Below, piece after piece: positions 1 through 64,000 of a stretch of DNA of 64,000 nt. The notes below the pieces were generated by a model that was given only the letters and a program-made list of their open reading frames with translations, was not told the origin of the DNA and searched no databases. The stretch is from Pseudomonas pergaminensis (lineage in GTDB: Bacteria; Pseudomonadota; Gammaproteobacteria; Pseudomonadales; Pseudomonadaceae), in contig NZ_CP078013.2 in NCBI RefSeq assembly GCF_024112395.2, forward strand, positions 434,001 to 498,000. The letters are read 5' to 3'. The translations under genes were made by a program, and so were the position numbers. Numbering within the stretch: position 1 is the first letter of the stretch; every line of letters starts with the position of its first letter.

Positions 1-364
1 TATTGCCGGCCACACCCTTGTCGAGCAGGCGGTCGCGGCCGACCTTGAGCATCGAACCGTTGATGTCCGCCAAGACTACCTGGCCGGTAGGGCCGACGAG
101 CTTGGAGAACTTGGCTGCCAGGTCGCCCGTGCCGCCGGCGATGTCCAGCACGCGGTTGCCGGTGCGAACACCCGACAGCTCGATGGTGAACCGCTTCCAC
201 AGGCGGTGCATGCCGCCCGACAGCACATCGTTCATCAGGTCGTACTTGGCCGCTACGGAATGGAACACCTCAGCGACTTTTTCCGCTTTTTGGCTTTCCG
301 GGACGTTCTTGAAGCCGAAGTGAGTGGTGGGTTCGGCATCGCTGCCTTTGCGCTGATCAGTCAT
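1..364 (-). CDS. ubiE: UbiE, ubiquinone/menaquinone C-methyltransferase (N-terminal part; gene runs off the left edge)
   Basis: SAM-dependent methyltransferase that C-methylates the benzoquinol ring in ubiquinone biosynthesis (and demethylmenaquinol in menaquinone synthesis). Only the first 121 codons are present, starting [12 protein letters not shown] at 364. The segment contains the family N-terminus ([20 protein letters not shown]) and the SAM-binding motif [13 protein letters not shown], at about residues 85-96. In pseudomonads ubiE is followed by ubiJ and ubiB, which would lie to the left of the window. It diverges from the small PHA-associated gene at 509 across about 145 bp. The identification is secure; only completeness is limited by the window edge. 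Confidence 0.95.
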
Positions 365-508
365 ATCGCTGTCACCAAAAGAGAATGCGGGACATGATAA
401 TCCCCAAGGCCTACTTTGTCTTGGCAAGGCTGAAGGTAAGATGGGCGGTCATCGAGACCTTTTGCCGCATCGAAGGTATCCAAGTCCCTATAAAGAGGAG
501 TCATTGCA

Positions 509-784
509 ATGGCCCGTATAACCGTTGAGCGTGCACATTCCCTGGGTAAAGAAGGCGCACGGGCAAAGGCCGACAAGTTGGCGCACAAACTCAAGGAACA
601 ATATGGCCTGGAGCCGTCGTGGTCCGGCGATACCTTGAACCTCAAGCGTTCGGGGGTTAAAGGCACCGTCGTGGTGGCCGAAGATTCGCTGCGTATAGAT
701 GTGGAACTGGGGCTGTTGATGTCGGCCATGAGTGGCACCATCAAGTCCGAAATCGAAAAAGCCCTGGATAAGGCGTTGGCCTGA
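509..784 (+). CDS. Polyhydroxyalkanoic acid system family protein (small PHA-associated protein)
   Basis: A 91-residue protein beginning MARITVERAHSLGKEGARAKADKLA. It matches the family found next to phasin genes in mcl-PHA pseudomonads (PHA granule region protein). The molecular function is not established. The sequence is a compact alpha/beta domain with no signal peptide or membrane segment, so it is probably cytosolic or granule-associated. The start is supported by an AGGAG ribosome site about 8 bases upstream. It lies between ubiE (divergent) and phaI (same strand, 105 bp away). The family call rests on the N-terminal motif, size and position. Confidence 0.8.
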   Translation: MARITVERAHSLGKEGARAKADKLAHKLKEQYGLEPSWSGDTLNLKRSGVKGTVVVAEDSLRIDVELGLLMSAMSGTIKSEIEKALDKALA

Positions 785-889
785 CCGTTGTGTTCTTAGG
801 GTGCCGATTCTAATTTTCCAGCCTACTTTGTGCCCAAGCCCTCAACTCCTGTGGGCCGTTCCTCCCCCCTATTCTGCGTGAGGTGCACC

Positions 890-1312
890 ATGGCCAAAGT
901 TATCCTAAAGAAAAAAATCGACGCCCCGACCACTACTCTGAGTGACGTTAAATCCTACGCCCGCAAGATCTGGCTGGCGGGTCTTGGTGCCTACGCCAAG
1001 GTTGGAAGCGAGGGCAGCGACTACTTCAAAGAGCTGGTTAAAACTGGTCAACATGTTGAAAGTAAAGGCAAAAAAGTTGCAGTTGAACAACTTGAGGCCG
1101 CCAACAGTCAGATTGATCAAGTAAAGAGTAATGTCTCCTCCGTCAAAGGTCTGGTAGAAGTTCAGCTGGATAAAGTTGAAAAAGCTTTTGATACTCGTGT
1201 TGCCAGTGCCTTGAATCGAATCGGCATTGCGTCTAAACATGACGTTGAGACACTCTCTGCTAAGCTCGAAGAGCTGACGACATTGCTAGAACGTGTCGCG
1301 CGTAAACACTAA
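890..1312 (+). CDS. phaI: PhaI phasin
   Basis: A 140-residue phasin coating mcl-PHA granules. The start is the ATG at 890 (MAKVILKKKID), with GAGGTG just upstream; an in-frame upstream extension lacks a ribosome site and is not phasin-like. The phasin core YARKIWLAGLGAYAKVG (about residues 20-36) is repeated almost exactly in PhaF just downstream. The rest is amphipathic helix with heptad-like spacing, followed by a C-terminal helix (HDVETLSAKLEELTTLLERV) resembling a leucine-zipper oligomerisation segment. It lies 12 bp upstream of phaF and is presumably cotranscribed. In P. putida the phaIF operon is controlled by PhaD, whose gene is at 9921-10541. Confidence 0.93.
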   Translation: MAKVILKKKIDAPTTTLSDVKSYARKIWLAGLGAYAKVGSEGSDYFKELVKTGQHVESKGKKVAVEQLEAANSQIDQVKSNVSSVKGLVEVQLDKVEKAFDTRVASALNRIGIASKHDVETLSAKLEELTTLLERVARKH

Positions 1313-1324
1313 GGAGACATCGGG

Positions 1325-2323
1325 ATGGCTGTTAAAAAGACTACTCAGAAAGAAGGCAGCTCGTGGGTCGGGGAAGTTGAAAAATATTCCCGTAAGATCT
1401 GGCTTGCTGGTTTAGGCGTGTACTCGAAGGTTAGCAGTGACGGCGGCAAGTACTTCGAGACTTTGGTCAAGGACGGCGAGAAGGCCGAGAAGTTGACCAA
1501 AACCACGGTTGGTAAAAAAGTTGAAGCGGCCAAGGCAACTGCCGGTTCCGCCAAGTCGAGCATTTCTGACACCTGGGGCAAGTTGGAAGAAACTTTCGAC
1601 AAGCGCCTTAACAGTGCCATTTCGCGACTGGGCGTGCCGAGCAAGGCTGAACTGAAGACGCTGCACAGCAAGGTCGATACCCTGACCAAGCAGATCGAAA
1701 AACTCACCGGCGCTAAAGTGGCTCCTGCGAAAACGGCTGCGGCCAAACCTGCTGCCAAGCCTGCCGCTAAAACCGCCGCCGCCAAACCTGCTGCCAAAAC
1801 AGCAGCCAAGCCTCTGGTAAAAGCGGCTGCCAAGCCGGCTTCCAAACCTGCGGCCAAGGCGCCCGCCAAAGCAACTGCTAAACCAGCCGCCAAAACTGCA
1901 GCTGCCAAGCCGGCCGCCAAGACTGCTGCCAAACCCGTCGCGGCTAAAGCGGCTGCCAAGCCTGCTGCTAAGCCAGCGGCTAAACCCGCAGCCAAGGCCG
2001 CCGCCAAACCGGCTGCCAAGCCAGCGGCCAAAACCGCAGCTGCAAAACCTGCTGCCAAACCGGCCGCTGCGAAACCTGCAGCCAAGCCGGCTGCGGCGAA
2101 ACCGGCCGCCAAGCCTGCCGCAGCCAAGCCTGCGGCAAAACCAGCCGCAGCCAAGAAACCAGCGGTCGCGAAAAAACCAGCAGCACCCAAGCCTGCTGTT
2201 GCGGCCAAGCCGGCGACTCCGGCGCCAACCGCTTCCACAGCCAACTCGGTATCCGCACCGACCCCTGCTGCTGTGACCCCGACTGCAACGCCGGCAAACC
2301 CGACGCCATCCAGTCAGTCCTGA
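1325..2323 (+). CDS. phaF: PhaF phasin with histone-like Lys/Ala/Pro tail
   Basis: A 332-residue bifunctional phasin. Residues about 1-130 are the granule-binding phasin domain (YSRKIWLAGLGVYSKVS, then a zipper-like helix ending LTKQIEKLTG). Residues about 135-290 are a long run of AAKPAAK-type repeats resembling histone H1, which in this family binds DNA nonspecifically and helps distribute granules at division. The last about 40 residues are Pro/Thr/Ala-rich. The repeat array (about 1726-2190) makes the locus prone to length variation by slippage. An ATG start with AAGGAGAC upstream is clear. A strong terminator follows directly. Confidence 0.95.
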   Translation: MAVKKTTQKEGSSWVGEVEKYSRKIWLAGLGVYSKVSSDGGKYFETLVKDGEKAEKLTKTTVGKKVEAAKATAGSAKSSISDTWGKLEETFDKRLNSAISRLGVPSKAELKTLHSKVDTLTKQIEKLTGAKVAPAKTAAAKPAAKPAAKTAAAKPAAKTAAKPLVKAAAKPASKPAAKAPAKATAKPAAKTAAAKPAAKTAAKPVAAKAAAKPAAKPAAKPAAKAAAKPAAKPAAKTAAAKPAAKPAAAKPAAKPAAAKPAAKPAAAKPAAKPAAAKKPAVAKKPAAPKPAVAAKPATPAPTASTANSVSAPTPAAVTPTATPANPTPSSQS

Positions 2324-2338
2324 TTATTTCCAGGACGC

Positions 2339-2375
2339 AAAAAAATGCCCGGCCTGTTAAAGGTCGGGCTTTTTT
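2339..2375. terminator. Bidirectional rho-independent terminator between phaF and the fimbrial operon
   Basis: An 8-bp stem GCCCGGCC / GGTCGGGC (one G-T pair) with a 7-base loop is preceded by seven A and followed by six T. It therefore has the geometry of an intrinsic terminator on both strands, ending phaIF on the plus strand and the fimbrial operon on the minus strand. Confidence 0.85.
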
Positions 2376-2405
2376 GTGCTCGCAGCGCCGCCGGTCAGGC
2401 TGTCG

Positions 2406-2930
2406 TCAGTTGTAAGTGATGGAAACCGTAATGGCACTGGCCAGGGTGCCCTGGGTCACTGCGCCCGTTTTATAGTAGGCCGCACTGAGCGGTATGGTCG
2501 CCTTATTGCCGGTTGTTGTAACCGTGCGGCTGCGCTGAGCGACGGTGCCGTTCGCTGGGATGGCGTATAGGGGTGTTGAACGATGCAGCAGCCAAAGGGC
2601 CGTCCCCGCCGAGGTGCCCGTGTTGGAAAATAGTGCCCCGTTTACTACGGACGGTGTTCCCGTGAAGAGGAAAATCACATTGCGGATGTCTGATTCGCAA
2701 TCGGCAGAGAGCTCGAAGTCCAGCACCCCTGCGCTGGGGCTTGCATCAAAATCCGAGATCTTGATGGGGGGCAGCGAAATAGTGCGGTTCTCGTCACCAG
2801 CTGCCAGGTTGCAGGTGCCGGCATTGACCTGGCCGGTAAAGCGCAAAGTGCCTGTTGTCGCAGCGTGGGCTTGCGTGGCCGCGAGGCCGACAGTGGTTGC
2901 GAGTAAGAAAGACACGGCTCGTAGGTTCAT
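2406..2930 (-). CDS. Fimbrial pilin-domain protein, last gene of the chaperone-usher operon (probable minor pilin or adaptor)
   Basis: A 174-residue secreted pilin subunit. The start is the ATG at 2930, with GAGGAG 6 bases upstream. A Sec signal peptide ends near AQAHA. The mature part has the type 1 pilin pattern: TLRFTGQVNAGTCNLA near the N-terminus, a second Cys about 40 residues later (ADCESD) for the disulfide, and the C-terminal beta-strand GTLASAITVSITYN ending in the conserved penultimate Tyr. It lies 18 bp downstream of the adhesin gene. It closely resembles the C-terminal pilin domain of that adhesin, which suggests a tip adaptor or minor pilin that arose by duplication. The exact position in the fibre is inferred. 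Confidence 0.8.
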   Translation of the reverse strand: MNLRAVSFLLATTVGLAATQAHAATTGTLRFTGQVNAGTCNLAAGDENRTISLPPIKISDFDASPSAGVLDFELSADCESDIRNVIFLFTGTPSVVNGALFSNTGTSAGTALWLLHRSTPLYAIPANGTVAQRSRTVTTTGNKATIPLSAAYYKTGAVTQGTLASAITVSITYN

Positions 2931-2948
2931 CAATGACTCCTCAGGGTT

Positions 2949-3899
2949 TTAGTTATAGGTGATGTTGACGGTGGCGGTACTGGCGAGCGTGCCTTGGCCG
3001 ACCGTACCGTTTTTGTGATAGGCCGCGCTGAGCGGTAAGACTGCGCGATTGCCGGAAACGGCAACGTTGCGGATGTTATTGGCATTCGGAGAAATGGTTT
3101 GCTGGACCCCGTTGATGCGCGATCCCAACCACAGGGCTACCCCGCTTGCCGTGCCCGTGTTGGCGAAGAGCACGTTGTTCCCGGGCGCAGGGGTGCCGCT
3201 GAAACGAAAGGTGACGTTGGTGGCGTTTGTACAGTTAGCGGTCAGTTCGAAGTTCAGCATGCCGGCATAGTCGATGTCTCTGAGGTCGCTGACTTTTATC
3301 GGGGTGAGGGGGATCGTGCGGTTGACGTCGCCGGCAGCCAGGTCGCAGGTGGCAGCCGGCCTGACGAAGCGCACCCGGCTACCGAGCTGCAGGCTGAAGC
3401 GCTGTGTGACGCCAGCAATTCTCCTGCTCCAGAAGTATCCGCTGGGCACTGTTCCGTCTGTGACTGGCCCGATTTTGTAGAAGCTCGCCTCCGCTGAAGT
3501 GAAGCTGGGCACCTTCCCGTACAGCGGTGTGGGGCCTTGGTTGAACAATGAAAAGGCAGCGGGCCCTCCGCCGCCCGCCCATCTCATTGTGATGCGTACG
3601 CCAACGCCTGGCGCCTCGGTGGGGTAGGAGCGGGTCACCGGATCTGTTCCCATCGGATATCGCCCGTCGATCCAGCTCGCGATAGACACGGTGCAATTGG
3701 CAAAATACTCGGGGGCCGAACCGTTGAATGCCTGGCGATGAATGAGGCTTCCGACGGGTAGGCTGTCGGGCACGGTAATGGTCGCCGGCAAGTTCAGGAT
3801 GAAGGTATCGCTCTGGTACCTGTCGCACGGCGCCGCTTGAGCAACGGTCGGCACGCACAGGGCAAGCAGAGGAAAAACTAATTTCATGGCGTATTTCAT
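2949..3899 (-). CDS. Two-domain fimbrial tip adhesin
   Basis: A 316-residue protein with a Sec signal peptide (MKYAMKLVFPLLALCVPTVAQA). Residues about 24-185 form an N-terminal domain with its own Cys pair and an unrecognised binding specificity. Residues about 186-316 form a pilin domain (CDLAAGDVNRTI, then a second Cys in ELTANCTN, ending STATVNITYN). This is the architecture of FimH/MrkD-type adhesins, placed at the tip by donor-strand exchange. The start at 3899 is chosen because GGGA lies 6 bases upstream; ATGs at 3905 and 3887 are alternatives. It follows the usher gene by 28 bp. The ligand cannot be predicted from sequence. Confidence 0.82.
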   Translation of the reverse strand: MKYAMKLVFPLLALCVPTVAQAAPCDRYQSDTFILNLPATITVPDSLPVGSLIHRQAFNGSAPEYFANCTVSIASWIDGRYPMGTDPVTRSYPTEAPGVGVRITMRWAGGGGPAAFSLFNQGPTPLYGKVPSFTSAEASFYKIGPVTDGTVPSGYFWSRRIAGVTQRFSLQLGSRVRFVRPAATCDLAAGDVNRTIPLTPIKVSDLRDIDYAGMLNFELTANCTNATNVTFRFSGTPAPGNNVLFANTGTASGVALWLGSRINGVQQTISPNANNIRNVAVSGNRAVLPLSAAYHKNGTVGQGTLASTATVNITYN

Positions 3900-3927
3900 G
3901 GTCATTCCCGTACTCATCAATGGGGCG

Positions 3928-6501
3928 TCAGCCGTTGCTATTGGGTTGGCAGGTGCCAGCATCCAGATGGCGCAAACGCTGGCGAGCATCACCTTTCGAT
4001 AGGGCGTCCACGGCGTACATCAGTCGACAAGAAGCAGCGGCCTCAGGCCCCCACTTGACGGTCAGCAGCCCCTGCGCGCGTGCCACGCGCACGAATGCTT
4101 TACCGCCCTGCCCGACAATGCCGACACTGGCGCCCTCTTCGTCGAACACATCCGAACCGAAGGGCAGGGGGCTGCCATCCTCCCGCAGCGCAGTCACCAG
4201 TAACGCCTGGCCGCTGACGGTCTCGAATTGCAGCTTCACTACGGAGCCTGCACGCGGTGCGACGTTTTGCGCGGCGGTCTTGAGTTCTACGTCGACGGAC
4301 AGGTCCTTGGGGTCCAACTCCACCGCGTTCTGGCGATACGGCGTGAGGTGGGGCACCACGGCAAAGCCATTCTTGCCGACCTGGGCGCCGTGGTTGCCAT
4401 TGACCCGCGCACCTTGTGCATCGGGCGCTTGCACGATGCCAATGGTGTCGCCCAGTTCGGGCGCAAAGGTGATGCCATCGGCATGGGCGACGATGCCGCC
4501 GGTCACGCCCAGGGACAACGCTCGGTAGGTGTTGCTTTGCCCGAACCCTGCGGAGACCACGCCACTGCTGGCCTGGTACTTCGCATCGGCATTCGTGGCG
4601 CTGCCGCCACCCTGAACCCGGCTGGCGCCTACGCCGTAGCTGAGTTCGTTGCGTTCGCCCAGGGTGCCGCCAAGGTTCACGCGTTCACCGCTGCTTTGAT
4701 TGCCGCGAAAGGCAGTGGTGGTCAGGGTCGGTGAACGTGCGCCGGTGCCGAGCGGCAAACTCAGGGTCAGTTCTATTTGCTTGTCGACCCGTTCACTGAG
4801 CAGGTCCTTGGTGCGCTGGGCGCTGAGGGTGTAGTGAAGGCTTTTCCAGCTTCCGGCGTAACCCGTGGTAAAGGTCAGGTTGCCGCTGTTGCGGTTCCAG
4901 TAGTTCTGCGAGGAGCCGGTCAGGTACACCGAACCCTTGCCCAGGCTTTGGTTGAGGCTGATATCCATTCGGTCGCGCAGGCGCGACACGTTGTCCACGT
5001 TGAGGCCGGCGATGGCGAGGTCGCGTACCCGGGCGGCGTCGGCCACGCCCAGGAAGCCTTCCGTGGAGTAGCGGTAGGCACCCAGGGCAAAGTAGGTGCC
5101 GGTCTCGGTGAAGTTCTTGCTGTAGCGCAGTTGCAGGCTTTGGCCATCCCGGGTGCTGTGCCTCGGAATGTTGGCTTTTGAGTTGGTCAGGTCCAGCGAC
5201 AGCGCACCCAGCGAGGTGTTGAATGCCAAGCCCAGCAAGCGCGACTGATAGTCATCGCCGACTACGACACCGCCATAGCCGGTCAACAGGTTGTTCAAGC
5301 CGTGCTGGTAAGTGCCTTGCATCAGCTTGGGCGGGTGACGCAGGCCGATTTCATCTAGCTGGCCAACACTCACGGAATAACGACTATGGCCTGCACGCAG
5401 CAGGTTGGCATTGGCGGCGAACGGCACGATGAACTCACGCTGGCGGCCATCGGCCTCGGTGACGGTCACGGTCAGGTCGCCGCCGTACCCGGTGGGAAAC
5501 AGGTCGTTGAGCACAAACGGTCCGGGTGCGACCGAGACTTCATCCAATAGCACGCCGCGTTGGCGCACCGTGACCCGGGCATTGGTTTCGGCGATGCCAC
5601 GGACAACGGGCGCGAAACCGGTCTGGGAATCCGGCAGCATCCGGTCATCACTGAACAGGCTGGCCCCACGCAGGCGCACGCTGTCGAACAGCTCGCCCGA
5701 GGTGAAGATCTCCCCCATCATCAGTTGTGATTGCAGTGGGCTCAGCTCACGTTGCACATAGGTGGAGCTGCTTTGATAGCCCGACGCGTTATCTGTGCGG
5801 CTGAAGCTGCCGCTGTGCCGCCAGTGCCAGTCGCCCAGGTTAAGCCCGGTGTTAAGGCCCAGGTAATGGGAGTTGAGCGTGCGGCCATTGGTACGGGTCG
5901 AGAACGTGTTGGCGTTGTAGCGCACGAACGCGGCGTCGACACCGCCGTCCCAATGCTTGGGGTCGACATAACCGCGTGCCTTGCGTGCCAGGTAAATCTG
6001 CGGGACTTGCAGCGTCAGGCGGTTTTCACCTGAGTCGAACTGGCTGCTACTGCCCGGCAGGTAGGTGGAAATTTCATGGCAACTGGCAAACTCGGCGGCC
6101 GGCGCCTGGCCTGGTTCGAGCGGCTGATTCTGCGGCGCGTCCAGGTCGATGCCGAACCTGAGCAGTGCGTCACGCTCCAGGCAAAGCTGCGCAGAGTTTT
6201 GCCCTTCGACCGCAACGAACGACAGGGTCTCGCGCCCGATCCACTGGCCATTGAGATAGACATCGGTGCGGTAGCTGCCGGGCAGCACCACATTGCCCTG
6301 GCTGAATTTCGAAATATCCACCTGCTGGCCACCCGCACCGTCCGGGAAAAAGGCGGGGTTGAACTCGACGTTCTCGTCGGCGTAGGCGCCCATGGCAGGT
6401 GCGCCGGCCAACAGCAGGCAACGCACTGTACGCGTTAATCGATAACATGCCAGGGGCCAGTGGCGGATGCTGGCGGGCGTGTTCAAACTCATGTTTACCA
6501 T
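3928..6501 (-). CDS. Fimbrial outer-membrane usher (FimD/PapC family)
   Basis: An 857-residue usher that forms the outer-membrane pore for subunit secretion and polymerisation. It has an N-terminal signal sequence (about residues 1-41, ending near GAYA), then the usher N-terminal domain beginning VEFNPAFFPDGAGGQQVDISKF. A long beta-barrel region follows with the plug insertion near the typical stretch RGIAETNARVTVRQRG and ...GGDLTVTVTEADG. C-terminal Ig-like domains are at about 690-850 (GKAFVRVARAQGLLTVKWG; a Cys pair near the end). The length is normal for the family. ATG at 6492 is an alternative start with a better spaced GGAATGG. It lies between two chaperone genes and the adhesin, in the same orientation. 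Confidence 0.95.
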   Translation of the reverse strand: MVNMSLNTPASIRHWPLACYRLTRTVRCLLLAGAPAMGAYADENVEFNPAFFPDGAGGQQVDISKFSQGNVVLPGSYRTDVYLNGQWIGRETLSFVAVEGQNSAQLCLERDALLRFGIDLDAPQNQPLEPGQAPAAEFASCHEISTYLPGSSSQFDSGENRLTLQVPQIYLARKARGYVDPKHWDGGVDAAFVRYNANTFSTRTNGRTLNSHYLGLNTGLNLGDWHWRHSGSFSRTDNASGYQSSSTYVQRELSPLQSQLMMGEIFTSGELFDSVRLRGASLFSDDRMLPDSQTGFAPVVRGIAETNARVTVRQRGVLLDEVSVAPGPFVLNDLFPTGYGGDLTVTVTEADGRQREFIVPFAANANLLRAGHSRYSVSVGQLDEIGLRHPPKLMQGTYQHGLNNLLTGYGGVVVGDDYQSRLLGLAFNTSLGALSLDLTNSKANIPRHSTRDGQSLQLRYSKNFTETGTYFALGAYRYSTEGFLGVADAARVRDLAIAGLNVDNVSRLRDRMDISLNQSLGKGSVYLTGSSQNYWNRNSGNLTFTTGYAGSWKSLHYTLSAQRTKDLLSERVDKQIELTLSLPLGTGARSPTLTTTAFRGNQSSGERVNLGGTLGERNELSYGVGASRVQGGGSATNADAKYQASSGVVSAGFGQSNTYRALSLGVTGGIVAHADGITFAPELGDTIGIVQAPDAQGARVNGNHGAQVGKNGFAVVPHLTPYRQNAVELDPKDLSVDVELKTAAQNVAPRAGSVVKLQFETVSGQALLVTALREDGSPLPFGSDVFDEEGASVGIVGQGGKAFVRVARAQGLLTVKWGPEAAASCRLMYAVDALSKGDARQRLRHLDAGTCQPNSNG

Positions 6502-6619
6502 TCCAAAAAAACCAGGGGGGCCGAATTCGGGCCAGGGGATTCCCTGCCCTCAAAAATGGGCATCAACCGAACGTGTGATTAGGTGAAGAGCGGCCGTTGC
6601 AGTCAGGGCGTCTAGAGAG

Positions 6620-7387
6620 TCATGACGAGACCTTGGCGCTGTGGGAGACCTTTACGCCGAAGTCGTCCAGTGTCTGGAACTCCACCGTGGTTGTGCCGTC
6701 GTGAGGTGCTTTGAAGCCGGGCAGTTCAAAGCGGTTGCGACCTCCCGGTATCACCATGTTTTCCGCGTTTGACGTGGCGGGCTTGCGGGCATGACGTTGC
6801 TGTGACGCCAACACCTCGATCTGCTCGAACGTCACGTGGTAAGGGGTCGGGTTGTGGACTTCCAGAACCTGGCCCTGCTCGGTGGTCTCGCGGCGCCATT
6901 GCAGTTTTCCAGGAGCCGCATCGACCCCATAAGGCAGGTTGGGTGGGCGAACAAACAACTTGATCCGAGAGCGGAAGGCCAGTTGCAACTGGTTGCCCTG
7001 TTGGGAACCCTGGGATTGAGCCGGCACTTCCAGCAGGTTGAACCAGAACAGGCTTTCCTGCGCCGACGGCAATGCCTCTCCGGTATACGCCAGGCGTACC
7101 ACCTGTTGTTTGCCTGGCTCCATGCGAAAAATTGGCGGCGTGGAGATAAACGGAATTCCTGCGAGGTCTGGCGTCGAGTGTTCGTCGCCGCTGTCCAGCC
7201 ACGTCTGCACCAGCACCGGTGCCTGGTTCTTGCTTTCCAGCCTGACCGTTACCTCTTTGTCGTTCTGCGGGTAGATGATCCGCGTGTTGTTGATGATAAC
7301 GCTGGCGTGTGCTGCGGCACTGGCGATCAGTGCAAACAGCAATGTCAGAAGCCTGGCTGGCCAAAAGGCAAAGGAGCGCGCATTCAT
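6620..7387 (-). CDS. Periplasmic fimbrial chaperone (second of two)
   Basis: A 255-residue PapD/FimC-type chaperone that delivers folded subunits to the usher by donor-strand complementation. It has a signal peptide ending ASAAAHA, the first Ig domain beginning SVIINNTRIIYPQNDKEVTVRLES, the family signature PPIFRMEPGKQQVVRL with the invariant Arg of the subunit-binding cleft, and the beta-strand FWFNLLEVPAQ. The second domain contains the chaperone motif NPTPYHVTF. The start at 7387 (MNARSFAF) lies 7 bp after the stop of the first chaperone, so the two are translationally close. The gap to the usher is about 118 bp. It is clearly paralogous to the neighbouring chaperone. Confidence 0.93.
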   Translation of the reverse strand: MNARSFAFWPARLLTLLFALIASAAAHASVIINNTRIIYPQNDKEVTVRLESKNQAPVLVQTWLDSGDEHSTPDLAGIPFISTPPIFRMEPGKQQVVRLAYTGEALPSAQESLFWFNLLEVPAQSQGSQQGNQLQLAFRSRIKLFVRPPNLPYGVDAAPGKLQWRRETTEQGQVLEVHNPTPYHVTFEQIEVLASQQRHARKPATSNAENMVIPGGRNRFELPGFKAPHDGTTTVEFQTLDDFGVKVSHSAKVSS

Positions 7388-7394
7388 GGGGTCA

Positions 7395-8168
7395 TCACCT
7401 GGCTGCCGAAGGGGTAAGGCTTGCCGAGTGGCGCACACGAGCGCCGAAGTCGGTAACCGTGGTGAACTCGACTTCAGGCGCGCCCTCGGGACGATTGCGC
7501 AGCAGCGGCAGCACAAAGCGTTTTACGTCGCCGGCGGGCATCAGCAGGCTGTCATTGGCTTGCGTGTTCGGCGCTTTACTGAAGCGTTTACCGTTGCTCA
7601 GCAAGTCAACGGCGGTGAGGGAAATATGGTACGGCGTCGGGTTGGTCACCTGCAGCGCAAAACCCTGGCCACTGTCGACCAGTTTCCATTCCAGCTTCGA
7701 AGGGGCGCTGCCTACCGGATAGGGCAATGCCTGGGGGCGCAGGAACACGCGCAATCGGGTGCGAAATGCCAGTTCGAGGTTGTTCTGCTCGGCATTGTTT
7801 GCGCTGGGTGGAATCTCCAGCACGTTGAGCCAGTACAGGCTTTCGCGATCAGACGGGGAAGGCTTACCGGAGTAGAACAAGCGCACGGCCTGTTGCTGAT
7901 GCGGTTCCATGCGAAAGATCGGCGGTGAAAGGGTAAACGGCGTCTGCGCGGTGGCCGGTGTGGAATTCAGGTCGCCTGTATCCAGCCAGGTCTGCACCAG
8001 CGACGGGCGATCGCCCTTGTTTTCCAGGCGCACGACCACTTCTTGCTGCTCGGCTGGGAAGATCACGCGGGTGCCATAAATGATGACACCTGCCTGGGCG
8101 CTATTTGTTTGCAGCGACAGCAGCCCAAAAACACAGAAGGCAAGCGCGAGGCGGGCCATTGTTTTCAT
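7395..8168 (-). CDS. Periplasmic fimbrial chaperone (first of two)
   Basis: A 257-residue PapD-like chaperone with a signal peptide (MKTMARLALAFCVF... ending NSAQA). The mature N-terminus is GVIIYGTRVIFPAEQQEVVVRLEN. The signature PPIFRMEPHQQQAVRLFYSG is followed by YWLNVLEIPP and, in the second domain, NPTPYHISL. The start at 8168 has an AAGAGAA ribosome site. It follows the major pilin gene by 94 bp and precedes the second chaperone by 7 bp. The FG loop region is short, which fits FGS-type chaperones that assemble rigid rod or tip fimbriae rather than FGL capsule-like fibres; this subtype call is by eye. Confidence 0.93.
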   Translation of the reverse strand: MKTMARLALAFCVFGLLSLQTNSAQAGVIIYGTRVIFPAEQQEVVVRLENKGDRPSLVQTWLDTGDLNSTPATAQTPFTLSPPIFRMEPHQQQAVRLFYSGKPSPSDRESLYWLNVLEIPPSANNAEQNNLELAFRTRLRVFLRPQALPYPVGSAPSKLEWKLVDSGQGFALQVTNPTPYHISLTAVDLLSNGKRFSKAPNTQANDSLLMPAGDVKRFVLPLLRNRPEGAPEVEFTTVTDFGARVRHSASLTPSAAR

Positions 8169-8262
8169 AGTGTCGAAGTTCTCTTTGAATCTGGGGAAGG
8201 ACCTGCCCAACGGCTGCAGGTCCGCTACATACAAGGCGTGCGGATGCTCGGCCTCTTGCCCC

Positions 8263-8844
8263 TTAGTCGGCGTACACAACCATGAAGCCCACACGCGTTT
8301 TGACGGCACCTTCAGTCGCGGCGCCGCTGGCGTACATTTGTGCAGCCAGTGGGATCACGGCCTGGTTGTCGGCGATCACTACGCCTTCCGATTTTTCGGT
8401 GTAAACGTGAATCGGGGTGCCATCACGGTTGGTCACTTCAACCTGTACGTTCTTGGCGTTGGTGGTGTCGGATGGGTCGTTGTAGCCGTCGATATTCAAG
8501 CGTCCGGTCGCTACATCGATGGCGGGGCTGGTGGGGTCGAACGCCACCATGGCCGTGCGGCCGTTGGTGCATGCGCCTTCGCCGGGCGCACCAATGCGAA
8601 TGGAGAAGCCGGTCAGGTTGGCGCGGTCGCCAGGGTTTTGCAGGCGTGAAGCGGATACACCGCCGAGGTTGACGTCCTTGACCACTGCACCGGTACCTGG
8701 CGCCGAGCCTTCGATGGTGCAGGTCACATCATTCACCAGCCCGGTGAAATTGATGGTGCCGTCATTGGCCGCGTGTGCGCTTTGCGAAATAGCAGTGACC
8801 AAGGCAACGGCTGCTGCGAGGGTAGAGAGAGCATTGAGGTTCAT
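8263..8844 (-). CDS. Major fimbrial pilin, first gene of the chaperone-usher operon
   Basis: A 193-residue pilin. The start is the ATG at 8844 (MNLNALSTLAAAVALV) with GGGAC upstream. The signal peptide ends SAHA. The mature domain begins NDGTINFTGLVNDVTCTIEG, with the first Cys in the usual place and the second in GEGACTNGRT. It ends AVKTRVGFMVVYAD, a C-terminal strand with the penultimate aromatic characteristic of subunits recognised by chaperones. Being promoter-proximal, it is the likely main shaft subunit. The order pilin - chaperone - chaperone - usher - adhesin - pilin is on one strand with short gaps, so a single operon is likely. Confidence 0.88.
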   Translation of the reverse strand: MNLNALSTLAAAVALVTAISQSAHAANDGTINFTGLVNDVTCTIEGSAPGTGAVVKDVNLGGVSASRLQNPGDRANLTGFSIRIGAPGEGACTNGRTAMVAFDPTSPAIDVATGRLNIDGYNDPSDTTNAKNVQVEVTNRDGTPIHVYTEKSEGVVIADNQAVIPLAAQMYASGAATEGAVKTRVGFMVVYAD

Positions 8845-9187
8845 AATAGTCCCGAACATGAAGTGTTTATGTAATCCGCCAACGGGTGTTAAACCCGATA
8901 TCTGTGGGTGATTCATTGCGGCAATTGGCGGAACCCAATCATTGTTCGGGGGGGAACTATTGCCTATAGAGAAGTAACGAAATTGCGTTAGAGATTGTTC
9001 GAAATTTTATATTTTTACTCCAATTAATTGCATTGACTTGACGTGTGGGTAATGGCTGTAAGATATTTCTGTAAGAACAGTCCTTATTATTGCTATTGAT
9101 TGATCCTGATGTTCGGCTGGGATATACCGTGACCGTGATGATTAGGAAGTTTTCTAATAAGTGGTATTGACGAGGACGGATTATTCG
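8845..9187. promoter_or_regulatory. Divergent AT-rich control region between the fimbrial operon and the response regulator
   Basis: About 340 bp without a gene and clearly richer in A+T than its surroundings; it must hold the fimbrial promoter (minus) and the regulator promoter (plus). Two direct copies of CTGTAAGA start at 9056 and 9069, 13 bp apart, a spacing compatible with binding by a dimeric helix-turn-helix regulator on one DNA face. A TTGACG at 9038-9043 with TAAGAT at 9059-9064 is a possible but short-spaced sigma70 promoter for the regulator. No strong fimbrial promoter could be picked out by eye. Confidence 0.45.
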
Positions 9188-9883
9188 ATGCGTACTTTAA
9201 TGTCCAAAACGCATTCCATCATGTTGCTTGATGATCATGAAATGGTTCGACAGGGGATCGAGTTGGGCCTGAGTAACGAGGCCGATCTCGAGGTGGTGGG
9301 CTCGTTCGGCACCGGCAGGGAGTTATTGGAGGCGCTGGCCGCTCAGCCTGTAGAGGTTATCATCATGGACTTTACATTGGGGCCTACGGAGCTTGATGGC
9401 CTCAGTTTGATCCGGGCAGTGAGTCGACGTTTCAAGCAGTCCAGGCCCGTCGTCTTATCGTCCCACTGCACGCCCGCAACGGTCTCGATGGCATTAAAGG
9501 CTGGATGCTGGGGTGTTGTAGGCAAGACCCAGAAGTTGGCAGAGTTGATCATGGCCGTTCGAACGGTCGCACAAGGATATATTTACTTGCAGCCGGGTAT
9601 GCTGTCAGTAGAGCAAGGCAGGCAATCTATTCTGGAGTGGGTGAACTTTAAGTCGAATCTGGAAGTATCTGCCGCATTAAGGCCGAACGCTTGCCTGACA
9701 CCCAAAGAGCAAGAGGTGTTGCGTTGTTTTCTTGATGGTATGTCGGTGAGTTCTATTGCAATAAAGTTTTCGCGCAGCACCAGTACGATCAGCACGCAAA
9801 AACAGTCGGCGTATCGCAAGTTGGGCATCCGGACTGACAGTGAACTTTTCAAGTTCACTCGACAATTCGGAAAGCCTGAATAG
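9188..9883 (+). CDS. LuxR/FixJ-family response regulator (FimZ/RcsB-like)
   Basis: A 231-residue two-component regulator. The receiver domain (about 10-125) shows the acidic pair in SIMLLDDHEMVRQGI, the phospho-acceptor Asp in VIIMDFTLGP and the conserved Lys in GVVGKTQK. The DNA-binding domain (about 160-225) is a LuxR-type HTH: LTPKEQEVLRCFLDGMSVSSIA followed by STISTQKQSAYRKLGI, as in RcsB/FimZ. ATG at 9188 has GAGGA about 12 bases upstream; ATG at 9200 and GTG at 9161 are alternatives. It diverges from the fimbrial operon and is probably its regulator. No histidine kinase is encoded nearby, so the partner must be elsewhere. It converges with phaD, 37 bp away. Confidence 0.88.
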   Translation: MRTLMSKTHSIMLLDDHEMVRQGIELGLSNEADLEVVGSFGTGRELLEALAAQPVEVIIMDFTLGPTELDGLSLIRAVSRRFKQSRPVVLSSHCTPATVSMALKAGCWGVVGKTQKLAELIMAVRTVAQGYIYLQPGMLSVEQGRQSILEWVNFKSNLEVSAALRPNACLTPKEQEVLRCFLDGMSVSSIAIKFSRSTSTISTQKQSAYRKLGIRTDSELFKFTRQFGKPE

Positions 9884-9920
9884 TATAGTCGCCGTACGAT
9901 AATGGCCTGAGGGTTATACG

Positions 9921-10541
9921 CTAAGTTGGGTTGTCGAGGTAACGCAGCGCCAGTCGCTCGGTCACCTGTTGCACCGGCGGCAACAGATGCGGCGCTACCA
10001 GCATCATGATCTGGTAGACCACGACCTGCACTTCACTTTCGCGATCGAGAATCCGTTGGTAGTCCAGTGAAAACAGCAGGGTCATGGTGATCTGTTCCAC
10101 TAACTGCCCCAGTGCCTGGGTACTGCTGACCAGTTGGCCCGCTGCCTTCAGCCGTGCCAGCAAAGAGGCCAGGGTACGTTTGAGCGCCGTCAGCAGGTTG
10201 CGAATGCCCTTGGCCAGCTTCGGCAAGCGACCCGCCAGGTTCGAGAGGTCCTGGAACAGAAACCGGTAATGCGCCATGCGCTCGACGATCAGGTGCAGGA
10301 ACAGCCAGTAGTCCTCGGCTTCCAGTTGCGCGTCGGCCGGTGGATCAAGCAGGGGCGCCAGCTCATTCTGAAAGCGCTCGAACAAGCCGAGTACCAGCGG
10401 TTCCTTGCCATGGAAGTGGTAGTAGAGGTTGCCGGGGCTGATCCCCATTTCATTGGCCACCTCCATGGTCGACACGTTCGGTTCGCCCTTGTGGTTGAAC
10501 AACTGCAGGGCACATTCAAGGATACGGTCGCGCGTCTTCAT
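9921..10541 (-). CDS. phaD: PhaD, TetR-family regulator of PHA genes
   Basis: A 206-residue TetR-type regulator with an N-terminal HTH (KTRDRILECALQLFNHKGEPNVSTMEVANEMGISPGNLYYHFHGKE, key residues in the ISPGNLYYHF recognition helix) and a helical ligand domain. In P. putida, PhaD activates the phaC1 and phaI promoters in response to a PHA-pathway CoA intermediate. The last gene of phaC1-phaZ-phaC2-phaD, it starts 27 bp after the phaC2 stop. In other pseudomonads phaF lies next to this gene; here the fimbrial block intervenes. Confidence 0.92.
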   Translation of the reverse strand: MKTRDRILECALQLFNHKGEPNVSTMEVANEMGISPGNLYYHFHGKEPLVLGLFERFQNELAPLLDPPADAQLEAEDYWLFLHLIVERMAHYRFLFQDLSNLAGRLPKLAKGIRNLLTALKRTLASLLARLKAAGQLVSSTQALGQLVEQITMTLLFSLDYQRILDRESEVQVVVYQIMMLVAPHLLPPVQQVTERLALRYLDNPT

Positions 10542-10568
10542 CCAGTCTTCTTAATGTGATCGTTGAGC

Positions 10569-12251
10569 TCAGCGCACGCGCACGTAAGTGCCCGGCGCCG
10601 CTTCCATCGGTGGGTAGTTCTGGTTGCCCAGGGCGGTGAGGGTTTCGCGTTGCACGCCAGATCGCTGCTGGATCCACTCCAGCCACTGCGGCCACCAGCT
10701 GCCTTCGACGTGGTTGGCGTCGTAATACCAGGCGCGTGGGTCGCTGCTCAGCTTGGGATTCTCGACATAGTTGGCCTTGGGGTTGCCCGGCGGGTTGAGG
10801 ATGCTCTGGATATGCCCGCTGTTGGACAGCACGAAGCGCCGTTCGCCGCCGAGCAATTGGGTGGAGCGGTACACCGCATCCCACGGCGTGATGTGGTCGT
10901 TGATACCGGCCACGCTGAAACTGTCCACGGTGACCTTTTGCAAATCGATGGGCGTGCCGCAGACCTCCAGGCCGCCGGGATGGCTGAGCGGGTTGTGCTT
11001 GAAGAAGTCCAGCAGGTCGCCATGCAGCGCGGCGGGCAGGCGTGTGTTGTCGTTGTTCCAGTACAGGATGTCGAAGGCCGGCGGTTCCTTGCCCAGCAGG
11101 TAGTTGTTGATCCAGTAGTTCCAGATCAGGTCATTGGGCCGCATCCAGGCGAATACCTTGGCCATGTCGCGACCGTCGAGCACGCCTTGCTGGTAGGAGC
11201 GGCGCTTGGCGGCTTCCAGGGTCTGTTCGTCGGCGAACAGCGTGGCGGGGCTGTCGATCTGGCTGTCCAGCAGGCTCACCAGGTAACTGGCACTGGAGAT
11301 GCGTCGCAACTGGCGCTTGGCTTGCAGGTGGCCTTGCAACGCGGCGATGGTCAGGCCGCCGGCGCAAGCGCCCATCAGGTTGACCTCGCGGGCACCGGTG
11401 ATCGCGCGGCACACGTTGAGCGCTTCCTCCAGCGCAGCCACATAGGTGGAGAGGCCCCATTCGCGATGGCGCACATCTGGGTTGCGCCAACTGACCATGA
11501 ACGTTTGCAGGCCGTTCTTGAGGGCGTATTGCACAAAGCTGTTGGCCGGGCTCAGGTCGAAAATGTAGTACTTGTTGATTTGCGGCGGCACGATCAGCAG
11601 CGGCTTGGCGTACTGTTTTTCGCTCATGGGCTTGTACTGGATCAGCTCCAGCAGCTCATTGCGAAACACCACCGAGCCCGGCGTGGTGGCTACGGTTTTG
11701 CCGACCTCGAACGCGTGCTTGCTGACCTGGCGTGGCAGGCCATTGTTGTGCAGCAAATCTTCGAACAGGTTGCTGACGCCGCGCACCACGCTGTTGCCAC
11801 CGGAGTTGAGCAGCTCCTTGATCGCCAAGGGATTGAGCAAGGTATTGGAGGGGGAGACGGCATCATTGAGCAGGGCGAAGGCAAAATGTGCACGGGCCCG
11901 GTCGTCGGCGCTCATCGCGCTGTCATCGATCCAGTGACGCGTTTGTTTCTGCCAGCTCAGATAGGCTTGCAGGCTGCGACGGTATAGCGGGTTGAGCGCC
12001 CAGGTCGGGTCGCTGAAGCGGCTGTCGTTGGGGTTGGGCGCATGCACGGTTTCACCCAGCAGCACGCGACCCAGCTGGCCGCCCAAGGCCATGGCATGGC
12101 GGGCGGTATGCAAGGGGTTGCGCAAGCCGTGGGCGGCGACGCTGCGCAGGGTCGACAGCAAGTCCCGGCCGCGCAGGCCGGTGATTGCATTTTGCGCATT
12201 GATGAACGCGGCAGGGGTGGGGGCCGGGTTCGTCACGGGTCTTTCTCGCAT
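10569..12251 (-). CDS. phaC2: PhaC2, class II mcl-PHA synthase
   Basis: A 560-residue synthase that polymerises (R)-3-hydroxyacyl-CoA into medium-chain-length polyhydroxyalkanoate on the granule surface. The lipase-like box GACAGG places the nucleophile at Cys296. The catalytic Asp is in GINDHITPWDAVY and the His in LSNSGHIQSILNPPGNPK. The C-terminus (EAAPGTYVRVR) is nearly the same as in PhaC1. The start is the ATG at 12251 (MRERPVTNPAP); the open frame extends upstream without a ribosome site. It is paralogous to PhaC1 at 13352-15031, in the usual order C1-Z-C2. Confidence 0.96.
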   Translation of the reverse strand: MRERPVTNPAPTPAAFINAQNAITGLRGRDLLSTLRSVAAHGLRNPLHTARHAMALGGQLGRVLLGETVHAPNPNDSRFSDPTWALNPLYRRSLQAYLSWQKQTRHWIDDSAMSADDRARAHFAFALLNDAVSPSNTLLNPLAIKELLNSGGNSVVRGVSNLFEDLLHNNGLPRQVSKHAFEVGKTVATTPGSVVFRNELLELIQYKPMSEKQYAKPLLIVPPQINKYYIFDLSPANSFVQYALKNGLQTFMVSWRNPDVRHREWGLSTYVAALEEALNVCRAITGAREVNLMGACAGGLTIAALQGHLQAKRQLRRISSASYLVSLLDSQIDSPATLFADEQTLEAAKRRSYQQGVLDGRDMAKVFAWMRPNDLIWNYWINNYLLGKEPPAFDILYWNNDNTRLPAALHGDLLDFFKHNPLSHPGGLEVCGTPIDLQKVTVDSFSVAGINDHITPWDAVYRSTQLLGGERRFVLSNSGHIQSILNPPGNPKANYVENPKLSSDPRAWYYDANHVEGSWWPQWLEWIQQRSGVQRETLTALGNQNYPPMEAAPGTYVRVR

Positions 12252-12340
12252 GAGCCAACACTCCTTCGTCAAGCCATCAAACAGGCACGCCAATTCAGAA
12301 CCATAGTCGGTTCCTGGCAAGTTGCGCGGCGGTGCAGTCC

Positions 12341-13186
12341 TTACACGGCCGGTCGCGGATGAATCACCGCGCGCATGCGCTCCTCTTCGAGAAACTTCAT
12401 GATGATCGGCGCCACGGCTTCGGCCCGGGTGATCAGGAACAAGTGGCCGTCATCGATGATGTGCAACTGTGCATTGGGAATGCGCCAGGCGAGCATGCGC
12501 ATGTTGATCAGCGGGATCAGCGGGTCGTCGTCGCCGGCCAACACCAGGGTGGGTTGGCGGATCTTGTGCAGCCAGTGGATGCTGGTCCAGCCCAGCCCGG
12601 CGAATAGCTGCCAGTAATAACCGAGCTTGCCAGCCGAGCGCACTTTGCTCGCGTGTTCGGCGGCCAGTTTCGAGTCGCGGCGGAACGAGCCGCCGTAGAT
12701 CATCGGCGCGATGCGCACCACGTGGGACGGTTGAATATAGCGGCGCGGGCTGGCCATCAGCCAAAGCACCTTGGGCTTGCCCGGCACCATCACCGCCCCC
12801 GCTGCCGTGGCAGCCAGGATCAGCTTCTTGCAACGTTCCGGGTAATCGTAGGCAAACTGCTGCGCCAACGCGCCGCCCCAGGACACGCCCACCGCATTTA
12901 CCTGGCCATAGTCCAGGTAATCGAGCATGCGTGCGGTCAGTTTGGCCAGGCCGGGAAAGCGGTAGGGCCGGTTTGGCGTGGATGAACCGCCCACGCCGGG
13001 TACATCGAAGGCGATCACTTCCAGGTCCGGGTCCAGTGCCTGGACGAACGGAAACACCAGCTCAAGGTTGGCGCCGATGCCGTTGAAGATCAGCAGCGGC
13101 GTCAAGTGAGGCTTGCCCGGGCGCACCGCCGTGCGGATGGTCTGGCCATCCAGGTCGATGGTACGAAAGATGAACGGTTGCGGCAT
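12341..13186 (-). CDS. phaZ: PhaZ, intracellular mcl-PHA depolymerase
   Basis: A 281-residue alpha/beta hydrolase that mobilises stored PHA. The nucleophile elbow GVSWGG gives Ser102, the Asp221 loop is in AGDDDPLIP and His248 in IDDGHLF. These three positions match the triad described for the P. putida KT2440 enzyme. There is no signal peptide, as expected for an intracellular granule-bound enzyme. It lies between phaC1 and phaC2 in the standard order. The spacer before it (toward phaC1) carries a REPIN, which may uncouple its transcript from phaC1 or alter mRNA stability. Confidence 0.96.
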   Translation of the reverse strand: MPQPFIFRTIDLDGQTIRTAVRPGKPHLTPLLIFNGIGANLELVFPFVQALDPDLEVIAFDVPGVGGSSTPNRPYRFPGLAKLTARMLDYLDYGQVNAVGVSWGGALAQQFAYDYPERCKKLILAATAAGAVMVPGKPKVLWLMASPRRYIQPSHVVRIAPMIYGGSFRRDSKLAAEHASKVRSAGKLGYYWQLFAGLGWTSIHWLHKIRQPTLVLAGDDDPLIPLINMRMLAWRIPNAQLHIIDDGHLFLITRAEAVAPIIMKFLEEERMRAVIHPRPAV

Positions 13187-13235
13187 GGGAAAGCCCTGTC
13201 AGGTGGTGCGTAAGTCTTATGGGCGATGCGATCCA

Positions 13236-13323
13236 TGTGGGAGCTGGCTTGCCTGCGATGGCATTCTTTCCGCCAGCCCATCAACAACTGACTCGCCGCT
13301 ATCGCAGGCAAGCCAGCTCCCAC
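13236..13323. repeat. REPIN (inverted pair of REP sequences) between phaZ and phaC1
   Basis: The left arm GTGGGAGCTGGCTTGCCTGC and its inverted copy on the right (GCAGGCAAGCCAGCTCCCAC) flank a spacer of about 45 bp. This is the usual P. fluorescens-group REPIN form, mobilised in trans by a REP-associated tyrosine transposase. No such transposase is encoded in this window. Confidence 0.9.
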
Positions 13324-13351
13324 AGTGACTGCATTTCAACCAACCATCTGC

Positions 13352-15031
13352 TTATCGTTCATGTACATAAGTGCCCGGCGCGGCTTCTGCCGCTGCATAG
13401 GTTTTGTTACCCAAACTTGTCGGCGCCTTCTTCAACTTACCCGCCCGCTCCGCCTGCCACACCTGCCAATGCAGCCACCATGAATCGGTGTGCTTGGTGG
13501 CATTCTCCTGCCAGTCCAGCGGTTTCGCCGTCAGGCTGTCGCTGGTCTGGTAGCGTGCCTTGGGGTTGCCCGGCGGGTTGAGGATGCTCTGGATATGCCC
13601 GCTGCTGGACAGCACGAACTCAACCTTGCCACCAAACAGCTGCGCTGACTTGTAGCAAGACTGCCACGGCGTGATGTGGTCGTTGGTACCGGCCAGTGAG
13701 TAAATATCAGCGGTGACCTGCTTGAGGTCGATCGGCGTGCCGCACACTTCCAGGGCGTTGGCGCGCACCAGTGGGTTGTTTTTGAACAGTTCGATCAGGT
13801 CGCCGTGGAAGGCTGCGGGCAAGCGGGTGGTGTCGTTGTTCCAGAACAGGATGTCGAACACCGGCGGCTCGTTGCCAAGCAGGTAGTTGTTCACCCAGTA
13901 GTTCCAGATCAGGTCGTTGGGGCGCATCCAGGCGAACACCTTGGCCATGTCGCGGCCTTCCAGTACGCCGGCCTGGTAGGAATGGCGCTTGGCGGCTTCC
14001 AGGGTTTGCTCGTCGACGAACAGCGCCACCTGAGTGTCCAGAGTGGTGTCCAGCACGCTCACCAACAGGGTCAGGGCGTTGACCTTCTTCTCCCCCAGCG
14101 CCGCGTAGTGGCCGAGCAGTGCCGTACAGGTGATGCCGCCGGAACAGGCGCCGAGCATATTCACATCTTTGCTGCCGGTAATCGCCGTGACCACATCCAC
14201 CGCTTCCTTGAGCGCTTCGATATAGGTCGACAGGCCCCATTCGCGCTGGGCCTTGGTCGGGTTGCGCCAACTGACGATAAAAGTTTGCTGGTTATTGCGC
14301 AGGCAGAAGCGCGCCAGGCTCTTCTCCGGGCTCAGGTCGAATACATAGAATTTGTTGATCTGCGGCGGCACCACCAGCAGCGGGCGTTCGTGCACCTGTT
14401 CGGTGATCGGCTTGTACTGGATCAGCTCCAGTACGTCATTGCGAAACACCACCGCGCCTTCGGTGGTGCCCAGGGTCTTGCCCACTTCAAAGGCGCCCAT
14501 GTTGACCTGGCTCGGCATGCCGCCGTTGTGCACCATGTCCTTGGCCAGGTGGGACAGTCCATCGAGCAGGCTCTTGCCGCCGGTCTCGAAGAAGCGTTTG
14601 ACCGCCGCCGGGTTGGCCGCGCTGTTGGTGGGGGCCATGGCTTCGGTCATCAGGTTGATCACGAAGTGGCCGCGGCTGATGTCCTGTTCCGACAGATTGC
14701 TGTCACCGATCCAGTCGTGCAGTTCCTTGCGCCACGCCAGGTAGGTTTGCAGATAACGTTTGTAGAGCGGGTTCTGGCTCCAGGCCGGGTCACTGAAGCG
14801 GCGGTCGTCGCTTTCGGGCACCAGCGCCGACTTGCCGAACATCACGTTCTTGAGTTCGACGCCAAAGTGGGCGACGTGCTTGACGCTGTGCAACGGTTGC
14901 TTGATGGCTTGGGTCAGCACCATCTTCGCCGAGGCGAGTAAATCCTTTTTGCGTAACGCGATGATCGGGTTGAGCCCCAGGGTGTTTTCCGAGGCCTGGC
15001 GTTTCAAGTCATCGTTGTTCTTGTTACTCAT
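13352..15031 (-). CDS. phaC1: PhaC1, class II mcl-PHA synthase
   Basis: A 559-residue PHA polymerase, first gene of the phaC1ZC2D operon. The catalytic Cys296 is in GACSGG; the Asp is in AGTNDHITPWQ and the His in SSSGHIQSILNPPGNPK. The N-terminus MSNKNNDDLKRQASENTLGLNP and the end EAAPGTYVHER are typical of Pseudomonas PhaC1. ATG at 15031 follows a GGAGCG site 6 bases upstream. A 250-bp non-coding region upstream carries a sigma54-type -24/-12 sequence. Two synthases flanking a depolymerase is the type II PHA locus organisation of pseudomonads. Confidence 0.97.
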   Translation of the reverse strand: MSNKNNDDLKRQASENTLGLNPIIALRKKDLLASAKMVLTQAIKQPLHSVKHVAHFGVELKNVMFGKSALVPESDDRRFSDPAWSQNPLYKRYLQTYLAWRKELHDWIGDSNLSEQDISRGHFVINLMTEAMAPTNSAANPAAVKRFFETGGKSLLDGLSHLAKDMVHNGGMPSQVNMGAFEVGKTLGTTEGAVVFRNDVLELIQYKPITEQVHERPLLVVPPQINKFYVFDLSPEKSLARFCLRNNQQTFIVSWRNPTKAQREWGLSTYIEALKEAVDVVTAITGSKDVNMLGACSGGITCTALLGHYAALGEKKVNALTLLVSVLDTTLDTQVALFVDEQTLEAAKRHSYQAGVLEGRDMAKVFAWMRPNDLIWNYWVNNYLLGNEPPVFDILFWNNDTTRLPAAFHGDLIELFKNNPLVRANALEVCGTPIDLKQVTADIYSLAGTNDHITPWQSCYKSAQLFGGKVEFVLSSSGHIQSILNPPGNPKARYQTSDSLTAKPLDWQENATKHTDSWWLHWQVWQAERAGKLKKAPTSLGNKTYAAAEAAPGTYVHER

Positions 15032-15147
15032 CTACGACGCTCCATTGTCCGAAAGACGAGTACCGGGTACCGCTGCGCACCAAGTTTCGATACACAACAC
15101 AAGCCTGGTACTGCGACTCGGGTGACCGTTGATACCGCATCGTCAAA

Positions 15148-15163
15148 TGCAGGGAACTTGCCA
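15148..15163 (-). promoter_or_regulatory. Candidate sigma54 (-24/-12) promoter of phaC1
   Basis: Read on the minus strand, TGGCAAGTTCCCTGCA has GG and GC separated by exactly 10 bases, close to the consensus TGGCAC-N5-TTGCA. It lies about 115 bp upstream of the phaC1 ATG. RpoN-dependent control of phaC1 has been reported in pseudomonads, which makes the match plausible. The 15032-15280 spacer holds nothing else recognisable. Confidence 0.5.
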
Positions 15164-15280
15164 GTTCCATTGGTTACCCGAGTTTAATTTTTTTCGCAAG
15201 CAGGCCAATCGTTGGCCACAAGAGAAGGCATTCAAGCAGATGAAATTAGAAAATGCCCTCTAAAGAGCGAGAGGCCTGGG

Positions 15281-15658
15281 CTAGAGCATCAGCCGTACGA
15301 CCGACTGATCCGGATCGCGGGTTTTGCCGGCTGCTTTCAGTTCAGCCAGATAATCGGCCCACAACGCGTCCTGACGCACGGCCAGTTGGTAGAGGTAGTC
15401 CCAGGTGAACAGTCCGCTGTCATGGCCGTCGTCGAAGGTCAATTTCAGTGCGTACTGGCCGGCGGCTTCTACCTTGATCAACTTCACGTTGAGCTTGCCG
15501 AATTGCAGGATGGGTTTGCCATGCCCCTGGACCTCGGCGGAAGGCGAGTGGGTGCGCAGCAGTTCGGCGGGGAGTTGGTACACCTCGTCGGGCCCGTAGG
15601 TGAGGCCGAGGGTGTTGGAGGTTTTGTGCAGGTTTACAGCCGTGGGAAATTTCGACAT
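15281..15658 (-). CDS. DUF971 / gamma-butyrobetaine hydroxylase-like N-terminal domain protein
   Basis: A 125-residue single-domain protein starting MSKFPTAVNLHKTSNTLGLTYG at 15658. The pattern (substrate-like LxLTYGPDEVYQLPAELLRTHSPSAEV..., then DGHDSGLFTWDYLYQL) is that of the DUF971 family, also found as the N-terminal domain of gamma-butyrobetaine dioxygenases. The HDSGLFTW motif is well conserved. There is no catalytic domain and the cellular role is unknown. The gene sits between hslU and phaC1 on the same strand, as in other Pseudomonas genomes. Confidence 0.85.
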   Translation of the reverse strand: MSKFPTAVNLHKTSNTLGLTYGPDEVYQLPAELLRTHSPSAEVQGHGKPILQFGKLNVKLIKVEAAGQYALKLTFDDGHDSGLFTWDYLYQLAVRQDALWADYLAELKAAGKTRDPDQSVVRLML

Positions 15659-15703
15659 TGGAGAACCGCCCAGAAATAGTCCTGAAGGAACCGGCTTCAA
15701 ACT

Positions 15704-15790
15704 GTGGGAGCGGGCTTGCTCGCGAATGCGGTGTGCCAGTCAGCACATCTGTTACTGATACATCGCATTCGCGAGCAAGCCCGCTCCCAC
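15704..15790. repeat. REPIN between the DUF971 gene and hslU
   Basis: Inverted arms GTGGGAGCGGGCTTGCTCGC and GCGAGCAAGCCCGCTCCCAC enclose about 47 bp. This is the 'GCTCGC' subtype, also seen at 17859, and differs from the 'CCTGC' and 'CCCGC' subtypes elsewhere in the window. Confidence 0.9.
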
Positions 15791-15818
15791 CATAAAGCAA
15801 AGCGGTCCTGCGTGAGGC

Positions 15819-17156
15819 TTACAGGATATAACGAGACAGGTCTTCGTTCTGCGCCAACTCGCCCAAGTGGCTGTTGACGTAACCCGCATCGATCTTGATT
15901 ACTTCGCCATTTTGCGCACCGGCCAGGTCGCCGGCACTGAAGGACACTTCTTCCAGCAAACGCTCCAGCAAGGTGTGCAAACGACGGGCTCCGATGTTCT
16001 CGGTCTTCTCGTTGACCTGCCAGGCGATCTCCGCCAAGCGCTTGATGCCGTCGGGCTGGAACTCGATGCCCAGGCCTTCGGTTTTCAGCAACTCACGGTA
16101 CTGCTCGGTGAGCGACGCGTGCGGTTCACTGAGGATGCGCTCAAAGTCGCCCGGGGTCAGCGCCTTGAGCTCCACGCGAATCGGCAGGCGGCCTTGCAGC
16201 TCCGGCACCAAGTCGCTTGGCTTGCTCAGGTGGAATGCACCGGAGGCGATAAACAGGATGTGGTCGGTCTTGACCATGCCCAACTTGGTGTTCACGGTGC
16301 AGCCCTCGATCAGCGGCAGCAGGTCGCGCTGCACGCCTTCACGGGATACATCCACACCGCCGGAGTTACCGCGCTTGGCCACCTTGTCGATTTCGTCGAT
16401 AAACACGATGCCGTGCTGCTCGACCGCTTCCAGGGCCTTGGCCTTGAGTTCTTCCTCATTCACCAGGCGCCCGGCTTCTTCGTCGCGCACCAGTTTCAGC
16501 GCTTCCTTCACCTTGAGCTTGCGGCTTTTCTTCTTGCCCTTGCCCATGTTGGCGAACAGGTTCTGCAACTGGCTGGTCATTTCTTCCATGCCAGGCGGAG
16601 CAGAGATGTCGACGCCGGAGACTTCGGCGACTTCGATCTCGATTTCCTTGTCGTCCAGCTGGCCTTCACGCAGGCGCTTGCGGAACAGCTGGCGGGTGTT
16701 GGAGTCCGAGGCCGGTGCGGCGTCTTCGTTGAAGCCCATGCGTGCCGGTGGCAGCAGGGCATCGAGGATACGTTCTTCGGCGGCGTCTTCGGCGCGGTGG
16801 CTGACCTTGGTCATTTCCTGTTCGCGCAGCAGCTTCAGGGCAGCATCGGCCAGGTCACGAATGATCGACTCGACGTCGCGGCCCACGTAGCCCACTTCGG
16901 TGAACTTGGTGGCTTCGACCTTGATAAACGGCGCGTTGGCCAGCTTGGCCAGGCGACGGGCGATCTCGGTTTTACCGACGCCGGTCGGGCCAATCATCAG
17001 GATGTTCTTCGGCGTTACTTCAACGCGCAATTCTTCGGGCAGTTGCATCCGGCGCCAGCGGTTACGCAGCGCAATGGCAACGGCGCGCTTGGCATCGTCC
17101 TGGCCGATGATATGGCGGTTGAGTTCATGGACGATTTCGCGGGGAGTCATGGACAT
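15819..17156 (-). CDS. hslU: HslU, ATPase subunit of the HslUV (ClpYQ) protease
   Basis: A 445-residue AAA+ unfoldase that feeds substrates to HslV. It starts [27 protein letters not shown] at 17156 (an upstream in-frame ATG at 17174 adds six non-family residues). Walker A is [13 protein letters not shown], Walker [13 protein letters not shown], and the pore motif GYVG is in [11 protein letters not shown]. The I domain lies about residues 110-240. The conserved C-terminal tail EDLSRYIL, which inserts into HslV, is intact. It lies 37 bp downstream of hslV and is cotranscribed with it, under the sigma32-like promoter upstream of hslV. Confidence 0.98.
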
Positions 17157-17193
17157 AGTGTTTGGCGGCCTCAAGCGGAAATAAGCCTACGGC

Positions 17194-17724
17194 TTACTCG
17201 GCGAGGTCCTGCTCCTCAATGGTCTGGTTGTGGTTGGTAAACACGCAGATATCGCCGGCAATGCCCAGGGCCGTCTCGACGATTTCGCGGGCCGACAGGT
17301 CGGTCTTCTTCAGCAGTGCGCTGGCTGCCGCCTGGGCGTAGCCACCGCCGGAACCCATGGCGATCAGGCCATGTTCAGGCTCAACCACATCGCCGTTACC
17401 GGTGATGATCAGGGAAGCGTCTTTGTTGGCAACGGCCAGCATGGCTTCCAGGCGGCTGAGGGAGCGGTCGGTGCGCCATTCTTTGGCAAGTTCGACCGCA
17501 GCGCGCACGAGGTGGCCCTGATGTTTCTCAAGCTGGCCTTCGAAACGCTCGAAGAGGGTGAAGGCGTCGGCAGTCGCGCCGGCAAAGCCTGCGAGCACCT
17601 GGCCGTGGTACAGGCGACGCACTTTCTTGGCGTTGCCTTTCATCACGGTATTACCCAGGGAAACCTGGCCGTCGCCGCCCATGACGACTTTGCCGTGGCG
17701 ACGTACTGAAACGATGGTGGTCAA
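17194..17724 (-). CDS. hslV: HslV, peptidase subunit of the HslUV protease
   Basis: A 176-residue threonine peptidase of the proteasome beta-subunit fold. The start chosen is the TTG at 17724 because the catalytic nucleophile must be the Thr immediately after the initiator Met (mature [19 protein letters not shown]). The in-frame GTG at 17739 would bury that Thr behind five residues and cannot yield an active enzyme without processing; GGAG lies about 11 bases upstream of the TTG. Conserved Lys33-region and [11 protein letters not shown] motifs are intact. It forms a dodecamer capped by HslU hexamers in the cytosol. Confidence 0.97.
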
Positions 17725-17772
17725 GGGGAGAGTCTCCACGCAGCGGGGCGAAAATGCCCTGATGAAAACTCA

Positions 17773-17800
17773 TATGGGGGTGGCGGGGGGGATTTCAACC
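17773..17800 (-). promoter_or_regulatory. Sigma32 (heat-shock) promoter of hslVU
   Basis: Minus-strand GTTGAAA at 17800-17794 and CCCCATAT at 17780-17773 are separated by 13 bases. They match the sigma32 consensus CTTGAAA-N(11-16)-CCCCATNT at almost every position. The site lies about 50 bp upstream of the hslV start, in keeping with the known heat-shock regulation of hslVU. Confidence 0.85.
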
Positions 17801-17858
17801 GCGGGGGCAGTGTGCGGACGAGTGGTGTTTATCTTTCTGACACGCCATAAAACAAAAT

Positions 17859-17946
17859 GTGGGAGCGGGCTTGCTCGCGAATGCGGTGGGTCAGTCGCCG
17901 AAAATACTGACTGAAATACCGCATTCGCGAGCAAGCCCGCTCCCAC
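17859..17946. repeat. REPIN between hslV and the SPOR gene
   Basis: Inverted arms GTGGGAGCGGGCTTGCTCGC / GCGAGCAAGCCCGCTCCCAC with a central spacer. It is nearly identical in arms to the REPIN at 15704-15790. Confidence 0.9.
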
Positions 17947-17970
17947 ATGGGGTCTGCTGCGCTCTTAGGC

Positions 17971-18672
17971 TCAGCGACTCTGGCGTTGTTGTAACAACAG
18001 GTTGCTAAAGCCCGCGCCAGCCAATTGTTTCTGCGCCACAGTCAGCTGTTCTCGGTTGCTGAACGGCCCAACGAGTACGCGATACCAAGTGGCATCCTTG
18101 ACCGTCCCGGACTCCACCGTCACCGACTGGCCGAGCAGAATGATCTGCGCCCGCACGCGATCCGCATCCGCCTGTTTCGGGAACGAACCCGCTTGCAGGA
18201 AGAACTTGGTCACGGGTGCGGCCTTGGTCTCGGCAACCGGCGGTGCCGGCGGCGGGGTGATCCCGGCCAGTGCGGCCTGGGCGCGTGCCGTGTCGATTTT
18301 CGCCGCTTCGGCAGGGGTAACTGGCGTGGTCGGCACTTGTGGCGTCGGCAGGGTTTTCTCCGGCACGGCGTCAGGCGGCACGATCACTTCCGATTCCGGC
18401 AGCAGCGTATAGAAGTCGTATTTCGGCTTCACCGGTGCGGTCGGGCTTGGCGCAGTCTTGTTCGCTTCGGCCATTTTCGTGGCCTTCTGCTGTTCCTGCT
18501 TGACCCGTTTGACGTCATCGCCCTTGCCCGGATCCAGCTTCATCAGGAACACAATAAACGCGCCGACGGTGAGGCCGATGGCCATCCACAACCAGCCCGG
18601 GATCGGCTTCTTCGCCGGGGCCTGATAGCGGCTGGCGCCGCGCTTGGGTGCGGGTTTTTTCTTGGCAGCCAA
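17971..18672 (-). CDS. SPOR-domain membrane protein (FtsN-like)
   Basis: A 233-residue inner-membrane protein. The start is the TTG at 18672 (MAAKKKPAPKRGASRYQAPAK), one base after the argS stop. A basic cytosolic N-terminus is followed by one transmembrane segment (about 27-44, GWLWMAIGLTVGAFIVFL), a Pro/Ala-rich periplasmic linker with a short motif YDFYTLLPESEV, and a C-terminal SPOR domain (about 155-230, KFFLQAGSFPKQADADRVRAQ ... WYRVLVGPF). SPOR domains bind denuded peptidoglycan at the septum, so a division role like FtsN is likely, although the essential FtsN signature cannot be assigned by eye. It is coupled to argS and followed by a REPIN. Confidence 0.88.
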   Translation of the reverse strand: MAAKKKPAPKRGASRYQAPAKKPIPGWLWMAIGLTVGAFIVFLMKLDPGKGDDVKRVKQEQQKATKMAEANKTAPSPTAPVKPKYDFYTLLPESEVIVPPDAVPEKTLPTPQVPTTPVTPAEAAKIDTARAQAALAGITPPPAPPVAETKAAPVTKFFLQAGSFPKQADADRVRAQIILLGQSVTVESGTVKDATWYRVLVGPFSNREQLTVAQKQLAGAGFSNLLLQQRQSR

Positions 18673-18673
18673 C

Positions 18674-20410
18674 TTACATACGCTCCAGTGTTTCCAGGCC
18701 CAACAGCTCGAGGCCTTGCTTGAGGGTCCGTCCAGCCAGTGCAGCCAAGCGCAGGCGGCTTTGCTTCTGGGCTTCGTCGTCGGCGGTGAGGATCGGGCAG
18801 TTCTCGTAGAAGCTGGAGAACAGGCCGGCGACTTCGTACAGGTAGGTGCACAGGATGTGCGGCGTGCCTTTCTCACCGACGCTGTTCAGCACTTCGCCGA
18901 ATTGCGCCAGCTTGGCGGCCAGATCCTGTTCATGGGGGGCGTCCAGCACGATCTGGCCTTCAACTTCGCTGAAGTCCTTGCCCAGCTTGCGGAACACGCC
19001 AGCCACACGGGTGTAGGCGTACAGCAGGTACGGCGCGGTGTTGCCTTCGAAGTTGAGCATCAGGTCGAAGTTGAAGCTGTAGTCGCTGGTGCGGTGCTTG
19101 GACAGGTCGGCGTATTTGACCGCACCAATGCCCACCACGCGGGCGATGTTGCGCAGGTCGGCCTCGGCCAGCTCCGGGTTCTTTTCCTTCACCAGGCTGT
19201 AGGCACGTTCCTGCGCTTCGGTGAGCAGGTCGATCAGCTTCACGGTGCCGCCGTCGCGGGTCTTGAACGGGCGGCCATCGGCGCCGTTCATGGTGCCGAA
19301 GCCCATGTGCTCCATGTGCATCGGGTGGGTGACGAAACCGGCGCGGCGCGCCACTTCGAACACCTGCTGGAAGTGCAGCGCCTGGCGTTGGTCGACAAAA
19401 TACAAGGCGCGATCAGCCTTGAGCACGCCGCTGCGGTAGCGCACGGCGGCCAGGTCGGTGGTGGCGTAGAGGTAGCCGCCATCGGCCTTGACGATGATCA
19501 CCGGCAGCGGCTCGCCGTCGGCGGTCTTGAATTCTTCGAGGAACACGCACTGTGCGCCGTTGCTCTCTACCAGCAGGCCCTTGGCCTTGAGGTCGTTGAC
19601 CACATTCATCAGGTCGTCGTTGTAAGCGCTTTCGCCCATCACGTCGGCCATGGTCAATTTGACGTTGAGCAGTTCGTAGATTTCCTGGCAGTGAGACAGG
19701 GAAATGTCACGGAAACGGTTCCACAGTGCCAGGCACTCGGCGTCACCGGCTTGTAGCTTGACCACCAGGCCACGGGCGCGGTCGGCGAATTCTTCGGATT
19801 CGTCGAAGCGCTTCTTGGCGGCGCGGTAGAAGTTTTCCAGGTCCGACAGCTCGTTGCTGGTGATCGGGTTTTCTTGCAGGTAAGCCATCAGCATGCCGAA
19901 CTGAGTGCCCCAGTCGCCGACGTGGTTCTGACGGATCACGTCGTCGCCGAGGAACTCCAGGACCCGCGCCGCGCCGTCGCCAATGATGGTTGAGCGCAGG
20001 TGGCCGACGTGCATCTCTTTGGCCAGGTTCGGCGCCGATAGGTCGACGACCACGCGCTGCAGCGGGCCAGCCTTGCGCACGCCGATCCTGGCGTCGGCCA
20101 GGGCGGCATCCAGGCGCGACGCCAGGGCCTGGGTGTTCTGGAAGAAGTTGATAAAGCCCGGGCCGGCGATTTCAGCCTTGGTGACACTCTCGTCGGCAGG
20201 CAGCGCGGCGATGATTTTTTCTGCCAGGTCGCGCGGTTTCATGCCGGCCGGCTTGGACAGCATCATCGCAATGTTGCTGGCAAAGTCACCGTGGGTCTTG
20301 TCGCGGGTGTTTTCCACCTGGATCGCCGGCGACAGGCCTTCAGGCAACACACCTTCGTTGACGAGTTGGGTGAGGGCTTGTTGGATCAGCTGGCGAATGG
20401 TGTCTTTCAT
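18674..20410 (-). CDS. argS: Arginyl-tRNA synthetase
   Basis: A 578-residue class I aminoacyl-tRNA synthetase starting [20 protein letters not shown] at 20410; the upstream in-frame extension includes REP-derived sequence and is not part of the protein. The HIGH motif appears as HVGHLRST in [19 protein letters not shown]. As usual for ArgRS the KMSKS loop is degenerate. The C-terminal DALR anticodon-binding domain ends [12 protein letters not shown]. It charges tRNA-Arg in the cytosol and is followed one base later by the SPOR gene. Confidence 0.98.
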
Positions 20411-20474
20411 GGTGTTCTCTTTCGACCGCAAGCGGCGGCGCGCGATGCGCAGGTGGAAAAACTGGGCATTATCC

Positions 20475-20606
20475 GTGGCGAGGGCGGGCTTGCCAACCAT
20501 TCAGACGGGTTGGCGGACCTGCGGGCCTCATCGCGGGCAAGCCCGCTCCCACATTTAAGGCTGTTCACATTTCAAATTGTGGGAGCTGGCTTGCCTGCGA
20601 TGGCCA
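20475..20606. repeat. Cluster of REP sequences between argS and priA
   Basis: A degenerate left arm (GGCGGGCTTGCC near 20484) pairs with GCGGGCAAGCCCGCTCCCAC (20533-20552). It is followed 26 bp later by a separate single REP, GTGGGAGCTGGCTTGCCTGC (20579-20598). The two complete REPs belong to different subtypes and point head to head. This suggests an eroded REPIN next to a solitary REP. Confidence 0.75.
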
Positions 20607-20614
20607 TTTAACGG

Positions 20615-22834
20615 TCAGTACAAATCTACCGGGTCCACATCCAATGACCATCGCACTTGCCGGCCGCTGGGCAGTTGCTCCAGGGCAAGCAACCAGCTAC
20701 TTAATAGCCGATGCATCGGTGCGCGCGAGGTTGCCTGCAAGAGTAGCTGAGCACGATAACGCCCGGCGCGGCGCTCCATAGGCGCGGGCACCGGGCCGAG
20801 CAGTTCGATGCCGCTCAGACCCAGCTCGCCGAGCAAACGTTCGGCGGCGCTGCAGGCTTCATCCAGGAAACCCTCGGCCTGCCCCGGCTTGTGCGCCTCG
20901 GCGCGTAGCAAGGCCAAGTGGGAAAACGGCGGCAAGCCGGCGGCGCGGCGTTCGCTCAGGGCCTGCTCGGCGAAGGCGAAGTAGCCTTGTTCTGTCAGTT
21001 GGATGAGCAGCGGGTGGTCGGCCAGGTGCGTCTGGATAATCACCCGGCCAGGCTCCTCGGCGCGGCCCGCGCGGCCGGCAACCTGCACGATCAACTGCGC
21101 CATGCGTTCGCTGGCGCGGAAGTCCCCGGAGAACAGCCCGCCGTCGGCATCCAGGATCGACACCAGGGTCACCCGTGGAAAATGGTGCCCCTTGGCAAGC
21201 ATCTGCGTGCCGATGAGGATGCACGGCTGGCCTTTCTGGATGGTGGCGAACAGCTGGTTCATCGCGTCCTTGCGCGACGTGCTGTCGCGGTCGACCCGCA
21301 GCACCGGGTAATCCGGGAACAGGATGCCCAGGCGCTCTTCGGCCCGCTCGGTGCCTGCGCCCACCGGTCGCAGGTCGACTTTGCCGCACTGCGGGCAGTG
21401 GCGCGGTACACGCTCCACATGGCCACAGTGATGGCAGCGCAGTTCGCCGTAGCGCTGGTGCACGGTCATGCGCGCGTCGCAGCGCTCGCACTCGGACATC
21501 CAGCCGCAGTCATGGCACAGCAACGTCGGCGCAAAACCACGGCGATTGAGGAACACCAGCACCTGTTGGCCGGCGGCAAGCGTCTGGCCGATGGCTTGTT
21601 GCATCGGCCCGGAAATACCGCTGTCCAGCGGGCGACTTTTAACATCCAGGCGCAGAAAACGTGGCTGCTTGGCGCCGCCCGCGCGCTCGTTCAGGCGTAG
21701 CAGGCCGTAACGACCGGTGTAAGCGTTGTGCAGGCTTTCGAGGGACGGCGTGGCCGAGCCCAGCACGATCGGGATGTCTTCCTGGCGTGCACGCACCAGC
21801 GCCAGGTCGCGGGCGTGATAGCGCAGGCCTTCCTGCTGTTTATAGGAGCCGTCATGCTCCTCGTCGACGATGATCAGCCCAGGGTTTTTCATCGGCGTGA
21901 ACAGCGCCGACCGGGTGCCAATAATAATGTCGGCCTCGCCATCCCGCGCGGCCAGCCATGACTCCAGGCGCTCGCGGTCGTTGACTGCCGAGTGCACCAG
22001 GGCGATACGCGCGTTGAAGCGCTGCTCGAACCGCGCCAGGGTTTGCGGGCCCAGGTTGATCTCGGGGATCAGCACCAGCGCCTGTTTTCCGGCTTGCAGG
22101 GTTTCGCGGATCAACTGCAGATAGACTTCGGTCTTGCCGCTGCCGGTGACGCCGGCCAGCAGGAACGCGTGGAAACTGTCAAAGCCGGCGCGAATCGCCT
22201 CGTAGGCCGCGCGTTGCTCGGGGTTCAGCGGCAGTTCCGGCTGCGCCAGCCAGTGTTCGTGGCGGGCGTCGGGCGCGTGCTTGCGGATTTCCACCTGCAC
22301 CAGGCCCTTGGCGAGCAACAGGTCGAGGCTGTCTTTGCTCAGCATCAGCTTGCTTAATAGCTGGTGAGCCACGCCGTGAGGGTGCTGCGCCAGTGTGGCC
22401 AAGGCTTCACGCTGGCGCGGCGCGCGGGCAATGCGCGGGTCGTCGAGGCGCGCCCCCGGCACCATCGACCAAAAGCGCTCCTGACGCGCTTCGGCCAGTT
22501 CGCCCTGGCGCAACAGCACGGGTAACGCCCAGCTCAGGGTGTCGCCCAGGCTGTGCTGGTAATACTGGGCCGTCCACAGGCACAGCTTGAACAGCGCAGG
22601 CGGTAGCGGTGGGGTGGCGTCAAGGATCGCCAGGGCAGGCTTGAGTTTCTCGGCAGGCACTTCGCTGTGGTCAGAAACTTCCACCAGGATGCCGATCATC
22701 TCTCGGCGCCCGAACGGTACGCGCACGCGCATGCCCGGCTGCAACTGCGCCCGCAGCACGCCGGCCGGGGCCCGGTAATCGAACAGGCGGCGCAGGGGCG
22801 AGGGCAGGGCTAGGCGCAAAATGGCGTCGGGCAC
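20615..22834 (-). CDS. priA: PriA, primosomal replication-restart helicase
   Basis: A 739-residue 3'-5' DNA helicase that recognises stalled forks and reloads the replisome. The N-terminal fork-binding domain covers about 1-105. Walker A is GVTGSGKTEVYLQ near residue 228 and the DEAH-type box is DEEHDGSYKQQ. A zinc-binding insertion of paired Cys motifs (CHDCGWMSECERCD ... CHHCGHVERVPRHCPQCG) splits the helicase lobe. The second helicase lobe includes GTQMLAKGHHFPRVTLV. It is divergent from rpmE, as in many gammaproteobacteria. Confidence 0.98.
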   Translation of the reverse strand: MPDAILRLALPSPLRRLFDYRAPAGVLRAQLQPGMRVRVPFGRREMIGILVEVSDHSEVPAEKLKPALAILDATPPLPPALFKLCLWTAQYYQHSLGDTLSWALPVLLRQGELAEARQERFWSMVPGARLDDPRIARAPRQREALATLAQHPHGVAHQLLSKLMLSKDSLDLLLAKGLVQVEIRKHAPDARHEHWLAQPELPLNPEQRAAYEAIRAGFDSFHAFLLAGVTGSGKTEVYLQLIRETLQAGKQALVLIPEINLGPQTLARFEQRFNARIALVHSAVNDRERLESWLAARDGEADIIIGTRSALFTPMKNPGLIIVDEEHDGSYKQQEGLRYHARDLALVRARQEDIPIVLGSATPSLESLHNAYTGRYGLLRLNERAGGAKQPRFLRLDVKSRPLDSGISGPMQQAIGQTLAAGQQVLVFLNRRGFAPTLLCHDCGWMSECERCDARMTVHQRYGELRCHHCGHVERVPRHCPQCGKVDLRPVGAGTERAEERLGILFPDYPVLRVDRDSTSRKDAMNQLFATIQKGQPCILIGTQMLAKGHHFPRVTLVSILDADGGLFSGDFRASERMAQLIVQVAGRAGRAEEPGRVIIQTHLADHPLLIQLTEQGYFAFAEQALSERRAAGLPPFSHLALLRAEAHKPGQAEGFLDEACSAAERLLGELGLSGIELLGPVPAPMERRAGRYRAQLLLQATSRAPMHRLLSSWLLALEQLPSGRQVRWSLDVDPVDLY

Positions 22835-22951
22835 GCGAGGGTCTCATATAAAGGTAGGCGGTGGCGCAGGGGCGGGAGCCTAGCAGACAGGGGAGGGCTT
22901 GGGTATGCCACGGTTTTCTGATGAAAGGAGGTCTTCAACCGGAAGCGCCGC

Positions 22952-22979
22952 TTGCGCGATTGAAAAGGTCTGGTAGAAT
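22952..22979 (+). promoter_or_regulatory. Sigma70 promoter of rpmE
   Basis: TTGCGC (22952-22957) and TAGAAT (22974-22979) are separated by 16 bases. The predicted start is near 22986, giving a leader of about 60 nt that contains a small hairpin (CGACA ... TGTCG). The hairpin might serve L31 autoregulation, but that is speculation. Confidence 0.6.
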
Positions 22980-23048
22980 CCGCGGCCTAATTACGTGCGG
23001 TATTCGACAATAGTGTCGAGTGGCGGCACGCTAGCCCGAGGAAGTGCC

Positions 23049-23282
23049 ATGAAAGCCGATATCCATCCAGCGTACGAAACCATCGAAGTCACCTGCAGCT
23101 GCGGCAACAAGTTCGAAACCCGTTCGAACCTGTGCAAGCCACTGGGTACTGACGTATGCAACGAGTGCCACCCGTTCTACACCGGTAAGCAGAAAACTCT
23201 GGACACCGGCGGCCGTGTACAGCGCTTCGCAGATCGCTTTGGTGCTTTCGGCAAGAAGCCTGCTGCTACTCCAGCAGAGTAA
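23049..23282 (+). CDS. rpmE: 50S ribosomal protein L31 (zinc-binding type)
   Basis: A 77-residue ribosomal protein beginning [27 protein letters not shown]. The Cys set (CSC at 16/18, then CNECH at 37-40) marks the zinc-containing C+ form rather than the zinc-free paralogue made under zinc starvation. ATG at 23049 follows GAGGAAG. An intrinsic terminator 36 bp after the stop overlaps the start of the next gene. Confidence 0.98.
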
Positions 23283-23296
23283 GGCCCAAAAGCCTT

Positions 23297-24103
23297 ATGG
23301 GCTTTTGCCAGCTGTTGAAAAAGGCGTCCCTTGTGGGCGCCTTTTTTGTGCCTGGGATTTGGCTTTCAGTCGCCCAGGCCGACGTGTTTTGCCCCGCCCC
23401 GGCCGCCTTGGTCCAGGTGGAGGTGCAGCGTGTGGTGGATGGCGATACCGTACGCCTCAAGGATGGTCGCAGCGTGCGGATGATTGGCCTCAATGCGCCT
23501 GAAACCGGTAAGCGCGGTCGCGCCGACGAGCCTTACGCCGTCGCCGCCCGTCAGCGCTTGCAGGCATTGGTGGACGCCAGCGACCGTCGCGTCGGCCTGG
23601 TTGTTGGGCGTGAGGGAAAGGATCGCTACGGCCGTACCTTGGCCCACCTGTACGGCGCTGAGGGTAAGAATCTTGAGGCGCAGCTGCTGGCTGAAGGCCT
23701 GGGGTTTCAGGTAGGCGTCGCGCCCAATGTTGATCTTGTGGCCTGCCAGCAGGCTGCGGAGAACAGCGCCCGTGAGGCGCGTCTGGGTGTGTGGCGCCAG
23801 TCACCGGTACACAGCGTGGCGCAGCTCAAGCAGTCCGGTTTTGCTTTGGTCAGCGGCCGGGTGAGCAAGATCGAACGCAATCGCGGTGGAATCTGGATCG
23901 AATTGCAGGGCTCACTGGTATTACGCATTGCACCCGAGCTTGTCCGTCAATTCGACGCCGGGTGGCTCAATGGTCTGCAAGGCCAGTCAATCGAGGCCCG
24001 TGGCTGGGTGCAGGATCGCGCCAAGCGTGGCGGCCTGAAAAACGGCCAGGCGCGTTGGCTTCTGCCACTGACCGATCCCAGCATGCTCAAATCGGCGCTT
24101 TAA
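23297..24103 (+). CDS. Thermonuclease-family (SNase-like) secreted or periplasmic protein
   Basis: A protein of up to 268 residues with a signal peptide ending SVAQA. A staphylococcal-nuclease-like domain covers about 38-165: VDGDTVRLKDGRSVRMIGLNAPE with acidic metal ligands and an Arg, then VVGREGKDRYGRTLAHLYGAEG with the second catalytic Arg and Asp region. A C-terminal OB-like extension (about 175-265) has unknown role. The start is uncertain: ATG at 23297 gives MGFCQLLKKASL; TTG at 23315 gives the more typical MKKASLVGAFFVPG. Either way, the rpmE terminator hairpin lies inside the signal-peptide codons. It probably degrades nucleic acids outside the cytoplasm; activity is inferred. Confidence 0.82.
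   Translation: MGFCQLLKKASLVGAFFVPGIWLSVAQADVFCPAPAALVQVEVQRVVDGDTVRLKDGRSVRMIGLNAPETGKRGRADEPYAVAARQRLQALVDASDRRVGLVVGREGKDRYGRTLAHLYGAEGKNLEAQLLAEGLGFQVGVAPNVDLVACQQAAENSAREARLGVWRQSPVHSVAQLKQSGFALVSGRVSKIERNRGGIWIELQGSLVLRIAPELVRQFDAGWLNGLQGQSIEARGWVQDRAKRGGLKNGQARWLLPLTDPSMLKSAL
23318..23347 (+). terminator. rpmE rho-independent terminator embedded in the nuclease signal-peptide region
   Basis: A stem GGCG-T-CCC / GGG-CGCC with loop TTGT is flanked by five A and six T. It lies 36 bp after the rpmE stop but within the N-terminal codons of the downstream gene, so read-through from rpmE should control how much nuclease mRNA is made. Confidence 0.8.
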
Positions 24104-24284
24104 GGAAAAATTGTAGACATTTTTTTAGTCGATTGTGAACAGTTGAGCCCTTGTATCCCGTGGCTCTTGGCCGAAAGTCGTAGCGCAGGGCCCTTGACAC
24201 CCGTGACTGCCCAGTCTTGTGGGGACTTTACGACACGCGTATCCTCGGCGGTCCGTCGACCAACAGTAAAAGCGGAATGCCGAT

Positions 24285-25553
24285 ATGTCTGATTTGAAAA
24301 CTGCCGCTCTCGAATATCATGCCCATCCTCGTCCAGGAAAGCTGAGTGTAGAGCTCACCAAGGCCACTGCCACCGCCCGCGACCTGTCGCTGGCCTACAG
24401 CCCTGGTGTTGCCGAGCCCGTACGTGAAATCGCCCGCGACCCCGAACTGGCGTACAAGTACACCGGCAAAGGCAACCTGGTTGCAGTGATTTCCGATGGC
24501 ACCGCGATCCTCGGCCTGGGTAACCTCGGCCCATTGGCGTCCAAGCCAGTCATGGAAGGTAAAGGCGTGCTGTTCAAGCGCTTCGCCGGCATCGACGTTT
24601 TCGACATCGAAGTCGACTCCGAAAGCCCGCAGGCTTTCATCGACACGGTCAAGCGCATTTCCATCACCTTCGGTGGCATCAACCTGGAAGACATCAAGGC
24701 ACCTGAGTGCTTCGAGATCGAAAAGGCCCTGATCGAACAGTGCGACATTCCGGTATTCCACGATGACCAGCACGGCACCGCGATCGTTACGGCGGCCGGC
24801 ATGATCAACGCCCTGGAAATCGCAGGCAAGACCCTGGCCGACGCACAGATCGTCTGCCTGGGCGCCGGCGCTGCGGCCATCTCCTGCATGAAGTTGCTGG
24901 TGAGCATGGGCGCCAAGCTGGAAAACATCTTCATGGTCGACAGCAAGGGCGTGGTCCAGTCCGAGCGTACCGACCTGAACCAGTACAAGGCGATGTTTGC
25001 CCACGCCACCGACAAGCGCACCCTGGCTGACGCCCTCGACGGCGCAGACGTGTTCGTCGGCCTGTCCGGCCCGAACCTGCTGAGCGCCGAAGGCCTCAAG
25101 TCTATGGCCGCCAACCCGATCGTGTTCGCCTGCTCCAACCCGGACCCAGAGATCTCGCCGGAACTGGCTCACGCCACCCGTAGCGACGTGATCATGGCGA
25201 CCGGCCGTTCGGACTACCCGAACCAGGTCAACAACGTACTGGGCTTCCCGTTCATCTTCCGTGGTGCCCTGGACGTTCGCGCCAAGCGCATCAACGAAGA
25301 GATGAAAGTGGCTGCCGCCAACGCCCTGCGTGAACTGGCCAAGCTGCCAGTGCCTCAGGAAGTGTGCGACGCCTACGGCGGTATCAAGCTGGAATTCGGT
25401 CGTGAGTACATCATCCCGAAACCAATGGACAAGCGCCTGATCACCCTGATCTCCGATGCCGTGGCCAAGGCCGCCATCGAGACCGGCGTGGCCACCCTGC
25501 CGTATCCGAAGCACTACCCGCTGCAAAGCGTGGATGATGTGTTCAACGGCTAA
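24285..25553 (+). CDS. maeB: NADP-type malic enzyme, short form
   Basis: A 422-residue malic enzyme that oxidatively decarboxylates malate to pyruvate, supplying pyruvate and NAD(P)H. The N-terminal domain contains [10 protein letters not shown] and [21 protein letters not shown]. The metal site lies in [15 protein letters not shown] and the Rossmann motif in [16 protein letters not shown]. It ends at FNG without the phosphotransacetylase domain that makes E. coli MaeB about 760 residues, so it is the short form. Its last 49 codons, stop, terminator and REPIN form the first copy of a threefold tandem repeat. Confidence 0.95.
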
Positions 25554-25572
25554 GCCGTTGTAGCGCACCCAC

Positions 25573-25607
25573 AAAAAGCCCCGGCTCTTGCGAGTCGGGG
25601 CTTTTTT
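25573..25607 (+). terminator. maeB rho-independent terminator (copy 1)
   Basis: The stem GCCCCG-G-CTC / GAG-T-CGGGGC with loop TTGC is preceded by five A and followed by six T. Identical copies lie at 25908-25942 and 26243-26277 in the tandem repeat, so maeB transcripts meet up to three terminators in series. Confidence 0.92.
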
Positions 25608-25642
25608 GTGGCGATTCACTTGGGCCTTGTGGAGACCCAAGT

Positions 25643-25730
25643 GTGGGAGCGGGCTTGCCCGCGATAGCGATGGATCAATCAGCTCATGTGGCGCCTGGCA
25701 CACCGCAATCGCGGGCAAGCCCGCTCCCAC
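25643..25730. repeat. REPIN, copy in tandem unit 1
   Basis: Arms GTGGGAGCGGGCTTGCCCGC / GCGGGCAAGCCCGCTCCCAC with a 48-bp spacer. It is the 3' part of the 335-bp unit. Confidence 0.92.
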
Positions 25731-25738
25731 ATTGAACC

Positions 25739-25888
25739 GAGTACATCATCCCGAAACCAATGGACAAGCGCCTGATCACCCTGATCTCCGATGCCGTGGC
25801 CAAGGCCGCCATCGAGACCGGCGTGGCCACCCTGCCGTATCCGAAGCACTACCCGCTGCAAAGCGTGGATGATGTGTTCAACGGCTAA
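25739..25888 (+). pseudogene. Duplicated 3' fragment of maeB (copy 2)
   Basis: The 150 bp are identical to the last 49 codons plus stop of maeB and have no promoter, ribosome site or start codon of their own. They arose with the 335-bp tandem duplication. They are preceded by the unit 1 terminator and REPIN, so they are unlikely to be transcribed from maeB. Confidence 0.93.
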
Positions 25889-25907
25889 GCCGTTGTAGCG
25901 CACCCAC

Positions 25908-25942
25908 AAAAAGCCCCGGCTCTTGCGAGTCGGGGCTTTTTT
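25908..25942 (+). terminator. maeB terminator (copy 2)
   Basis: Exact copy of the hairpin and T-run at 25573-25607, offset by 335 bp. Confidence 0.9.
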
Positions 25943-25977
25943 GTGGCGATTCACTTGGGCCTTGTGGAGACCCACGT

Positions 25978-26065
25978 GTGGGAGCGGGCTTGCCCGCGAT
26001 AGCAATGGATCAATCAGCTCATGTGGCGCCTGACACACCGCAATCGCGGGCAAGCCCGCTCCCAC
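25978..26065. repeat. REPIN, copy in tandem unit 2
   Basis: Same arms as the unit 1 REPIN. The spacer differs at two bases (AGCAATGG and CTGACAC). Confidence 0.92.
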
Positions 26066-26073
26066 ATTGAATC

Positions 26074-26223
26074 GAGTACATCATCCCGAAACCAATGGAC
26101 AAGCGCCTGATCAGCCTGATCTCCGATGCCGTGGCCAAGGCCGCCATCGAGACCGGCGTGGCCACCCTGCCGTATCCGGAGCACTACCCGCTGCAAAGCG
26201 TGGATGATGTGTTCAACGGCTAA
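26074..26223 (+). pseudogene. Duplicated 3' fragment of maeB (copy 3)
   Basis: The third copy of the maeB tail. It carries two substitutions relative to the other copies (ATCAGCCTG for ATCACCCTG, and CCGGAGCAC for CCGAAGCAC), both of which would change amino acids. This fits relaxed selection. No start codon or ribosome site. Confidence 0.93.
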
Positions 26224-26242
26224 GCCGTTGTAGCGCACCCAC

Positions 26243-26277
26243 AAAAAGCCCCGGCTCTTGCGAGTCGGGGCTTTTTT
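26243..26277 (+). terminator. maeB terminator (copy 3)
   Basis: Third identical hairpin and T-run, 670 bp downstream of copy 1. It faces the convergent mrcA gene 150 bp further on. Confidence 0.9.
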
Positions 26278-26312
26278 GTGGCGATTCACTTGGACCTTGT
26301 GGAGACCCACGT

Positions 26313-26400
26313 GTGGGAGCGGGCTTGCCCGCGATAGCGATGTATCAATCAGCTCATGTGGCGCCTGACACACCGCAATCGCGGGCAAGCCCGCTCCCAC
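26313..26400. repeat. REPIN, copy in tandem unit 3
   Basis: Same arms as units 1 and 2, with spacer variant GATGTATC. It ends 8 bp before the end of the triplicated tract. Confidence 0.92.
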
Positions 26401-26429
26401 ATTGAATCTGTTTCAGGCCATAAATCTCA

Positions 26430-28892
26430 CTAGAACAGATCGATCGGCGCCGCCTCATCCGCCGGCAGCGGGCTGCCCGGCGCAACGCCATTGCCCAGCT
26501 CATTGACCGACGGCGGCGTGTCCTCGCTCTTGAACAGTTCGAAGTACGCATTCGGTGTGCTTGGCGAGGCCGCACGGCCACTGACCGGGTCGATGCGCAG
26601 GCTGAGGATGCCTTCTGGCTCCGGCTGCGTGTGCGGCGGCTTGTCCTTCAAGGCCGCGCCCATGTAGCTCATCCAGATCGGCAGCGCGACGGTACCGCCG
26701 AACTCGCGACGGCCAAGGCTTTCCGGCTGATCGTAGCCCGTCCATACGGTGGTCACGTAGTCGGCGTTATAGCCAGAGAACCAGGCATCCTTGGATTCGT
26801 TGGTGGTACCGGTCTTGCCGGCAATGTCCGGACGGTTCAGCGCCAGGGCGCGGCGGCCAGTACCTTTCTTGATGACGTCTTCCAGGATGCTGTTGAGGAT
26901 ATACGTGGTACGGCCATCGACAATGCGCTCGGCGACAGCGGGTGCCTGGGGCTCGGCGGGGGTGCCGTTGGCGGCAGGGGTGGTGCCTGGAGCCGGTTCG
27001 ATGGTAATGCCGCCATTGCTCGGCGCCGCCAGGCCGTCAGTCGCCGCGACGCCGTTGACCACATCACCCGGCACACGTGGCGGGTTGGCGGTGAACAGGG
27101 TGTCGCCGTTGCGGCTTTCGATCTTGTCGATCAGGTACGGCGCGATCTTGTAGCCGCCGTTGGCAAAGGTGCTCCAACCGGTGGCGATTTCCATCGGCGT
27201 GAGGGTCGCGGTGCCCAGGGCCAGGGACAGGTTGGGCGGCAGGTCCGACTTGGCGAAGCCGAAGCGCGTCATGTAATCGATGGTCTTGCCCACGCCCATT
27301 GCCTGCAACAGGCGGATCGACACCAGGTTACGCGACTTGTACAGCGCCTCACGGATACGGATCGGGCCAAGGAAGGTGTTGGTGTCGTTTTTCGGACGCC
27401 AGACCTTGTCCAGGTACTCGTCGACAAACACGATCGGGGCGTCGTTGACCAGGCTGGCGGCGGTGTAGCCGTTGTCCAGCGCAGCGCTGTAGATGAATGG
27501 CTTGAAGCTCGAGCCCGGCTGGCGTTTGGCCTGGGTCGCGCGGTTGTAGTTGCTCTGCTCGAACGCGAAGCCACCGACCAGGGCGCGTATCGCACCGTTT
27601 TGCGGGTCCAGCGACACCAGGGCGCCTTGGGCCAGCGGCACCTGGCTGAACTTGAGGCTGTCGTCCTTCTGGCGTTGCACGCGGATCAAGTCACCCACCT
27701 GCGCCACGTCCGATGGCTGCTTGGGCATCGGGCCCATGCTGTTAGTGTTCAGGAATGGGCGCGCCCACTTCATGCTGTCCCACGTCACATGGGCTTCGCC
27801 GGTACGGGTGAGTACCTGCACCCCATCTTTCTTCACCTGGGTCACGATGGCCGGTTCCAGGCCGCTGATCGCGCGTTGTTTGCCCAGCTCAGTGGTCCAG
27901 GCGCTCAGGGTCTTGCCTGGCAGGCGCGATTCAGGGCCACGGTAGCCATGGCGTTGGTCGTAGGTGATCAGGCCGGCATGCACCGAGGTGTTGGCGATTT
28001 CCTGCAGGTCGCTCGGTACGGTGGTGGTCACGCGGAAGCCTTCGGTATAGGCCTCGCTGCCATAACGGCCAACCATTTCGGCGCGCGCCATTTCGGCGAT
28101 ATAAGGCGCGTTAACTTCTGGCGTCGGCACGTGGTAGCTGGCATTCAACGGCTCGGCGATGGCGCTTTCATAAGCGGCCTGGTCGATTTTGCCCAGCTTG
28201 TACATGCGCCCCAGGATCCAGTCGCGGCGTTCTTTACTGCGCGCCGGGTTGGCCAGGGGGTTGAAACGTGAAGGGGCTTTTGGCAGGCCGGCGATCATGG
28301 CCATCTGCGCGAGGCTGGCGTCACGAATGGACTTGCCGTAGTAAACCTGCGAGGCGGCCTCGATCCCGTAGGCGCGGTTGCCCAGGTAGATCTTGTTGAC
28401 GTAGAGCTCGAGGATCTCGTCCTTGGTCAACTGGCGTTCGATTTGCAGTGCCAGGAGGATTTCGGTGGCCTTGCGCGAAAAGCTGCGCTCGCTGGTGAGG
28501 AAGAAGTTCTTCGCCACCTGCATGGTGATGGTGCTGCCGCCGGACTGAATGTGTCCGCTTTTTACCAACTGGGTCGCCGCACGCACCAGGCTGCTGGGGT
28601 CGACGCCATAGTGGTTGGCAAAATTATCGTCTTCGGCCGAGAGCAGGGCGCTGATGAAATTGGGTGGAATATCGGCAAAACGGATCGGTGTGCGGCGCAT
28701 TTCGCCGAACTCCGCGATCAGTTTTTCATCGCTGCTGTAGACCCGCAAAGGAATCTGCAACTGGATACTTCTAAGGGCCTCTACGGAGGGCAAACCCGGA
28801 CTAAGGTAGAGGTAGGCCCCGCTCAGCACGAGCAGCAGCCCGCAAACGATGGCGACAATGGAGTACCCGAAAAACTTCAGCAGACGAATCAA
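26430..28892 (-). CDS. mrcA: Penicillin-binding protein 1A (bifunctional glycosyltransferase/transpeptidase)
   Basis: An 820-residue class A PBP (also called PonA). One N-terminal transmembrane segment (about 8-32) is followed by the glycosyltransferase domain: LLSAEDDNFANHYGVD with the catalytic Glu, GGSTITMQVAKNFFL, and RKATEILLALQIE. The transpeptidase domain carries the active Ser in QPGSSFKPF (SxxK), the SRN triad in YKSRNLVSI and KTGTTNESKDAWF (KTG). A Pro/Ala-rich insertion precedes the KTG region and a low-complexity tail follows. It polymerises and cross-links peptidoglycan at the inner membrane. It is divergent from pilM across 217 bp, the standard pseudomonad arrangement. Confidence 0.97.
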   Translation of the reverse strand: MIRLLKFFGYSIVAIVCGLLLVLSGAYLYLSPGLPSVEALRSIQLQIPLRVYSSDEKLIAEFGEMRRTPIRFADIPPNFISALLSAEDDNFANHYGVDPSSLVRAATQLVKSGHIQSGGSTITMQVAKNFFLTSERSFSRKATEILLALQIERQLTKDEILELYVNKIYLGNRAYGIEAASQVYYGKSIRDASLAQMAMIAGLPKAPSRFNPLANPARSKERRDWILGRMYKLGKIDQAAYESAIAEPLNASYHVPTPEVNAPYIAEMARAEMVGRYGSEAYTEGFRVTTTVPSDLQEIANTSVHAGLITYDQRHGYRGPESRLPGKTLSAWTTELGKQRAISGLEPAIVTQVKKDGVQVLTRTGEAHVTWDSMKWARPFLNTNSMGPMPKQPSDVAQVGDLIRVQRQKDDSLKFSQVPLAQGALVSLDPQNGAIRALVGGFAFEQSNYNRATQAKRQPGSSFKPFIYSAALDNGYTAASLVNDAPIVFVDEYLDKVWRPKNDTNTFLGPIRIREALYKSRNLVSIRLLQAMGVGKTIDYMTRFGFAKSDLPPNLSLALGTATLTPMEIATGWSTFANGGYKIAPYLIDKIESRNGDTLFTANPPRVPGDVVNGVAATDGLAAPSNGGITIEPAPGTTPAANGTPAEPQAPAVAERIVDGRTTYILNSILEDVIKKGTGRRALALNRPDIAGKTGTTNESKDAWFSGYNADYVTTVWTGYDQPESLGRREFGGTVALPIWMSYMGAALKDKPPHTQPEPEGILSLRIDPVSGRAASPSTPNAYFELFKSEDTPPSVNELGNGVAPGSPLPADEAAPIDLF

Positions 28893-29109
28893 GGCTTTTG
28901 GATTTCCAGAGAAAAGAATGAGTTAGGCGTCGGGGCATGCATGGCAAACGATGGATCGACCCGAGCTGCAGATAAAAGCGGGAAAAAACGCTGGGCATTA
29001 AAGCATTTTTCGCCTTGGGGCGTCATTCGCACCTGTTCAACAAGTCGACCGAATGCATGGCGCCCAGCGGCAATCAGGCGGTATGACAGGCAAAGTTTTA
29101 GGGAGTTTT

Positions 29110-29763
29110 ATGGGAAAGGGATTTTTCAGGCAAAAAGTCGACACCCTGCTGGGCGTCGACATCAATGACACGGCAATCCGGCTGGTGGAACTGGGTCGCT
29201 CAACCTCGGGTTACACCATTCAGGCTTACGTCACGCAGGCATTGCCCGTGCAGTCGGTGGTCGATGGCACATTCCTCGATCTTGAAGGCGTGGGCCGTGC
29301 TCTGCGCAGTGCGTGGTCGCGGTTGTCGACCTCGGTGCGTGGTGCCGCCGCTGCCGTGGCCGGCCCTTCGGTGATCACACGAATGATCGAGATGGACGCA
29401 GGGCTCACTGACGATGAGATGACCTGGATGATCCAGATGGAGGCGGACCAGTACATTCCTTATCCCCTGGATGACGTGGCCATCGATTTCCAAGTGCGTG
29501 GGCCGACGGCGCTGAAACCCGGCCGGGTCGACGTGCTGCTGGCGGCATGCCTTAAGGAACAGGTGGAGACTCGCGAGGCGGTTCTGGCCCTGGCGGGGCT
29601 GGTGCCCAGGGTCATCGATGTCGAAGCGTTTGCATTGGCGCGCGCTAGCCGTCAGGATTTCGCCAGCTTCACGCCGAGCCATCGAGTCGATGGTGCACAA
29701 TGGGCCGTGGATGCCCAAGGGATGGGAATTGCTTGCGGGTTGGCCCTGAGGAGTTTCGCTTGA
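29110..29763 (+). CDS. pilM: PilM-like type IV pilus protein with a large internal deletion
   Basis: A 217-residue protein; PilM is normally about 354. It aligns with PilM from the start (VDTLLGVDINDTAIRLVELGRS, actin-like phosphate loop) through DQYIPYPLDDVAIDF and VIDVEAFALARAS. It then jumps after a short unrelated linker to the exact family C-terminus GIACGLALRSF. About 135 residues of the second half of the actin-like fold, including the second nucleotide-binding region, are missing, but the frame is kept. ATG at 29110 has AGGGAG 5 bases upstream. The conserved N-terminus (PilN-tail binding side) suggests a docking role may survive; ATP binding probably does not. Confidence 0.85.
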   Translation: MGKGFFRQKVDTLLGVDINDTAIRLVELGRSTSGYTIQAYVTQALPVQSVVDGTFLDLEGVGRALRSAWSRLSTSVRGAAAAVAGPSVITRMIEMDAGLTDDEMTWMIQMEADQYIPYPLDDVAIDFQVRGPTALKPGRVDVLLAACLKEQVETREAVLALAGLVPRVIDVEAFALARASRQDFASFTPSHRVDGAQWAVDAQGMGIACGLALRSFA

Positions 29764-30314
29764 AGACACGAATCAACCTATTGCCATGGCGCCAGGCGCT
29801 GGCAGAGCGGCGACGCAAGTATTTGCTGGCGTGTCTGCTGGCGTTCGCCTGCGCGGCGCTGGCGACCGTGTGGCTGGCGGATCAGGTGATCGACCAGGCC
29901 ATTGATCGCCAAGTCACCCGCAACGACCATCTGGGCAAGGAGGTCGCTGGCCTCGATTCACGCATCAAGACCATCGACGATCTGCAGGAGCAAAGCCAGC
30001 AGTTGGCCCAGCGCATGAAGGTCGTACAAGACCTGCACGATTCACGCTCCTCCGGTGCCCAGTTGCTCGATCAACTGGCCCGCGCGGTACCCGACGGCGT
30101 CCACCTGCATGAAGTGGTGGCCAAGGGCGATACCGTGAGTATCAGCGGCAGCGCGGAGTCCAGCCAGGACATCGCCCAGTTGATGCGCCGCCTCGAGGCC
30201 GCAGAAGGTGCCCATTCCACTCGGTTGCAACATGTGCGAACGGATGGCGCGCGCGGCAACAACGAATTTCAGCTGATGGTGCGTCAGGGCGAGTCCTCCG
30301 AGGCTCAGCCTTGA
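29760..30314 (+). CDS. pilN: PilN-like inner-membrane type IV pilus alignment protein
   Basis: A 184-residue protein starting with a TTG at 29760 that overlaps the pilM stop (TTGA). The N-terminal motif KTRINLLPWRQALAERRRK is the segment through which PilN docks on PilM, and it is intact. One transmembrane helix (about 23-45) and a coiled coil (about 50-90) are followed by a small ferredoxin-like domain (VHLHEVVAKGDTVSISGSAESSQDI). The length is close to the family norm. With PilM and PilO it links the cytoplasmic motor to the secretin. Confidence 0.9.
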   Translation: MKTRINLLPWRQALAERRRKYLLACLLAFACAALATVWLADQVIDQAIDRQVTRNDHLGKEVAGLDSRIKTIDDLQEQSQQLAQRMKVVQDLHDSRSSGAQLLDQLARAVPDGVHLHEVVAKGDTVSISGSAESSQDIAQLMRRLEAAEGAHSTRLQHVRTDGARGNNEFQLMVRQGESSEAQP

Positions 30315-31282
30315 GCCTGCCAAGGCTCAATCTTTCTGCACTCACTCACAACGCTGCAAAATGGCCCCTTCCTGGCAAGGCCCTGTTGGGCTGTGCGCTG
30401 GCGGCTGTAGTGTTTGTGGTGGGCGACCTGGTGTACCTGAGCCCTTCGCGGCACCGGTTACAACGGGTCGAAACGCAGGAAGTGGCCCTGCAGCAGCATG
30501 TCGCGCAAAAGACCGCCCTGGCTGCCAGCCTTGAGACGCGCACGCACCAGTTCCAGTTGATGCAGGCGAAAGCCAATGAGCTTTTGCAGGCGTTGCCGGG
30601 TGAGTCCGAAATGCCCGGCTTGCTGGAAGACATCGCGGGCTTGGCGCTGGCCAATGGTTTGCTGGTCGAAAACGTCACCCCGCTGGATGAACAGCCCAGG
30701 CCGTTCTATCACGAGCAACCTGTGCAGGTCGGTTTGACCGGGGCTTATCACGACCTGGCAATGTTCCTGAGCCGCCTGGGTGGCCTGTCGCGAATCGCCA
30801 CGGTGCACGATATTGCCCTGCGCCGTGATGGCAAGCTGCTGCGCCTGGACCTGCTGGCCAAGACGTATTGGCAGGCGCCGTCAGGCGCCGGGCCGGGCGG
30901 GCAGGGATTAGCAAGGCAGGCTTTTGTCTATGACGCGTCCGGTCTGCGTGATCCTTTCCAGCGGCTTGCCATTCAGGTCGGCCATTTGCCTGGTCGGCCC
31001 GCTCGGGCGCCGGATCTCGCCAGGCCACGTGGCGTCCTGGAAACCCTGGCAGTGGACCAGTTTGAAATGGTCGGCACGCTGTCGCGCGGTGTGCAGGCTT
31101 TTGCCCTGCTGCGTGCGGCCTCCAGGGTGCACCGGCTGGCGGTCGGTGACTACCTGGGGCCGGACCATGGCCGAGTCACGGTCATCCATGAGCGTTACGT
31201 GGAGCTGGTCGAACTGTTTCCCGATGGTCAGGGTGCATGGCTGGAACGCCCGCGAACCCTGGTGTTAAACGTCAACTCATAA
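30311..31282 (+). CDS. PilO-PilP fusion protein
   Basis: A 323-residue protein in place of the usual separate PilO (about 207) and PilP (about 174). Residues 1-200 are PilO-like: a transmembrane segment about 23-44, a coiled coil, then a domain with YHEQPVQVGLTGAYHDLAMFLSRL and PilO-type strands. Residues about 208-323 match mature PilP: FVYDASGLRDPFQ, VDQFEMVGTLSRGVQAFALLR, VGDYLGPDHGRV and DGQGAWLERPRTL. The PilP signal peptide and lipobox Cys are absent, so the PilP module is anchored by the PilO membrane helix. TTG at 30311 overlaps the pilN stop (TTGA). Confidence 0.88.
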   Translation: MSLPRLNLSALTHNAAKWPLPGKALLGCALAAVVFVVGDLVYLSPSRHRLQRVETQEVALQQHVAQKTALAASLETRTHQFQLMQAKANELLQALPGESEMPGLLEDIAGLALANGLLVENVTPLDEQPRPFYHEQPVQVGLTGAYHDLAMFLSRLGGLSRIATVHDIALRRDGKLLRLDLLAKTYWQAPSGAGPGGQGLARQAFVYDASGLRDPFQRLAIQVGHLPGRPARAPDLARPRGVLETLAVDQFEMVGTLSRGVQAFALLRAASRVHRLAVGDYLGPDHGRVTVIHERYVELVELFPDGQGAWLERPRTLVLNVNS

Positions 31283-31294
31283 CGGAATCAACCA

Positions 31295-32677
31295 ATGAAA
31301 AGGACTTTCTCGTCCTTCGGTGTGGCGCTATGGATAGCGTTCACGGCACCGATGGCTGCTGCTCTACCTAATCGCGTAGACCTGATCCAGTTGCCACCGC
31401 CTGGCAACACCGCGTCGAGCGCCTACACGGGCGACAGGCTCAACCTCAACTTCCAAAGCATCGAGCTGCGTACGGCGTTGCAACAAATCGCCGATGTGGC
31501 GGGCCTCAACCTGGTGGCGAGCGACGATGTGCAGGGTTCAATTACCCTGCGCCTCAAGGATGTGCCCTGGGATCAGGCGCTGGACCTGGTGCTGCAGGCC
31601 AAGGGCCTGGATAAGCGGGTGAAGGCCGGCGTGTTACTGGTCGCGCCCGCCGGAGAGTTGGCTGCACGTGAGCTGCTGACCCTGGAGTCGCGCAAGCAAA
31701 TGGCCGAGCTGGCGCCATTGCGCCGTGAACTCTTGCAAGTCAATTACGCCAAGGCGGCAGACCTGGCCAAGCTGTTCCAGTCGGTGACGGGCCTTGAAGG
31801 CGTGCCCGACGAGCGTGGGTCGGTGGCGGTCGATGATCGCACCAATAACATCATCGCTTACCAGACCGGGGAGCGGCTGGAGGAGCTGCGGCGGATCGTG
31901 GCGCAACTGGACATCCCCGTGCGCCAGGTGATGATCGAGGCGCGCATTGTCGAGGCCAATGTCGACTACGACAAAAGCCTGGGCGCGCGCTGGGGCGGGC
32001 GACTCAATCGCGGCAACTGGGGCGCCGGGGGGATTGCGAAGCCACCGGCCGAAGGTGCGCAGCCTTCGGAAAACCCGCCCAGCTCACCCTTTGTTGACTT
32101 GGGCTCGCTCACCGGCACCTCGGGCCTGGGCATCGCCTTTATTACCGACAACCTGCTGCTGGACCTGGAGCTCACCGCCATGGAGAAAACCGGCAACGGG
32201 GAAATTGTCTCGCAACCCAAGGTGGTGACTTCCGACAAGGAAACCGCGCGCATCCTCAAGGGCACTGAAATCCCCTATCAGGAATCCAGCTCCAGCGGCG
32301 CCACGTCGGTGTCGTTCAAGGAAGCCTCGTTGTCGCTGGAGGTGACCCCGCAGATCACCCCCGACGACCGGGTGATCATGGAAGTCAAAGTCACCAAGGA
32401 CGAGCCCGATTACCTGAACAAGCTCAATGACGTGCCGCCGATCAAGAAAAACGAAGTGAACGCCAAGGTGCTGGTCAAGGATGGCGAGACCATCGTCATC
32501 GGCGGCGTTTTCTCTAATACCCAAAGCAAAGTGGTAGATAAAGTGCCATTTTTGGGCGATGTGCCGTATCTTGGCCGCCTTTTCCGGCGCGATGTGCTGG
32601 CGGAGAAAAAATCCGAGCTGCTGGTATTCCTGACTCCGCGTATTATGAATAACCAGGCGATTGCTGTGAGTCGTTGA
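31295..32677 (+). CDS. pilQ: PilQ-like secretin lacking AMIN domains
   Basis: A 460-residue outer-membrane secretin; typical Pseudomonas PilQ is about 700. A signal peptide ends near PMAAALP. A short linker leads directly to the N0/STN domain ([22 protein letters not shown]), an N1 domain ([18 protein letters not shown] ... [17 protein letters not shown]) and the secretin core ([84 protein letters not shown]). The peptidoglycan-binding AMIN repeats expected before N0 are missing. It is followed by aroK 4 bp later. Confidence 0.92.
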
Positions 32678-32681
32678 TTCT

Positions 32682-33200
32682 GTGCGAAATTTGATTCTTG
32701 TAGGACCGATGGGCGCTGGAAAAAGCACCATCGGCCGTTTGCTGGCCAAAGAGCTGCGCCTGCCGTTCAAAGATTCCGACAAGGAAATTGAATTGCGCAC
32801 GGGTGCCAATATCCCATGGATCTTCGATAAGGAAGGCGAGCTGGGCTTTCGTGATCGTGAGCAGGCGATGATCGCCGAGCTGTGCGGCTGCGATGGTGTG
32901 GTATTGGCCACTGGCGGCGGCGCAGTGATGCGCGATGAAAACCGTCGGGCGCTGCATGCCGGTGGTCGGGTGGTCTATCTGCATGCATCGGTCGAGCAGC
33001 AGGTGGGCCGCACTGCCCGCGATCGCAATCGCCCGTTGCTGCGCACTGCCGACCCGGCGAAGACCTTGCGGGACCTGCTCGCATTGCGTGATCCGCTGTA
33101 TCGGGAAATCGCCGATCTGGTGGTAGAAACCGATGAGCGGCCACCTCGGATGGTGGTCCTCGACATTCTTGAGCGCTTGCAACGGCTGCCACCCCGTTAA
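32682..33200 (+). CDS. aroK: Shikimate kinase I
   Basis: A 172-residue kinase with a GTG start at 32682. The P-loop is [12 protein letters not shown]; the shikimate-binding Asp and Arg lie in [13 protein letters not shown] and FRDREQ; GGGAV and the lid Arg in RDRNRPLL are conserved. It phosphorylates shikimate in aromatic amino acid biosynthesis. It lies 4 bp after pilQ and is followed by aroB, the usual gene order in pseudomonads. Confidence 0.97.
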
Positions 33201-33325
33201 AGCCAGGCCCGAAATGCGCTATTCTCGGCGGCGCGCCATCACCTTCCAGGGTGTGGCGTAGAGCCATCAGGCGACGTCAGAATTTGGCGTTGCCGGTCGT
33301 CAATACATCTCTAACGCGGGGACAC

Positions 33326-34426
33326 ATGCAGACACTTAAGGTCGATCTAGGCGAGCGCAGCTACCCGATCCATATTGGCGAAGGTTTGCTGGACCAGCCC
33401 GAGCTGCTCGCACCGCATATTGCCGGGCGGCAAGTGGCGATCATCTCCAACGAAACGGTCGCGCCGCTGTATCTTGAGCGTCTGAGCCGCAGCCTGGCGG
33501 CGTATTCCGTGATCTCTGTGATCTTGCCCGACGGCGAAGCCCACAAAAACTGGGAAACCCTGCAGCTGATCTTTGATGGCCTGCTGACCGCACGTCATGA
33601 CCGCCGCACCACCGTCATCGCCCTGGGCGGCGGTGTGATCGGCGACATGGCCGGCTTTGCAGCGGCCTGCTACCAGCGTGGCGTGGACTTTATCCAGGTG
33701 CCGACCACCCTGCTGTCTCAAGTCGATTCGTCGGTGGGCGGCAAGACCGGCATCAACCACCCACTGGGCAAGAACATGGTCGGCGCGTTCTACCAGCCCC
33801 AAGCCGTGCTGATTGATACCGCCACCCTCAACACCCTGCCGCCGCGCGAGCTGTCGGCGGGCCTGGCAGAAGTCATCAAGTACGGGCTGATCTGCGACGA
33901 GCCGTTCCTGACGTGGCTGGAAGAGCACGTCGACGCCCTGCGCAATCTGGACCAGGCGGCACTCACCGAAGCCATTTCCCGCTCCTGCGCCGCCAAGGCG
34001 CTGGTGGTGAATGCCGACGAACGGGAGTCCGGCGTACGGGCCACCTTGAACCTGGGCCACACCTTCGGCCATGCGATCGAAACGCACATGGGCTATGGTG
34101 TGTGGTTGCATGGGGAAGCCGTGGCGGCTGGCACTGTGATGGCATTGGAGATGTCGCAGCGCCTGGGCTGGATCAGTGCCCAGGAGCGTGACCGGGGCAT
34201 TCGCCTATTCCAGCGCGCCGGTTTGCCAGTCATTCCGCCTGAGGAAATGACCGAGGCGGACTTCCTCGAACATATGGCGATAGACAAGAAAGTGATCGAC
34301 GGTCGACTGCGACTGGTGCTGCTGCGCCACATGGGCGAAGCGGTGGTGACCGACGATTATCCGAAAGAGATTTTACAGGCCACGCTGGGAGCGGATTACC
34401 GCGCCCTGGCCCAGCTTAAAGGTTAA
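33326..34426 (+). CDS. aroB: 3-dehydroquinate synthase
   Basis: A 366-residue NAD- and metal-dependent enzyme that makes 3-dehydroquinate from DAHP. The start [20 protein letters not shown] at 33326 gives the normal length. NAD-binding [39 protein letters not shown] and the metal ligands in [12 protein letters not shown] and [10 protein letters not shown] are all present. It follows aroK after 125 bp and precedes the AAA/SPOR gene by 10 bp. Confidence 0.97.
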
Positions 34427-34436
34427 TAAGATCCCG

Positions 34437-35996
34437 ATGACTAGTTTGCATGCCGACGAGGCGTTCCTCGGCCATTACCAGTTAAGCCACGACCCCTTTG
34501 CTCCACGGGTGCCTGGTTTCAAATTTTTCCCGGCCCAGCGCAAGCCTGTGCTCGGCCAGCTGCACCACCTCGCGCGCTACAGCCAACTGCTGCTGGTGGT
34601 GACGGGGCCGTTGGGCAGCGGCAAGACGCTGTTGCGCCAGGCCCTGGTGGCCAGCACCAACAAGCAATCGGTACAGAGCGTGGTGGTGTCGGCCCGTGGT
34701 GCCGGTGATGCGGCTGGCGTATTGCGCCAGGTTGCGCAGGCCCTGGATGTGGCTACAGCCGAGCCGAACGCGATTCTCAAGCAGGTCGTGCAACTGGGCC
34801 TGACCGGCCAGGAAGTCTACCTGCTGGTGGATGACGCCGAGCAGCTTGACGAATCCGCGCTTGAAGCGCTGCTGGCGCTGGCGGCGGGTACGCCGGAAGG
34901 TCGCCCGCACGTGTTCCTGTTCGGCGAGTCGTCGTTGATCGCCGACCTTGAGCAGATCAGCGGCGAACAAGAGCTGTTCCACGTCATCGAGTTGCAGCCG
35001 TACGAAGAGGAAGAAACCCGCGAATACCTGGCTCAACGCCTGGAAGGCGCAGGGGCGGGCATCGAACTTTTCTCCGCTCAACAGATCTCTGATATTCACG
35101 AAAGCTCCGACGGCTGGCCTGGCACCATCAACCAGGTTGCCCGCGATGCCATGATCGAAGCCATGATTGCCAGCCGCTCTGCGGTCAAGCGTCCAAAGAT
35201 GGGGTTCACTATGCCTAAGAAACACGTATTGGCTATTTCCGCCGTTGTCGTGGTCGCTGTTGCCGCCGCCTGGTTGATCCCAGGTCGCAGCAAGGCGCCC
35301 ACCACAGCCGGCGCGCCAACCGAACAGGCGCAGTTGCCACTGGGCAAGCCCACGCCAAACGTCGAATTCGCCAACTCCGGCCAACCGACCAACCTGCCGA
35401 TGGTTGGCCAACCTGTGATGCGCGGCCCGCTTGCCGAAGAAGCCGGTGGCATCTCCGAAGGCGACGACGGCGTGCCGGTGGAAGGCTCCAGCGCCACACC
35501 GCCTACCGTGACCACCACTGCACCGCCAGCGGGCGTGCCAGCCGGCCAGCCGGCTGCCAAGCCGACACCCGCGCCGACAGTCGCCACCGCCAAGCCTGCG
35601 CCCGTGACCAAGCCGGTCGCGCCTGCGCCAACCGCCAAGCCAGCCCCTGCGCCAGCCGCCAAACCGGCTGAAAAACCAGCCGCCACCGTTGCCAAGGCCG
35701 GCGCCGCTGGCAGCAGCTGGTACAGCAGCCAGCCAACCGGCAACTTCGTGGTGCAGATCCTCGGCACCAGTTCCGAAGCCAACGCCCAGGCGTTCGTGAA
35801 GGAGCAGGGCGGCGAGTACCGTTATTTCAAGAAAGTGCTCAACGGCAAGCCTCTCTACGTGATCACCTACGGCAACTTCTCCAGCCGTGCAGCCGCCGAT
35901 TCTGCGATCAAAACCTTGCCAGCGAAGGTCCAGGCTGGTAAACCTTGGCCTCGCACTGTTGCCAGCGTTCAACAAGAACTCGCAACAACTCGCTGA
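34437..35996 (+). CDS. AAA-ATPase/SPOR fusion protein (DamX-like)
   Basis: A 519-residue protein. Residues about 1-255 are an ExeA/GspA-type AAA+ domain: Walker A TGPLGSGKTLLRQ, Walker B EVYLLVDDAEQLD, and the arm ending DGWPGTINQVARDAM. One transmembrane helix (about 263-283) is followed by a long Pro/Ala/Thr-rich periplasmic linker (about 285-430) and a C-terminal SPOR domain (about 432-515, NFVVQILGTSSEANAQAFV ... YFKKVLNGKPLYVITYGNFSS). The position after aroKB matches E. coli damX, a non-essential division protein that recognises septal glycan. The ATPase half may sense or remodel division components; that is inferred. Confidence 0.88.
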   Translation: MTSLHADEAFLGHYQLSHDPFAPRVPGFKFFPAQRKPVLGQLHHLARYSQLLLVVTGPLGSGKTLLRQALVASTNKQSVQSVVVSARGAGDAAGVLRQVAQALDVATAEPNAILKQVVQLGLTGQEVYLLVDDAEQLDESALEALLALAAGTPEGRPHVFLFGESSLIADLEQISGEQELFHVIELQPYEEEETREYLAQRLEGAGAGIELFSAQQISDIHESSDGWPGTINQVARDAMIEAMIASRSAVKRPKMGFTMPKKHVLAISAVVVVAVAAAWLIPGRSKAPTTAGAPTEQAQLPLGKPTPNVEFANSGQPTNLPMVGQPVMRGPLAEEAGGISEGDDGVPVEGSSATPPTVTTTAPPAGVPAGQPAAKPTPAPTVATAKPAPVTKPVAPAPTAKPAPAPAAKPAEKPAATVAKAGAAGSSWYSSQPTGNFVVQILGTSSEANAQAFVKEQGGEYRYFKKVLNGKPLYVITYGNFSSRAAADSAIKTLPAKVQAGKPWPRTVASVQQELATTR

Positions 35997-35999
35997 AGA

Positions 36000-36349
36000 T
36001 CCGGCGGCCTTACCCAGGCCGCCCTCCCGGCACCTCAAAAAATAACCGCAAGTGCGTGCAGTCTCTAGAGACCGCGCGCTTTGTGGTGTCTGCGTCACAG
36101 TAGCTTTTGAGTCGTAGCGGTCAGAATTAAAAAAGTTTTGACTAGCACAGCATATCGCTTTAAACCTTTCATAAATGCGACATAGATTTGCGACATTTCG
36201 TCGCTAAATTTGTGAGCGTCTGTGTCGGTGTGTACAATGACCTCCCTTTTGCCCCCGCTAAGCCGGCGTACGTTCGGCGTGGAAGGTAACCGGTTGAATT
36301 GAAAAGAAATTTGCCTCGGTATAAGAGGCAGCCTGGTGAGAAAGTGTCT
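36000..36349 (+). promoter_or_regulatory. Non-coding region upstream of gltB with a sigma70 promoter
   Basis: 350 bp without a gene. A GC-rich hairpin (GGCGGCCT/AGGCCGCC, 36003-36023) follows the DamX-like gene but lacks a T-run. A good promoter lies at 36210-36238: TTGTGA, 17 bases, TACAAT. The predicted start is near 36245, leaving a leader of about 105 nt before the gltB ATG. The AT-rich 36110-36210 stretch could bind an activator; no specific site was recognised. Confidence 0.65.
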
Positions 36350-39300
36350 ATGAAAGCAGGTCTGTACCAACCCGATGAATTCAAGGATAACTGCGGTTTC
36401 GGCCTGATAGCCCACATGCAGGGCGAGCCCAGTCATACCCTTTTGCAAACGGCCATCGAGGCCCTGACCTGCATGACCCACCGCGGTGGGATCAACGCCG
36501 ACGGCAAGACCGGTGACGGTTGCGGCTTGCTGATTCAAAAGCCCGACCAGTTCCTGCGCGCTGTCGCAAAAGAGCAATTTGCTGTCGACCTGCCCAAGCA
36601 GTACGCCGTGGGCATGGTGTTTTTCAACCAGGACCCGGTCAAGGCCGAAGCCGCTCGCGAGAACATGAACCGCGAGATCCTGGCCGCCGGCCTGCAACTT
36701 GTCGGCTGGCGCAAAGTGCCGATCGACACCAGCGTGCTCGGCCGCCTGGCCAATGAGCGCCTGCCGCAGATCGAACAAGTGTTCATCGCAGGCGAAGGCC
36801 TGAGCGACCAGGACATGGCGATCAAGCTGTTCACGTCGCGTCGTCGCTCGTCCGTGGCCAACGCCGCCGACGCCGACCACTACATCTGCAGCTTTTCCCA
36901 CAAGACCATCATTTATAAAGGCCTGATGATGCCGGCGGACTTGACCGCCTTCTATCCAGACCTGAGCGATGAGCGCCTGCAAACCGCAATCTGCGTGTTC
37001 CACCAGCGCTTCTCCACCAACACCCTGCCGAAATGGCCGCTGGCCCAGCCATTCCGCTTCCTCGCCCACAACGGCGAGATCAACACCATCACCGGCAACC
37101 GCAACTGGGCCGTGGCCCGTCGCACCAAGTTCGCCAATGACCTGATGGACCTTGAAGAGCTCGGCCCGCTGGTCAACCGCGTGGGTTCCGACTCTTCCAG
37201 CATGGACAACATGCTCGAACTGATGGTCACCGGCGGCATCGACCTGTTCCGTGGCGTGCGCATGATCATTCCGCCAGCGTGGCAGAACGTCGAGACCATG
37301 GACCCGGACCTGCGTGCATTCTACGAGTACAACTCGATGCACATGGAGCCGTGGGACGGCCCGGCTGGCGTGGTCATGACCGACGGTCGCTACGCGGTGT
37401 GCCTGCTCGACCGTAACGGTCTGCGCCCGGCGCGTTGGGTCACCACCACCAACGGCTTTATCACCCTCGCGTCGGAAATCGGCGTGTGGAACTACAAGCC
37501 GGAAGACGTGATCGCCAAAGGCCGCGTAGGCCCTGGCCAGATCCTGGCCGTGGACACCGAGACCGGGCAGATCCTCGACACCGACGCCATCGACGACCGC
37601 TTGAAGTCGCGTCACCCGTACAAGCAATGGCTGCGCAAGAACGCCCTGCGCATCCAGGCGACCATGGAAGACAACGACCACGGTTCGGCTTTTTATGACG
37701 TTGACCAGCTCAAGCAGTACATGAAGATGTACCAGGTCACGTTCGAAGAACGCGACCAGGTGCTGCGTCCGCTCGGCGAGCAAGGCTACGAGGCGGTCGG
37801 TTCCATGGGCGATGACACGCCAATGGCGGTGCTGTCCCAGCGCGTGCGCACGCCGTACGACTATTTCCGCCAGCAATTCGCCCAGGTGACCAACCCACCG
37901 ATCGATCCGCTGCGCGAAGCCATCGTGATGTCCCTGGAAGTCTGCCTCGGTGCCGAGCGCAACATCTTCCAGGAATCGCCTGAGCACGCTTCCCGCGTGA
38001 TCCTCAGCTCGCCGGTCGTTTCCCCGGCCAAGTGGCGCTCGCTGATGACCCTGGAGCGCCCGGGCTTCGACCGCCAGATCATCGACCTGAACTACGACGA
38101 GAGCCTCGGCCTTGAAGCCGCGGTGCGCAACGTCGCCGACCAGGCTGAAGAAGCCGTGCGTGCCGGTCGTACCCAGATCGTGCTGACTGACCGTCACATT
38201 GCCCCAGGCAAGCTGCCGATCCACGCCTCCCTGGCCACCGGCGCGGTGCACCACCGCCTGACCGAGAAAGGCCTGCGCTGCGACTCCAACATCCTCGTGG
38301 AAACCGCCACCGCTCGCGACCCGCATCACTTTGCGGTACTGATCGGCTTCGGCGCCTCGGCGGTGTACCCGTTCCTCGCGTACGAAGTGCTGGGTGACCT
38401 GATCCGTACCGGTGAAGTGCTGGGCGACCTCTATGAGGTGTTCAAGAACTACCGCAAGGGCATCACCAAGGGCCTGCTGAAGATCCTGTCGAAGATGGGC
38501 ATCTCCACTGTCACCTCGTACCGTGGCGCCCAGCTGTTCGAAGCCATCGGCCTGTCCGAAGAAGTCTGCGAGCTGAGTTTCCGTGGCGTGCCAAGCCGTA
38601 TCAAGGGTGCGCGTTTTGTCGACATCGAAGCCGAACAGAAAGCCCTGGCAGCCGAAGCCTGGAGTGCGCGCAAGCCGATCCAGCAAGGCGGCCTGCTCAA
38701 GTTCGTGCACGGTGGCGAATACCACGCGTACAACCCGGACGTAGTCAACACCCTGCAAGCCGCCGTGCAGCAGGGCGACTACGCCAAGTTCAAGGAATAC
38801 ACCGCGCTGGTGGACAACCGCCCGGTGTCGATGATCCGCGACCTGTTCAAGGTGAAGACCCTGGACACGCCGATGGACATCAGCGAAGTCGAGCCGCTGG
38901 AATCGATCCTCAAGCGCTTCGACTCCGCCGGTATCTCCCTGGGCGCCTTGTCGCCTGAGGCTCACGAAGCCCTGGCCGAAGCCATGAACCGCCTGGGTGC
39001 GCGTTCCAACTCCGGCGAAGGCGGTGAAGACCCGGCGCGCTACGGCACCATCAAGAGCTCGAAAATCAAGCAGGTCGCGACTGGCCGTTTCGGCGTGACC
39101 CCGGAATACCTGGTCAACGCCGAAGTGCTGCAGATCAAGGTGGCCCAGGGCGCCAAGCCCGGTGAAGGCGGCCAGCTGCCAGGCGGCAAGGTCAACGGTC
39201 TGATCGCCAAGCTGCGTTATGCAGTGCCGGGTGTGACGCTGATCTCGCCTCCACCGCACCACGACATCTACTCGATCGAAGACTTGTCGCAGCTGATTTT

Positions 39301-40795
39301 CGACCTGAAACAAGTCAACCCGCAGGCCCTGGTCTCGGTGAAACTGGTGGCAGAAGCCGGCGTAGGCACCATTGCCGCTGGCGTGGCCAAGGCCTATGCC
39401 GACCTGATCACCATCTCCGGCTACGACGGCGGCACCGGCGCTTCGCCGCTGACCTCGATCAAGTACGCCGGTGCACCGTGGGAACTCGGCCTGGCCGAAA
39501 CCCACCAGACCCTGCGCGGCAACGACTTGCGCGGAAAGGTTCGGGTACAGACCGACGGCGGCCTGAAAACCGGCCTCGACGTGATCAAGGCCGCGATCCT
39601 CGGTGCCGAAAGCTTCGGCTTCGGTACTGCGCCGATGATCGCCCTGGGCTGTAAATACCTGCGCATCTGCCACCTGAACAACTGCGCCACCGGCGTCGCG
39701 ACCCAGAACGAGAAGCTGCGCAAGGATCACTACATCGGTACCGTCGACATGGTGGTGAACTTCTTCACCTACGTCGCCGAAGAAACCCGTGAGTGGTTGG
39801 CCAAGCTGGGTGTGCGCTCCCTCGAAGAGCTGATCGGTCGTACCGACCTGCTGGACATCCTTGAAGGCCAGACCGCCAAGCAGAACCACCTGGACCTGAC
39901 GCCGCTGTTGGGCAGCGACCACATCCCGGCGGACAAGCCACAATTCTGCCAGGTGGACCGCAACCCACCGTTCGACAAAGGCCTGCTGGCCGAGAAGATG
40001 GTCGAGATGGCTTCTTCCTCGATCAACGATGCCAGCGGTGGCGAATTCGCCCTGGATATCTGCAACTGCGACCGTTCGATTGGCGCCCGCATCTCCGGCG
40101 AAATCGCGCGCAAGCACGGCAACCAGGGCATGGCGAAAGCGCCGATCACTTTCCGCTTCAAAGGCACTGCGGGCCAGAGCTTTGGCGTGTGGAACGCCGG
40201 CGGGCTGCACATGTACCTGGAAGGCGACGCCAACGACTACGTGGGCAAGGGCATGACCGGCGGCAAGCTGGTGATCGTTCCGCCTAAAGGCAGCGTCTAC
40301 AAGACTCAGGACAGTGCCATCATCGGCAACACCTGCTTGTACGGCGCCACCGGTGGCAAGCTGTTCGCCGCCGGTACCGCCGGTGAGCGTTTCGCCGTGC
40401 GTAACTCCGGTGCCCACACCGTGGTAGAAGGCACTGGCGATCACTGCTGCGAGTACATGACCGGGGGCTTTGTCGCGGTACTCGGCAAGACCGGTTACAA
40501 CTTCGGCTCGGGCATGACCGGCGGTTTCGCCTACGTGCTTGACCAGGACAACACCTTCGTCGACAAGGTCAACCACGAGTTGGTCGAGATCCAGCGGATC
40601 AGCGGCGAAGCCATGGAGTCCTACCGGAACCACTTGCAGCACGTGCTGGACGAGTACGTCGAGGAGACCGGCAGCGAATGGGGCCGTAACCTCGCTGAAA
40701 ACCTCGATGATTACCTGCGTCGTTTCTGGCTGGTCAAGCCCAAGGCTGCCAACCTGAAATCGTTGCTTTCCAGCATCCGTGCCAACCCGCAGTGA
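36350..40795 (+). CDS. gltB: Glutamate synthase (NADPH) large subunit
   Basis: A 1481-residue GOGAT alpha subunit that converts glutamine and 2-oxoglutarate to two glutamates. A 14-residue propeptide ([14 protein letters not shown]) precedes the nucleophilic Cys of the class II amidotransferase ([11 protein letters not shown]), which must be exposed by cleavage. Central and FMN/2-oxoglutarate domains follow ([44 protein letters not shown]). The 3Fe-4S Cys cluster is at [13 protein letters not shown]. The C-terminal GXGXG beta-helix is present. ATG at 36350 is preferred over an upstream in-frame start at 36299. It forms an operon with gltD, 32 bp downstream. Confidence 0.98.
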
Positions 40796-40818
40796 TATGC
40801 GCCTGAAGAGTTTGATGA

Positions 40819-42246
<1,428 letters not shown>

Positions 42247-42264
42247 TCTGAAATACGCTCAAAT

Positions 42265-42352
42265 GTGGGAGCTGGCTTGCCTGCGATAGCGGTGTAACAG
42301 TCACAGGATGTATCGACTGATCCACCGCAATCGCAGGCAAGCCAGCTCCCAC
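42265..42352. repeat. REPIN between gltD and hemE
   Basis: Arms GTGGGAGCTGGCTTGCCTGC / GCAGGCAAGCCAGCTCCCAC with a spacer of about 48 bp, 18 bp after the gltD stop. It may stabilise the gltBD transcript 3' end. Confidence 0.92.
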
Positions 42353-42401
42353 ATTGGTTTCCAGCGTGTTCAAGAGATTGCGACAAATTGACCCGATAGA
42401 C

Positions 42402-42429
42402 AAAAGGCACGGCGCATTCCGTGCCTTTT
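42402..42429 (+). terminator. Rho-independent terminator downstream of gltBD
   Basis: The stem GGCACGG / CCGTGCC with loop CGCATT is flanked by AAAA and TTTT, placed after the REPIN and 48 bp before the hemE start. The A/T flanks make it weakly bidirectional. Confidence 0.7.
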
Positions 42430-42476
42430 GCGTCTGGCTCTGAGAAAATGCCCGCACTTTTTTTGCGGATGCCGAC

Positions 42477-43544
42477 ATGACTGCCCTCAAGAACGACCGT
42501 TTCCTTCGTGCCCTGCTCAAGCAACCCGTGGACGTCACCCCTGTGTGGATGATGCGCCAGGCCGGTCGCTACCTGCCGGAATACCGCGCCAGTCGCGCCA
42601 ACGCCGGCGACTTCATGAGCCTGTGCATGAACCCGGAGTTCGCCTGCGAAGTCACGATGCAGCCGCTGGACCGCTACCCACAACTGGACGCGGCCATCCT
42701 CTTCTCCGACATCCTCACCATCCCTGACGCCATGGGCCAAGGCCTGTACTTCGAAACCGGCGAAGGCCCGCGTTTCAAGAAAGTCGTCAGCACCCTGGCC
42801 GATATCGAAGCCTTGCCGATCCCCGATCCGCATAAAGACCTCGGCTACGTGATGGACGCCGTCAGCACCATCCGCCGCGAGCTTAACGGCCGTGTGCCGC
42901 TGATCGGCTTCTCCGGCAGCCCCTGGACCTTGGCCACCTACATGGTCGAAGGCGGCTCGTCGAAAGACTTCCGCAAGACCAAGGCCATGCTCTACGACAA
43001 CCCACAGGCCATGCACCTGCTGCTGGACAAGCTGGCGCAGTCGGTCACCTCTTACCTCAACGGCCAGATCATGGCCGGCGCCCAGGCGGTGCAGATCTTC
43101 GACACCTGGGGCGGCAACCTCTCGGCGGCGGCATACCAGGAGTTCTCCCTGGCCTACATGCGCAAAATCGTCAGCGGCCTGATCCGCGAACACGAAGGCC
43201 GCAAAGTGCCGGTAATCATGTTCACCAAGGGGGGCGGCCTGTGGCTGGAAAGCATTGCCGACGCCGGTGCCGACGCCCTGGGCCTGGACTGGACCTGCGA
43301 CATTGGCGAAGCCCGCCAGCGCGTGGGCAACCGCGTCGCGCTGCAAGGCAACATGGACCCGACGGTGCTGTACGCCAAGCCGGAAGCCATCCGCACCGAA
43401 GTTGGCCGCATCCTCGCCAGCTACGGCAAAGGCACCGGGCATGTGTTCAACCTCGGCCATGGGATTACTCCGGAAGTGAACCCAGAGCATGCAGGTGCCT
43501 TCCTGCAAGCGGTGCACGAACTGTCCGCGCAGTACCACGAGTAA
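42477..43544 (+). CDS. hemE: Uroporphyrinogen decarboxylase
   Basis: A 355-residue heme-biosynthesis enzyme that decarboxylates the four acetate side chains of uroporphyrinogen III. The signature [16 protein letters not shown] with its catalytic Arg is near residues 22-37; the active-site Asp is in [32 protein letters not shown] and [11 protein letters not shown] are intact. It is flanked by terminators, so it appears to be a single-gene unit. Confidence 0.98.
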
Positions 43545-43547
43545 ATG

Positions 43548-43575
43548 AAAAAGCCCGGCAAATGCCGGGCTTTTT
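43548..43575. terminator. hemE rho-independent terminator
   Basis: The stem AGCCCGGCA / TGCCGGGCT with a two-base loop has flanking A and T runs immediately after the hemE stop. The symmetric flanks could also terminate transcripts from the convergent MFS gene. Confidence 0.88.
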
Positions 43576-43598
43576 CATGGCTGAACACAAATCAAAAT

Positions 43599-43668
43599 GT
43601 GGGAGCTGGCTTGCCTGCGATAGCAGTAGTGAATTCACTATCGCTATCGCAGGCACGCCAGCTCCCAC
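43599..43668. repeat. REPIN between hemE and the MFS transporter
   Basis: Arms GTGGGAGCTGGCTTGCCTGC and GCAGGCACGCCAGCTCCCAC (one mismatch) with a short spacer of about 30 bp. This is shorter than other copies here. Confidence 0.88.
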
Positions 43669-43685
43669 ATAAAAGCAAAATAGCC

Positions 43686-44960
43686 TTAGACCTTCACGTC
43701 TCCCAACGGCGGCAACTTCGCCAGCTTCAACGCCACCAGCAACGCGCCAATCAACAGCGCCACAATAAACGCCCCAATCCCATTCCACCCGGCAAAGTGC
43801 CAGAAGAATCCGCCCGCCGTCCCCGCAATACTCGACCCCACGTAGTAGCAGAACAGGTACAGCGACGATGCCTGCCCCTTGGCTTTCACCGCGCGGCGGC
43901 CGATCCAGCTGCTGGCCACCGAGTGGGCGCCGAAGAAGCCGAAGGTGAAGATCAGCATGCCCGGCACCACCAGCCACAGCGGGGTGAACAGGGTCAGGGC
44001 CATGCCGGCCAGCATCAGTACGATGGTGCCCCACAGCACGCGACGGCGGCCGAGGCGGTCAGCCAGTGAGCCGATTTTCGCCGAGCTGTAGATGCCCGAG
44101 AGGTATACCAGCGACAGCAGGCCGACCACGGCTTGGCTCAGGTCGTAGGGATCGGCCAGCAGGCGATAGCCAATGTAGTTGAACATCGTCACGAACGCGC
44201 CCATCAGCAGGAACGCTTCGAGGAACAGCCAGGGCAGGCCCGCGTCCTTGAAGTGCATGACGAAGCCATCCACCAGGCTGCGCGGCTTGAGGCTGGTGGC
44301 GCGGAAGTTGCGCGATTCGGGGAGGATTTTCCAGAACACCGTGGCCGCGATCAGCGCCAGGGCGCCGATGATCAGCATTGCGGTGTGCCAACTGACAAAG
44401 TCGATCAACACGCCGATGATCAGGCGCCCGCTCATGCCGCCGATCGCGTTACCGCCGATGTACAAGCCCATGGCCAGGCCGATGTGCTGCGGGTGGATCT
44501 CTTCGCTCAGGTAGGTCATGGCCACGGCGGCCAGGCCGCTCAGCGACAGGCCCACCAGCGCACGCATCAGCAGGATGCCTTCCCAGGTCGGCATCAAGCC
44601 ACTGGCTATGGTCGCCAATGCGGCACAGAACAGCGCAGACACCATCACCGGCTTGCGTCCCAACCGGTCGGAGATCGGCCCGGTGATGAGCAAGCCGAAC
44701 GCCAACATCGCCGTGGCCACCGACAGGATCAGGCTGCTCTGCGCCGCATTGATGGAAAATTCGTGGGACAGCGCCGGCATCATCGGCTGCACGCAATACA
44801 GCAGCGCAAAGGTAGCGAAACCGCCGGAGAACAGCGCCAACACCGTGCGCATGAACATCGGCGTGCCTTTTTCGATGTACGCGTCATTGAGCTGGGCCAC
44901 CACCTCATCCAGGGCAGTGGGCGGGACTTCTTGAGCGAGTGGAGCGACAGCAGCTTTCAC
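43686..44960 (-). CDS. Major facilitator superfamily exporter (YnfM-like)
   Basis: A 424-residue inner-membrane transporter with 12 predicted transmembrane helices after a hydrophilic N-terminus of about 35 residues. The MFS loop 2-3 motif is GPISDRLGRKPVMV, repeated in the second half as GSLADRLGRRRVLW. The best resemblance is to drug:H+ antiporter-like exporters of the YnfM/CynX type; the substrate is unknown. It is divergent from a LysR gene 124 bp away, which probably controls it. Confidence 0.85.
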   Translation of the reverse strand: MKAAVAPLAQEVPPTALDEVVAQLNDAYIEKGTPMFMRTVLALFSGGFATFALLYCVQPMMPALSHEFSINAAQSSLILSVATAMLAFGLLITGPISDRLGRKPVMVSALFCAALATIASGLMPTWEGILLMRALVGLSLSGLAAVAMTYLSEEIHPQHIGLAMGLYIGGNAIGGMSGRLIIGVLIDFVSWHTAMLIIGALALIAATVFWKILPESRNFRATSLKPRSLVDGFVMHFKDAGLPWLFLEAFLLMGAFVTMFNYIGYRLLADPYDLSQAVVGLLSLVYLSGIYSSAKIGSLADRLGRRRVLWGTIVLMLAGMALTLFTPLWLVVPGMLIFTFGFFGAHSVASSWIGRRAVKAKGQASSLYLFCYYVGSSIAGTAGGFFWHFAGWNGIGAFIVALLIGALLVALKLAKLPPLGDVKV

Positions 44961-45084
44961 GGGGACCTCGGGGAGGAAGAGCGTACCAGGACCGGCAATG
45001 CAAAAAAGAATATAGCTCCCTAATGATTCTTTCCAATATATTGTTCGACCTGTTTGATAGCTTTAACGACCTAATGAGGCTTGC

Positions 45085-45978
45085 ATGGAATTGCGTCACT
45101 TGCGGTACTTCATTGCCGTCGCCGAAGAGTTGCATTTCGGCCGGGCTGCGCAGGTGCTGGGCATCTCGCAGCCGCCGCTGAGCCAGCAGATCCAGGCGCT
45201 GGAACAGGAGGTGGGGGCGCGGCTGTTTGAGCGGACCAATCGTCGGGTCGAGCTGAGCGAGGCGGGACGATTGTTTTTGCAAGAGGCGCGGCTGGTGCTG
45301 GCGCAGGTGGACAAGGCGGCGGATGTGGCGCGGCGGGCGCAGTTGGGTGAGCTGGGCGAACTGAAGATTGGCTTCACCTCGTCGGCGCCGTTCAATTCCA
45401 GCATTCCTCAGGCGATCTTTGCGTTTCGCCAGGCATTCCCGGCAGTGCATCTGAACCTGCAGGAGATGAGCAGCACCGAAGTGGCCGAGTCGCTGGTGGA
45501 TGAGTCGATCCAAGTGGGCCTGATGCGGCCGCTGCCATTGCCGGATTCACTGGGTGTGGTCGAGCTGATGCGTGAGCCGCTGGTGGCCGTGTTGAACGCC
45601 GGGCACCCGCTGGTGGAGGGCAGTGAGCGCGGTTTGCACCTGGCGCAATTGGCACAGGAACCGTTTGTGTTTTTCCCGCGCACCTACGGCAGTGGTCTCT
45701 ATGCCCAGTTGCTCAACCTGGCGCGTGATGCCGGCTTCAGCCCGCACTTTGCCCAGGAGGCCGGGGAGGCGATGACCATCATCGGCCTGGTGGCGGCGGG
45801 CTTGGGCGTGTCGGTGCTGCCGGCGTCCTACCAGCGCATTCGTATCGATGGCGTGGTGTATCGCACGCTGCTGGATCAGGAGGCGGTGACGGCGGTATGG
45901 CTGGTGCAACGCAAGGGCGCGCAGACGCCCATGGCAGAGGCGTTTGTGGAGTTGTTGACGCGCAAGGCCTCGGTGTAG
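45085..45978 (+). CDS. LysR-family transcriptional regulator
   Basis: A 297-residue LTTR. The winged HTH (MELRHLRYFIAVAEELHFGRAAQVLGISQPPLSQQIQALE) is typical. The effector domain runs about 90-297 (ELKIGFTSSAPFNSSIPQAI ... GLGVSVLPASYQ), resembling the BenM/CatM/CynR-like subgroup. It is divergent from the MFS exporter gene and presumably regulates it and itself from the shared 124-bp AT-rich spacer. The inducer cannot be told. Confidence 0.92.
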   Translation: MELRHLRYFIAVAEELHFGRAAQVLGISQPPLSQQIQALEQEVGARLFERTNRRVELSEAGRLFLQEARLVLAQVDKAADVARRAQLGELGELKIGFTSSAPFNSSIPQAIFAFRQAFPAVHLNLQEMSSTEVAESLVDESIQVGLMRPLPLPDSLGVVELMREPLVAVLNAGHPLVEGSERGLHLAQLAQEPFVFFPRTYGSGLYAQLLNLARDAGFSPHFAQEAGEAMTIIGLVAAGLGVSVLPASYQRIRIDGVVYRTLLDQEAVTAVWLVQRKGAQTPMAEAFVELLTRKASV

Positions 45979-46065
45979 AGGTGCTCACATATCAGGTAAC
46001 GCAAGCTGCTTAGCGATTCGCGGGAAAGTTACGCAGAATCGCTTTTTCTCAAGCGAGTGATATGG

Positions 46066-46452
46066 ATGGCACTTCTCTATCAGCCCAAGGAGGGCAGCGT
46101 GTTGATTTGTGACTTTCGAGGCTATGAGGTCCCGGAAATCATAAAGATCCGCCCGGTCATTGTGATACGCAAGCACCGAACCAATAAGTTGTTGGTGACG
46201 GTTGTGCCGTTGAGTACTACTGCGCCGCAGACGGTTCTGGATCACCACTGCCAGCTTGATAGTCATCTTCCAGGAGCAAGCCCTATCTGTTGGGCGAAAT
46301 GTGACATTGTGGCAACCGTCAGCTTGGGAAGGCTCGACCGAATCAAAATCAAAGATCGTCATGGCAAACGAACTTACAAAATCGCTGAGCTCACTTCTGA
46401 TCAGCTTCTAGCAATAAAGGCGGCGGTGCGCAGCGCGTTGGGGTTGCGCTGA
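46066..46452 (+). CDS. PemK/MazF-like toxin-family protein, no antitoxin partner seen
   Basis: A 128-residue protein with the MazF/PemK barrel pattern: GSVLICDFRGYEVPEIIKIRPVIVIR, a central TVVPLSTTAP strand and loop, and VATVSLGRLDRIKIK near the C-terminus. MazF-type toxins are ribosome-associated or free mRNA endonucleases. Start ATG 46066 or GTG 46057; neither has a strong ribosome site. Upstream is LysR and downstream is non-coding, so no MazE/PemI-like antitoxin ORF is adjacent. It could be a solitary, attenuated or regulatory family member. Function is inferred from family only. Confidence 0.65.
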   Translation: MALLYQPKEGSVLICDFRGYEVPEIIKIRPVIVIRKHRTNKLLVTVVPLSTTAPQTVLDHHCQLDSHLPGASPICWAKCDIVATVSLGRLDRIKIKDRHGKRTYKIAELTSDQLLAIKAAVRSALGLR

Positions 46453-46477
46453 GGGACGAACGGCACTTTGCCACAGG

Positions 46478-46505
46478 TTGCCGTAAAGTTGTTTTCAGGC
46501 ATACT
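46478..46505 (+). promoter_or_regulatory. Candidate promoter of a small RNA
   Basis: TTGCCG and CATACT are separated by 16 bases (each matches 4 of 6 consensus positions). They lie 26 bp after the PemK-like stop and just upstream of a structured non-coding segment that ends in a terminator hairpin. Confidence 0.4.
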
Positions 46506-46511
46506 GCCCAC

Positions 46512-46638
46512 GTTCCCGAAAGGGGCTTGTGAGACTCTGAGGATCCTGGGCAACCAGCAATTGCAGAGCCAGGCAGGAAGCGGCGATGACAAGCCAACCT
46601 GTTTGTGAAGAGGGCGCCGAAAGGCGCCCTTTGTCGTT
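46512..46638 (+). ncRNA. Candidate structured small RNA ending in an intrinsic terminator
   Basis: No plausible protein lies between 46453 and 46660. The segment can fold: an outer stem GGCTTGT (46524-46530) with ACAAGCC (46589-46595), an inner stem CTCTG (46535-46539) with CAGAG (46564-46568), and a CTGG-GCAA-CCAG hairpin (46546-46557). It ends in AGGGCGCC-GAAA-GGCGCCCT (46611-46630) followed by a T-rich tract. Nested stems plus promoter-like and terminator elements suggest a sRNA of about 125 nt. I do not recognise it as a named family. Two GGA triplets (GAGGATC, CAGGAAG) are weak hints of RsmA/CsrA binding. Confidence 0.4.
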
Positions 46639-46660
46639 TCTGTAGAGCCTGAATTCGTTT

Positions 46661-47104
46661 TTACTTGGTGGTGCCGGTTTGTTCGAACAACTGCGCCGCC
46701 GTCCCGGCCTCATTCACGCCATTGCTGCGCAACCCCGCCATGATGTCGCTGTCCAGATTGTTCACCCAACGGTTGTAGTTGCGATGGATCTTGCCGTCCT
46801 TGTAGCCCAGTTCGCGGCTGTCGCGGTAGGTGATGGCGTAGCTGTTGCGGGTGTAGCGGATGTCGATGGCCGCGTAGTACTGGTTACGCACGTTGATCTC
46901 GGCCTGTACCAGCTGCGGGCTCAGGCGTTGTACCGTCCATTCGCGTTTTTGCAGGGCGTTGACGATCACCGTTTTCATTTTTTCTTCGCTGACCTGGGTG
47001 TCGGCCGGCAGGTTGTGCTGGGTGTTGAGGATCGGCTTGCTGGTGCAACCGGCGGTGACCAGCAGGGCCAGGGTGATCAGGGTGACGCGTAGCAAGGAAG
47101 ACAT
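46661..47104 (-). CDS. Small lipoprotein of unknown function
   Basis: A 147-residue protein with a lipoprotein signal peptide (MSSLLRVTLITLALLVTAGC; lipobox VTAGC, acylated Cys20). The mature domain (about 100 residues, with SEEKMKTVIVNALQKREWTVQRLSPQLVQAEINVR and YAITYRDSRELGY) looks like a small alpha/beta fold of uncharacterised Pseudomonas lipoproteins. It lies 26 bp downstream of the last APE ketosynthase gene on the same strand, so it may be cotranscribed with the APE operon. A role in that pathway is possible but unsupported by sequence. Confidence 0.8.
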   Translation of the reverse strand: MSSLLRVTLITLALLVTAGCTSKPILNTQHNLPADTQVSEEKMKTVIVNALQKREWTVQRLSPQLVQAEINVRNQYYAAIDIRYTRNSYAITYRDSRELGYKDGKIHRNYNRWVNNLDSDIMAGLRSNGVNEAGTAAQLFEQTGTTK

Positions 47105-47130
47105 TCCGTATTCTCCAATCGATTAAAAAG

Positions 47131-48357
47131 TCAGGACCAGCGGCGGAAGATCAGTGACGTGTTGACGCCGCCAAAGGCAAAGTTGTTGTTCATCACGTAG
47201 TCGTGGTGCATCTCGCGGAATTCACCTTGCAGGTAATCCAGCTCGCCGCATTGCGGGTCTACCGCATCCAGGTTGAAGGTGTGCACGTACTGGTCGCGGT
47301 TCATCATCTCGATGCTGAACCATGACTCCAGCGCGCCGCAGGCGCCCAGGGTGTGGCCGAGAAAGCTCTTCTGCGAACTGATGGGCATGCGGCTGCCGAA
47401 CAGGCTGCTGGTCGCCAGCGTCTCGGCGATATCGCCCTGGTCGGTGGCGGTGCCGTGGCCGTTCACGTAGCCGATCGCGTTAGGCTCAAGCCCGGCATCT
47501 TCGAGGGCCAACTCCATGGCGCGGCGCATGGTTTTCTGCTCCGGGCGGGTGGTGTGCTGGCCGTCGGCGTTGCTGCCAAAGCCAACGATTTCGGCGTGGA
47601 TATGCGCACCGCGCGCCAACGCATGTTCCAGCTCTTCGAGCACCAGCATGCCGCCGCCTTCACCGATCACCAGGCCATCGCGGCCGCTGTCATACGGGCG
47701 CGGGCTGGTCTGCGGGGCGTCGTTTTTCAGGCTGGTGGCGTAGAGCGCGTCGAACACCATGGCTTCGGTCGGGCACAGCTCTTCTGCGCCACCGGCGAGC
47801 ATCAATGGCAGGCGCCCGAACTTGATCGCCTCATAGGCATAGCCGATGCCCTGGCTGCCGCTGGTGCAAGCGCTGGACGTGGGGATCAGCCGCCCGGTGA
47901 GGCCAAAGAAGATGCTGATATTCGCCGCCGTGGTGTGCGGCATCATGCGCACGTAGGAATTGGCGTTCAGCCCCTCCGCGACCGAGTTCAGCAGCATATT
48001 GCCGAACGCCTTGATCTCGTCGGTGCTGCCGGTGGACGAGCCGCAGGCCACGCCCATGCGTCCGTCCTTGATCGACTCATCGCCGAGCAAGCCGGCGTCC
48101 TGCAACGCCTGCTCGGCGGCCCATACCGCCAGGCGCGAGACACGGCCCATGCTGCGCAGTTGCTTGCGCGTCCAATGGGCGGGCACGACAAAATCGTCGA
48201 TCGGCCCGGCCAGGCGCGTGTTCAATTCGGTAAAGCGGTCCCACTCGTCCATGCGCCGAATGCCGCTGCGGTTGGCGCGGAAGTTGGCGGCGATGGTGTC
48301 CCAATCGCTGCCCAGTGAGGTCATGCCGGCCATGCCGGTGACGACGACGCGTTTCAT
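47131..48357 (-). CDS. apeR: APE beta-ketoacyl-ACP synthase (ApeR-type)
   Basis: A 408-residue FabF-like ketosynthase with the intact catalytic triad: Cys164 in SSACTSGSQ, His in NGHGTATDQGD and His in SFLGHTLGACGALE. ATG at 48357 shares one base with the stop of the reductase gene (TGATG). In characterised aryl polyene clusters ApeR is the standalone homodimeric ketosynthase that complements the ApeO:ApeC pair in early elongation. Cytosolic. It is the distal biosynthetic gene of the operon. Assignment to ApeR rather than ApeO follows from its order next to the reductase. Confidence 0.88.
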   Translation of the reverse strand: MKRVVVTGMAGMTSLGSDWDTIAANFRANRSGIRRMDEWDRFTELNTRLAGPIDDFVVPAHWTRKQLRSMGRVSRLAVWAAEQALQDAGLLGDESIKDGRMGVACGSSTGSTDEIKAFGNMLLNSVAEGLNANSYVRMMPHTTAANISIFFGLTGRLIPTSSACTSGSQGIGYAYEAIKFGRLPLMLAGGAEELCPTEAMVFDALYATSLKNDAPQTSPRPYDSGRDGLVIGEGGGMLVLEELEHALARGAHIHAEIVGFGSNADGQHTTRPEQKTMRRAMELALEDAGLEPNAIGYVNGHGTATDQGDIAETLATSSLFGSRMPISSQKSFLGHTLGACGALESWFSIEMMNRDQYVHTFNLDAVDPQCGELDYLQGEFREMHHDYVMNNNFAFGGVNTSLIFRRWS

Positions 48358-49085
48358 CAGCACAGGCCTCCATTCACGGCCAGGACCTGGCGCGTGATGT
48401 AGCCTGCCTCGGCCGACATCAAGAAATTCACCGCGCCGGCTACCTCTTCCGGCGTGCCCATGCGTTGCGCCGGGATCATCTTCATCAATTCTTCCACCGG
48501 CACGTTTTCATCCAGCATGGCGGTGTCGATCAAGCCCGGAGCGACGCAATTGACGGTGATCTTGCGCTTGCCCAGCTCGATTGCCAGGGCCTTGGCCGCG
48601 CCAATCAGGCCGGCTTTCGAGGCGCTGTAATTGACCTGGCCGCGGTTGCCGATCAAACCGGAAACCGAGGTGATGCAGACGATACGCCCAGCCGCACGAC
48701 GACGAATCATCGGCATCATCACCGGGTGCAGCACGTTGTAGAAACCGTCGAGGTTGGTGCGCATCACTACGTCCCAATCGTCTTCCGACAGGGCCGGGAA
48801 CGCACCGTCACGGGCCAGGCCGGCGTTGAGCACCACGCCGTAATAGGCGCCATGTTGCTCCACATCCGCCTCGAGTATCTGCTTGCACAGCGCGCGATCC
48901 GCCACGTCGAATTGCAGCACCCGCGCCTTGCGGCCCAGGGCTTCAACTTCGGCCTGCACCGCATCGGCGTCGCTACGGCCACTGCGGCAATGCAGCACGA
49001 TGTCATGCCCGGCCTGAGCCAGGCGCAGTGCGATGGCGCGGCCGATGCCACGGCTGGAGCCGGTGACCAGTACGGATTCAGTCAT
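48357..49085 (-). CDS. apeQ: APE 3-ketoacyl-ACP reductase (ApeQ)
   Basis: A 242-residue FabG-like short-chain dehydrogenase. The NADPH motif is VLVTGSSRGIGRAIA; the catalytic residues are Ser140 (CITSVSG), Tyr153 and Lys157 (VNYSASKAG); NAG is present in VVLNAGLARDG. It reduces the keto group on the growing polyene-ACP chain. Its start overlaps the dehydratase stop by ATGA and its stop overlaps the ketosynthase start, showing strong translational coupling. Confidence 0.93.
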   Translation of the reverse strand: MTESVLVTGSSRGIGRAIALRLAQAGHDIVLHCRSGRSDADAVQAEVEALGRKARVLQFDVADRALCKQILEADVEQHGAYYGVVLNAGLARDGAFPALSEDDWDVVMRTNLDGFYNVLHPVMMPMIRRRAAGRIVCITSVSGLIGNRGQVNYSASKAGLIGAAKALAIELGKRKITVNCVAPGLIDTAMLDENVPVEELMKMIPAQRMGTPEEVAGAVNFLMSAEAGYITRQVLAVNGGLC

Positions 49086-49543
49086 GGCGTCACGTCCTTC
49101 GATTCATCTAAATAGTTGGCCGCCTGGGGCGGTCGAAATACATTCAAGCGGGCGCTGGCCTGGATCCCGTCGCCGGTCAGGTGGCATTCGAACACACCCA
49201 TGCCATTGTCGTCTTCCAGGGAGCGCAGACCGTGGATGCTCAGCTCGGCACCGGCCGGGAAGTGCTCCACGTTGCACTCGAACTTGCGTGTGCCAAGCAG
49301 GAAGCCGAGTTCCACGGCTTCACCCTTCTGGCGTGCGCGGCAACCGGCGTAGGCGGCAACACTTTGCGCCATCAACTCGATGCCGACCCAGGCCGGCAGG
49401 CTGCCATCCGGGCGATTGAACAGGCCGCCAGGCTTGACCGTGGTGCGGGTGCGGACCTGCTCTTCATCGAACGACAGCACCTGATCGATCAGGATCATGT
49501 CGCCCGCATGGGGCAGCAGTTCGGCGAGTGGCCAATCGATCAT
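49082..49543 (-). CDS. apeP: APE hotdog-fold dehydratase (ApeP)
   Basis: A 153-residue FabA/FabZ-like hotdog protein starting MIDWPLAELLPHAGDMILIDQVL. His12 in LLPHAGDM matches the catalytic His of 3-hydroxyacyl-ACP dehydratases, and GIELMAQSVAAYAG is the long hotdog helix with the acidic residue. In studied clusters ApeP pairs with ApeI to remove water and build the conjugated polyene. ATGA overlaps join it to both neighbours. Confidence 0.88.
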   Translation of the reverse strand: MIDWPLAELLPHAGDMILIDQVLSFDEEQVRTRTTVKPGGLFNRPDGSLPAWVGIELMAQSVAAYAGCRARQKGEAVELGFLLGTRKFECNVEHFPAGAELSIHGLRSLEDDNGMGVFECHLTGDGIQASARLNVFRPPQAANYLDESKDVTP

Positions 49544-50706
49544 GGGGCCCCTCCGATTATCAGGCTGACATTGTTGCCGCCGAAGGCAAATGAGTTGCTC
49601 ATCAGGCAGCGTTTTTCCAGGGTGGCGCCGGCGGTGGCCCATTGCAAAGCGGGCAGTGCGGGGTCGGCCTGGCCGTCCCACACATGCGGTGGCAGCCGGT
49701 TGTGAACCAGGCTCAACCAGCAGAACGCCGCTTCCAGCGCGCCGGCTGCGCCCAGGGTATGGCCGCTCATGGGTTTGGTCGAGGAGCAGGCCACGCCTTG
49801 GGGGAACAGGCTGGCGACGGCCAGGCTTTCCATGGCGTCGTTATGCTGGGTAGCGGTGCCGTGCAGGTTCAGGTAACCGATCTGCCCAGGCTGCAAACCG
49901 GCACTCGCCAAGGCCTTGCGCATGGATTGCAACGCGCCTTTGCCGGTGGGTTCGGGGGCGGAGATATGGTGCGCATCGCAACTGGCGCCGCTGCCCAGCA
50001 GAGCGATGGGCGCGTGTTCCTTGCTCATCAGAAACAGCACCGCCGCTTCGCCGATGTTGATGCCGTTGCGGTTGACTGAAAACGGGTTGCAACGCTCGTT
50101 CGACACCGCTTCCAACGAGCTGAAGCCGTTAAGCGTCAGCTTGCACAGGCTGTCGACACCGCCGCAGATCACGGCATCGCACACACCCAGGTCCAGCAGG
50201 CGCTGGGCGCTCATCAGCGCGCGGGCGCTGGAGGTGCAGGCGGTGGAGATCACATAGGCCGGGCCGCTCAGTTGCAGCCAGTCAGCCAGGAAGTTCGCCG
50301 GAGCGCTGAGTTCCTGTTGCTGGTAGTCGTAGTCGCCGGGGAACTGGTGTTCGCGCAAAAAATGCGCGATGCCCCGGCTGGCTTCGTCGATACCCGAAGT
50401 ACTGGTGCCAAGCACGATGCCGACGCGTGATGCGCCATAGGTGTGGATCGCCTGGCGGATCTCGCCTTCGATCTGCAGCGCCGCTTCCAGCAACAACTGG
50501 TTATTGCGGCTGCTTTGCTGGCCCAGCTCGGTGGGGATGGTTGCCAACTCACCCTGCACACCGGCCACCGGCAGCACGCGCTCCGGCACCCAGCCGCCTT
50601 CGGCGCGCATGCCGGAGCAGTCACCGGCAAACAGGCTGCGGCTGACCTCCGCCTGGCCACGGCCGAGTGCGCAGATCACGCCCAAGGCGTTGAGGTAGGC
50701 GCTCAT
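49540..50706 (-). CDS. apeO: APE beta-ketoacyl-ACP synthase (ApeO)
   Basis: A 388-residue ketosynthase with Cys157 in ISTACTSSARA, His in NLHGTATQHND and His in MSGHTLGAAGALE. It is more divergent from FabF than the 47131-48357 enzyme. In aryl polyene systems ApeO is the active half of a ketosynthase/chain-length-factor heterodimer with ApeC (63313-64000 here). The start MSAYLNALGVICALG at 50706 overlaps the lipoprotein stop by ATGA. Confidence 0.9.
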   Translation of the reverse strand: MSAYLNALGVICALGRGQAEVSRSLFAGDCSGMRAEGGWVPERVLPVAGVQGELATIPTELGQQSSRNNQLLLEAALQIEGEIRQAIHTYGASRVGIVLGTSTSGIDEASRGIAHFLREHQFPGDYDYQQQELSAPANFLADWLQLSGPAYVISTACTSSARALMSAQRLLDLGVCDAVICGGVDSLCKLTLNGFSSLEAVSNERCNPFSVNRNGINIGEAAVLFLMSKEHAPIALLGSGASCDAHHISAPEPTGKGALQSMRKALASAGLQPGQIGYLNLHGTATQHNDAMESLAVASLFPQGVACSSTKPMSGHTLGAAGALEAAFCWLSLVHNRLPPHVWDGQADPALPALQWATAGATLEKRCLMSNSFAFGGNNVSLIIGGAP

Positions 50707-51185
50707 CGTGCGACTCCGAGCGGTGTGATGCGATAGCTCAGCGGCTGCCCGCTGATGTTCACACTGAATACCTCGGACGATTGATACACGATCTGCCAAT
50801 GACCCGGCAGGGTACGCGTCAAGTCCATCGCCTGCGCGCTGGGGTAGAGGGCGCGCACGTCATCCGGCGCGGTCAGCGCAAACAGCAGCGCGGCAAACAA
50901 TTCGCGCGCCTGCGGATTGGGCGGCAGCAAGCCATCGGCCTGCCATTCGCCATTGATCAGCTTTTGCCGCGCCTGGGGGATGCCCAGCGGGTCCATCATC
51001 GACCACCGAATGCCACCGCCTTCGCGCTGGATCACCAGTAGCCAGTCCTGGCTCTGGCCGTCGGCCAGGCGCTGCACATGCAGTTGCAGCGGCAAGGCCA
51101 GGGCCGGGGTTTTCTCGGGCAGCGGTGGCTGGTTGGCGCAGGCGCTGAGCAGCAACAGGCAACCCATCAACAGGTAGCGCATCAT
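50703..51185 (-). CDS. DUF3261-type lipoprotein of the APE cluster
   Basis: A 160-residue lipoprotein with signal MMRYLLMGCLLLLSAC (lipobox LLSAC). The mature domain has strands such as QSQDWLLVIQREGGGIRWSMMDPLGIPQARQKLINGEW and GHWQIVYQSSEVFSV. This is the small outer-membrane-type lipoprotein regularly found in APE clusters, likely helping move or anchor the finished aryl polyene lipid. ATGA overlaps on both sides. The export role is inferred from context and from a LolA/LolB-like fold impression. Confidence 0.78.
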   Translation of the reverse strand: MMRYLLMGCLLLLSACANQPPLPEKTPALALPLQLHVQRLADGQSQDWLLVIQREGGGIRWSMMDPLGIPQARQKLINGEWQADGLLPPNPQARELFAALLFALTAPDDVRALYPSAQAMDLTRTLPGHWQIVYQSSEVFSVNISGQPLSYRITPLGVAR

Positions 51186-51916
51186 GGCGCGGCACTCGCC
51201 AACGGTTTGCGTGCCACGCAGTTGACCAGGGTTTCTTCGCGCTGGCCCACCGGTGGCGCCTTGCGTAGGCCCCAGCGTTCCAGCAGGCCGAAGTCGCTGG
51301 AGCGGCTCCACCACAAGTACGGGTATGAGACGTTCTGCGGGCCGAATTCAAAGCCCTGCTCGCGGAGCATCTCCAGGTATTCTTCGGCGCTTTTTTGCAC
51401 GTGCATCGGGTGGCGGAACAGCCAGCGGATGACCCAGGTGTCGATGTAGGCTTCGGTGGACTCGGCAAACAATAAATAGCCACCCGGCTTGAGCACGCGG
51501 TAGAACTCTTTGAGCGCGCGATGCTGCTCGACCAGGTGGTGGAAGGTCTGGTGGCAGAACAGGATATCGACACTTTCGTCCGGCACTTGCAGGGTGGCGC
51601 AGTCGCTGCCGATCAACTCGATGGCCAAGCCCTGGCGCGCCGCTTCTGCACGGCTCAGCTCCAGGCTGTGAGGGTCGGCGTCCAGGCCAATCAGGCGCTC
51701 AGGGGCGAACACCTGCTGCAACAGCTTGAAGGACTTGCCCTGGCCACAACCGGCGTCCAGCAGCACCGGCGCTGCTGGCAAGGGCTCGGTGAACAGGCTG
51801 CGCAGATCGTTGATCGCCACGCGCAGCACGTGATGTTGCCAGGTATGGCTGCGCAGGAACCAGAAGCCGAACTTGGTTTCTTCGACGTAGTTCTTACTCA
51901 AGTACTGACTGCTCAC
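51182..51916 (-). CDS. SAM-dependent methyltransferase of the APE cluster
   Basis: A 244-residue class I methyltransferase; GTG start at 51916 overlaps the preceding stop (GTGA). Motif I is VLLDAGCGQGKSFKLLQ, motif II region LIGLDADPHSLEL, motif III VPDESVDILFCHQTFHHLVEQ with a methyltransferase-11-like pattern. Known APE pigments carry methyl groups on the aromatic head (3-methyl or 3,5-dimethyl-4-hydroxyphenyl), so ring methylation is the most likely job. Substrate timing (free acid or ACP-bound) is not evident. Confidence 0.85.
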   Translation of the reverse strand: MSSQYLSKNYVEETKFGFWFLRSHTWQHHVLRVAINDLRSLFTEPLPAAPVLLDAGCGQGKSFKLLQQVFAPERLIGLDADPHSLELSRAEAARQGLAIELIGSDCATLQVPDESVDILFCHQTFHHLVEQHRALKEFYRVLKPGGYLLFAESTEAYIDTWVIRWLFRHPMHVQKSAEEYLEMLREQGFEFGPQNVSYPYLWWSRSSDFGLLERWGLRKAPPVGQREETLVNCVARKPLASAAP

Positions 51917-53160
51917 GCTGCATCCCCTGCACAAATTTCCGACAACATCCGCAACCGCCGCTTGGGCTCACTCACAAACGGGTTGCGCTCATCCCACGCG
52001 TAACCGGCGAGGATCGAACTGATCATCCGGCGAATATCCGGCGAGCTGCCGGGATGGAAGATCACGTCCTGGAACGTCCCGGCGTACCAGCCTTCGACGT
52101 AGCAGCGGAAGGTATCGACACCGCGCTTGAGCGGCTCGGCAAATTCGGTTTGCCAGTCCACGGTTTCGCCGTTGAGCTGGCGATGCAGCACACCGGCGGC
52201 CATGCTCGCCGAACGCATGGCGATGGTCACCCCGGAGGAGAACACCGGGTCGAGGAATTCCGCCGCGTTACCCAGCAAGGCAAAGCCCGGCCCGTGCAGG
52301 CTTTTGACGTTGGCCGCGTAGCCGCCGATGGTCCGCGCGGGCGTATCCCAGACGGCGTTTTGCAGCACGCCGGACAGGCTTGGGGTTTCATCGATAAAAC
52401 CGCGCAGGCAGGCATCCAGGTCGCTGTCACGGCCGTCGAAATGCGCTTTGGCCGCGACCACGCCCACCGAGCAGCGGCCGTTGCTGAACGGGATGGTCCA
52501 GAACCAGATATCGCGCTTGGTCGGGTGGGTGGTGACCAGAATCTTGGTGCGGTCAAAGCCTGGGTGTTCGATGCGGTCTTCGATGTGGGTGAACACCGCC
52601 TGGCGCACCGGAAAGTCTGACGGCACGTCCAGCTCCAGCAGGCGCGGCAACACGCGGCCGTAGCCGCTGGCGTCGAGCACGAACGTGGCCTTGAGGTGGT
52701 ACTCGCTGCCGTTCTCGCGGCGTACGTGCAGGTAACGGGATTCGCCTTTGAAATCCACGCCGACGATGGATTCGCCGTATCGGATGTCCACGCCTTGCTT
52801 GGCGGCCTGATCGGCCAGCAACTTGTCGAACTCGCCGCGCTGCACCTGGAAGGTGGTCGGCTTGCCGTTGCTGAAGGTGTCACCAAAATCAAACGCACTG
52901 TAGCGCTCGCCCCAGGCGAACGCAGCACCGGTTTTCACCTGGAAACCCGCCGCCTGCACAGCTTCCAGCATGCCGGCTTCTTCGATAAAGTCGATGCAGT
53001 GGGACAGCAGGCTTTCGCCGATCGAGAACCGTGGGAAATGCTGGCGCTCGATAATCAGTACATCATGCCCTTTGCGCTTTAACAGCGCGGCGGCGATGGC
53101 CCCGGACGGACCGGCACCGATCACCACCACCTGGCGACGTTCCATTTCAACTGTGGGCAC
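51913..53160 (-). CDS. Flavin-dependent halogenase-like FAD oxidoreductase of the APE cluster
   Basis: A 415-residue FAD enzyme. GTG at 53160 is chosen because AAGGAG lies 5 bases upstream; ATG 53145 is an alternative. The dinucleotide motif is VVVIGAGPSGAIAAALLKRKG near the N-terminus, then FPRFSIGESLL. Two hallmarks of flavin-dependent halogenases are visible: Lys76 in GFQVKTGAAFAWG, where the catalytic Lys sits in the CmlS/PltA group, and W-F-W-T-I-P at 219-224, matching WxWxIP. LLGNAAEFLDPVFSSG is the C-terminal FAD motif. It could halogenate the aromatic head, as in xanthomonadins, or act as a hydroxylase or oxidase. Confidence 0.82.
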   Translation of the reverse strand: MPTVEMERRQVVVIGAGPSGAIAAALLKRKGHDVLIIERQHFPRFSIGESLLSHCIDFIEEAGMLEAVQAAGFQVKTGAAFAWGERYSAFDFGDTFSNGKPTTFQVQRGEFDKLLADQAAKQGVDIRYGESIVGVDFKGESRYLHVRRENGSEYHLKATFVLDASGYGRVLPRLLELDVPSDFPVRQAVFTHIEDRIEHPGFDRTKILVTTHPTKRDIWFWTIPFSNGRCSVGVVAAKAHFDGRDSDLDACLRGFIDETPSLSGVLQNAVWDTPARTIGGYAANVKSLHGPGFALLGNAAEFLDPVFSSGVTIAMRSASMAAGVLHRQLNGETVDWQTEFAEPLKRGVDTFRCYVEGWYAGTFQDVIFHPGSSPDIRRMISSILAGYAWDERNPFVSEPKRRLRMLSEICAGDAA

Positions 53161-53193
53161 GAGGGCTCCTTGCCACATTGGCGATAATCACAT

Positions 53194-55506
53194 TCATAAG
53201 GCGTGTTTCTGTTGCCCGGCCCAAGGCGCCAGCATAAAGCTGAATGCCAGGCCCAGGCTGACCGATAAGCCGAAATTGCTCACCGCCGGCGTGCTGGACA
53301 CCGCCAGCAGGCCAAATGACAACCAGGTCGTCAGCGCCGCCAGCAGTGTCCCCAACAGGCTGACCGCAGGGCCGCCGATCTGCTCGCGCATCAGGATCGC
53401 GTAGTCGACGCTGATGGCCGTGACCAACAGCAGGCCGAACAGGCTGAACAAGGTCAGCGGCTGCCCCAGCCAACCGAGGCTGGCCAGGCTGCACAGGGCC
53501 GCCAGCAGTGGCAGGGCGACAATGCGCAAGGCGCCGCCGAAGCCGAACGGCAGGATCAGCAGCAGCACGATCAGCACACAGGACATCAGCTTCAATTCGG
53601 CGGCACTGATCTGCGTGTCGGCAAATACCCGGTTCAAGTCGCCCAGGCGGTCCACCAGTTGCACGCCCGGCAAATCCAGCGCTTGTACCCGCAGCAGCGC
53701 CGGGTTGTTTAAGCCTTGCAGGCTGACCATCGCGGCTACGCCGCCGTCCACCGGGCCAAGCCACAGAGTGCGCCACGGTTCGGCCAGCGGGCCTAGCAGC
53801 GCGGCATCGATGTCTTCGGTGGGCAGCGCTTGCAGTTGCGCCACTTCGGCTTGCAGGGCGCTGGCGGGGACGCCGAGGTCCAGCAGCGGCTGCCAGTGTT
53901 CCGGGAGTCTATTCAGCGCATCGCGCAGACGTTGCTGCTCGGCAGGCAGGCTGACCAGTTGGTTGAGCGCCAGGTAGCCCTGGAGTTTGTCCATGTTCAC
54001 CAACTGATCCAAGCGTTGGCCCAGGGCAGCTTGACGCTCCAACAGCTGTTGCTGGTTGTCTGCCCGCACCAGGAAAAACTGGCTGGTGGGTTGGAACCCG
54101 GTAATGCGCGCCACGGCCTGTGCTTCTTGCAGCAATTGCGGCGGAGCACCGATCCATTGGCGAATATCGTTCTTGCTGTTCAGGTGCCACAGGCCACCCG
54201 CGCAAAACAGCAGCAGCAAGGCCAGCAGCACCGGGCTCGGCACGCGCTTGAGCAAAGAGGCGCGTACCAGCCACAGGCATTCGGCGATGCGCAGCGGCCA
54301 TTGCGCCGGGCGCAGTTCGACGCCCTTGAGCAGCGCCGGCAACAGGCACACGGCGGACAGGTACGCACCGACCAGCCCGGCGGCGGAGAACACAGCGATT
54401 TGTGTAAGGGCCGGGAACGGTGTCCAGGCCAGCGCCAGGTAGCCAATGCAACTGGTGGCCAGGCTCAGGCTCAATCCCGGCAAGGTGATGCGCAACGCCG
54501 GCCAACTGCGCCACGGGTTCATGCTCCAGCTTTTCGACAAATAGTGCAGCGGGTAATCCACCGCCACGCCGATCAGGCTGGAACCCAATACCAAGGTCAT
54601 CACATGCATATGCCCGAACAGCGCCACGCAGGCCACCGCGCCAAACAACATGCCGACGAGTACCGGCACAAAGGCCAGCAGCACGCGCCAGCGTCGGAAG
54701 GCGAGCAACAGCAACAACAGGATGCCGACAGTAGCGCCGCCGCCCACCCAAGTGATTTCCCGTGTGGCCTGCTGCTGGCCATTGGCGGCGTAGAGCAAGC
54801 CGCTGGCGGCGAGTAATTGCGCGCCGTGTTCGCTGGCCTGCGCGCGACTGGCCTGGAGCAGGTCCGCCACTTGCAGCGGCAGTTTCATGTCGAAGGCATT
54901 GCCGGTGGTGCGCGCACGCAACAGCACCCAGCTCTTGCCGTCGGCATCGGCGATCAACGCGCCGCTGCCGATATCCAGTTGCACCGCACCGTGTTGCGGC
55001 TGGCTGTTCTGGATACGTCCGGTCAGGCCCAGCCAGTCGTCCTGGCTCGGCACCAGGCTGAAGCCGGTAAAGGGGTCGAACAGCGCTTGCACGCGCTGTT
55101 GGATAAACGCGTCGGGCTGTTCGATCAGTTGCTCGCGGTCCTTGGCCGAGAGCATCGCCAGGCGGCCGCGCAGCAATTGCTCGCGCAGTGCCGGCAAGTC
55201 AGCTTGCAGGTTCCACTGCACCTTTTCGAACAGCCCGCTGGCCTGCCAGCGCTCACCCAGTTGTTGCGCCACGGTCACTGCTTGCTGGCGGTCGGCATGC
55301 CCCACCAGCACCAGCATCTCGCGGTTCAGTGGCTCCTGCATGCGCTGCTCTGCTTGCTGTTCCAGGGCATCCGGCGTGTTGCCCGGCACCAGCTCCATCA
55401 GGTTGGCCGACAAGGGCGCGCCGTGGCGCCACTGCCAACCGGCCAGGGCCAGCACGGCCACCAGCAGGATCAGGAACAGGCGCGGCAGCAGGCGTTCACT
55501 GGGCAA
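53194..55506 (-). CDS. MMPL/RND-family exporter of the APE cluster
   Basis: A 770-residue inner-membrane protein with two halves, each having one helix, a large periplasmic domain and about five clustered helices (for example IGVAVDYPLHYLSKS in the first half and VTAISVDYAILMREQIGG in the second, both carrying the intramembrane Asp of proton-driven RND pumps). The start is a TTG at 55506 overlapping the LolA-like gene by 11 bp. It probably flips or exports the aryl polyene lipid toward the periplasm, working with the LolA-like protein and lipoprotein nearby. Confidence 0.9.
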   Translation of the reverse strand: MPSERLLPRLFLILLVAVLALAGWQWRHGAPLSANLMELVPGNTPDALEQQAEQRMQEPLNREMLVLVGHADRQQAVTVAQQLGERWQASGLFEKVQWNLQADLPALREQLLRGRLAMLSAKDREQLIEQPDAFIQQRVQALFDPFTGFSLVPSQDDWLGLTGRIQNSQPQHGAVQLDIGSGALIADADGKSWVLLRARTTGNAFDMKLPLQVADLLQASRAQASEHGAQLLAASGLLYAANGQQQATREITWVGGGATVGILLLLLLAFRRWRVLLAFVPVLVGMLFGAVACVALFGHMHVMTLVLGSSLIGVAVDYPLHYLSKSWSMNPWRSWPALRITLPGLSLSLATSCIGYLALAWTPFPALTQIAVFSAAGLVGAYLSAVCLLPALLKGVELRPAQWPLRIAECLWLVRASLLKRVPSPVLLALLLLFCAGGLWHLNSKNDIRQWIGAPPQLLQEAQAVARITGFQPTSQFFLVRADNQQQLLERQAALGQRLDQLVNMDKLQGYLALNQLVSLPAEQQRLRDALNRLPEHWQPLLDLGVPASALQAEVAQLQALPTEDIDAALLGPLAEPWRTLWLGPVDGGVAAMVSLQGLNNPALLRVQALDLPGVQLVDRLGDLNRVFADTQISAAELKLMSCVLIVLLLILPFGFGGALRIVALPLLAALCSLASLGWLGQPLTLFSLFGLLLVTAISVDYAILMREQIGGPAVSLLGTLLAALTTWLSFGLLAVSSTPAVSNFGLSVSLGLAFSFMLAPWAGQQKHAL

Positions 55507-56206
55507 AGTCGTGTTGCTCCGCTTCGCTCAACGGCAGTTCGGCCGTGCTGTCCTGCATGCGCAGCACAGTGCTGTCGCCCTGGGTTTCCAGCAGTTGGAT
55601 GTTGTGCACCAGGTCGCCACCGTCGATATTGATCTGGGTGAAGACTTGCTTGAGCAGCAGCGAGCGTGGGATCAGCGTCAATTTCCACTGCTTGGCCTCG
55701 CCTTGCAGCTGCAACTCGAAGTCTCGCTGCAAGCCGCTGCTGTCGCCTTGCAGCACCGCCAGGAACAACCGGTTCTGTTCGGCGCCGGCGCTCTTGTTCG
55801 GCAGCAGTTGCCAGCCGTTGGCATCGCGGCGGGCAATGCCTTGGGCGCTGATGCGGTAGTCCTGTTGCAGCGGAGTTTTCAGCAGCCACAACAGGCCGTG
55901 GTCCTTGGCGAGCACGAAGGTGCCTTTGCTGACCAGCGGCTGGGGCAGGGCACGCAGGTGTTTTTCCTGGGTGAAGTTGCCGTGGATCACTGAGGGTTTG
56001 GCGAGCTGCTCGCTGAGTTGTTGCAAGTCAAAAGCGTGAGCCAGGCCTGGAATGCTGAACAACAAGATCAGCGCAATCCATGTGGGAGCGGCGGTGCGAC
56101 GATTCGACTTGCCAGCGAAGAACCCGAGGGCACCGCGCAGTGTCAGGCGGCTCGCGTTATCGTTGACGTCCATCGCGGGCAAGCCCGCTCCCACAGGGGA
56201 TCTCAT
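55496..56206 (-). CDS. LolA-like periplasmic carrier of the APE cluster, N-terminus extended by a REPIN
   Basis: A 236-residue LolA-family protein. The conserved part begins after TWIALILLFSIPGLAHA (signal peptide core) with FDLQQLSEQLAKPSVIHGNFTQEKHL, then SKGTFVLAKDHGLLWLLKTP and LIPRSLLLKQVFTQINIDGG. The ATG at 56206 overlaps the thioesterase stop (ATGA), like other junctions in this operon. Codons 5-42 are made of an inserted REPIN read in frame, so the signal peptide has about 38 extra residues before its hydrophobic core. The protein likely carries the lipid-linked pigment across the periplasm. Confidence 0.83.
   Translation of the reverse strand: MRSPVGAGLPAMDVNDNASRLTLRGALGFFAGKSNRRTAAPTWIALILLFSIPGLAHAFDLQQLSEQLAKPSVIHGNFTQEKHLRALPQPLVSKGTFVLAKDHGLLWLLKTPLQQDYRISAQGIARRDANGWQLLPNKSAGAEQNRLFLAVLQGDSSGLQRDFELQLQGEAKQWKLTLIPRSLLLKQVFTQINIDGGDLVHNIQLLETQGDSTVLRMQDSTAELPLSEAEQHDFAQ
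56082..56194. repeat. REPIN-like element inside the coding start of the LolA-like gene
   Basis: The right arm GCGGGCAAGCCCGCTCCCAC (56175-56194) and left arm GTGGGAGCGGCGGTGCGACG (56082-56101) bound a 113-bp element. The arms belong to two different REP subtypes, one the common GGCTTGCC type and one the GGTGCGACGATTCGAC type. The element is open in the LolA-like reading frame throughout. Confidence 0.85.
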
Positions 56207-56628
56207 TTCAGGGCTCTCTCTACGGCGTCGGTGAATACTTTGGGGGAGGCCAGCTGCATCTCGCGGCTGGCGATCTCTACTGCCACCTGCACGGTGCTGG
56301 CACGGGTCAAGCGCTCGCCACTGGCGAGGTCGGTGATCAGGTAATTGACCTTCAAGCGGTTCTCCCACTCCACCAGGCTGGCGCGCACGTTGAGGGTCTG
56401 GCCGAACACGGCGCCGCGTACGTAGCGCAGCTGCATGTCGATCACCGGCCAGGCGTAGCCCGATTCGAGCATCGCCGTGTAGTTATGGCCGATTTTGTCC
56501 AGCAGCGCGCAGCGCGCCACTTCCAGGTACTTCACGTAATGCCCGTGCCACACGACGTTCATGGTGTCGACGTCAAAAAACGGCACGAGGATTTCAGTGT
56601 CGCAATGCAGCACGCCCTGGCTACGCAT
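56203..56628 (-). CDS. apeK: APE acyl thioesterase (4HBT hotdog, ApeK-type)
   Basis: A 141-residue 4-hydroxybenzoyl-CoA-thioesterase-like protein starting MRSQGVLHCDTEILVPFFDVDTMNVVWHG. The motif FFDVDTMNVVWHGHYVKYLE contains the catalytic Asp region of YbgC/4HBT enzymes, and RYVRGAVFGQTLNV is a typical second half. It may release or proofread acyl chains on the ACPs. Its start overlaps the ammonia-lyase stop by 8 bp. Confidence 0.85.
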   Translation of the reverse strand: MRSQGVLHCDTEILVPFFDVDTMNVVWHGHYVKYLEVARCALLDKIGHNYTAMLESGYAWPVIDMQLRYVRGAVFGQTLNVRASLVEWENRLKVNYLITDLASGERLTRASTVQVAVEIASREMQLASPKVFTDAVERALK

Positions 56629-58162
56629 GCAGCCTCCAGTGTTGCTCGGCAATGCGTTGCAGGCACAGGCGCAACTCGCCCTCAAGGGCGCGGTCTTCGA
56701 TGACGGGTGGGAAGTCCTTGGCCAGCTCTTCGTGCATCGCCGCCAGGGCCGGCGGCAATGGGCGGGCGTCCTCGGCCTGAGCGCGCAGCCACACACCCTG
56801 GTTGGCGGCGAGCAAGGTTGCCGCGGCGACCTGTTCGGTCAGCTCCAGCACACGGATCGCATCGCGGGCGGCGATGGTGCCCATGCTCACCTTGTCCTGG
56901 TTATGGCACTCGGTGGAGCGTGAGAACACGCTGGCCGGCATGGTGTTTTTCAGGGCTTCGGCGGTCCAGGCGCTGGTGCCGATCTGCACGGCCTTGAAGC
57001 CGTGGTTGATCATGGCGCGGTCAGCCGGCGCGCCGGACAGGTTGCTCGGCAGCCCGTGGTTGTAACGCACGTCCACCAGCAGCGCGAGCTGGCGGTCCAG
57101 CAGGTCAGCGACGTTGGCGACCAGGGTCTTGAGGCTGTCCATGGCAAAGGCGATATGCCCGCCATAGAAATGCCCGCCATGCAGCACGCGCTCTTCTTCA
57201 GCGTCGATGATCGGGTTGTCGTTGGCGCTGTTCAGTTCGATCTCGATGAACGAACGCAGCCAGTTCAGGCTGTCGGCCAGCACGCCAAGGACGTGGGGCG
57301 CGCAACGCAGCGAATAACGGTCCTGCAGGCGATGCAGCGGCGCGGTCGGTGCATCGATGGCCAGGTCCTTGCGCAGCCAGGCGGCGACTTGCATCTGCCC
57401 CGGGTGCGGCTTGGCGGCGAACAGGCGCTCGTCGAAGTGTTCCGGGTTGCCTTGCAGCGCCACCACGTTCAGCGCGGTAATGCGCGTGGCGAGTTGCAGC
57501 AGGTAGTCGGCGCGGGCGAAGGCCAGGCACGCGAGGCCGGTCATCACGGCGGTGCCGTTCATCAGCGCCAGGGCTTCCTTAGGGCGCAGCACCAAAGGCG
57601 TCCAGCCCAACTCACGGTGCACGTCGGCCGCCTGGCGCCGTTCGCCACGGAACATCACTTCACGCTCGCCGGACAGGGTCGCGGCCACGTAGGACAGCGG
57701 GGTCAGATCACCGCTGGCGCCCACCGAGCCTTCTTCCGGGATCAGCGGCAGCACATCGTGTTCAAGGAAGGCGTGCAGGCGTTCGAGCAACTCTACGCGC
57801 ACCCCGGACACGCCGTGGCACAGCGACTGCAAGCGCGCAGCCAGCACCGCGCGGGTGGCTTGGGCATCGAGCAGCTTGCCCAGGCCACACCCGTGGAACG
57901 TGTACAGATGACGCGGCAGCGCTTCGACGTGCTGCAACGGCACCGCCACCACGCACGAGTCGCCGTAGCCGGTGGTTACGCCGTAGATCACGCCTTCCTT
58001 GTCCAGCAGCGAGTCGAGGAACTGCGCGCCCTTGGCAATGCGCTGGCGATACGCGGCGTCGTCCTGCAATTGGGTCGGCGCCTGACGGTTGGCCAAGGCC
58101 AGTACGTCTTCGATGCGCAAAGCGCGTTCGCCAAAGGTTACCGGCTCAAGATGCGTCGTCAT
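56621..58162 (-). CDS. Aromatic amino acid ammonia-lyase (HAL/PAL/TAL superfamily) of the APE cluster
   Basis: A 513-residue MIO enzyme that would deaminate an aromatic amino acid to a cinnamate-type starter. The cofactor triad Ala149-Ser150-Gly151 is in EGSVGASGDLTPLSY; Tyr60 is in VIYGVTTGYG; NSANDNPI is conserved. The pair that sets substrate choice aligns to Phe89-His90 (HLYTFHGCGLG): histidine lyases carry Ser-His, tyrosine lyases His-Leu and phenylalanine lyases Phe-Leu. It is thus neither a canonical HutH nor a typical TAL/PAL by that marker. It lies amid acyl transfer genes, not hut genes. Tyrosine is the likely substrate by pathway logic. Confidence 0.87.
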   Translation of the reverse strand: MTTHLEPVTFGERALRIEDVLALANRQAPTQLQDDAAYRQRIAKGAQFLDSLLDKEGVIYGVTTGYGDSCVVAVPLQHVEALPRHLYTFHGCGLGKLLDAQATRAVLAARLQSLCHGVSGVRVELLERLHAFLEHDVLPLIPEEGSVGASGDLTPLSYVAATLSGEREVMFRGERRQAADVHRELGWTPLVLRPKEALALMNGTAVMTGLACLAFARADYLLQLATRITALNVVALQGNPEHFDERLFAAKPHPGQMQVAAWLRKDLAIDAPTAPLHRLQDRYSLRCAPHVLGVLADSLNWLRSFIEIELNSANDNPIIDAEEERVLHGGHFYGGHIAFAMDSLKTLVANVADLLDRQLALLVDVRYNHGLPSNLSGAPADRAMINHGFKAVQIGTSAWTAEALKNTMPASVFSRSTECHNQDKVSMGTIAARDAIRVLELTEQVAAATLLAANQGVWLRAQAEDARPLPPALAAMHEELAKDFPPVIEDRALEGELRLCLQRIAEQHWRLHA

Positions 58163-59081
58163 CGGTCTTCCAGAAAGGGTAAAAGTTGAACCATTGTTGG
58201 GGCGCTTCCAGGCAGAACTGGCCCAGCCGTGCGGCGTAGCGCGCGGTCCACAGGGCTATGACCTGCTCGCGGGTGTTGCGTTTCCATTCGACGCGCGGCG
58301 CGAACGGCTCGATGCTCAGGCGATAGCGGCTGTTGTGCTTGAGGCACATCAGCAGGTTCACCGGGCATTTAAGCAGGCCCGCCAGCAGCCACGGGCCTTG
58401 GGGGAAGGCGGCGTCATGGCCGAGGAAATCCACGCGCACCGTGCGTCCGCCGTGCAACGGCACGCGGTCGCCGGCGATGGCCAGCCATTCACCGTCGTCC
58501 AGGCGCTGGCTGAGCAGCAGCATGGTGGCCGGGTCCAGCTCGCTGACCTGGATCAGGCGCAGGTGAGTGGCACCGGCTTCGCCCAGCAGGCGATTGAATT
58601 GTTCGGCGTGCTTGGTGTGCACCAGCACATTCATGGTGACCTGTTCACCGATCTCGGCGAGGGCACGGCACACCTCGAGGTTGCCCAGGTGCGCGCCCAC
58701 CAGCATCTGCCCGCGCTCGCCGCGCAGTTGCCCGCGCAATTGGGCCGGGTCGTTGATCTCGATCTGCTCCAGGCGCAGCTTGCCGTTCCACACGTCGAGT
58801 TTGTCGAGCAGCGAGTCGGCAAACGCCATGAACTGGCCGAAGACCTTCCAGTGGGTAGGCCGCAGTTCCTCACGCCCGCTCCAGTCGGCCAGGCGCTGCT
58901 GGTACTGCCAGGCGCTCTGGCGCGCGGTGCGGCCGAACAGGAAGAAGTACAACACGATGCCGTACAGCAGCGGGCTCAACACGCGGCGGCCAAGGACCTT
59001 GGCGGCGAAGGCGGTGAGCTTCATCAGCCAGTAGCTGCCGCGCTCTTCGCGGTCAGCCCAGTGCTTGGTGCTGTCGCTCAT
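58146..59081 (-). CDS. LpxL/HtrB-like acyltransferase of the APE cluster
   Basis: A 311-residue lysophospholipid/lipid A-type acyltransferase. One N-terminal membrane-associated helix (about 35-55, RRVLSPLLYGIVLYFFLFG) is followed by the catalytic HX4E motif in VGAHLGNLEVCRA and GDRVPLHGGRTVRVDFLG. In some APE clusters this domain is fused to a glycosyltransferase; here it is a separate gene joined to it by an ATGA overlap at 59078-59081. It probably adds an acyl chain to the lipid part of the pigment. The start MSDSTKHWADREERGSYW is at 59081. Confidence 0.85.
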   Translation of the reverse strand: MSDSTKHWADREERGSYWLMKLTAFAAKVLGRRVLSPLLYGIVLYFFLFGRTARQSAWQYQQRLADWSGREELRPTHWKVFGQFMAFADSLLDKLDVWNGKLRLEQIEINDPAQLRGQLRGERGQMLVGAHLGNLEVCRALAEIGEQVTMNVLVHTKHAEQFNRLLGEAGATHLRLIQVSELDPATMLLLSQRLDDGEWLAIAGDRVPLHGGRTVRVDFLGHDAAFPQGPWLLAGLLKCPVNLLMCLKHNSRYRLSIEPFAPRVEWKRNTREQVIALWTARYAARLGQFCLEAPQQWFNFYPFWKTDDDAS

Positions 59082-59812
59082 GCCTGCCACCGTCGCCACA
59101 GAATCACTGGCGCGCGCACCAGCATGCCGAAGAACAACCGGGTGTGCATGGCCGAGATGCGTACGTTGTCGCGGAACAGCCGGAAGTGCGACAGGCCGTC
59201 AGCCGGGTAATGCACCTGGGTCGGCAGCCAGCGCATCGGCTGGTTGCGCCAGGCCAGGCGCACCAGGATGTCCGAGTCGAAATCCATGCGCGTGCCGATG
59301 TAGGCCGAGTCCATCAGCGCCAGCACCGGCGCCAGTGGGTACACGCGAAAGCCGCACATCGAGTCGCGGATCTGCAGCGACAAGGTGTTGATCCATACCC
59401 ACACGTGGGTCAGGTAGCGCGCGTACAAACGGCCTTTGGGCACGCTATCGTCGTATTCGGGGTAGCCGCAGATAATGGCATCGGGATGCCGGCGCGAGGT
59501 GTCGATAAAGGTCTCGACTTCGCGCAGGTCGTGCTGGCCGTCGGCGTCGACTTGCAAGGCATGGCTGAAGCCCTGGCGTGCGGCTTCGCGGAAACCGGCC
59601 ATGACGGCACCGCCCTTGCCCTGATTGCTGGGCAAGGTCAGCAGGGTGACGTTATCCAGCGTCGCCAATTGCGCCAGTACGGCCGCGCAGGCGGGGCTGC
59701 TGCCGTCGTCGACCAGCAGGCAGGGCAGGCCGCTGTCCAGCAGGCTGCGGACCACGGCCGGTACGGCGGCTTCGTGGTTGTAGACCGGGATCAGGGCGCA
59801 GGGGTTATGCAT
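59078..59812 (-). CDS. Family 2 glycosyltransferase of the APE cluster
   Basis: A 244-residue GT-A fold glycosyltransferase starting [29 protein letters not shown] and the DxD-like ALQVDADGQHD motif bind the nucleotide sugar and metal; a DPM/DGS-like overall pattern (NQGKGGAVMAGFREA, GTRMDFDSDILVRL) suggests transfer to a lipid carrier. No transmembrane helices are obvious except a hydrophobic C-terminal stretch. It likely builds the sugar head of the pigment lipid. Its start overlaps the AMP-ligase stop by 8 bp. Confidence 0.87.
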   Translation of the reverse strand: MHNPCALIPVYNHEAAVPAVVRSLLDSGLPCLLVDDGSSPACAAVLAQLATLDNVTLLTLPSNQGKGGAVMAGFREAARQGFSHALQVDADGQHDLREVETFIDTSRRHPDAIICGYPEYDDSVPKGRLYARYLTHVWVWINTLSLQIRDSMCGFRVYPLAPVLALMDSAYIGTRMDFDSDILVRLAWRNQPMRWLPTQVHYPADGLSHFRLFRDNVRISAMHTRLFFGMLVRAPVILWRRWQA

Positions 59813-61475
59813 GCGCGGGCTCCAGTTGAATCCGGCCACTGGAACACGCCGCAACGCCATTGCGGTAGGCGAAATACAACTTGCCGCGTTGCGCATCAAA
59901 GCGCAGGTGCAGTTCGATCGCATCGCCAGGGCGCACTAATTGCTGGAACTTGAGCACTTCCATGCCGGCAAAGGTCGGCGGCAGATCGAGCAGTTGCTGG
60001 CCCAGGTTGAAGGCCCATTCCACCTGTACCACCCCCGGCAGCACCGGCGTGAACGGGAAGTGTCCGCTGAAATAGGCCAAGTCTGGCGGCACGCTCAGTT
60101 GCAAGGTCCATTCGCCGTCGGCTTCAACCTGCTCCAGCACTTCCGGCGTCTTCGGGCGGGCTGCCAGCAGCAGCGCCTCGACATCGGCCTGGGGCAGTTT
60201 GCCTTGGCTGGTCAGGGGCAACTGTCTCAACAACCGCCAGCGGCGCGGCAACGCCAGGGCTTCGCAATGTTGGCTCAGATGCTGGCGCAGGGTCTGGGTG
60301 AGCGTGCGTCGCCCCTGGTTGCGCAAGGCATGCAGCCCCTCGGCGCTCAGCACCACCAGCGCGCCGAGTGACGCGCGGTTTTCCTGCACCACGCCCAGGC
60401 GGGTTTCCGCGACCCAGGGGTGGTCCATCAATGCGTGCTCCAGCATGGGCAGGGAGATGCGTTTTTCTTCCAGCTTGACGATGCGATCCAGGCGGCCGAG
60501 CAGCTCGAAACGGCCATCGGCATGGATGCGTGCCGCGTCGGCGGTTTGCTCGACATGCCCCTCAGGCAGGTAAGGCGAGGCGATGCGCAGGGCGCCGTCG
60601 GCATCCTGGCTCAGTTGCACGTCGGCAAACGGCTGCCACGGCTGTGCGCCTTGACGCCAGGCAATGCCACCGGTTTCCGAGCTGCCGAGGATCTCGGTCG
60701 GCCATTGTTGCAAGCGGTCGTACAGGCTGCCGGCGGCTTCTACGGGCAGCGCGCCGCCAGATGAAAATACCCGCGACACCTGGCTCAGCGCCGGCCAGTC
60801 AAGGTTGTCGCCCATGCGCTTGAGCAGCGCCGGGCTGGCGACCCAGGCAAAGTGCGCGTGCTCGCGGCTGGCGCGCTGCATGTCTTCGGGGAAGGCCAGT
60901 TGTTTGCGCACAAAGGTGCGGCCGGCGCACAGCGGCCACAGCACGCGGAACAACAAGCCGTAGATATGCTGGGTGGCGACGCTGCCAATGATGCAGGCGT
61001 CTTTGAGGCCAGGACCCCACAGGGTTTCCAGGGCCTCGACTTCGTTGGCCAGTTGGCGCAGGTTTTTGTCGATGCGCTTGGGTTCGCCGCTGGAGCCGGA
61101 GGTGCACAGGCTCAATTGGCAAGCGTCGAGGTCGAGTGCTGCAGCGCTCAGTGGCGCCTCGTACAGCGCGTCCAGGTCCGCCGCTTCGGTCAGCCAGGCA
61201 TCGACGGCCTCATCCCAGCGTTGGCGGGTCTGAGGTTGCAAATCGGCGGGCATCAGCACGCTGACCCCGGCCCGCCAGGCGCCCAGCAGGGCAATCGCCA
61301 GCAGGCCGGCGTCTTCCAGGTACACGGCCAGGCGCTGGATACCCCGCGCTTGCAGGCCCGCCGCCAGGCTCAGGGACTGCTCCCACAGCTGCGCGTGATT
61401 CATGGCAGGTTCGGTGGTGACCCAACGCTGTTCCAGCGGCTCGAGCAACAAGTGCTCAAGTTTCAACCCATTCAT
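59805..61475 (-). CDS. Acyl-ACP ligase-dehydratase fusion (ApeH-ApeI)
   Basis: A 556-residue two-domain protein. Residues about 1-440 are an AMP-forming acyl ligase: P-loop [10 protein letters not shown] at 125-134, [13 protein letters not shown], and [22 protein letters not shown]. Residues about 450-556 are a FabZ-like hotdog with the active His472 in [19 protein letters not shown]. The ligase should load the cinnamate-type starter onto an ACP; the hotdog half corresponds to ApeI, partner of ApeP. In described E. coli and Xenorhabdus clusters these are separate proteins. ATG at 61475 overlaps the upstream stop by ATGA. Confidence 0.88.
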
Positions 61476-62017
61476 ACGCGGCCTCGAACCCTTTGTCGTA
61501 CCAGCCATTCCACGGCAAACAACAGCCCCATCAGCCCGTAGGCGATCAGGCCGTTGTACAAAGTCCACCAGCTCAGCGGCGCCCACAGGGTGAGGGCGGC
61601 GGCGAGCAGGCCATTACACAGAAAAAACACGCTCCATACCACGGTCACCTGGCGGGTATACACGATGGCATGCGGGGGCAGCACCGGGTCGGTCATGCGC
61701 GCCAGGCGCTCGACCATCGGCGGGCCATATTTGAGGCTCAAGCCGAACAGCGCCAGCATGAAGGCACTGACCAGGCTCGGGTACCAGCGCAACAGGCGGG
61801 GGTTATCGAACCAGGCCAGCAGCAGGCAGAACACGATCACCGCCAGCGCCATCCAGCGGCTGCCGGGGCGTCGCGCGCCGGTCAGCGCGCGCAGTAGCCA
61901 CAGGCTGCCCAGTAGCAGGCCGAATTGCCATGGTGCAAAGTGCTCGGTGCCGTAATAGACCGCAAAGGGGTACAGCAGCCCCGCCAACAACAGGCCAAGG
62001 CCGATCAGCCGGCTCAT
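61472..62017 (-). CDS. apeG: Integral membrane protein of the APE cluster (ApeG-like)
   Basis: A 181-residue protein with about five to six transmembrane helices (for example LIGLGLLLAGLLYPFAVYY, MALAVIVFCLLLAWF, VWSVFFLCNGLLAAALTLW, LYNGLIAYGLMGLLFAVEW). It belongs to the COG4648-like membrane proteins regularly seen in APE clusters. Function unknown; it may anchor the assembly line at the inner membrane or take part in lipid transfer. Start and stop overlap neighbours by ATGA. Confidence 0.8.
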   Translation of the reverse strand: MSRLIGLGLLLAGLLYPFAVYYGTEHFAPWQFGLLLGSLWLLRALTGARRPGSRWMALAVIVFCLLLAWFDNPRLLRWYPSLVSAFMLALFGLSLKYGPPMVERLARMTDPVLPPHAIVYTRQVTVVWSVFFLCNGLLAAALTLWAPLSWWTLYNGLIAYGLMGLLFAVEWLVRQRVRGRV

Positions 62018-62268
62018 GCGGCAGGCTGGACCAGACGGTACACCGCCTCAACCACGTCGTTAACAGTGCGCACTGCCTTGAATTCCTCGGCGGCGATCTT
62101 CTTGCCGGTCTGGCGCTTGATATGGTCGATCAAGTCGACGGCATCGATGCTGTCGATTTCCAGGTCCTGGTACAGGTTGGCGTCAAGGGTGACGCGCTCC
62201 GGCGGCAGTTCAAACAGTTCCACCAAGGCGTCGCGCAGGGTGTTGAAAATATCGTCACGAGTTTGCAT
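62014..62268 (-). CDS. apeF: Acyl carrier protein (ApeF)
   Basis: An 84-residue ACP with the phosphopantetheine Ser40 in DLEIDSIDAVDLIDHIK. The four-helix ACP pattern is complete. It carries the growing polyene chain or starter. It lies 9 bp downstream of the second ACP gene. Confidence 0.9.
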   Translation of the reverse strand: MQTRDDIFNTLRDALVELFELPPERVTLDANLYQDLEIDSIDAVDLIDHIKRQTGKKIAAEEFKAVRTVNDVVEAVYRLVQPAA

Positions 62269-62277
62269 GGTCCGGTC

Positions 62278-62547
62278 TCAAGCTGCCTGTCTGGCCGTGA
62301 CGAACGCCGCAAGGCTGGCCACGTTGGTGAAGTGATTGCGGGTGTCCTTGGCGTCGGCATCGATCTTGATGCCGTACTTTTTCTGGATCGCCAGGCCCAG
62401 TTCCAGGGCGTCTACCGAATCCAGGCCGAGGCCTTCGCCGAACAGGGTTTGCTCGCTGCCGATGTCGTCGACGCTGATGTCTTCCAGGCCCAGGGCCTCG
62501 ATGATCAGCGTCTTTATGTCGTGCTCAAGGCGGTGTTGGTCGCTCAT
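62278..62547 (-). CDS. apeE: Acyl carrier protein (ApeE)
   Basis: An 89-residue ACP with Ser44 in GLGLDSVDALELGLAIQ. It is more divergent from FabF-pathway ACPs than its neighbour. Two ACPs side by side are standard in aryl polyene clusters. Its first 23 bp overlap the end of the upstream acyltransferase gene. Confidence 0.9.
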   Translation of the reverse strand: MSDQHRLEHDIKTLIIEALGLEDISVDDIGSEQTLFGEGLGLDSVDALELGLAIQKKYGIKIDADAKDTRNHFTNVASLAAFVTARQAA

Positions 62548-63337
62548 CTTCGGCGAGCTCCTTAATAAAATAGTGATGCAGGTAATCGTTGAGCTTGCGT
62601 GAGGCCTGGGGCGCGGGGCCCAGTGTTGCGAACGCCTGTGGTTCTATATCGGCACCCACGCGCAAACTGAAGTGAAAGCGGCATTTTGGGATGCGATACC
62701 AGGGTTCGGCCTTGGTCAGCGTGGTGGGGCTCACTTTAATCACCACCGGGGTGACGATTGTCGCACCCCGCAGCGCAATGGCGGCGCCACCGCGATGAAA
62801 GGCAGGCGCTGCGCCGGGTGTGGTGCGGGTGCCTTCCGGGAAAATGATCAGGGTCTGGCCTGCGCGCAAGGCGTCGGCGGCGGCATCGAGCATGTCCGAG
62901 CTACCGTCGTTGCTGATGTAGCCGGCGTCGCGCACGGGGCCGCGCATGAACGGGTTTTGGAACAGGCTCTGCTTGACCACGCAATTGGTCTGGCGCATCA
63001 GGCCGATCAGGAACACCACGTCGATCAGCGACGGGTGGTTGGCAATGATCATCTGGCCTGGGCGCCCGAGGTTTTCCGCGCCTTCGACGCTGTAGGTCAG
63101 CACGCCGGCGCGCTGCATCAGGCGGATAAAAAACCAGAACAGTTTGCTGATGGTGTGGCGGACACGGCGCTGGTGTTCTTCTGCGCTGCCTGGCAGGCAA
63201 CTGAGCAGTGGAAATACCAGCAGGCGCAGGCACAGCCCGCCTATGCCGAACAGGAAGAAGCTGGCGGCGGTGGCAAACAGGCGCCAGTAGTAGGCGTCCC
63301 GAGGCTTGTCGTTCACGGCTTGCGTTGCCAGTTCCAT
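62525..63337 (-). CDS. apeD: PlsC-like 1-acyl-glycerol-3-phosphate acyltransferase of the APE cluster (ApeD-type)
   Basis: A 270-residue acyltransferase. Hydrophobic segments near the N-terminus (about 20-48) place it at the inner membrane. The HX4D motif is in IIANHPSLIDVVFL, and the second substrate motif is IIFPEGTRTTPGA. It probably transfers acyl groups (possibly the polyene) to a glycerolipid-like acceptor. It overlaps both neighbours by about 25 bp. The start MELATQAVNDKPRDAYYW is at 63337. Confidence 0.88.
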   Translation of the reverse strand: MELATQAVNDKPRDAYYWRLFATAASFFLFGIGGLCLRLLVFPLLSCLPGSAEEHQRRVRHTISKLFWFFIRLMQRAGVLTYSVEGAENLGRPGQMIIANHPSLIDVVFLIGLMRQTNCVVKQSLFQNPFMRGPVRDAGYISNDGSSDMLDAAADALRAGQTLIIFPEGTRTTPGAAPAFHRGGAAIALRGATIVTPVVIKVSPTTLTKAEPWYRIPKCRFHFSLRVGADIEPQAFATLGPAPQASRKLNDYLHHYFIKELAEDERPTPP

Positions 63338-64000
63338 ACGCGGTTCTTCCAGGCATGTTGGCAGGCGACCTGTTCGGTGAGCAGGGTGCGCAGCAGGTTC
63401 AGGGCGTGGGGCCACTGGGTTTGAGTGGGTTTGACAGTGCCGCTGCTCAGTTCCAGCTGCCACTCGTCGCCCGGTGTCAGCAACAGGCCGAGGGCGTAGG
63501 GAAAGGGCACATCGACGATCCAGCTGGCGTAGGCCTCGGGCGGCTGCTCCTCGGTAATCACCAGCAACACGGCCGGGGCGCCTTCGTTGAGCAGCGCGGC
63601 GGCTTCGAGCATGCCGTGTTCCAGGCCGTCGCCGGTGGCGGCGAGGGCGGTCATTTCGCTGGTTTCGTTGCGCAGGATCGACCACAGGCCAATCACGGCG
63701 TTGTGCACCGACAGGCTGAACTGGGTGGGCGACAGTGGCTGTTCGTTGGCCAGGTCGCTGAGGATGTCGAGGGTGCGCGGGGTCTCGCCATGCCGGGAAA
63801 TGAACACCAGCGGCAGGTCCTGCAGGCCCTCGGCCAGTGGCCAGCCGACGCTGAACGCCATCCGCGCCAGGCGGCTCAGGCGGCGACGTTGCATGGCCGG
63901 CAGGAACGAGACATCAGGGGCGGCATCGCTTGCAGGCAGCAACGCCGGGGCCTGGCACCAGGCGTGCCAGTCGTCCACGCTATCGAGCCCAGGGGCCCAG
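63313..64000 (-). CDS. apeC: Ketosynthase-like chain-length factor (ApeC), start beyond the right edge
   Basis: At least 229 residues; the frame is open to the window edge (WAPGLDSVDDWHAWCQAPALL), so the first few codons are missing. It resembles the N-terminal half of a ketoacyl synthase (PAMQRRRLSRLARMAF, LSPTQFSLSVHNAVIGLWSI, GLEHGMLEAAALL) but lacks the catalytic Cys, as in the beta-ketoacyl synthase chain-length-factor family. ApeC pairs with ApeO and helps fix polyene length. This is the most upstream APE gene visible; the operon start lies outside the window. Confidence 0.85.
   Translation of the reverse strand, partial: WAPGLDSVDDWHAWCQAPALLPASDAAPDVSFLPAMQRRRLSRLARMAFSVGWPLAEGLQDLPLVFISRHGETPRTLDILSDLANEQPLSPTQFSLSVHNAVIGLWSILRNETSEMTALAATGDGLEHGMLEAAALLNEGAPAVLLVITEEQPPEAYASWIVDVPFPYALGLLLTPGDEWQLELSSGTVKPTQTQWPHALNLLRTLLTEQVACQHAWKNRVWNWQRKP

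Follow-up and report, generated by a model that had tools for sequence, protein, structure and literature searches.

In strain SBW25, REPINs, in which two inverted REPs form a hairpin, occur in 16 tandem clusters that include flanking sequence, and the authors inferred a second mechanism for these (Bertels and Rainey 2011, PMC3116915). As presented in the portions of that article drawn on here, the clusters hold near-identical REPINs placed head to tail together with flanking DNA, and the legend of its Figure S7 states that a short unrepeated stretch 'usually' lies between the units. The BIMEs of E. coli likewise combine a REP and an inverted REP in consecutive tandem copies, and are described in the relevant passages as REPs plus linkers (PMC8266576, PMC3686654). 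Tandem duplications are also reported from the same strain SBW25 on a much larger scale, with units of 45-290 kb that arose in the laboratory and with several breakpoints in intergenic repeats (PMC7661048, in the sections used here). As for the enzymes linked to REPs, the published cleavage by REP-associated tyrosine transposases (RAYTs) occurs at C|T, with the 3' C as attacker (PMC8266576, from the part cited here).

Here we describe a tandem array in the one-contig genome (6,609,381 bases) of Pseudomonas pergaminensis which belongs with the SBW25-type tandem REPIN clusters. It shares with them the near-identical REPINs repeated head to tail along with flanking DNA. Unlike the clusters as described in the above portions of PMC3116915, its flank consists of 150 coding bases and a terminator, and a single-unit relative and the join have been identified for it. 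Its units abut, in place of being parted by an unrepeated stretch; given that the legend says 'usually', that stretch is not strictly a defining feature. The gene end, the terminator, the abutting units and the readable history are, as far as can be seen, the array's own features. The gene end and terminator set it apart from the E. coli BIMEs with their linkers, and its 335-base unit and likely old age from the large, laboratory-born duplications of SBW25, a related strain. An earlier remark that REPINs are not usually thought to amplify their flanks is contradicted by the 16 SBW25 clusters, at least as these are described in the cited portions. We found no report of a REPIN array carrying a gene end in the openly licensed PMC literature, and make no claim that none exists. 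The array thus represents a tandem REPIN cluster with a readable single-unit relative, an exact join, a likely order of events and a likely presence in a second genome, through which the 'second mechanism' left open in 2011 (PMC3116915) becomes testable. It also illustrates that tandem REPIN clusters can carry host coding sequence, a point relevant to annotation and to REP-based typing.

Structure of the array

All coordinates refer to the window, i.e. the whole stretch of 64,000 nucleotides that was analysed (contig positions 434001-498000), unless the contig is named. The array lies between two convergent genes. On the plus strand is an intact maeB-type malic enzyme gene (24285..25553; 422 aa; ORF and Pfam evidence), whose product contains two malic-enzyme domains only (Pfam malic and Malic_M, both over cut-off) and whose best NCBIfam model, NADP-dependent malic enzyme PRK12861, scores under that model's full-length cut-off. 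On the minus strand is an mrcA-type gene of the penicillin-binding protein 1A family (26430..28892), recognized by an ORF with TIGR02074 over cut-off and Pfam Transgly, Transpeptidase and PCB_OB domains. Tandem Repeats Finder reports the region 25404-26408 as an array of period 335 with 3.0 copies, 98% matches and 0 indels, the top score among its 13 rows; the triplication is confirmed. The same program marks dense short-period repeats at 1737-2191, with units such as CTGCGGCCAAAC, which may be AlgP-like.

Each unit is made up of the last 150 bases (last 50 codons) of maeB, a predicted terminator, a REPIN and 7 further bases. In unit 1 (25404..25738, plus strand) the maeB 3' end is part of the intact gene, whereas units 2 (25739..26073) and 3 (26074..26408), in the same orientation, begin with detached maeB tails. 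The REPINs, consisting of two inverted REPs of type GTGGGAGCGGGCTTGCCCGC, are situated at 25641..25731, 25976..26066 and 26311..26401, and the copy 3 REPIN stretch (26290-26420) folds far better than its shuffles (z -9.2). The predicted terminator hairpins occupy 25573..25608 (plus-strand match of the terminator scan, stem 25583-25602), 25908..25943 and 26243..26278; a sequence scan finds three terminator-like sites, one per unit, as against a mean of 1.0 in shuffles, and no promoter-like site. As the unit 1 hairpin has an A-run in front and a T-run behind, this predicted terminator is possibly bidirectional. A search of 25300-26500 against Rfam gave nothing at or above the gathering score, the weak matches being hairpin look-alikes.

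The initial annotation had recognized three exact-length 335-bp copies abutting without gaps, with three terminators and three REPINs in series, and this description holds, the terminators being predictions. Its count of four to five differences per copy needs correction: copies 1 and 2 differ at 4 unit positions (237, 266, 295 and 334), copies 1 and 3 at 7 (41, 106, 221, 237, 270, 295 and 334) and copies 2 and 3 at 5 (41, 106, 221, 266 and 270). The two missense changes it placed in the maeB tail of copy 3 are present (T to S and K to E), and the tails of copies 1 and 2 have identical translations. It had also placed the unit end at the REPIN boundary. One end does adjoin the REPIN; the break itself lies 7 nt outside the arm, with the last REP-arm bases of copy 3 (CCCACA) at 26396-26401 and the unit ending at 26408. 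In units 2 and 3 the detached maeB tails are most likely inert, as they are cut off from the gene start, stand behind a predicted terminator and are covered by no ORF of at least 60 aa in the maeB frame. The array as a whole is most likely an inherited scar between convergent genes, for which no new function is needed as an explanation.

The locus in relatives

In Pseudomonas extremorientalis LMG 19695, the closest named relative, the same locus holds a single unit (99.1% identity across 333 bases) that continues into the right flank also seen here, TGTTTCAGGCC, and a second relative genome (G396) has the same letters. One REPIN is also present in the maeB-mrcA spacer of P. kairouanensis, P. 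grimontii, P. trivialis and P. simiae; REPs were counted by regular expression, which misses variant REPs (one further locus, L141, looks like such a case). Given these single units and REPINs in the same spacer, the REPIN most likely predates the duplication. The P. extremorientalis locus was taken from a draft assembly, in which a short repeat might have collapsed; a single maeB tail is also seen in relatives assembled as one contig, for instance G017 and G395. A pattern for the maeB end matched in 164 of 398 genus genomes, and more than one match was seen only in the array genome (3) and in Pseudomonas edaphica (2, on two contigs).

As proposed earlier, the locus was compared across relatives, and the array is absent from them: a direct repeat reaching into maeB occurs in none of the 119 relatives whose locus was fetched. 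This set is composed of 29 loci from a first homology search and 90 from later fetches (G396 included), 30 of the genomes having been chosen from those matching the maeB-end pattern; it leaves out 29 of the 118 congeners of the first search (28 weaker matches and G076), and one of its loci (L235) stops about 100 bases past maeB. Some direct repeat within the spacer is seen in 5 of the 119 (G039, G111, G002, G463 and G437), and in the 85 loci where the mrcA end was found the spacer ranges from 62 to 611 bases. Three contigs of the P. costantinii LMG 22119 assembly each show the maeB-mrcA locus at identical identity values, probably through redundancy of that assembly.

In the comparison with P. 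extremorientalis (over 25385-25738), unit 1 has 4 changed sites out of 335; divergence is 4% in the 403 bases upstream and 6-7% in the 3' portion of mrcA. With so few changes in unit 1 against about 7% in that portion of mrcA, the unit is unsuitable as a plain clock, and its low divergence may mark a past exchange between the species.

The join and the order of events

Of the two parent sequences of the join, the one beside the REPIN reads AATC|TGTTTC and the one within maeB GGTCGT|GAGTAC. Between units 2 and 3 (26067..26080, break 26073/26074) they meet as AATC|GAGTAC, with zero bases of microhomology between the two parents. Between units 1 and 2 (25732..25745, break 25738/25739) the join is the same except for one base private to copy 1 at unit position 334. 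When P. extremorientalis is taken as outgroup, copies 2 and 3 have a derived C in common at unit position 237; the remaining variable sites are private to copy 1 (295, 334), copy 2 (266) or copy 3 (41, 106, 221, 270). The same join together with a shared derived base in neighbouring copies, at the one site C237, is what recombination-driven change of copy number would leave. The C237 shared by copies 2 and 3 suggests, as the simplest history, one illegitimate join followed by homologous gain, with a single site grouping the copies.

We favour, with moderate confidence, the explanation that the triplication is an inherited scar of a homology-poor duplication made during copying or repair beside the REPIN hairpin and enlarged afterwards by homologous recombination. 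The strong REPIN hairpin would have stalled or broken the copying strand, which would then have been joined again within the maeB tail, some 335 bases upstream, to give the homology-poor duplication; unequal exchange between the copies would later have raised the array to three units. On the other side, by our estimate a break would fall within 8 bases of either REPIN end by chance in about 8% of cases, if breaks are uniform over the 206-base single-unit spacer.

A second genome and the age of the array

An antisense ORF running across the join (25679-26065, minus strand) was used as a query and recovered a protein, P0001, of 121 aa that is 92% identical over 97% of the query and is encoded on a contig of 329,664 bases from ENA. 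P0001 crosses the same join, without three residues, and provides an example for annotation, being an antisense ORF called across such a join in a public genome. Its residues for unit positions 237 and 221 are both V, which agrees with copy 3, and its residue for position 295 of the unit before is A, which agrees with copy 1; these characters are all read from the protein sequence. Because P0001 shares the join and the copy-specific variants, the array is probably not recent as had been supposed: it and the divergence of its copies are likely older than the split of the two genomes, unless the changes arose twice. The order of units in the P0001 genome likely differs, as it would after loss or gain of a unit. 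Another candidate, P0002 on a 540-base contig, was set aside as a rearranged maeB piece without the join.

Pattern searches for the join were run on two overlapping genome sets, with one genome per species and the array genome in neither, so that they lacked a positive control: a 37-base pattern with up to 3 mismatches matched none of 391 family genomes, and a 25-base pattern with 2 mismatches matched 3 of 398, where the letters (of the TTAACCGAGTACATC type) resemble REPIN flanks elsewhere.

Other duplications in this genome and in the spacer

Tandem arrays with a period of 40 or more and 80% matches were collected from 2,444,000 bases (37% of the genome), a sample made up of the window, 99 stretches at even spacing and 20 others within the first 1.44 Mb. 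A REP core is present in 15 of the 18 arrays, compared with 14% of random 335-base windows. Twelve of these 15 belong to one dispersed 72-75-base family; outside it, 3 arrays have a REP core (the maeB array included) and 3 do not. When the first 2,044,000 bases were compared with themselves by BLAST, direct repeats within 3 kb formed 24 clusters, of which 17 contain a REP core and 7 lack one. Members of the 72-75-base family (e.g. contig 757618-758283 and 1289198-1290050) carry one REP type and occur on both strands, and in 10 of the 12 whose flanks were compared GTACATATCC stands on one side.

The mapping of further REPIN-linked tandem units, called for in the initial annotation, did turn up a second gene-end duplication in this sample; its join is not at a REPIN foot. 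At contig 4428314-4428590, 138 bases comprising the 3' end of a PNPOx-type gene and half a REPIN are doubled, with 1 base shared at the join, one break between the two REP arms and the other in the gene. Some 4 kb away, at contig 4432108-4433705, a 146-base REP-bearing unit is repeated about 11 times.

The maeB-mrcA spacer itself has been duplicated separately in P. edaphica RD25 (NODE_72; NODE_318 ends in the repeat). Its different join lies between the mrcA and maeB ends, with CCCG common to both parents (read by eye), and neither break is at the REPIN. One of these spacer copies apparently contains a REPIN of a second type, and the contigs are interrupted within the repeat. REP or REPIN repeats occupy the same spacer in G039, G463 and G437, and G111 has a 133-base array there whose unit shows no REP core by eye. 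The maeB-mrcA spacer and the surroundings of REPINs thus duplicate repeatedly, and the breaks are not tied to the REPIN foot. The idea that the REPIN boundary is the breakpoint is accordingly a weak one, as the two comparable duplications break between REP arms or away from the REPIN.

Alternative explanations

As neither P. edaphica break sits at the REPIN, the hairpin beside the maeB array is possibly a bystander too, with a chance illegitimate duplication, for example by Ku/LigD end joining of a broken fork, happening to include it. The join without shared bases, the presence of a Ku gene in the genome (E 3.2e-47), the P. edaphica event in this very spacer and the G111 array without a visible REP core are all consistent with such an origin. 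It is set against the association of tandem arrays with REPs in this genome and the fact that both gene-end duplications in the sampled 37% include REP sequence, and on the whole we consider it possible yet rather unlikely. That REPINs act generally as repeat makers for host DNA, copying ends at the hairpin foot being joined again and again to upstream DNA, which would multiply neighbouring gene ends and terminators in tandem and leave them for a long time as countable orthologous units in a species group, is a broader generalization that we regard as doubtful. An enzymatic origin, in which a RAYT cut at the REPIN foot and transferred this end to the sister copy, within its maeB tail, leaving a blunt tandem duplication, had been raised in the initial annotation. 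Part of this idea has a basis: among three matches to the Y1 transposase in the genome, of which one (L001) has an internal stop, L003 is an intact REP-associated tyrosine transposase with the HFH motif (NCBIfam REP_Tyr_transpos, 149 bits against a cut-off of 80) next to a REPIN whose REP differs at 1 of 21 bases, which makes it the candidate cognate enzyme. On the REPIN side the top strand is broken at C|T, the published TnpAREP cleavage dinucleotide, and in maeB the bottom strand is broken at C|A, a second site of the Marinomonas enzyme (PMC8266576, in the part cited). No single strand fits on both sides, however, the top strand reading T|G in maeB and the bottom strand A|G at the REPIN, by dinucleotide rules that come from published enzymes (PMC8266576, same part) and may not be those of this Pseudomonas RAYT. 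Nor do the other two joins have C|T, one side of the 138-base duplication being C|A on the bottom strand (by eye), and the likeness of the maeB join to REPIN flanks (CGAGT) is not significant, an equally common 5-mer occurring in 15% of random joins. RAYT action at the array is thus possible but unsupported, because the joins of the two comparable duplications lie away from REPIN feet and neither strand here offers suitable dinucleotides at both breaks, and we judge this route improbable.

Selection might instead have kept the array, three terminators and three REPINs serving to insulate the convergent genes or to stabilise transcripts. The genes do converge, each unit has one predicted terminator and the array seems to persist in the second genome; in relatives, by contrast, single-unit spacers are the rule and their length of 62-611 bases speaks against any fixed arrangement, which makes this a very improbable explanation. 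Short repeats being a known source of assembly error, an artefact could also be imagined; against it stand the base differences between the copies, the assembly of the genome as a single contig and the protein that another genome encodes across this join, so that we give it almost no credence. Duplication beside the REPIN hairpin with later homologous recombination is the history that we prefer over these alternatives.

Sequences adjoining REPINs

Among 349 non-array REPIN right flanks in the 2.44 Mb, GACCGAG was seen 13 times against 0.66 expected, an enrichment of about 20-fold, which suggests that the mobile unit or a preferred site may extend past the arm. The idea that the maeB join used such a REPIN-flank target (TTGAATCGAGT, in the same register as GACCGAG) was rejected: the motif, chosen post hoc, gave 1e-4, and the fairer test was matched by 15% of random joins. 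The linkers of the G039 array contain about 22 bases that were not seen by eye in three single-REPIN relatives (L187, L246 and L249). An outside template for this filler was likewise rejected, as the 3 matches with up to 3 mismatches in G039 all fell within the array. The linker in G463 is related to that of the G039 array.
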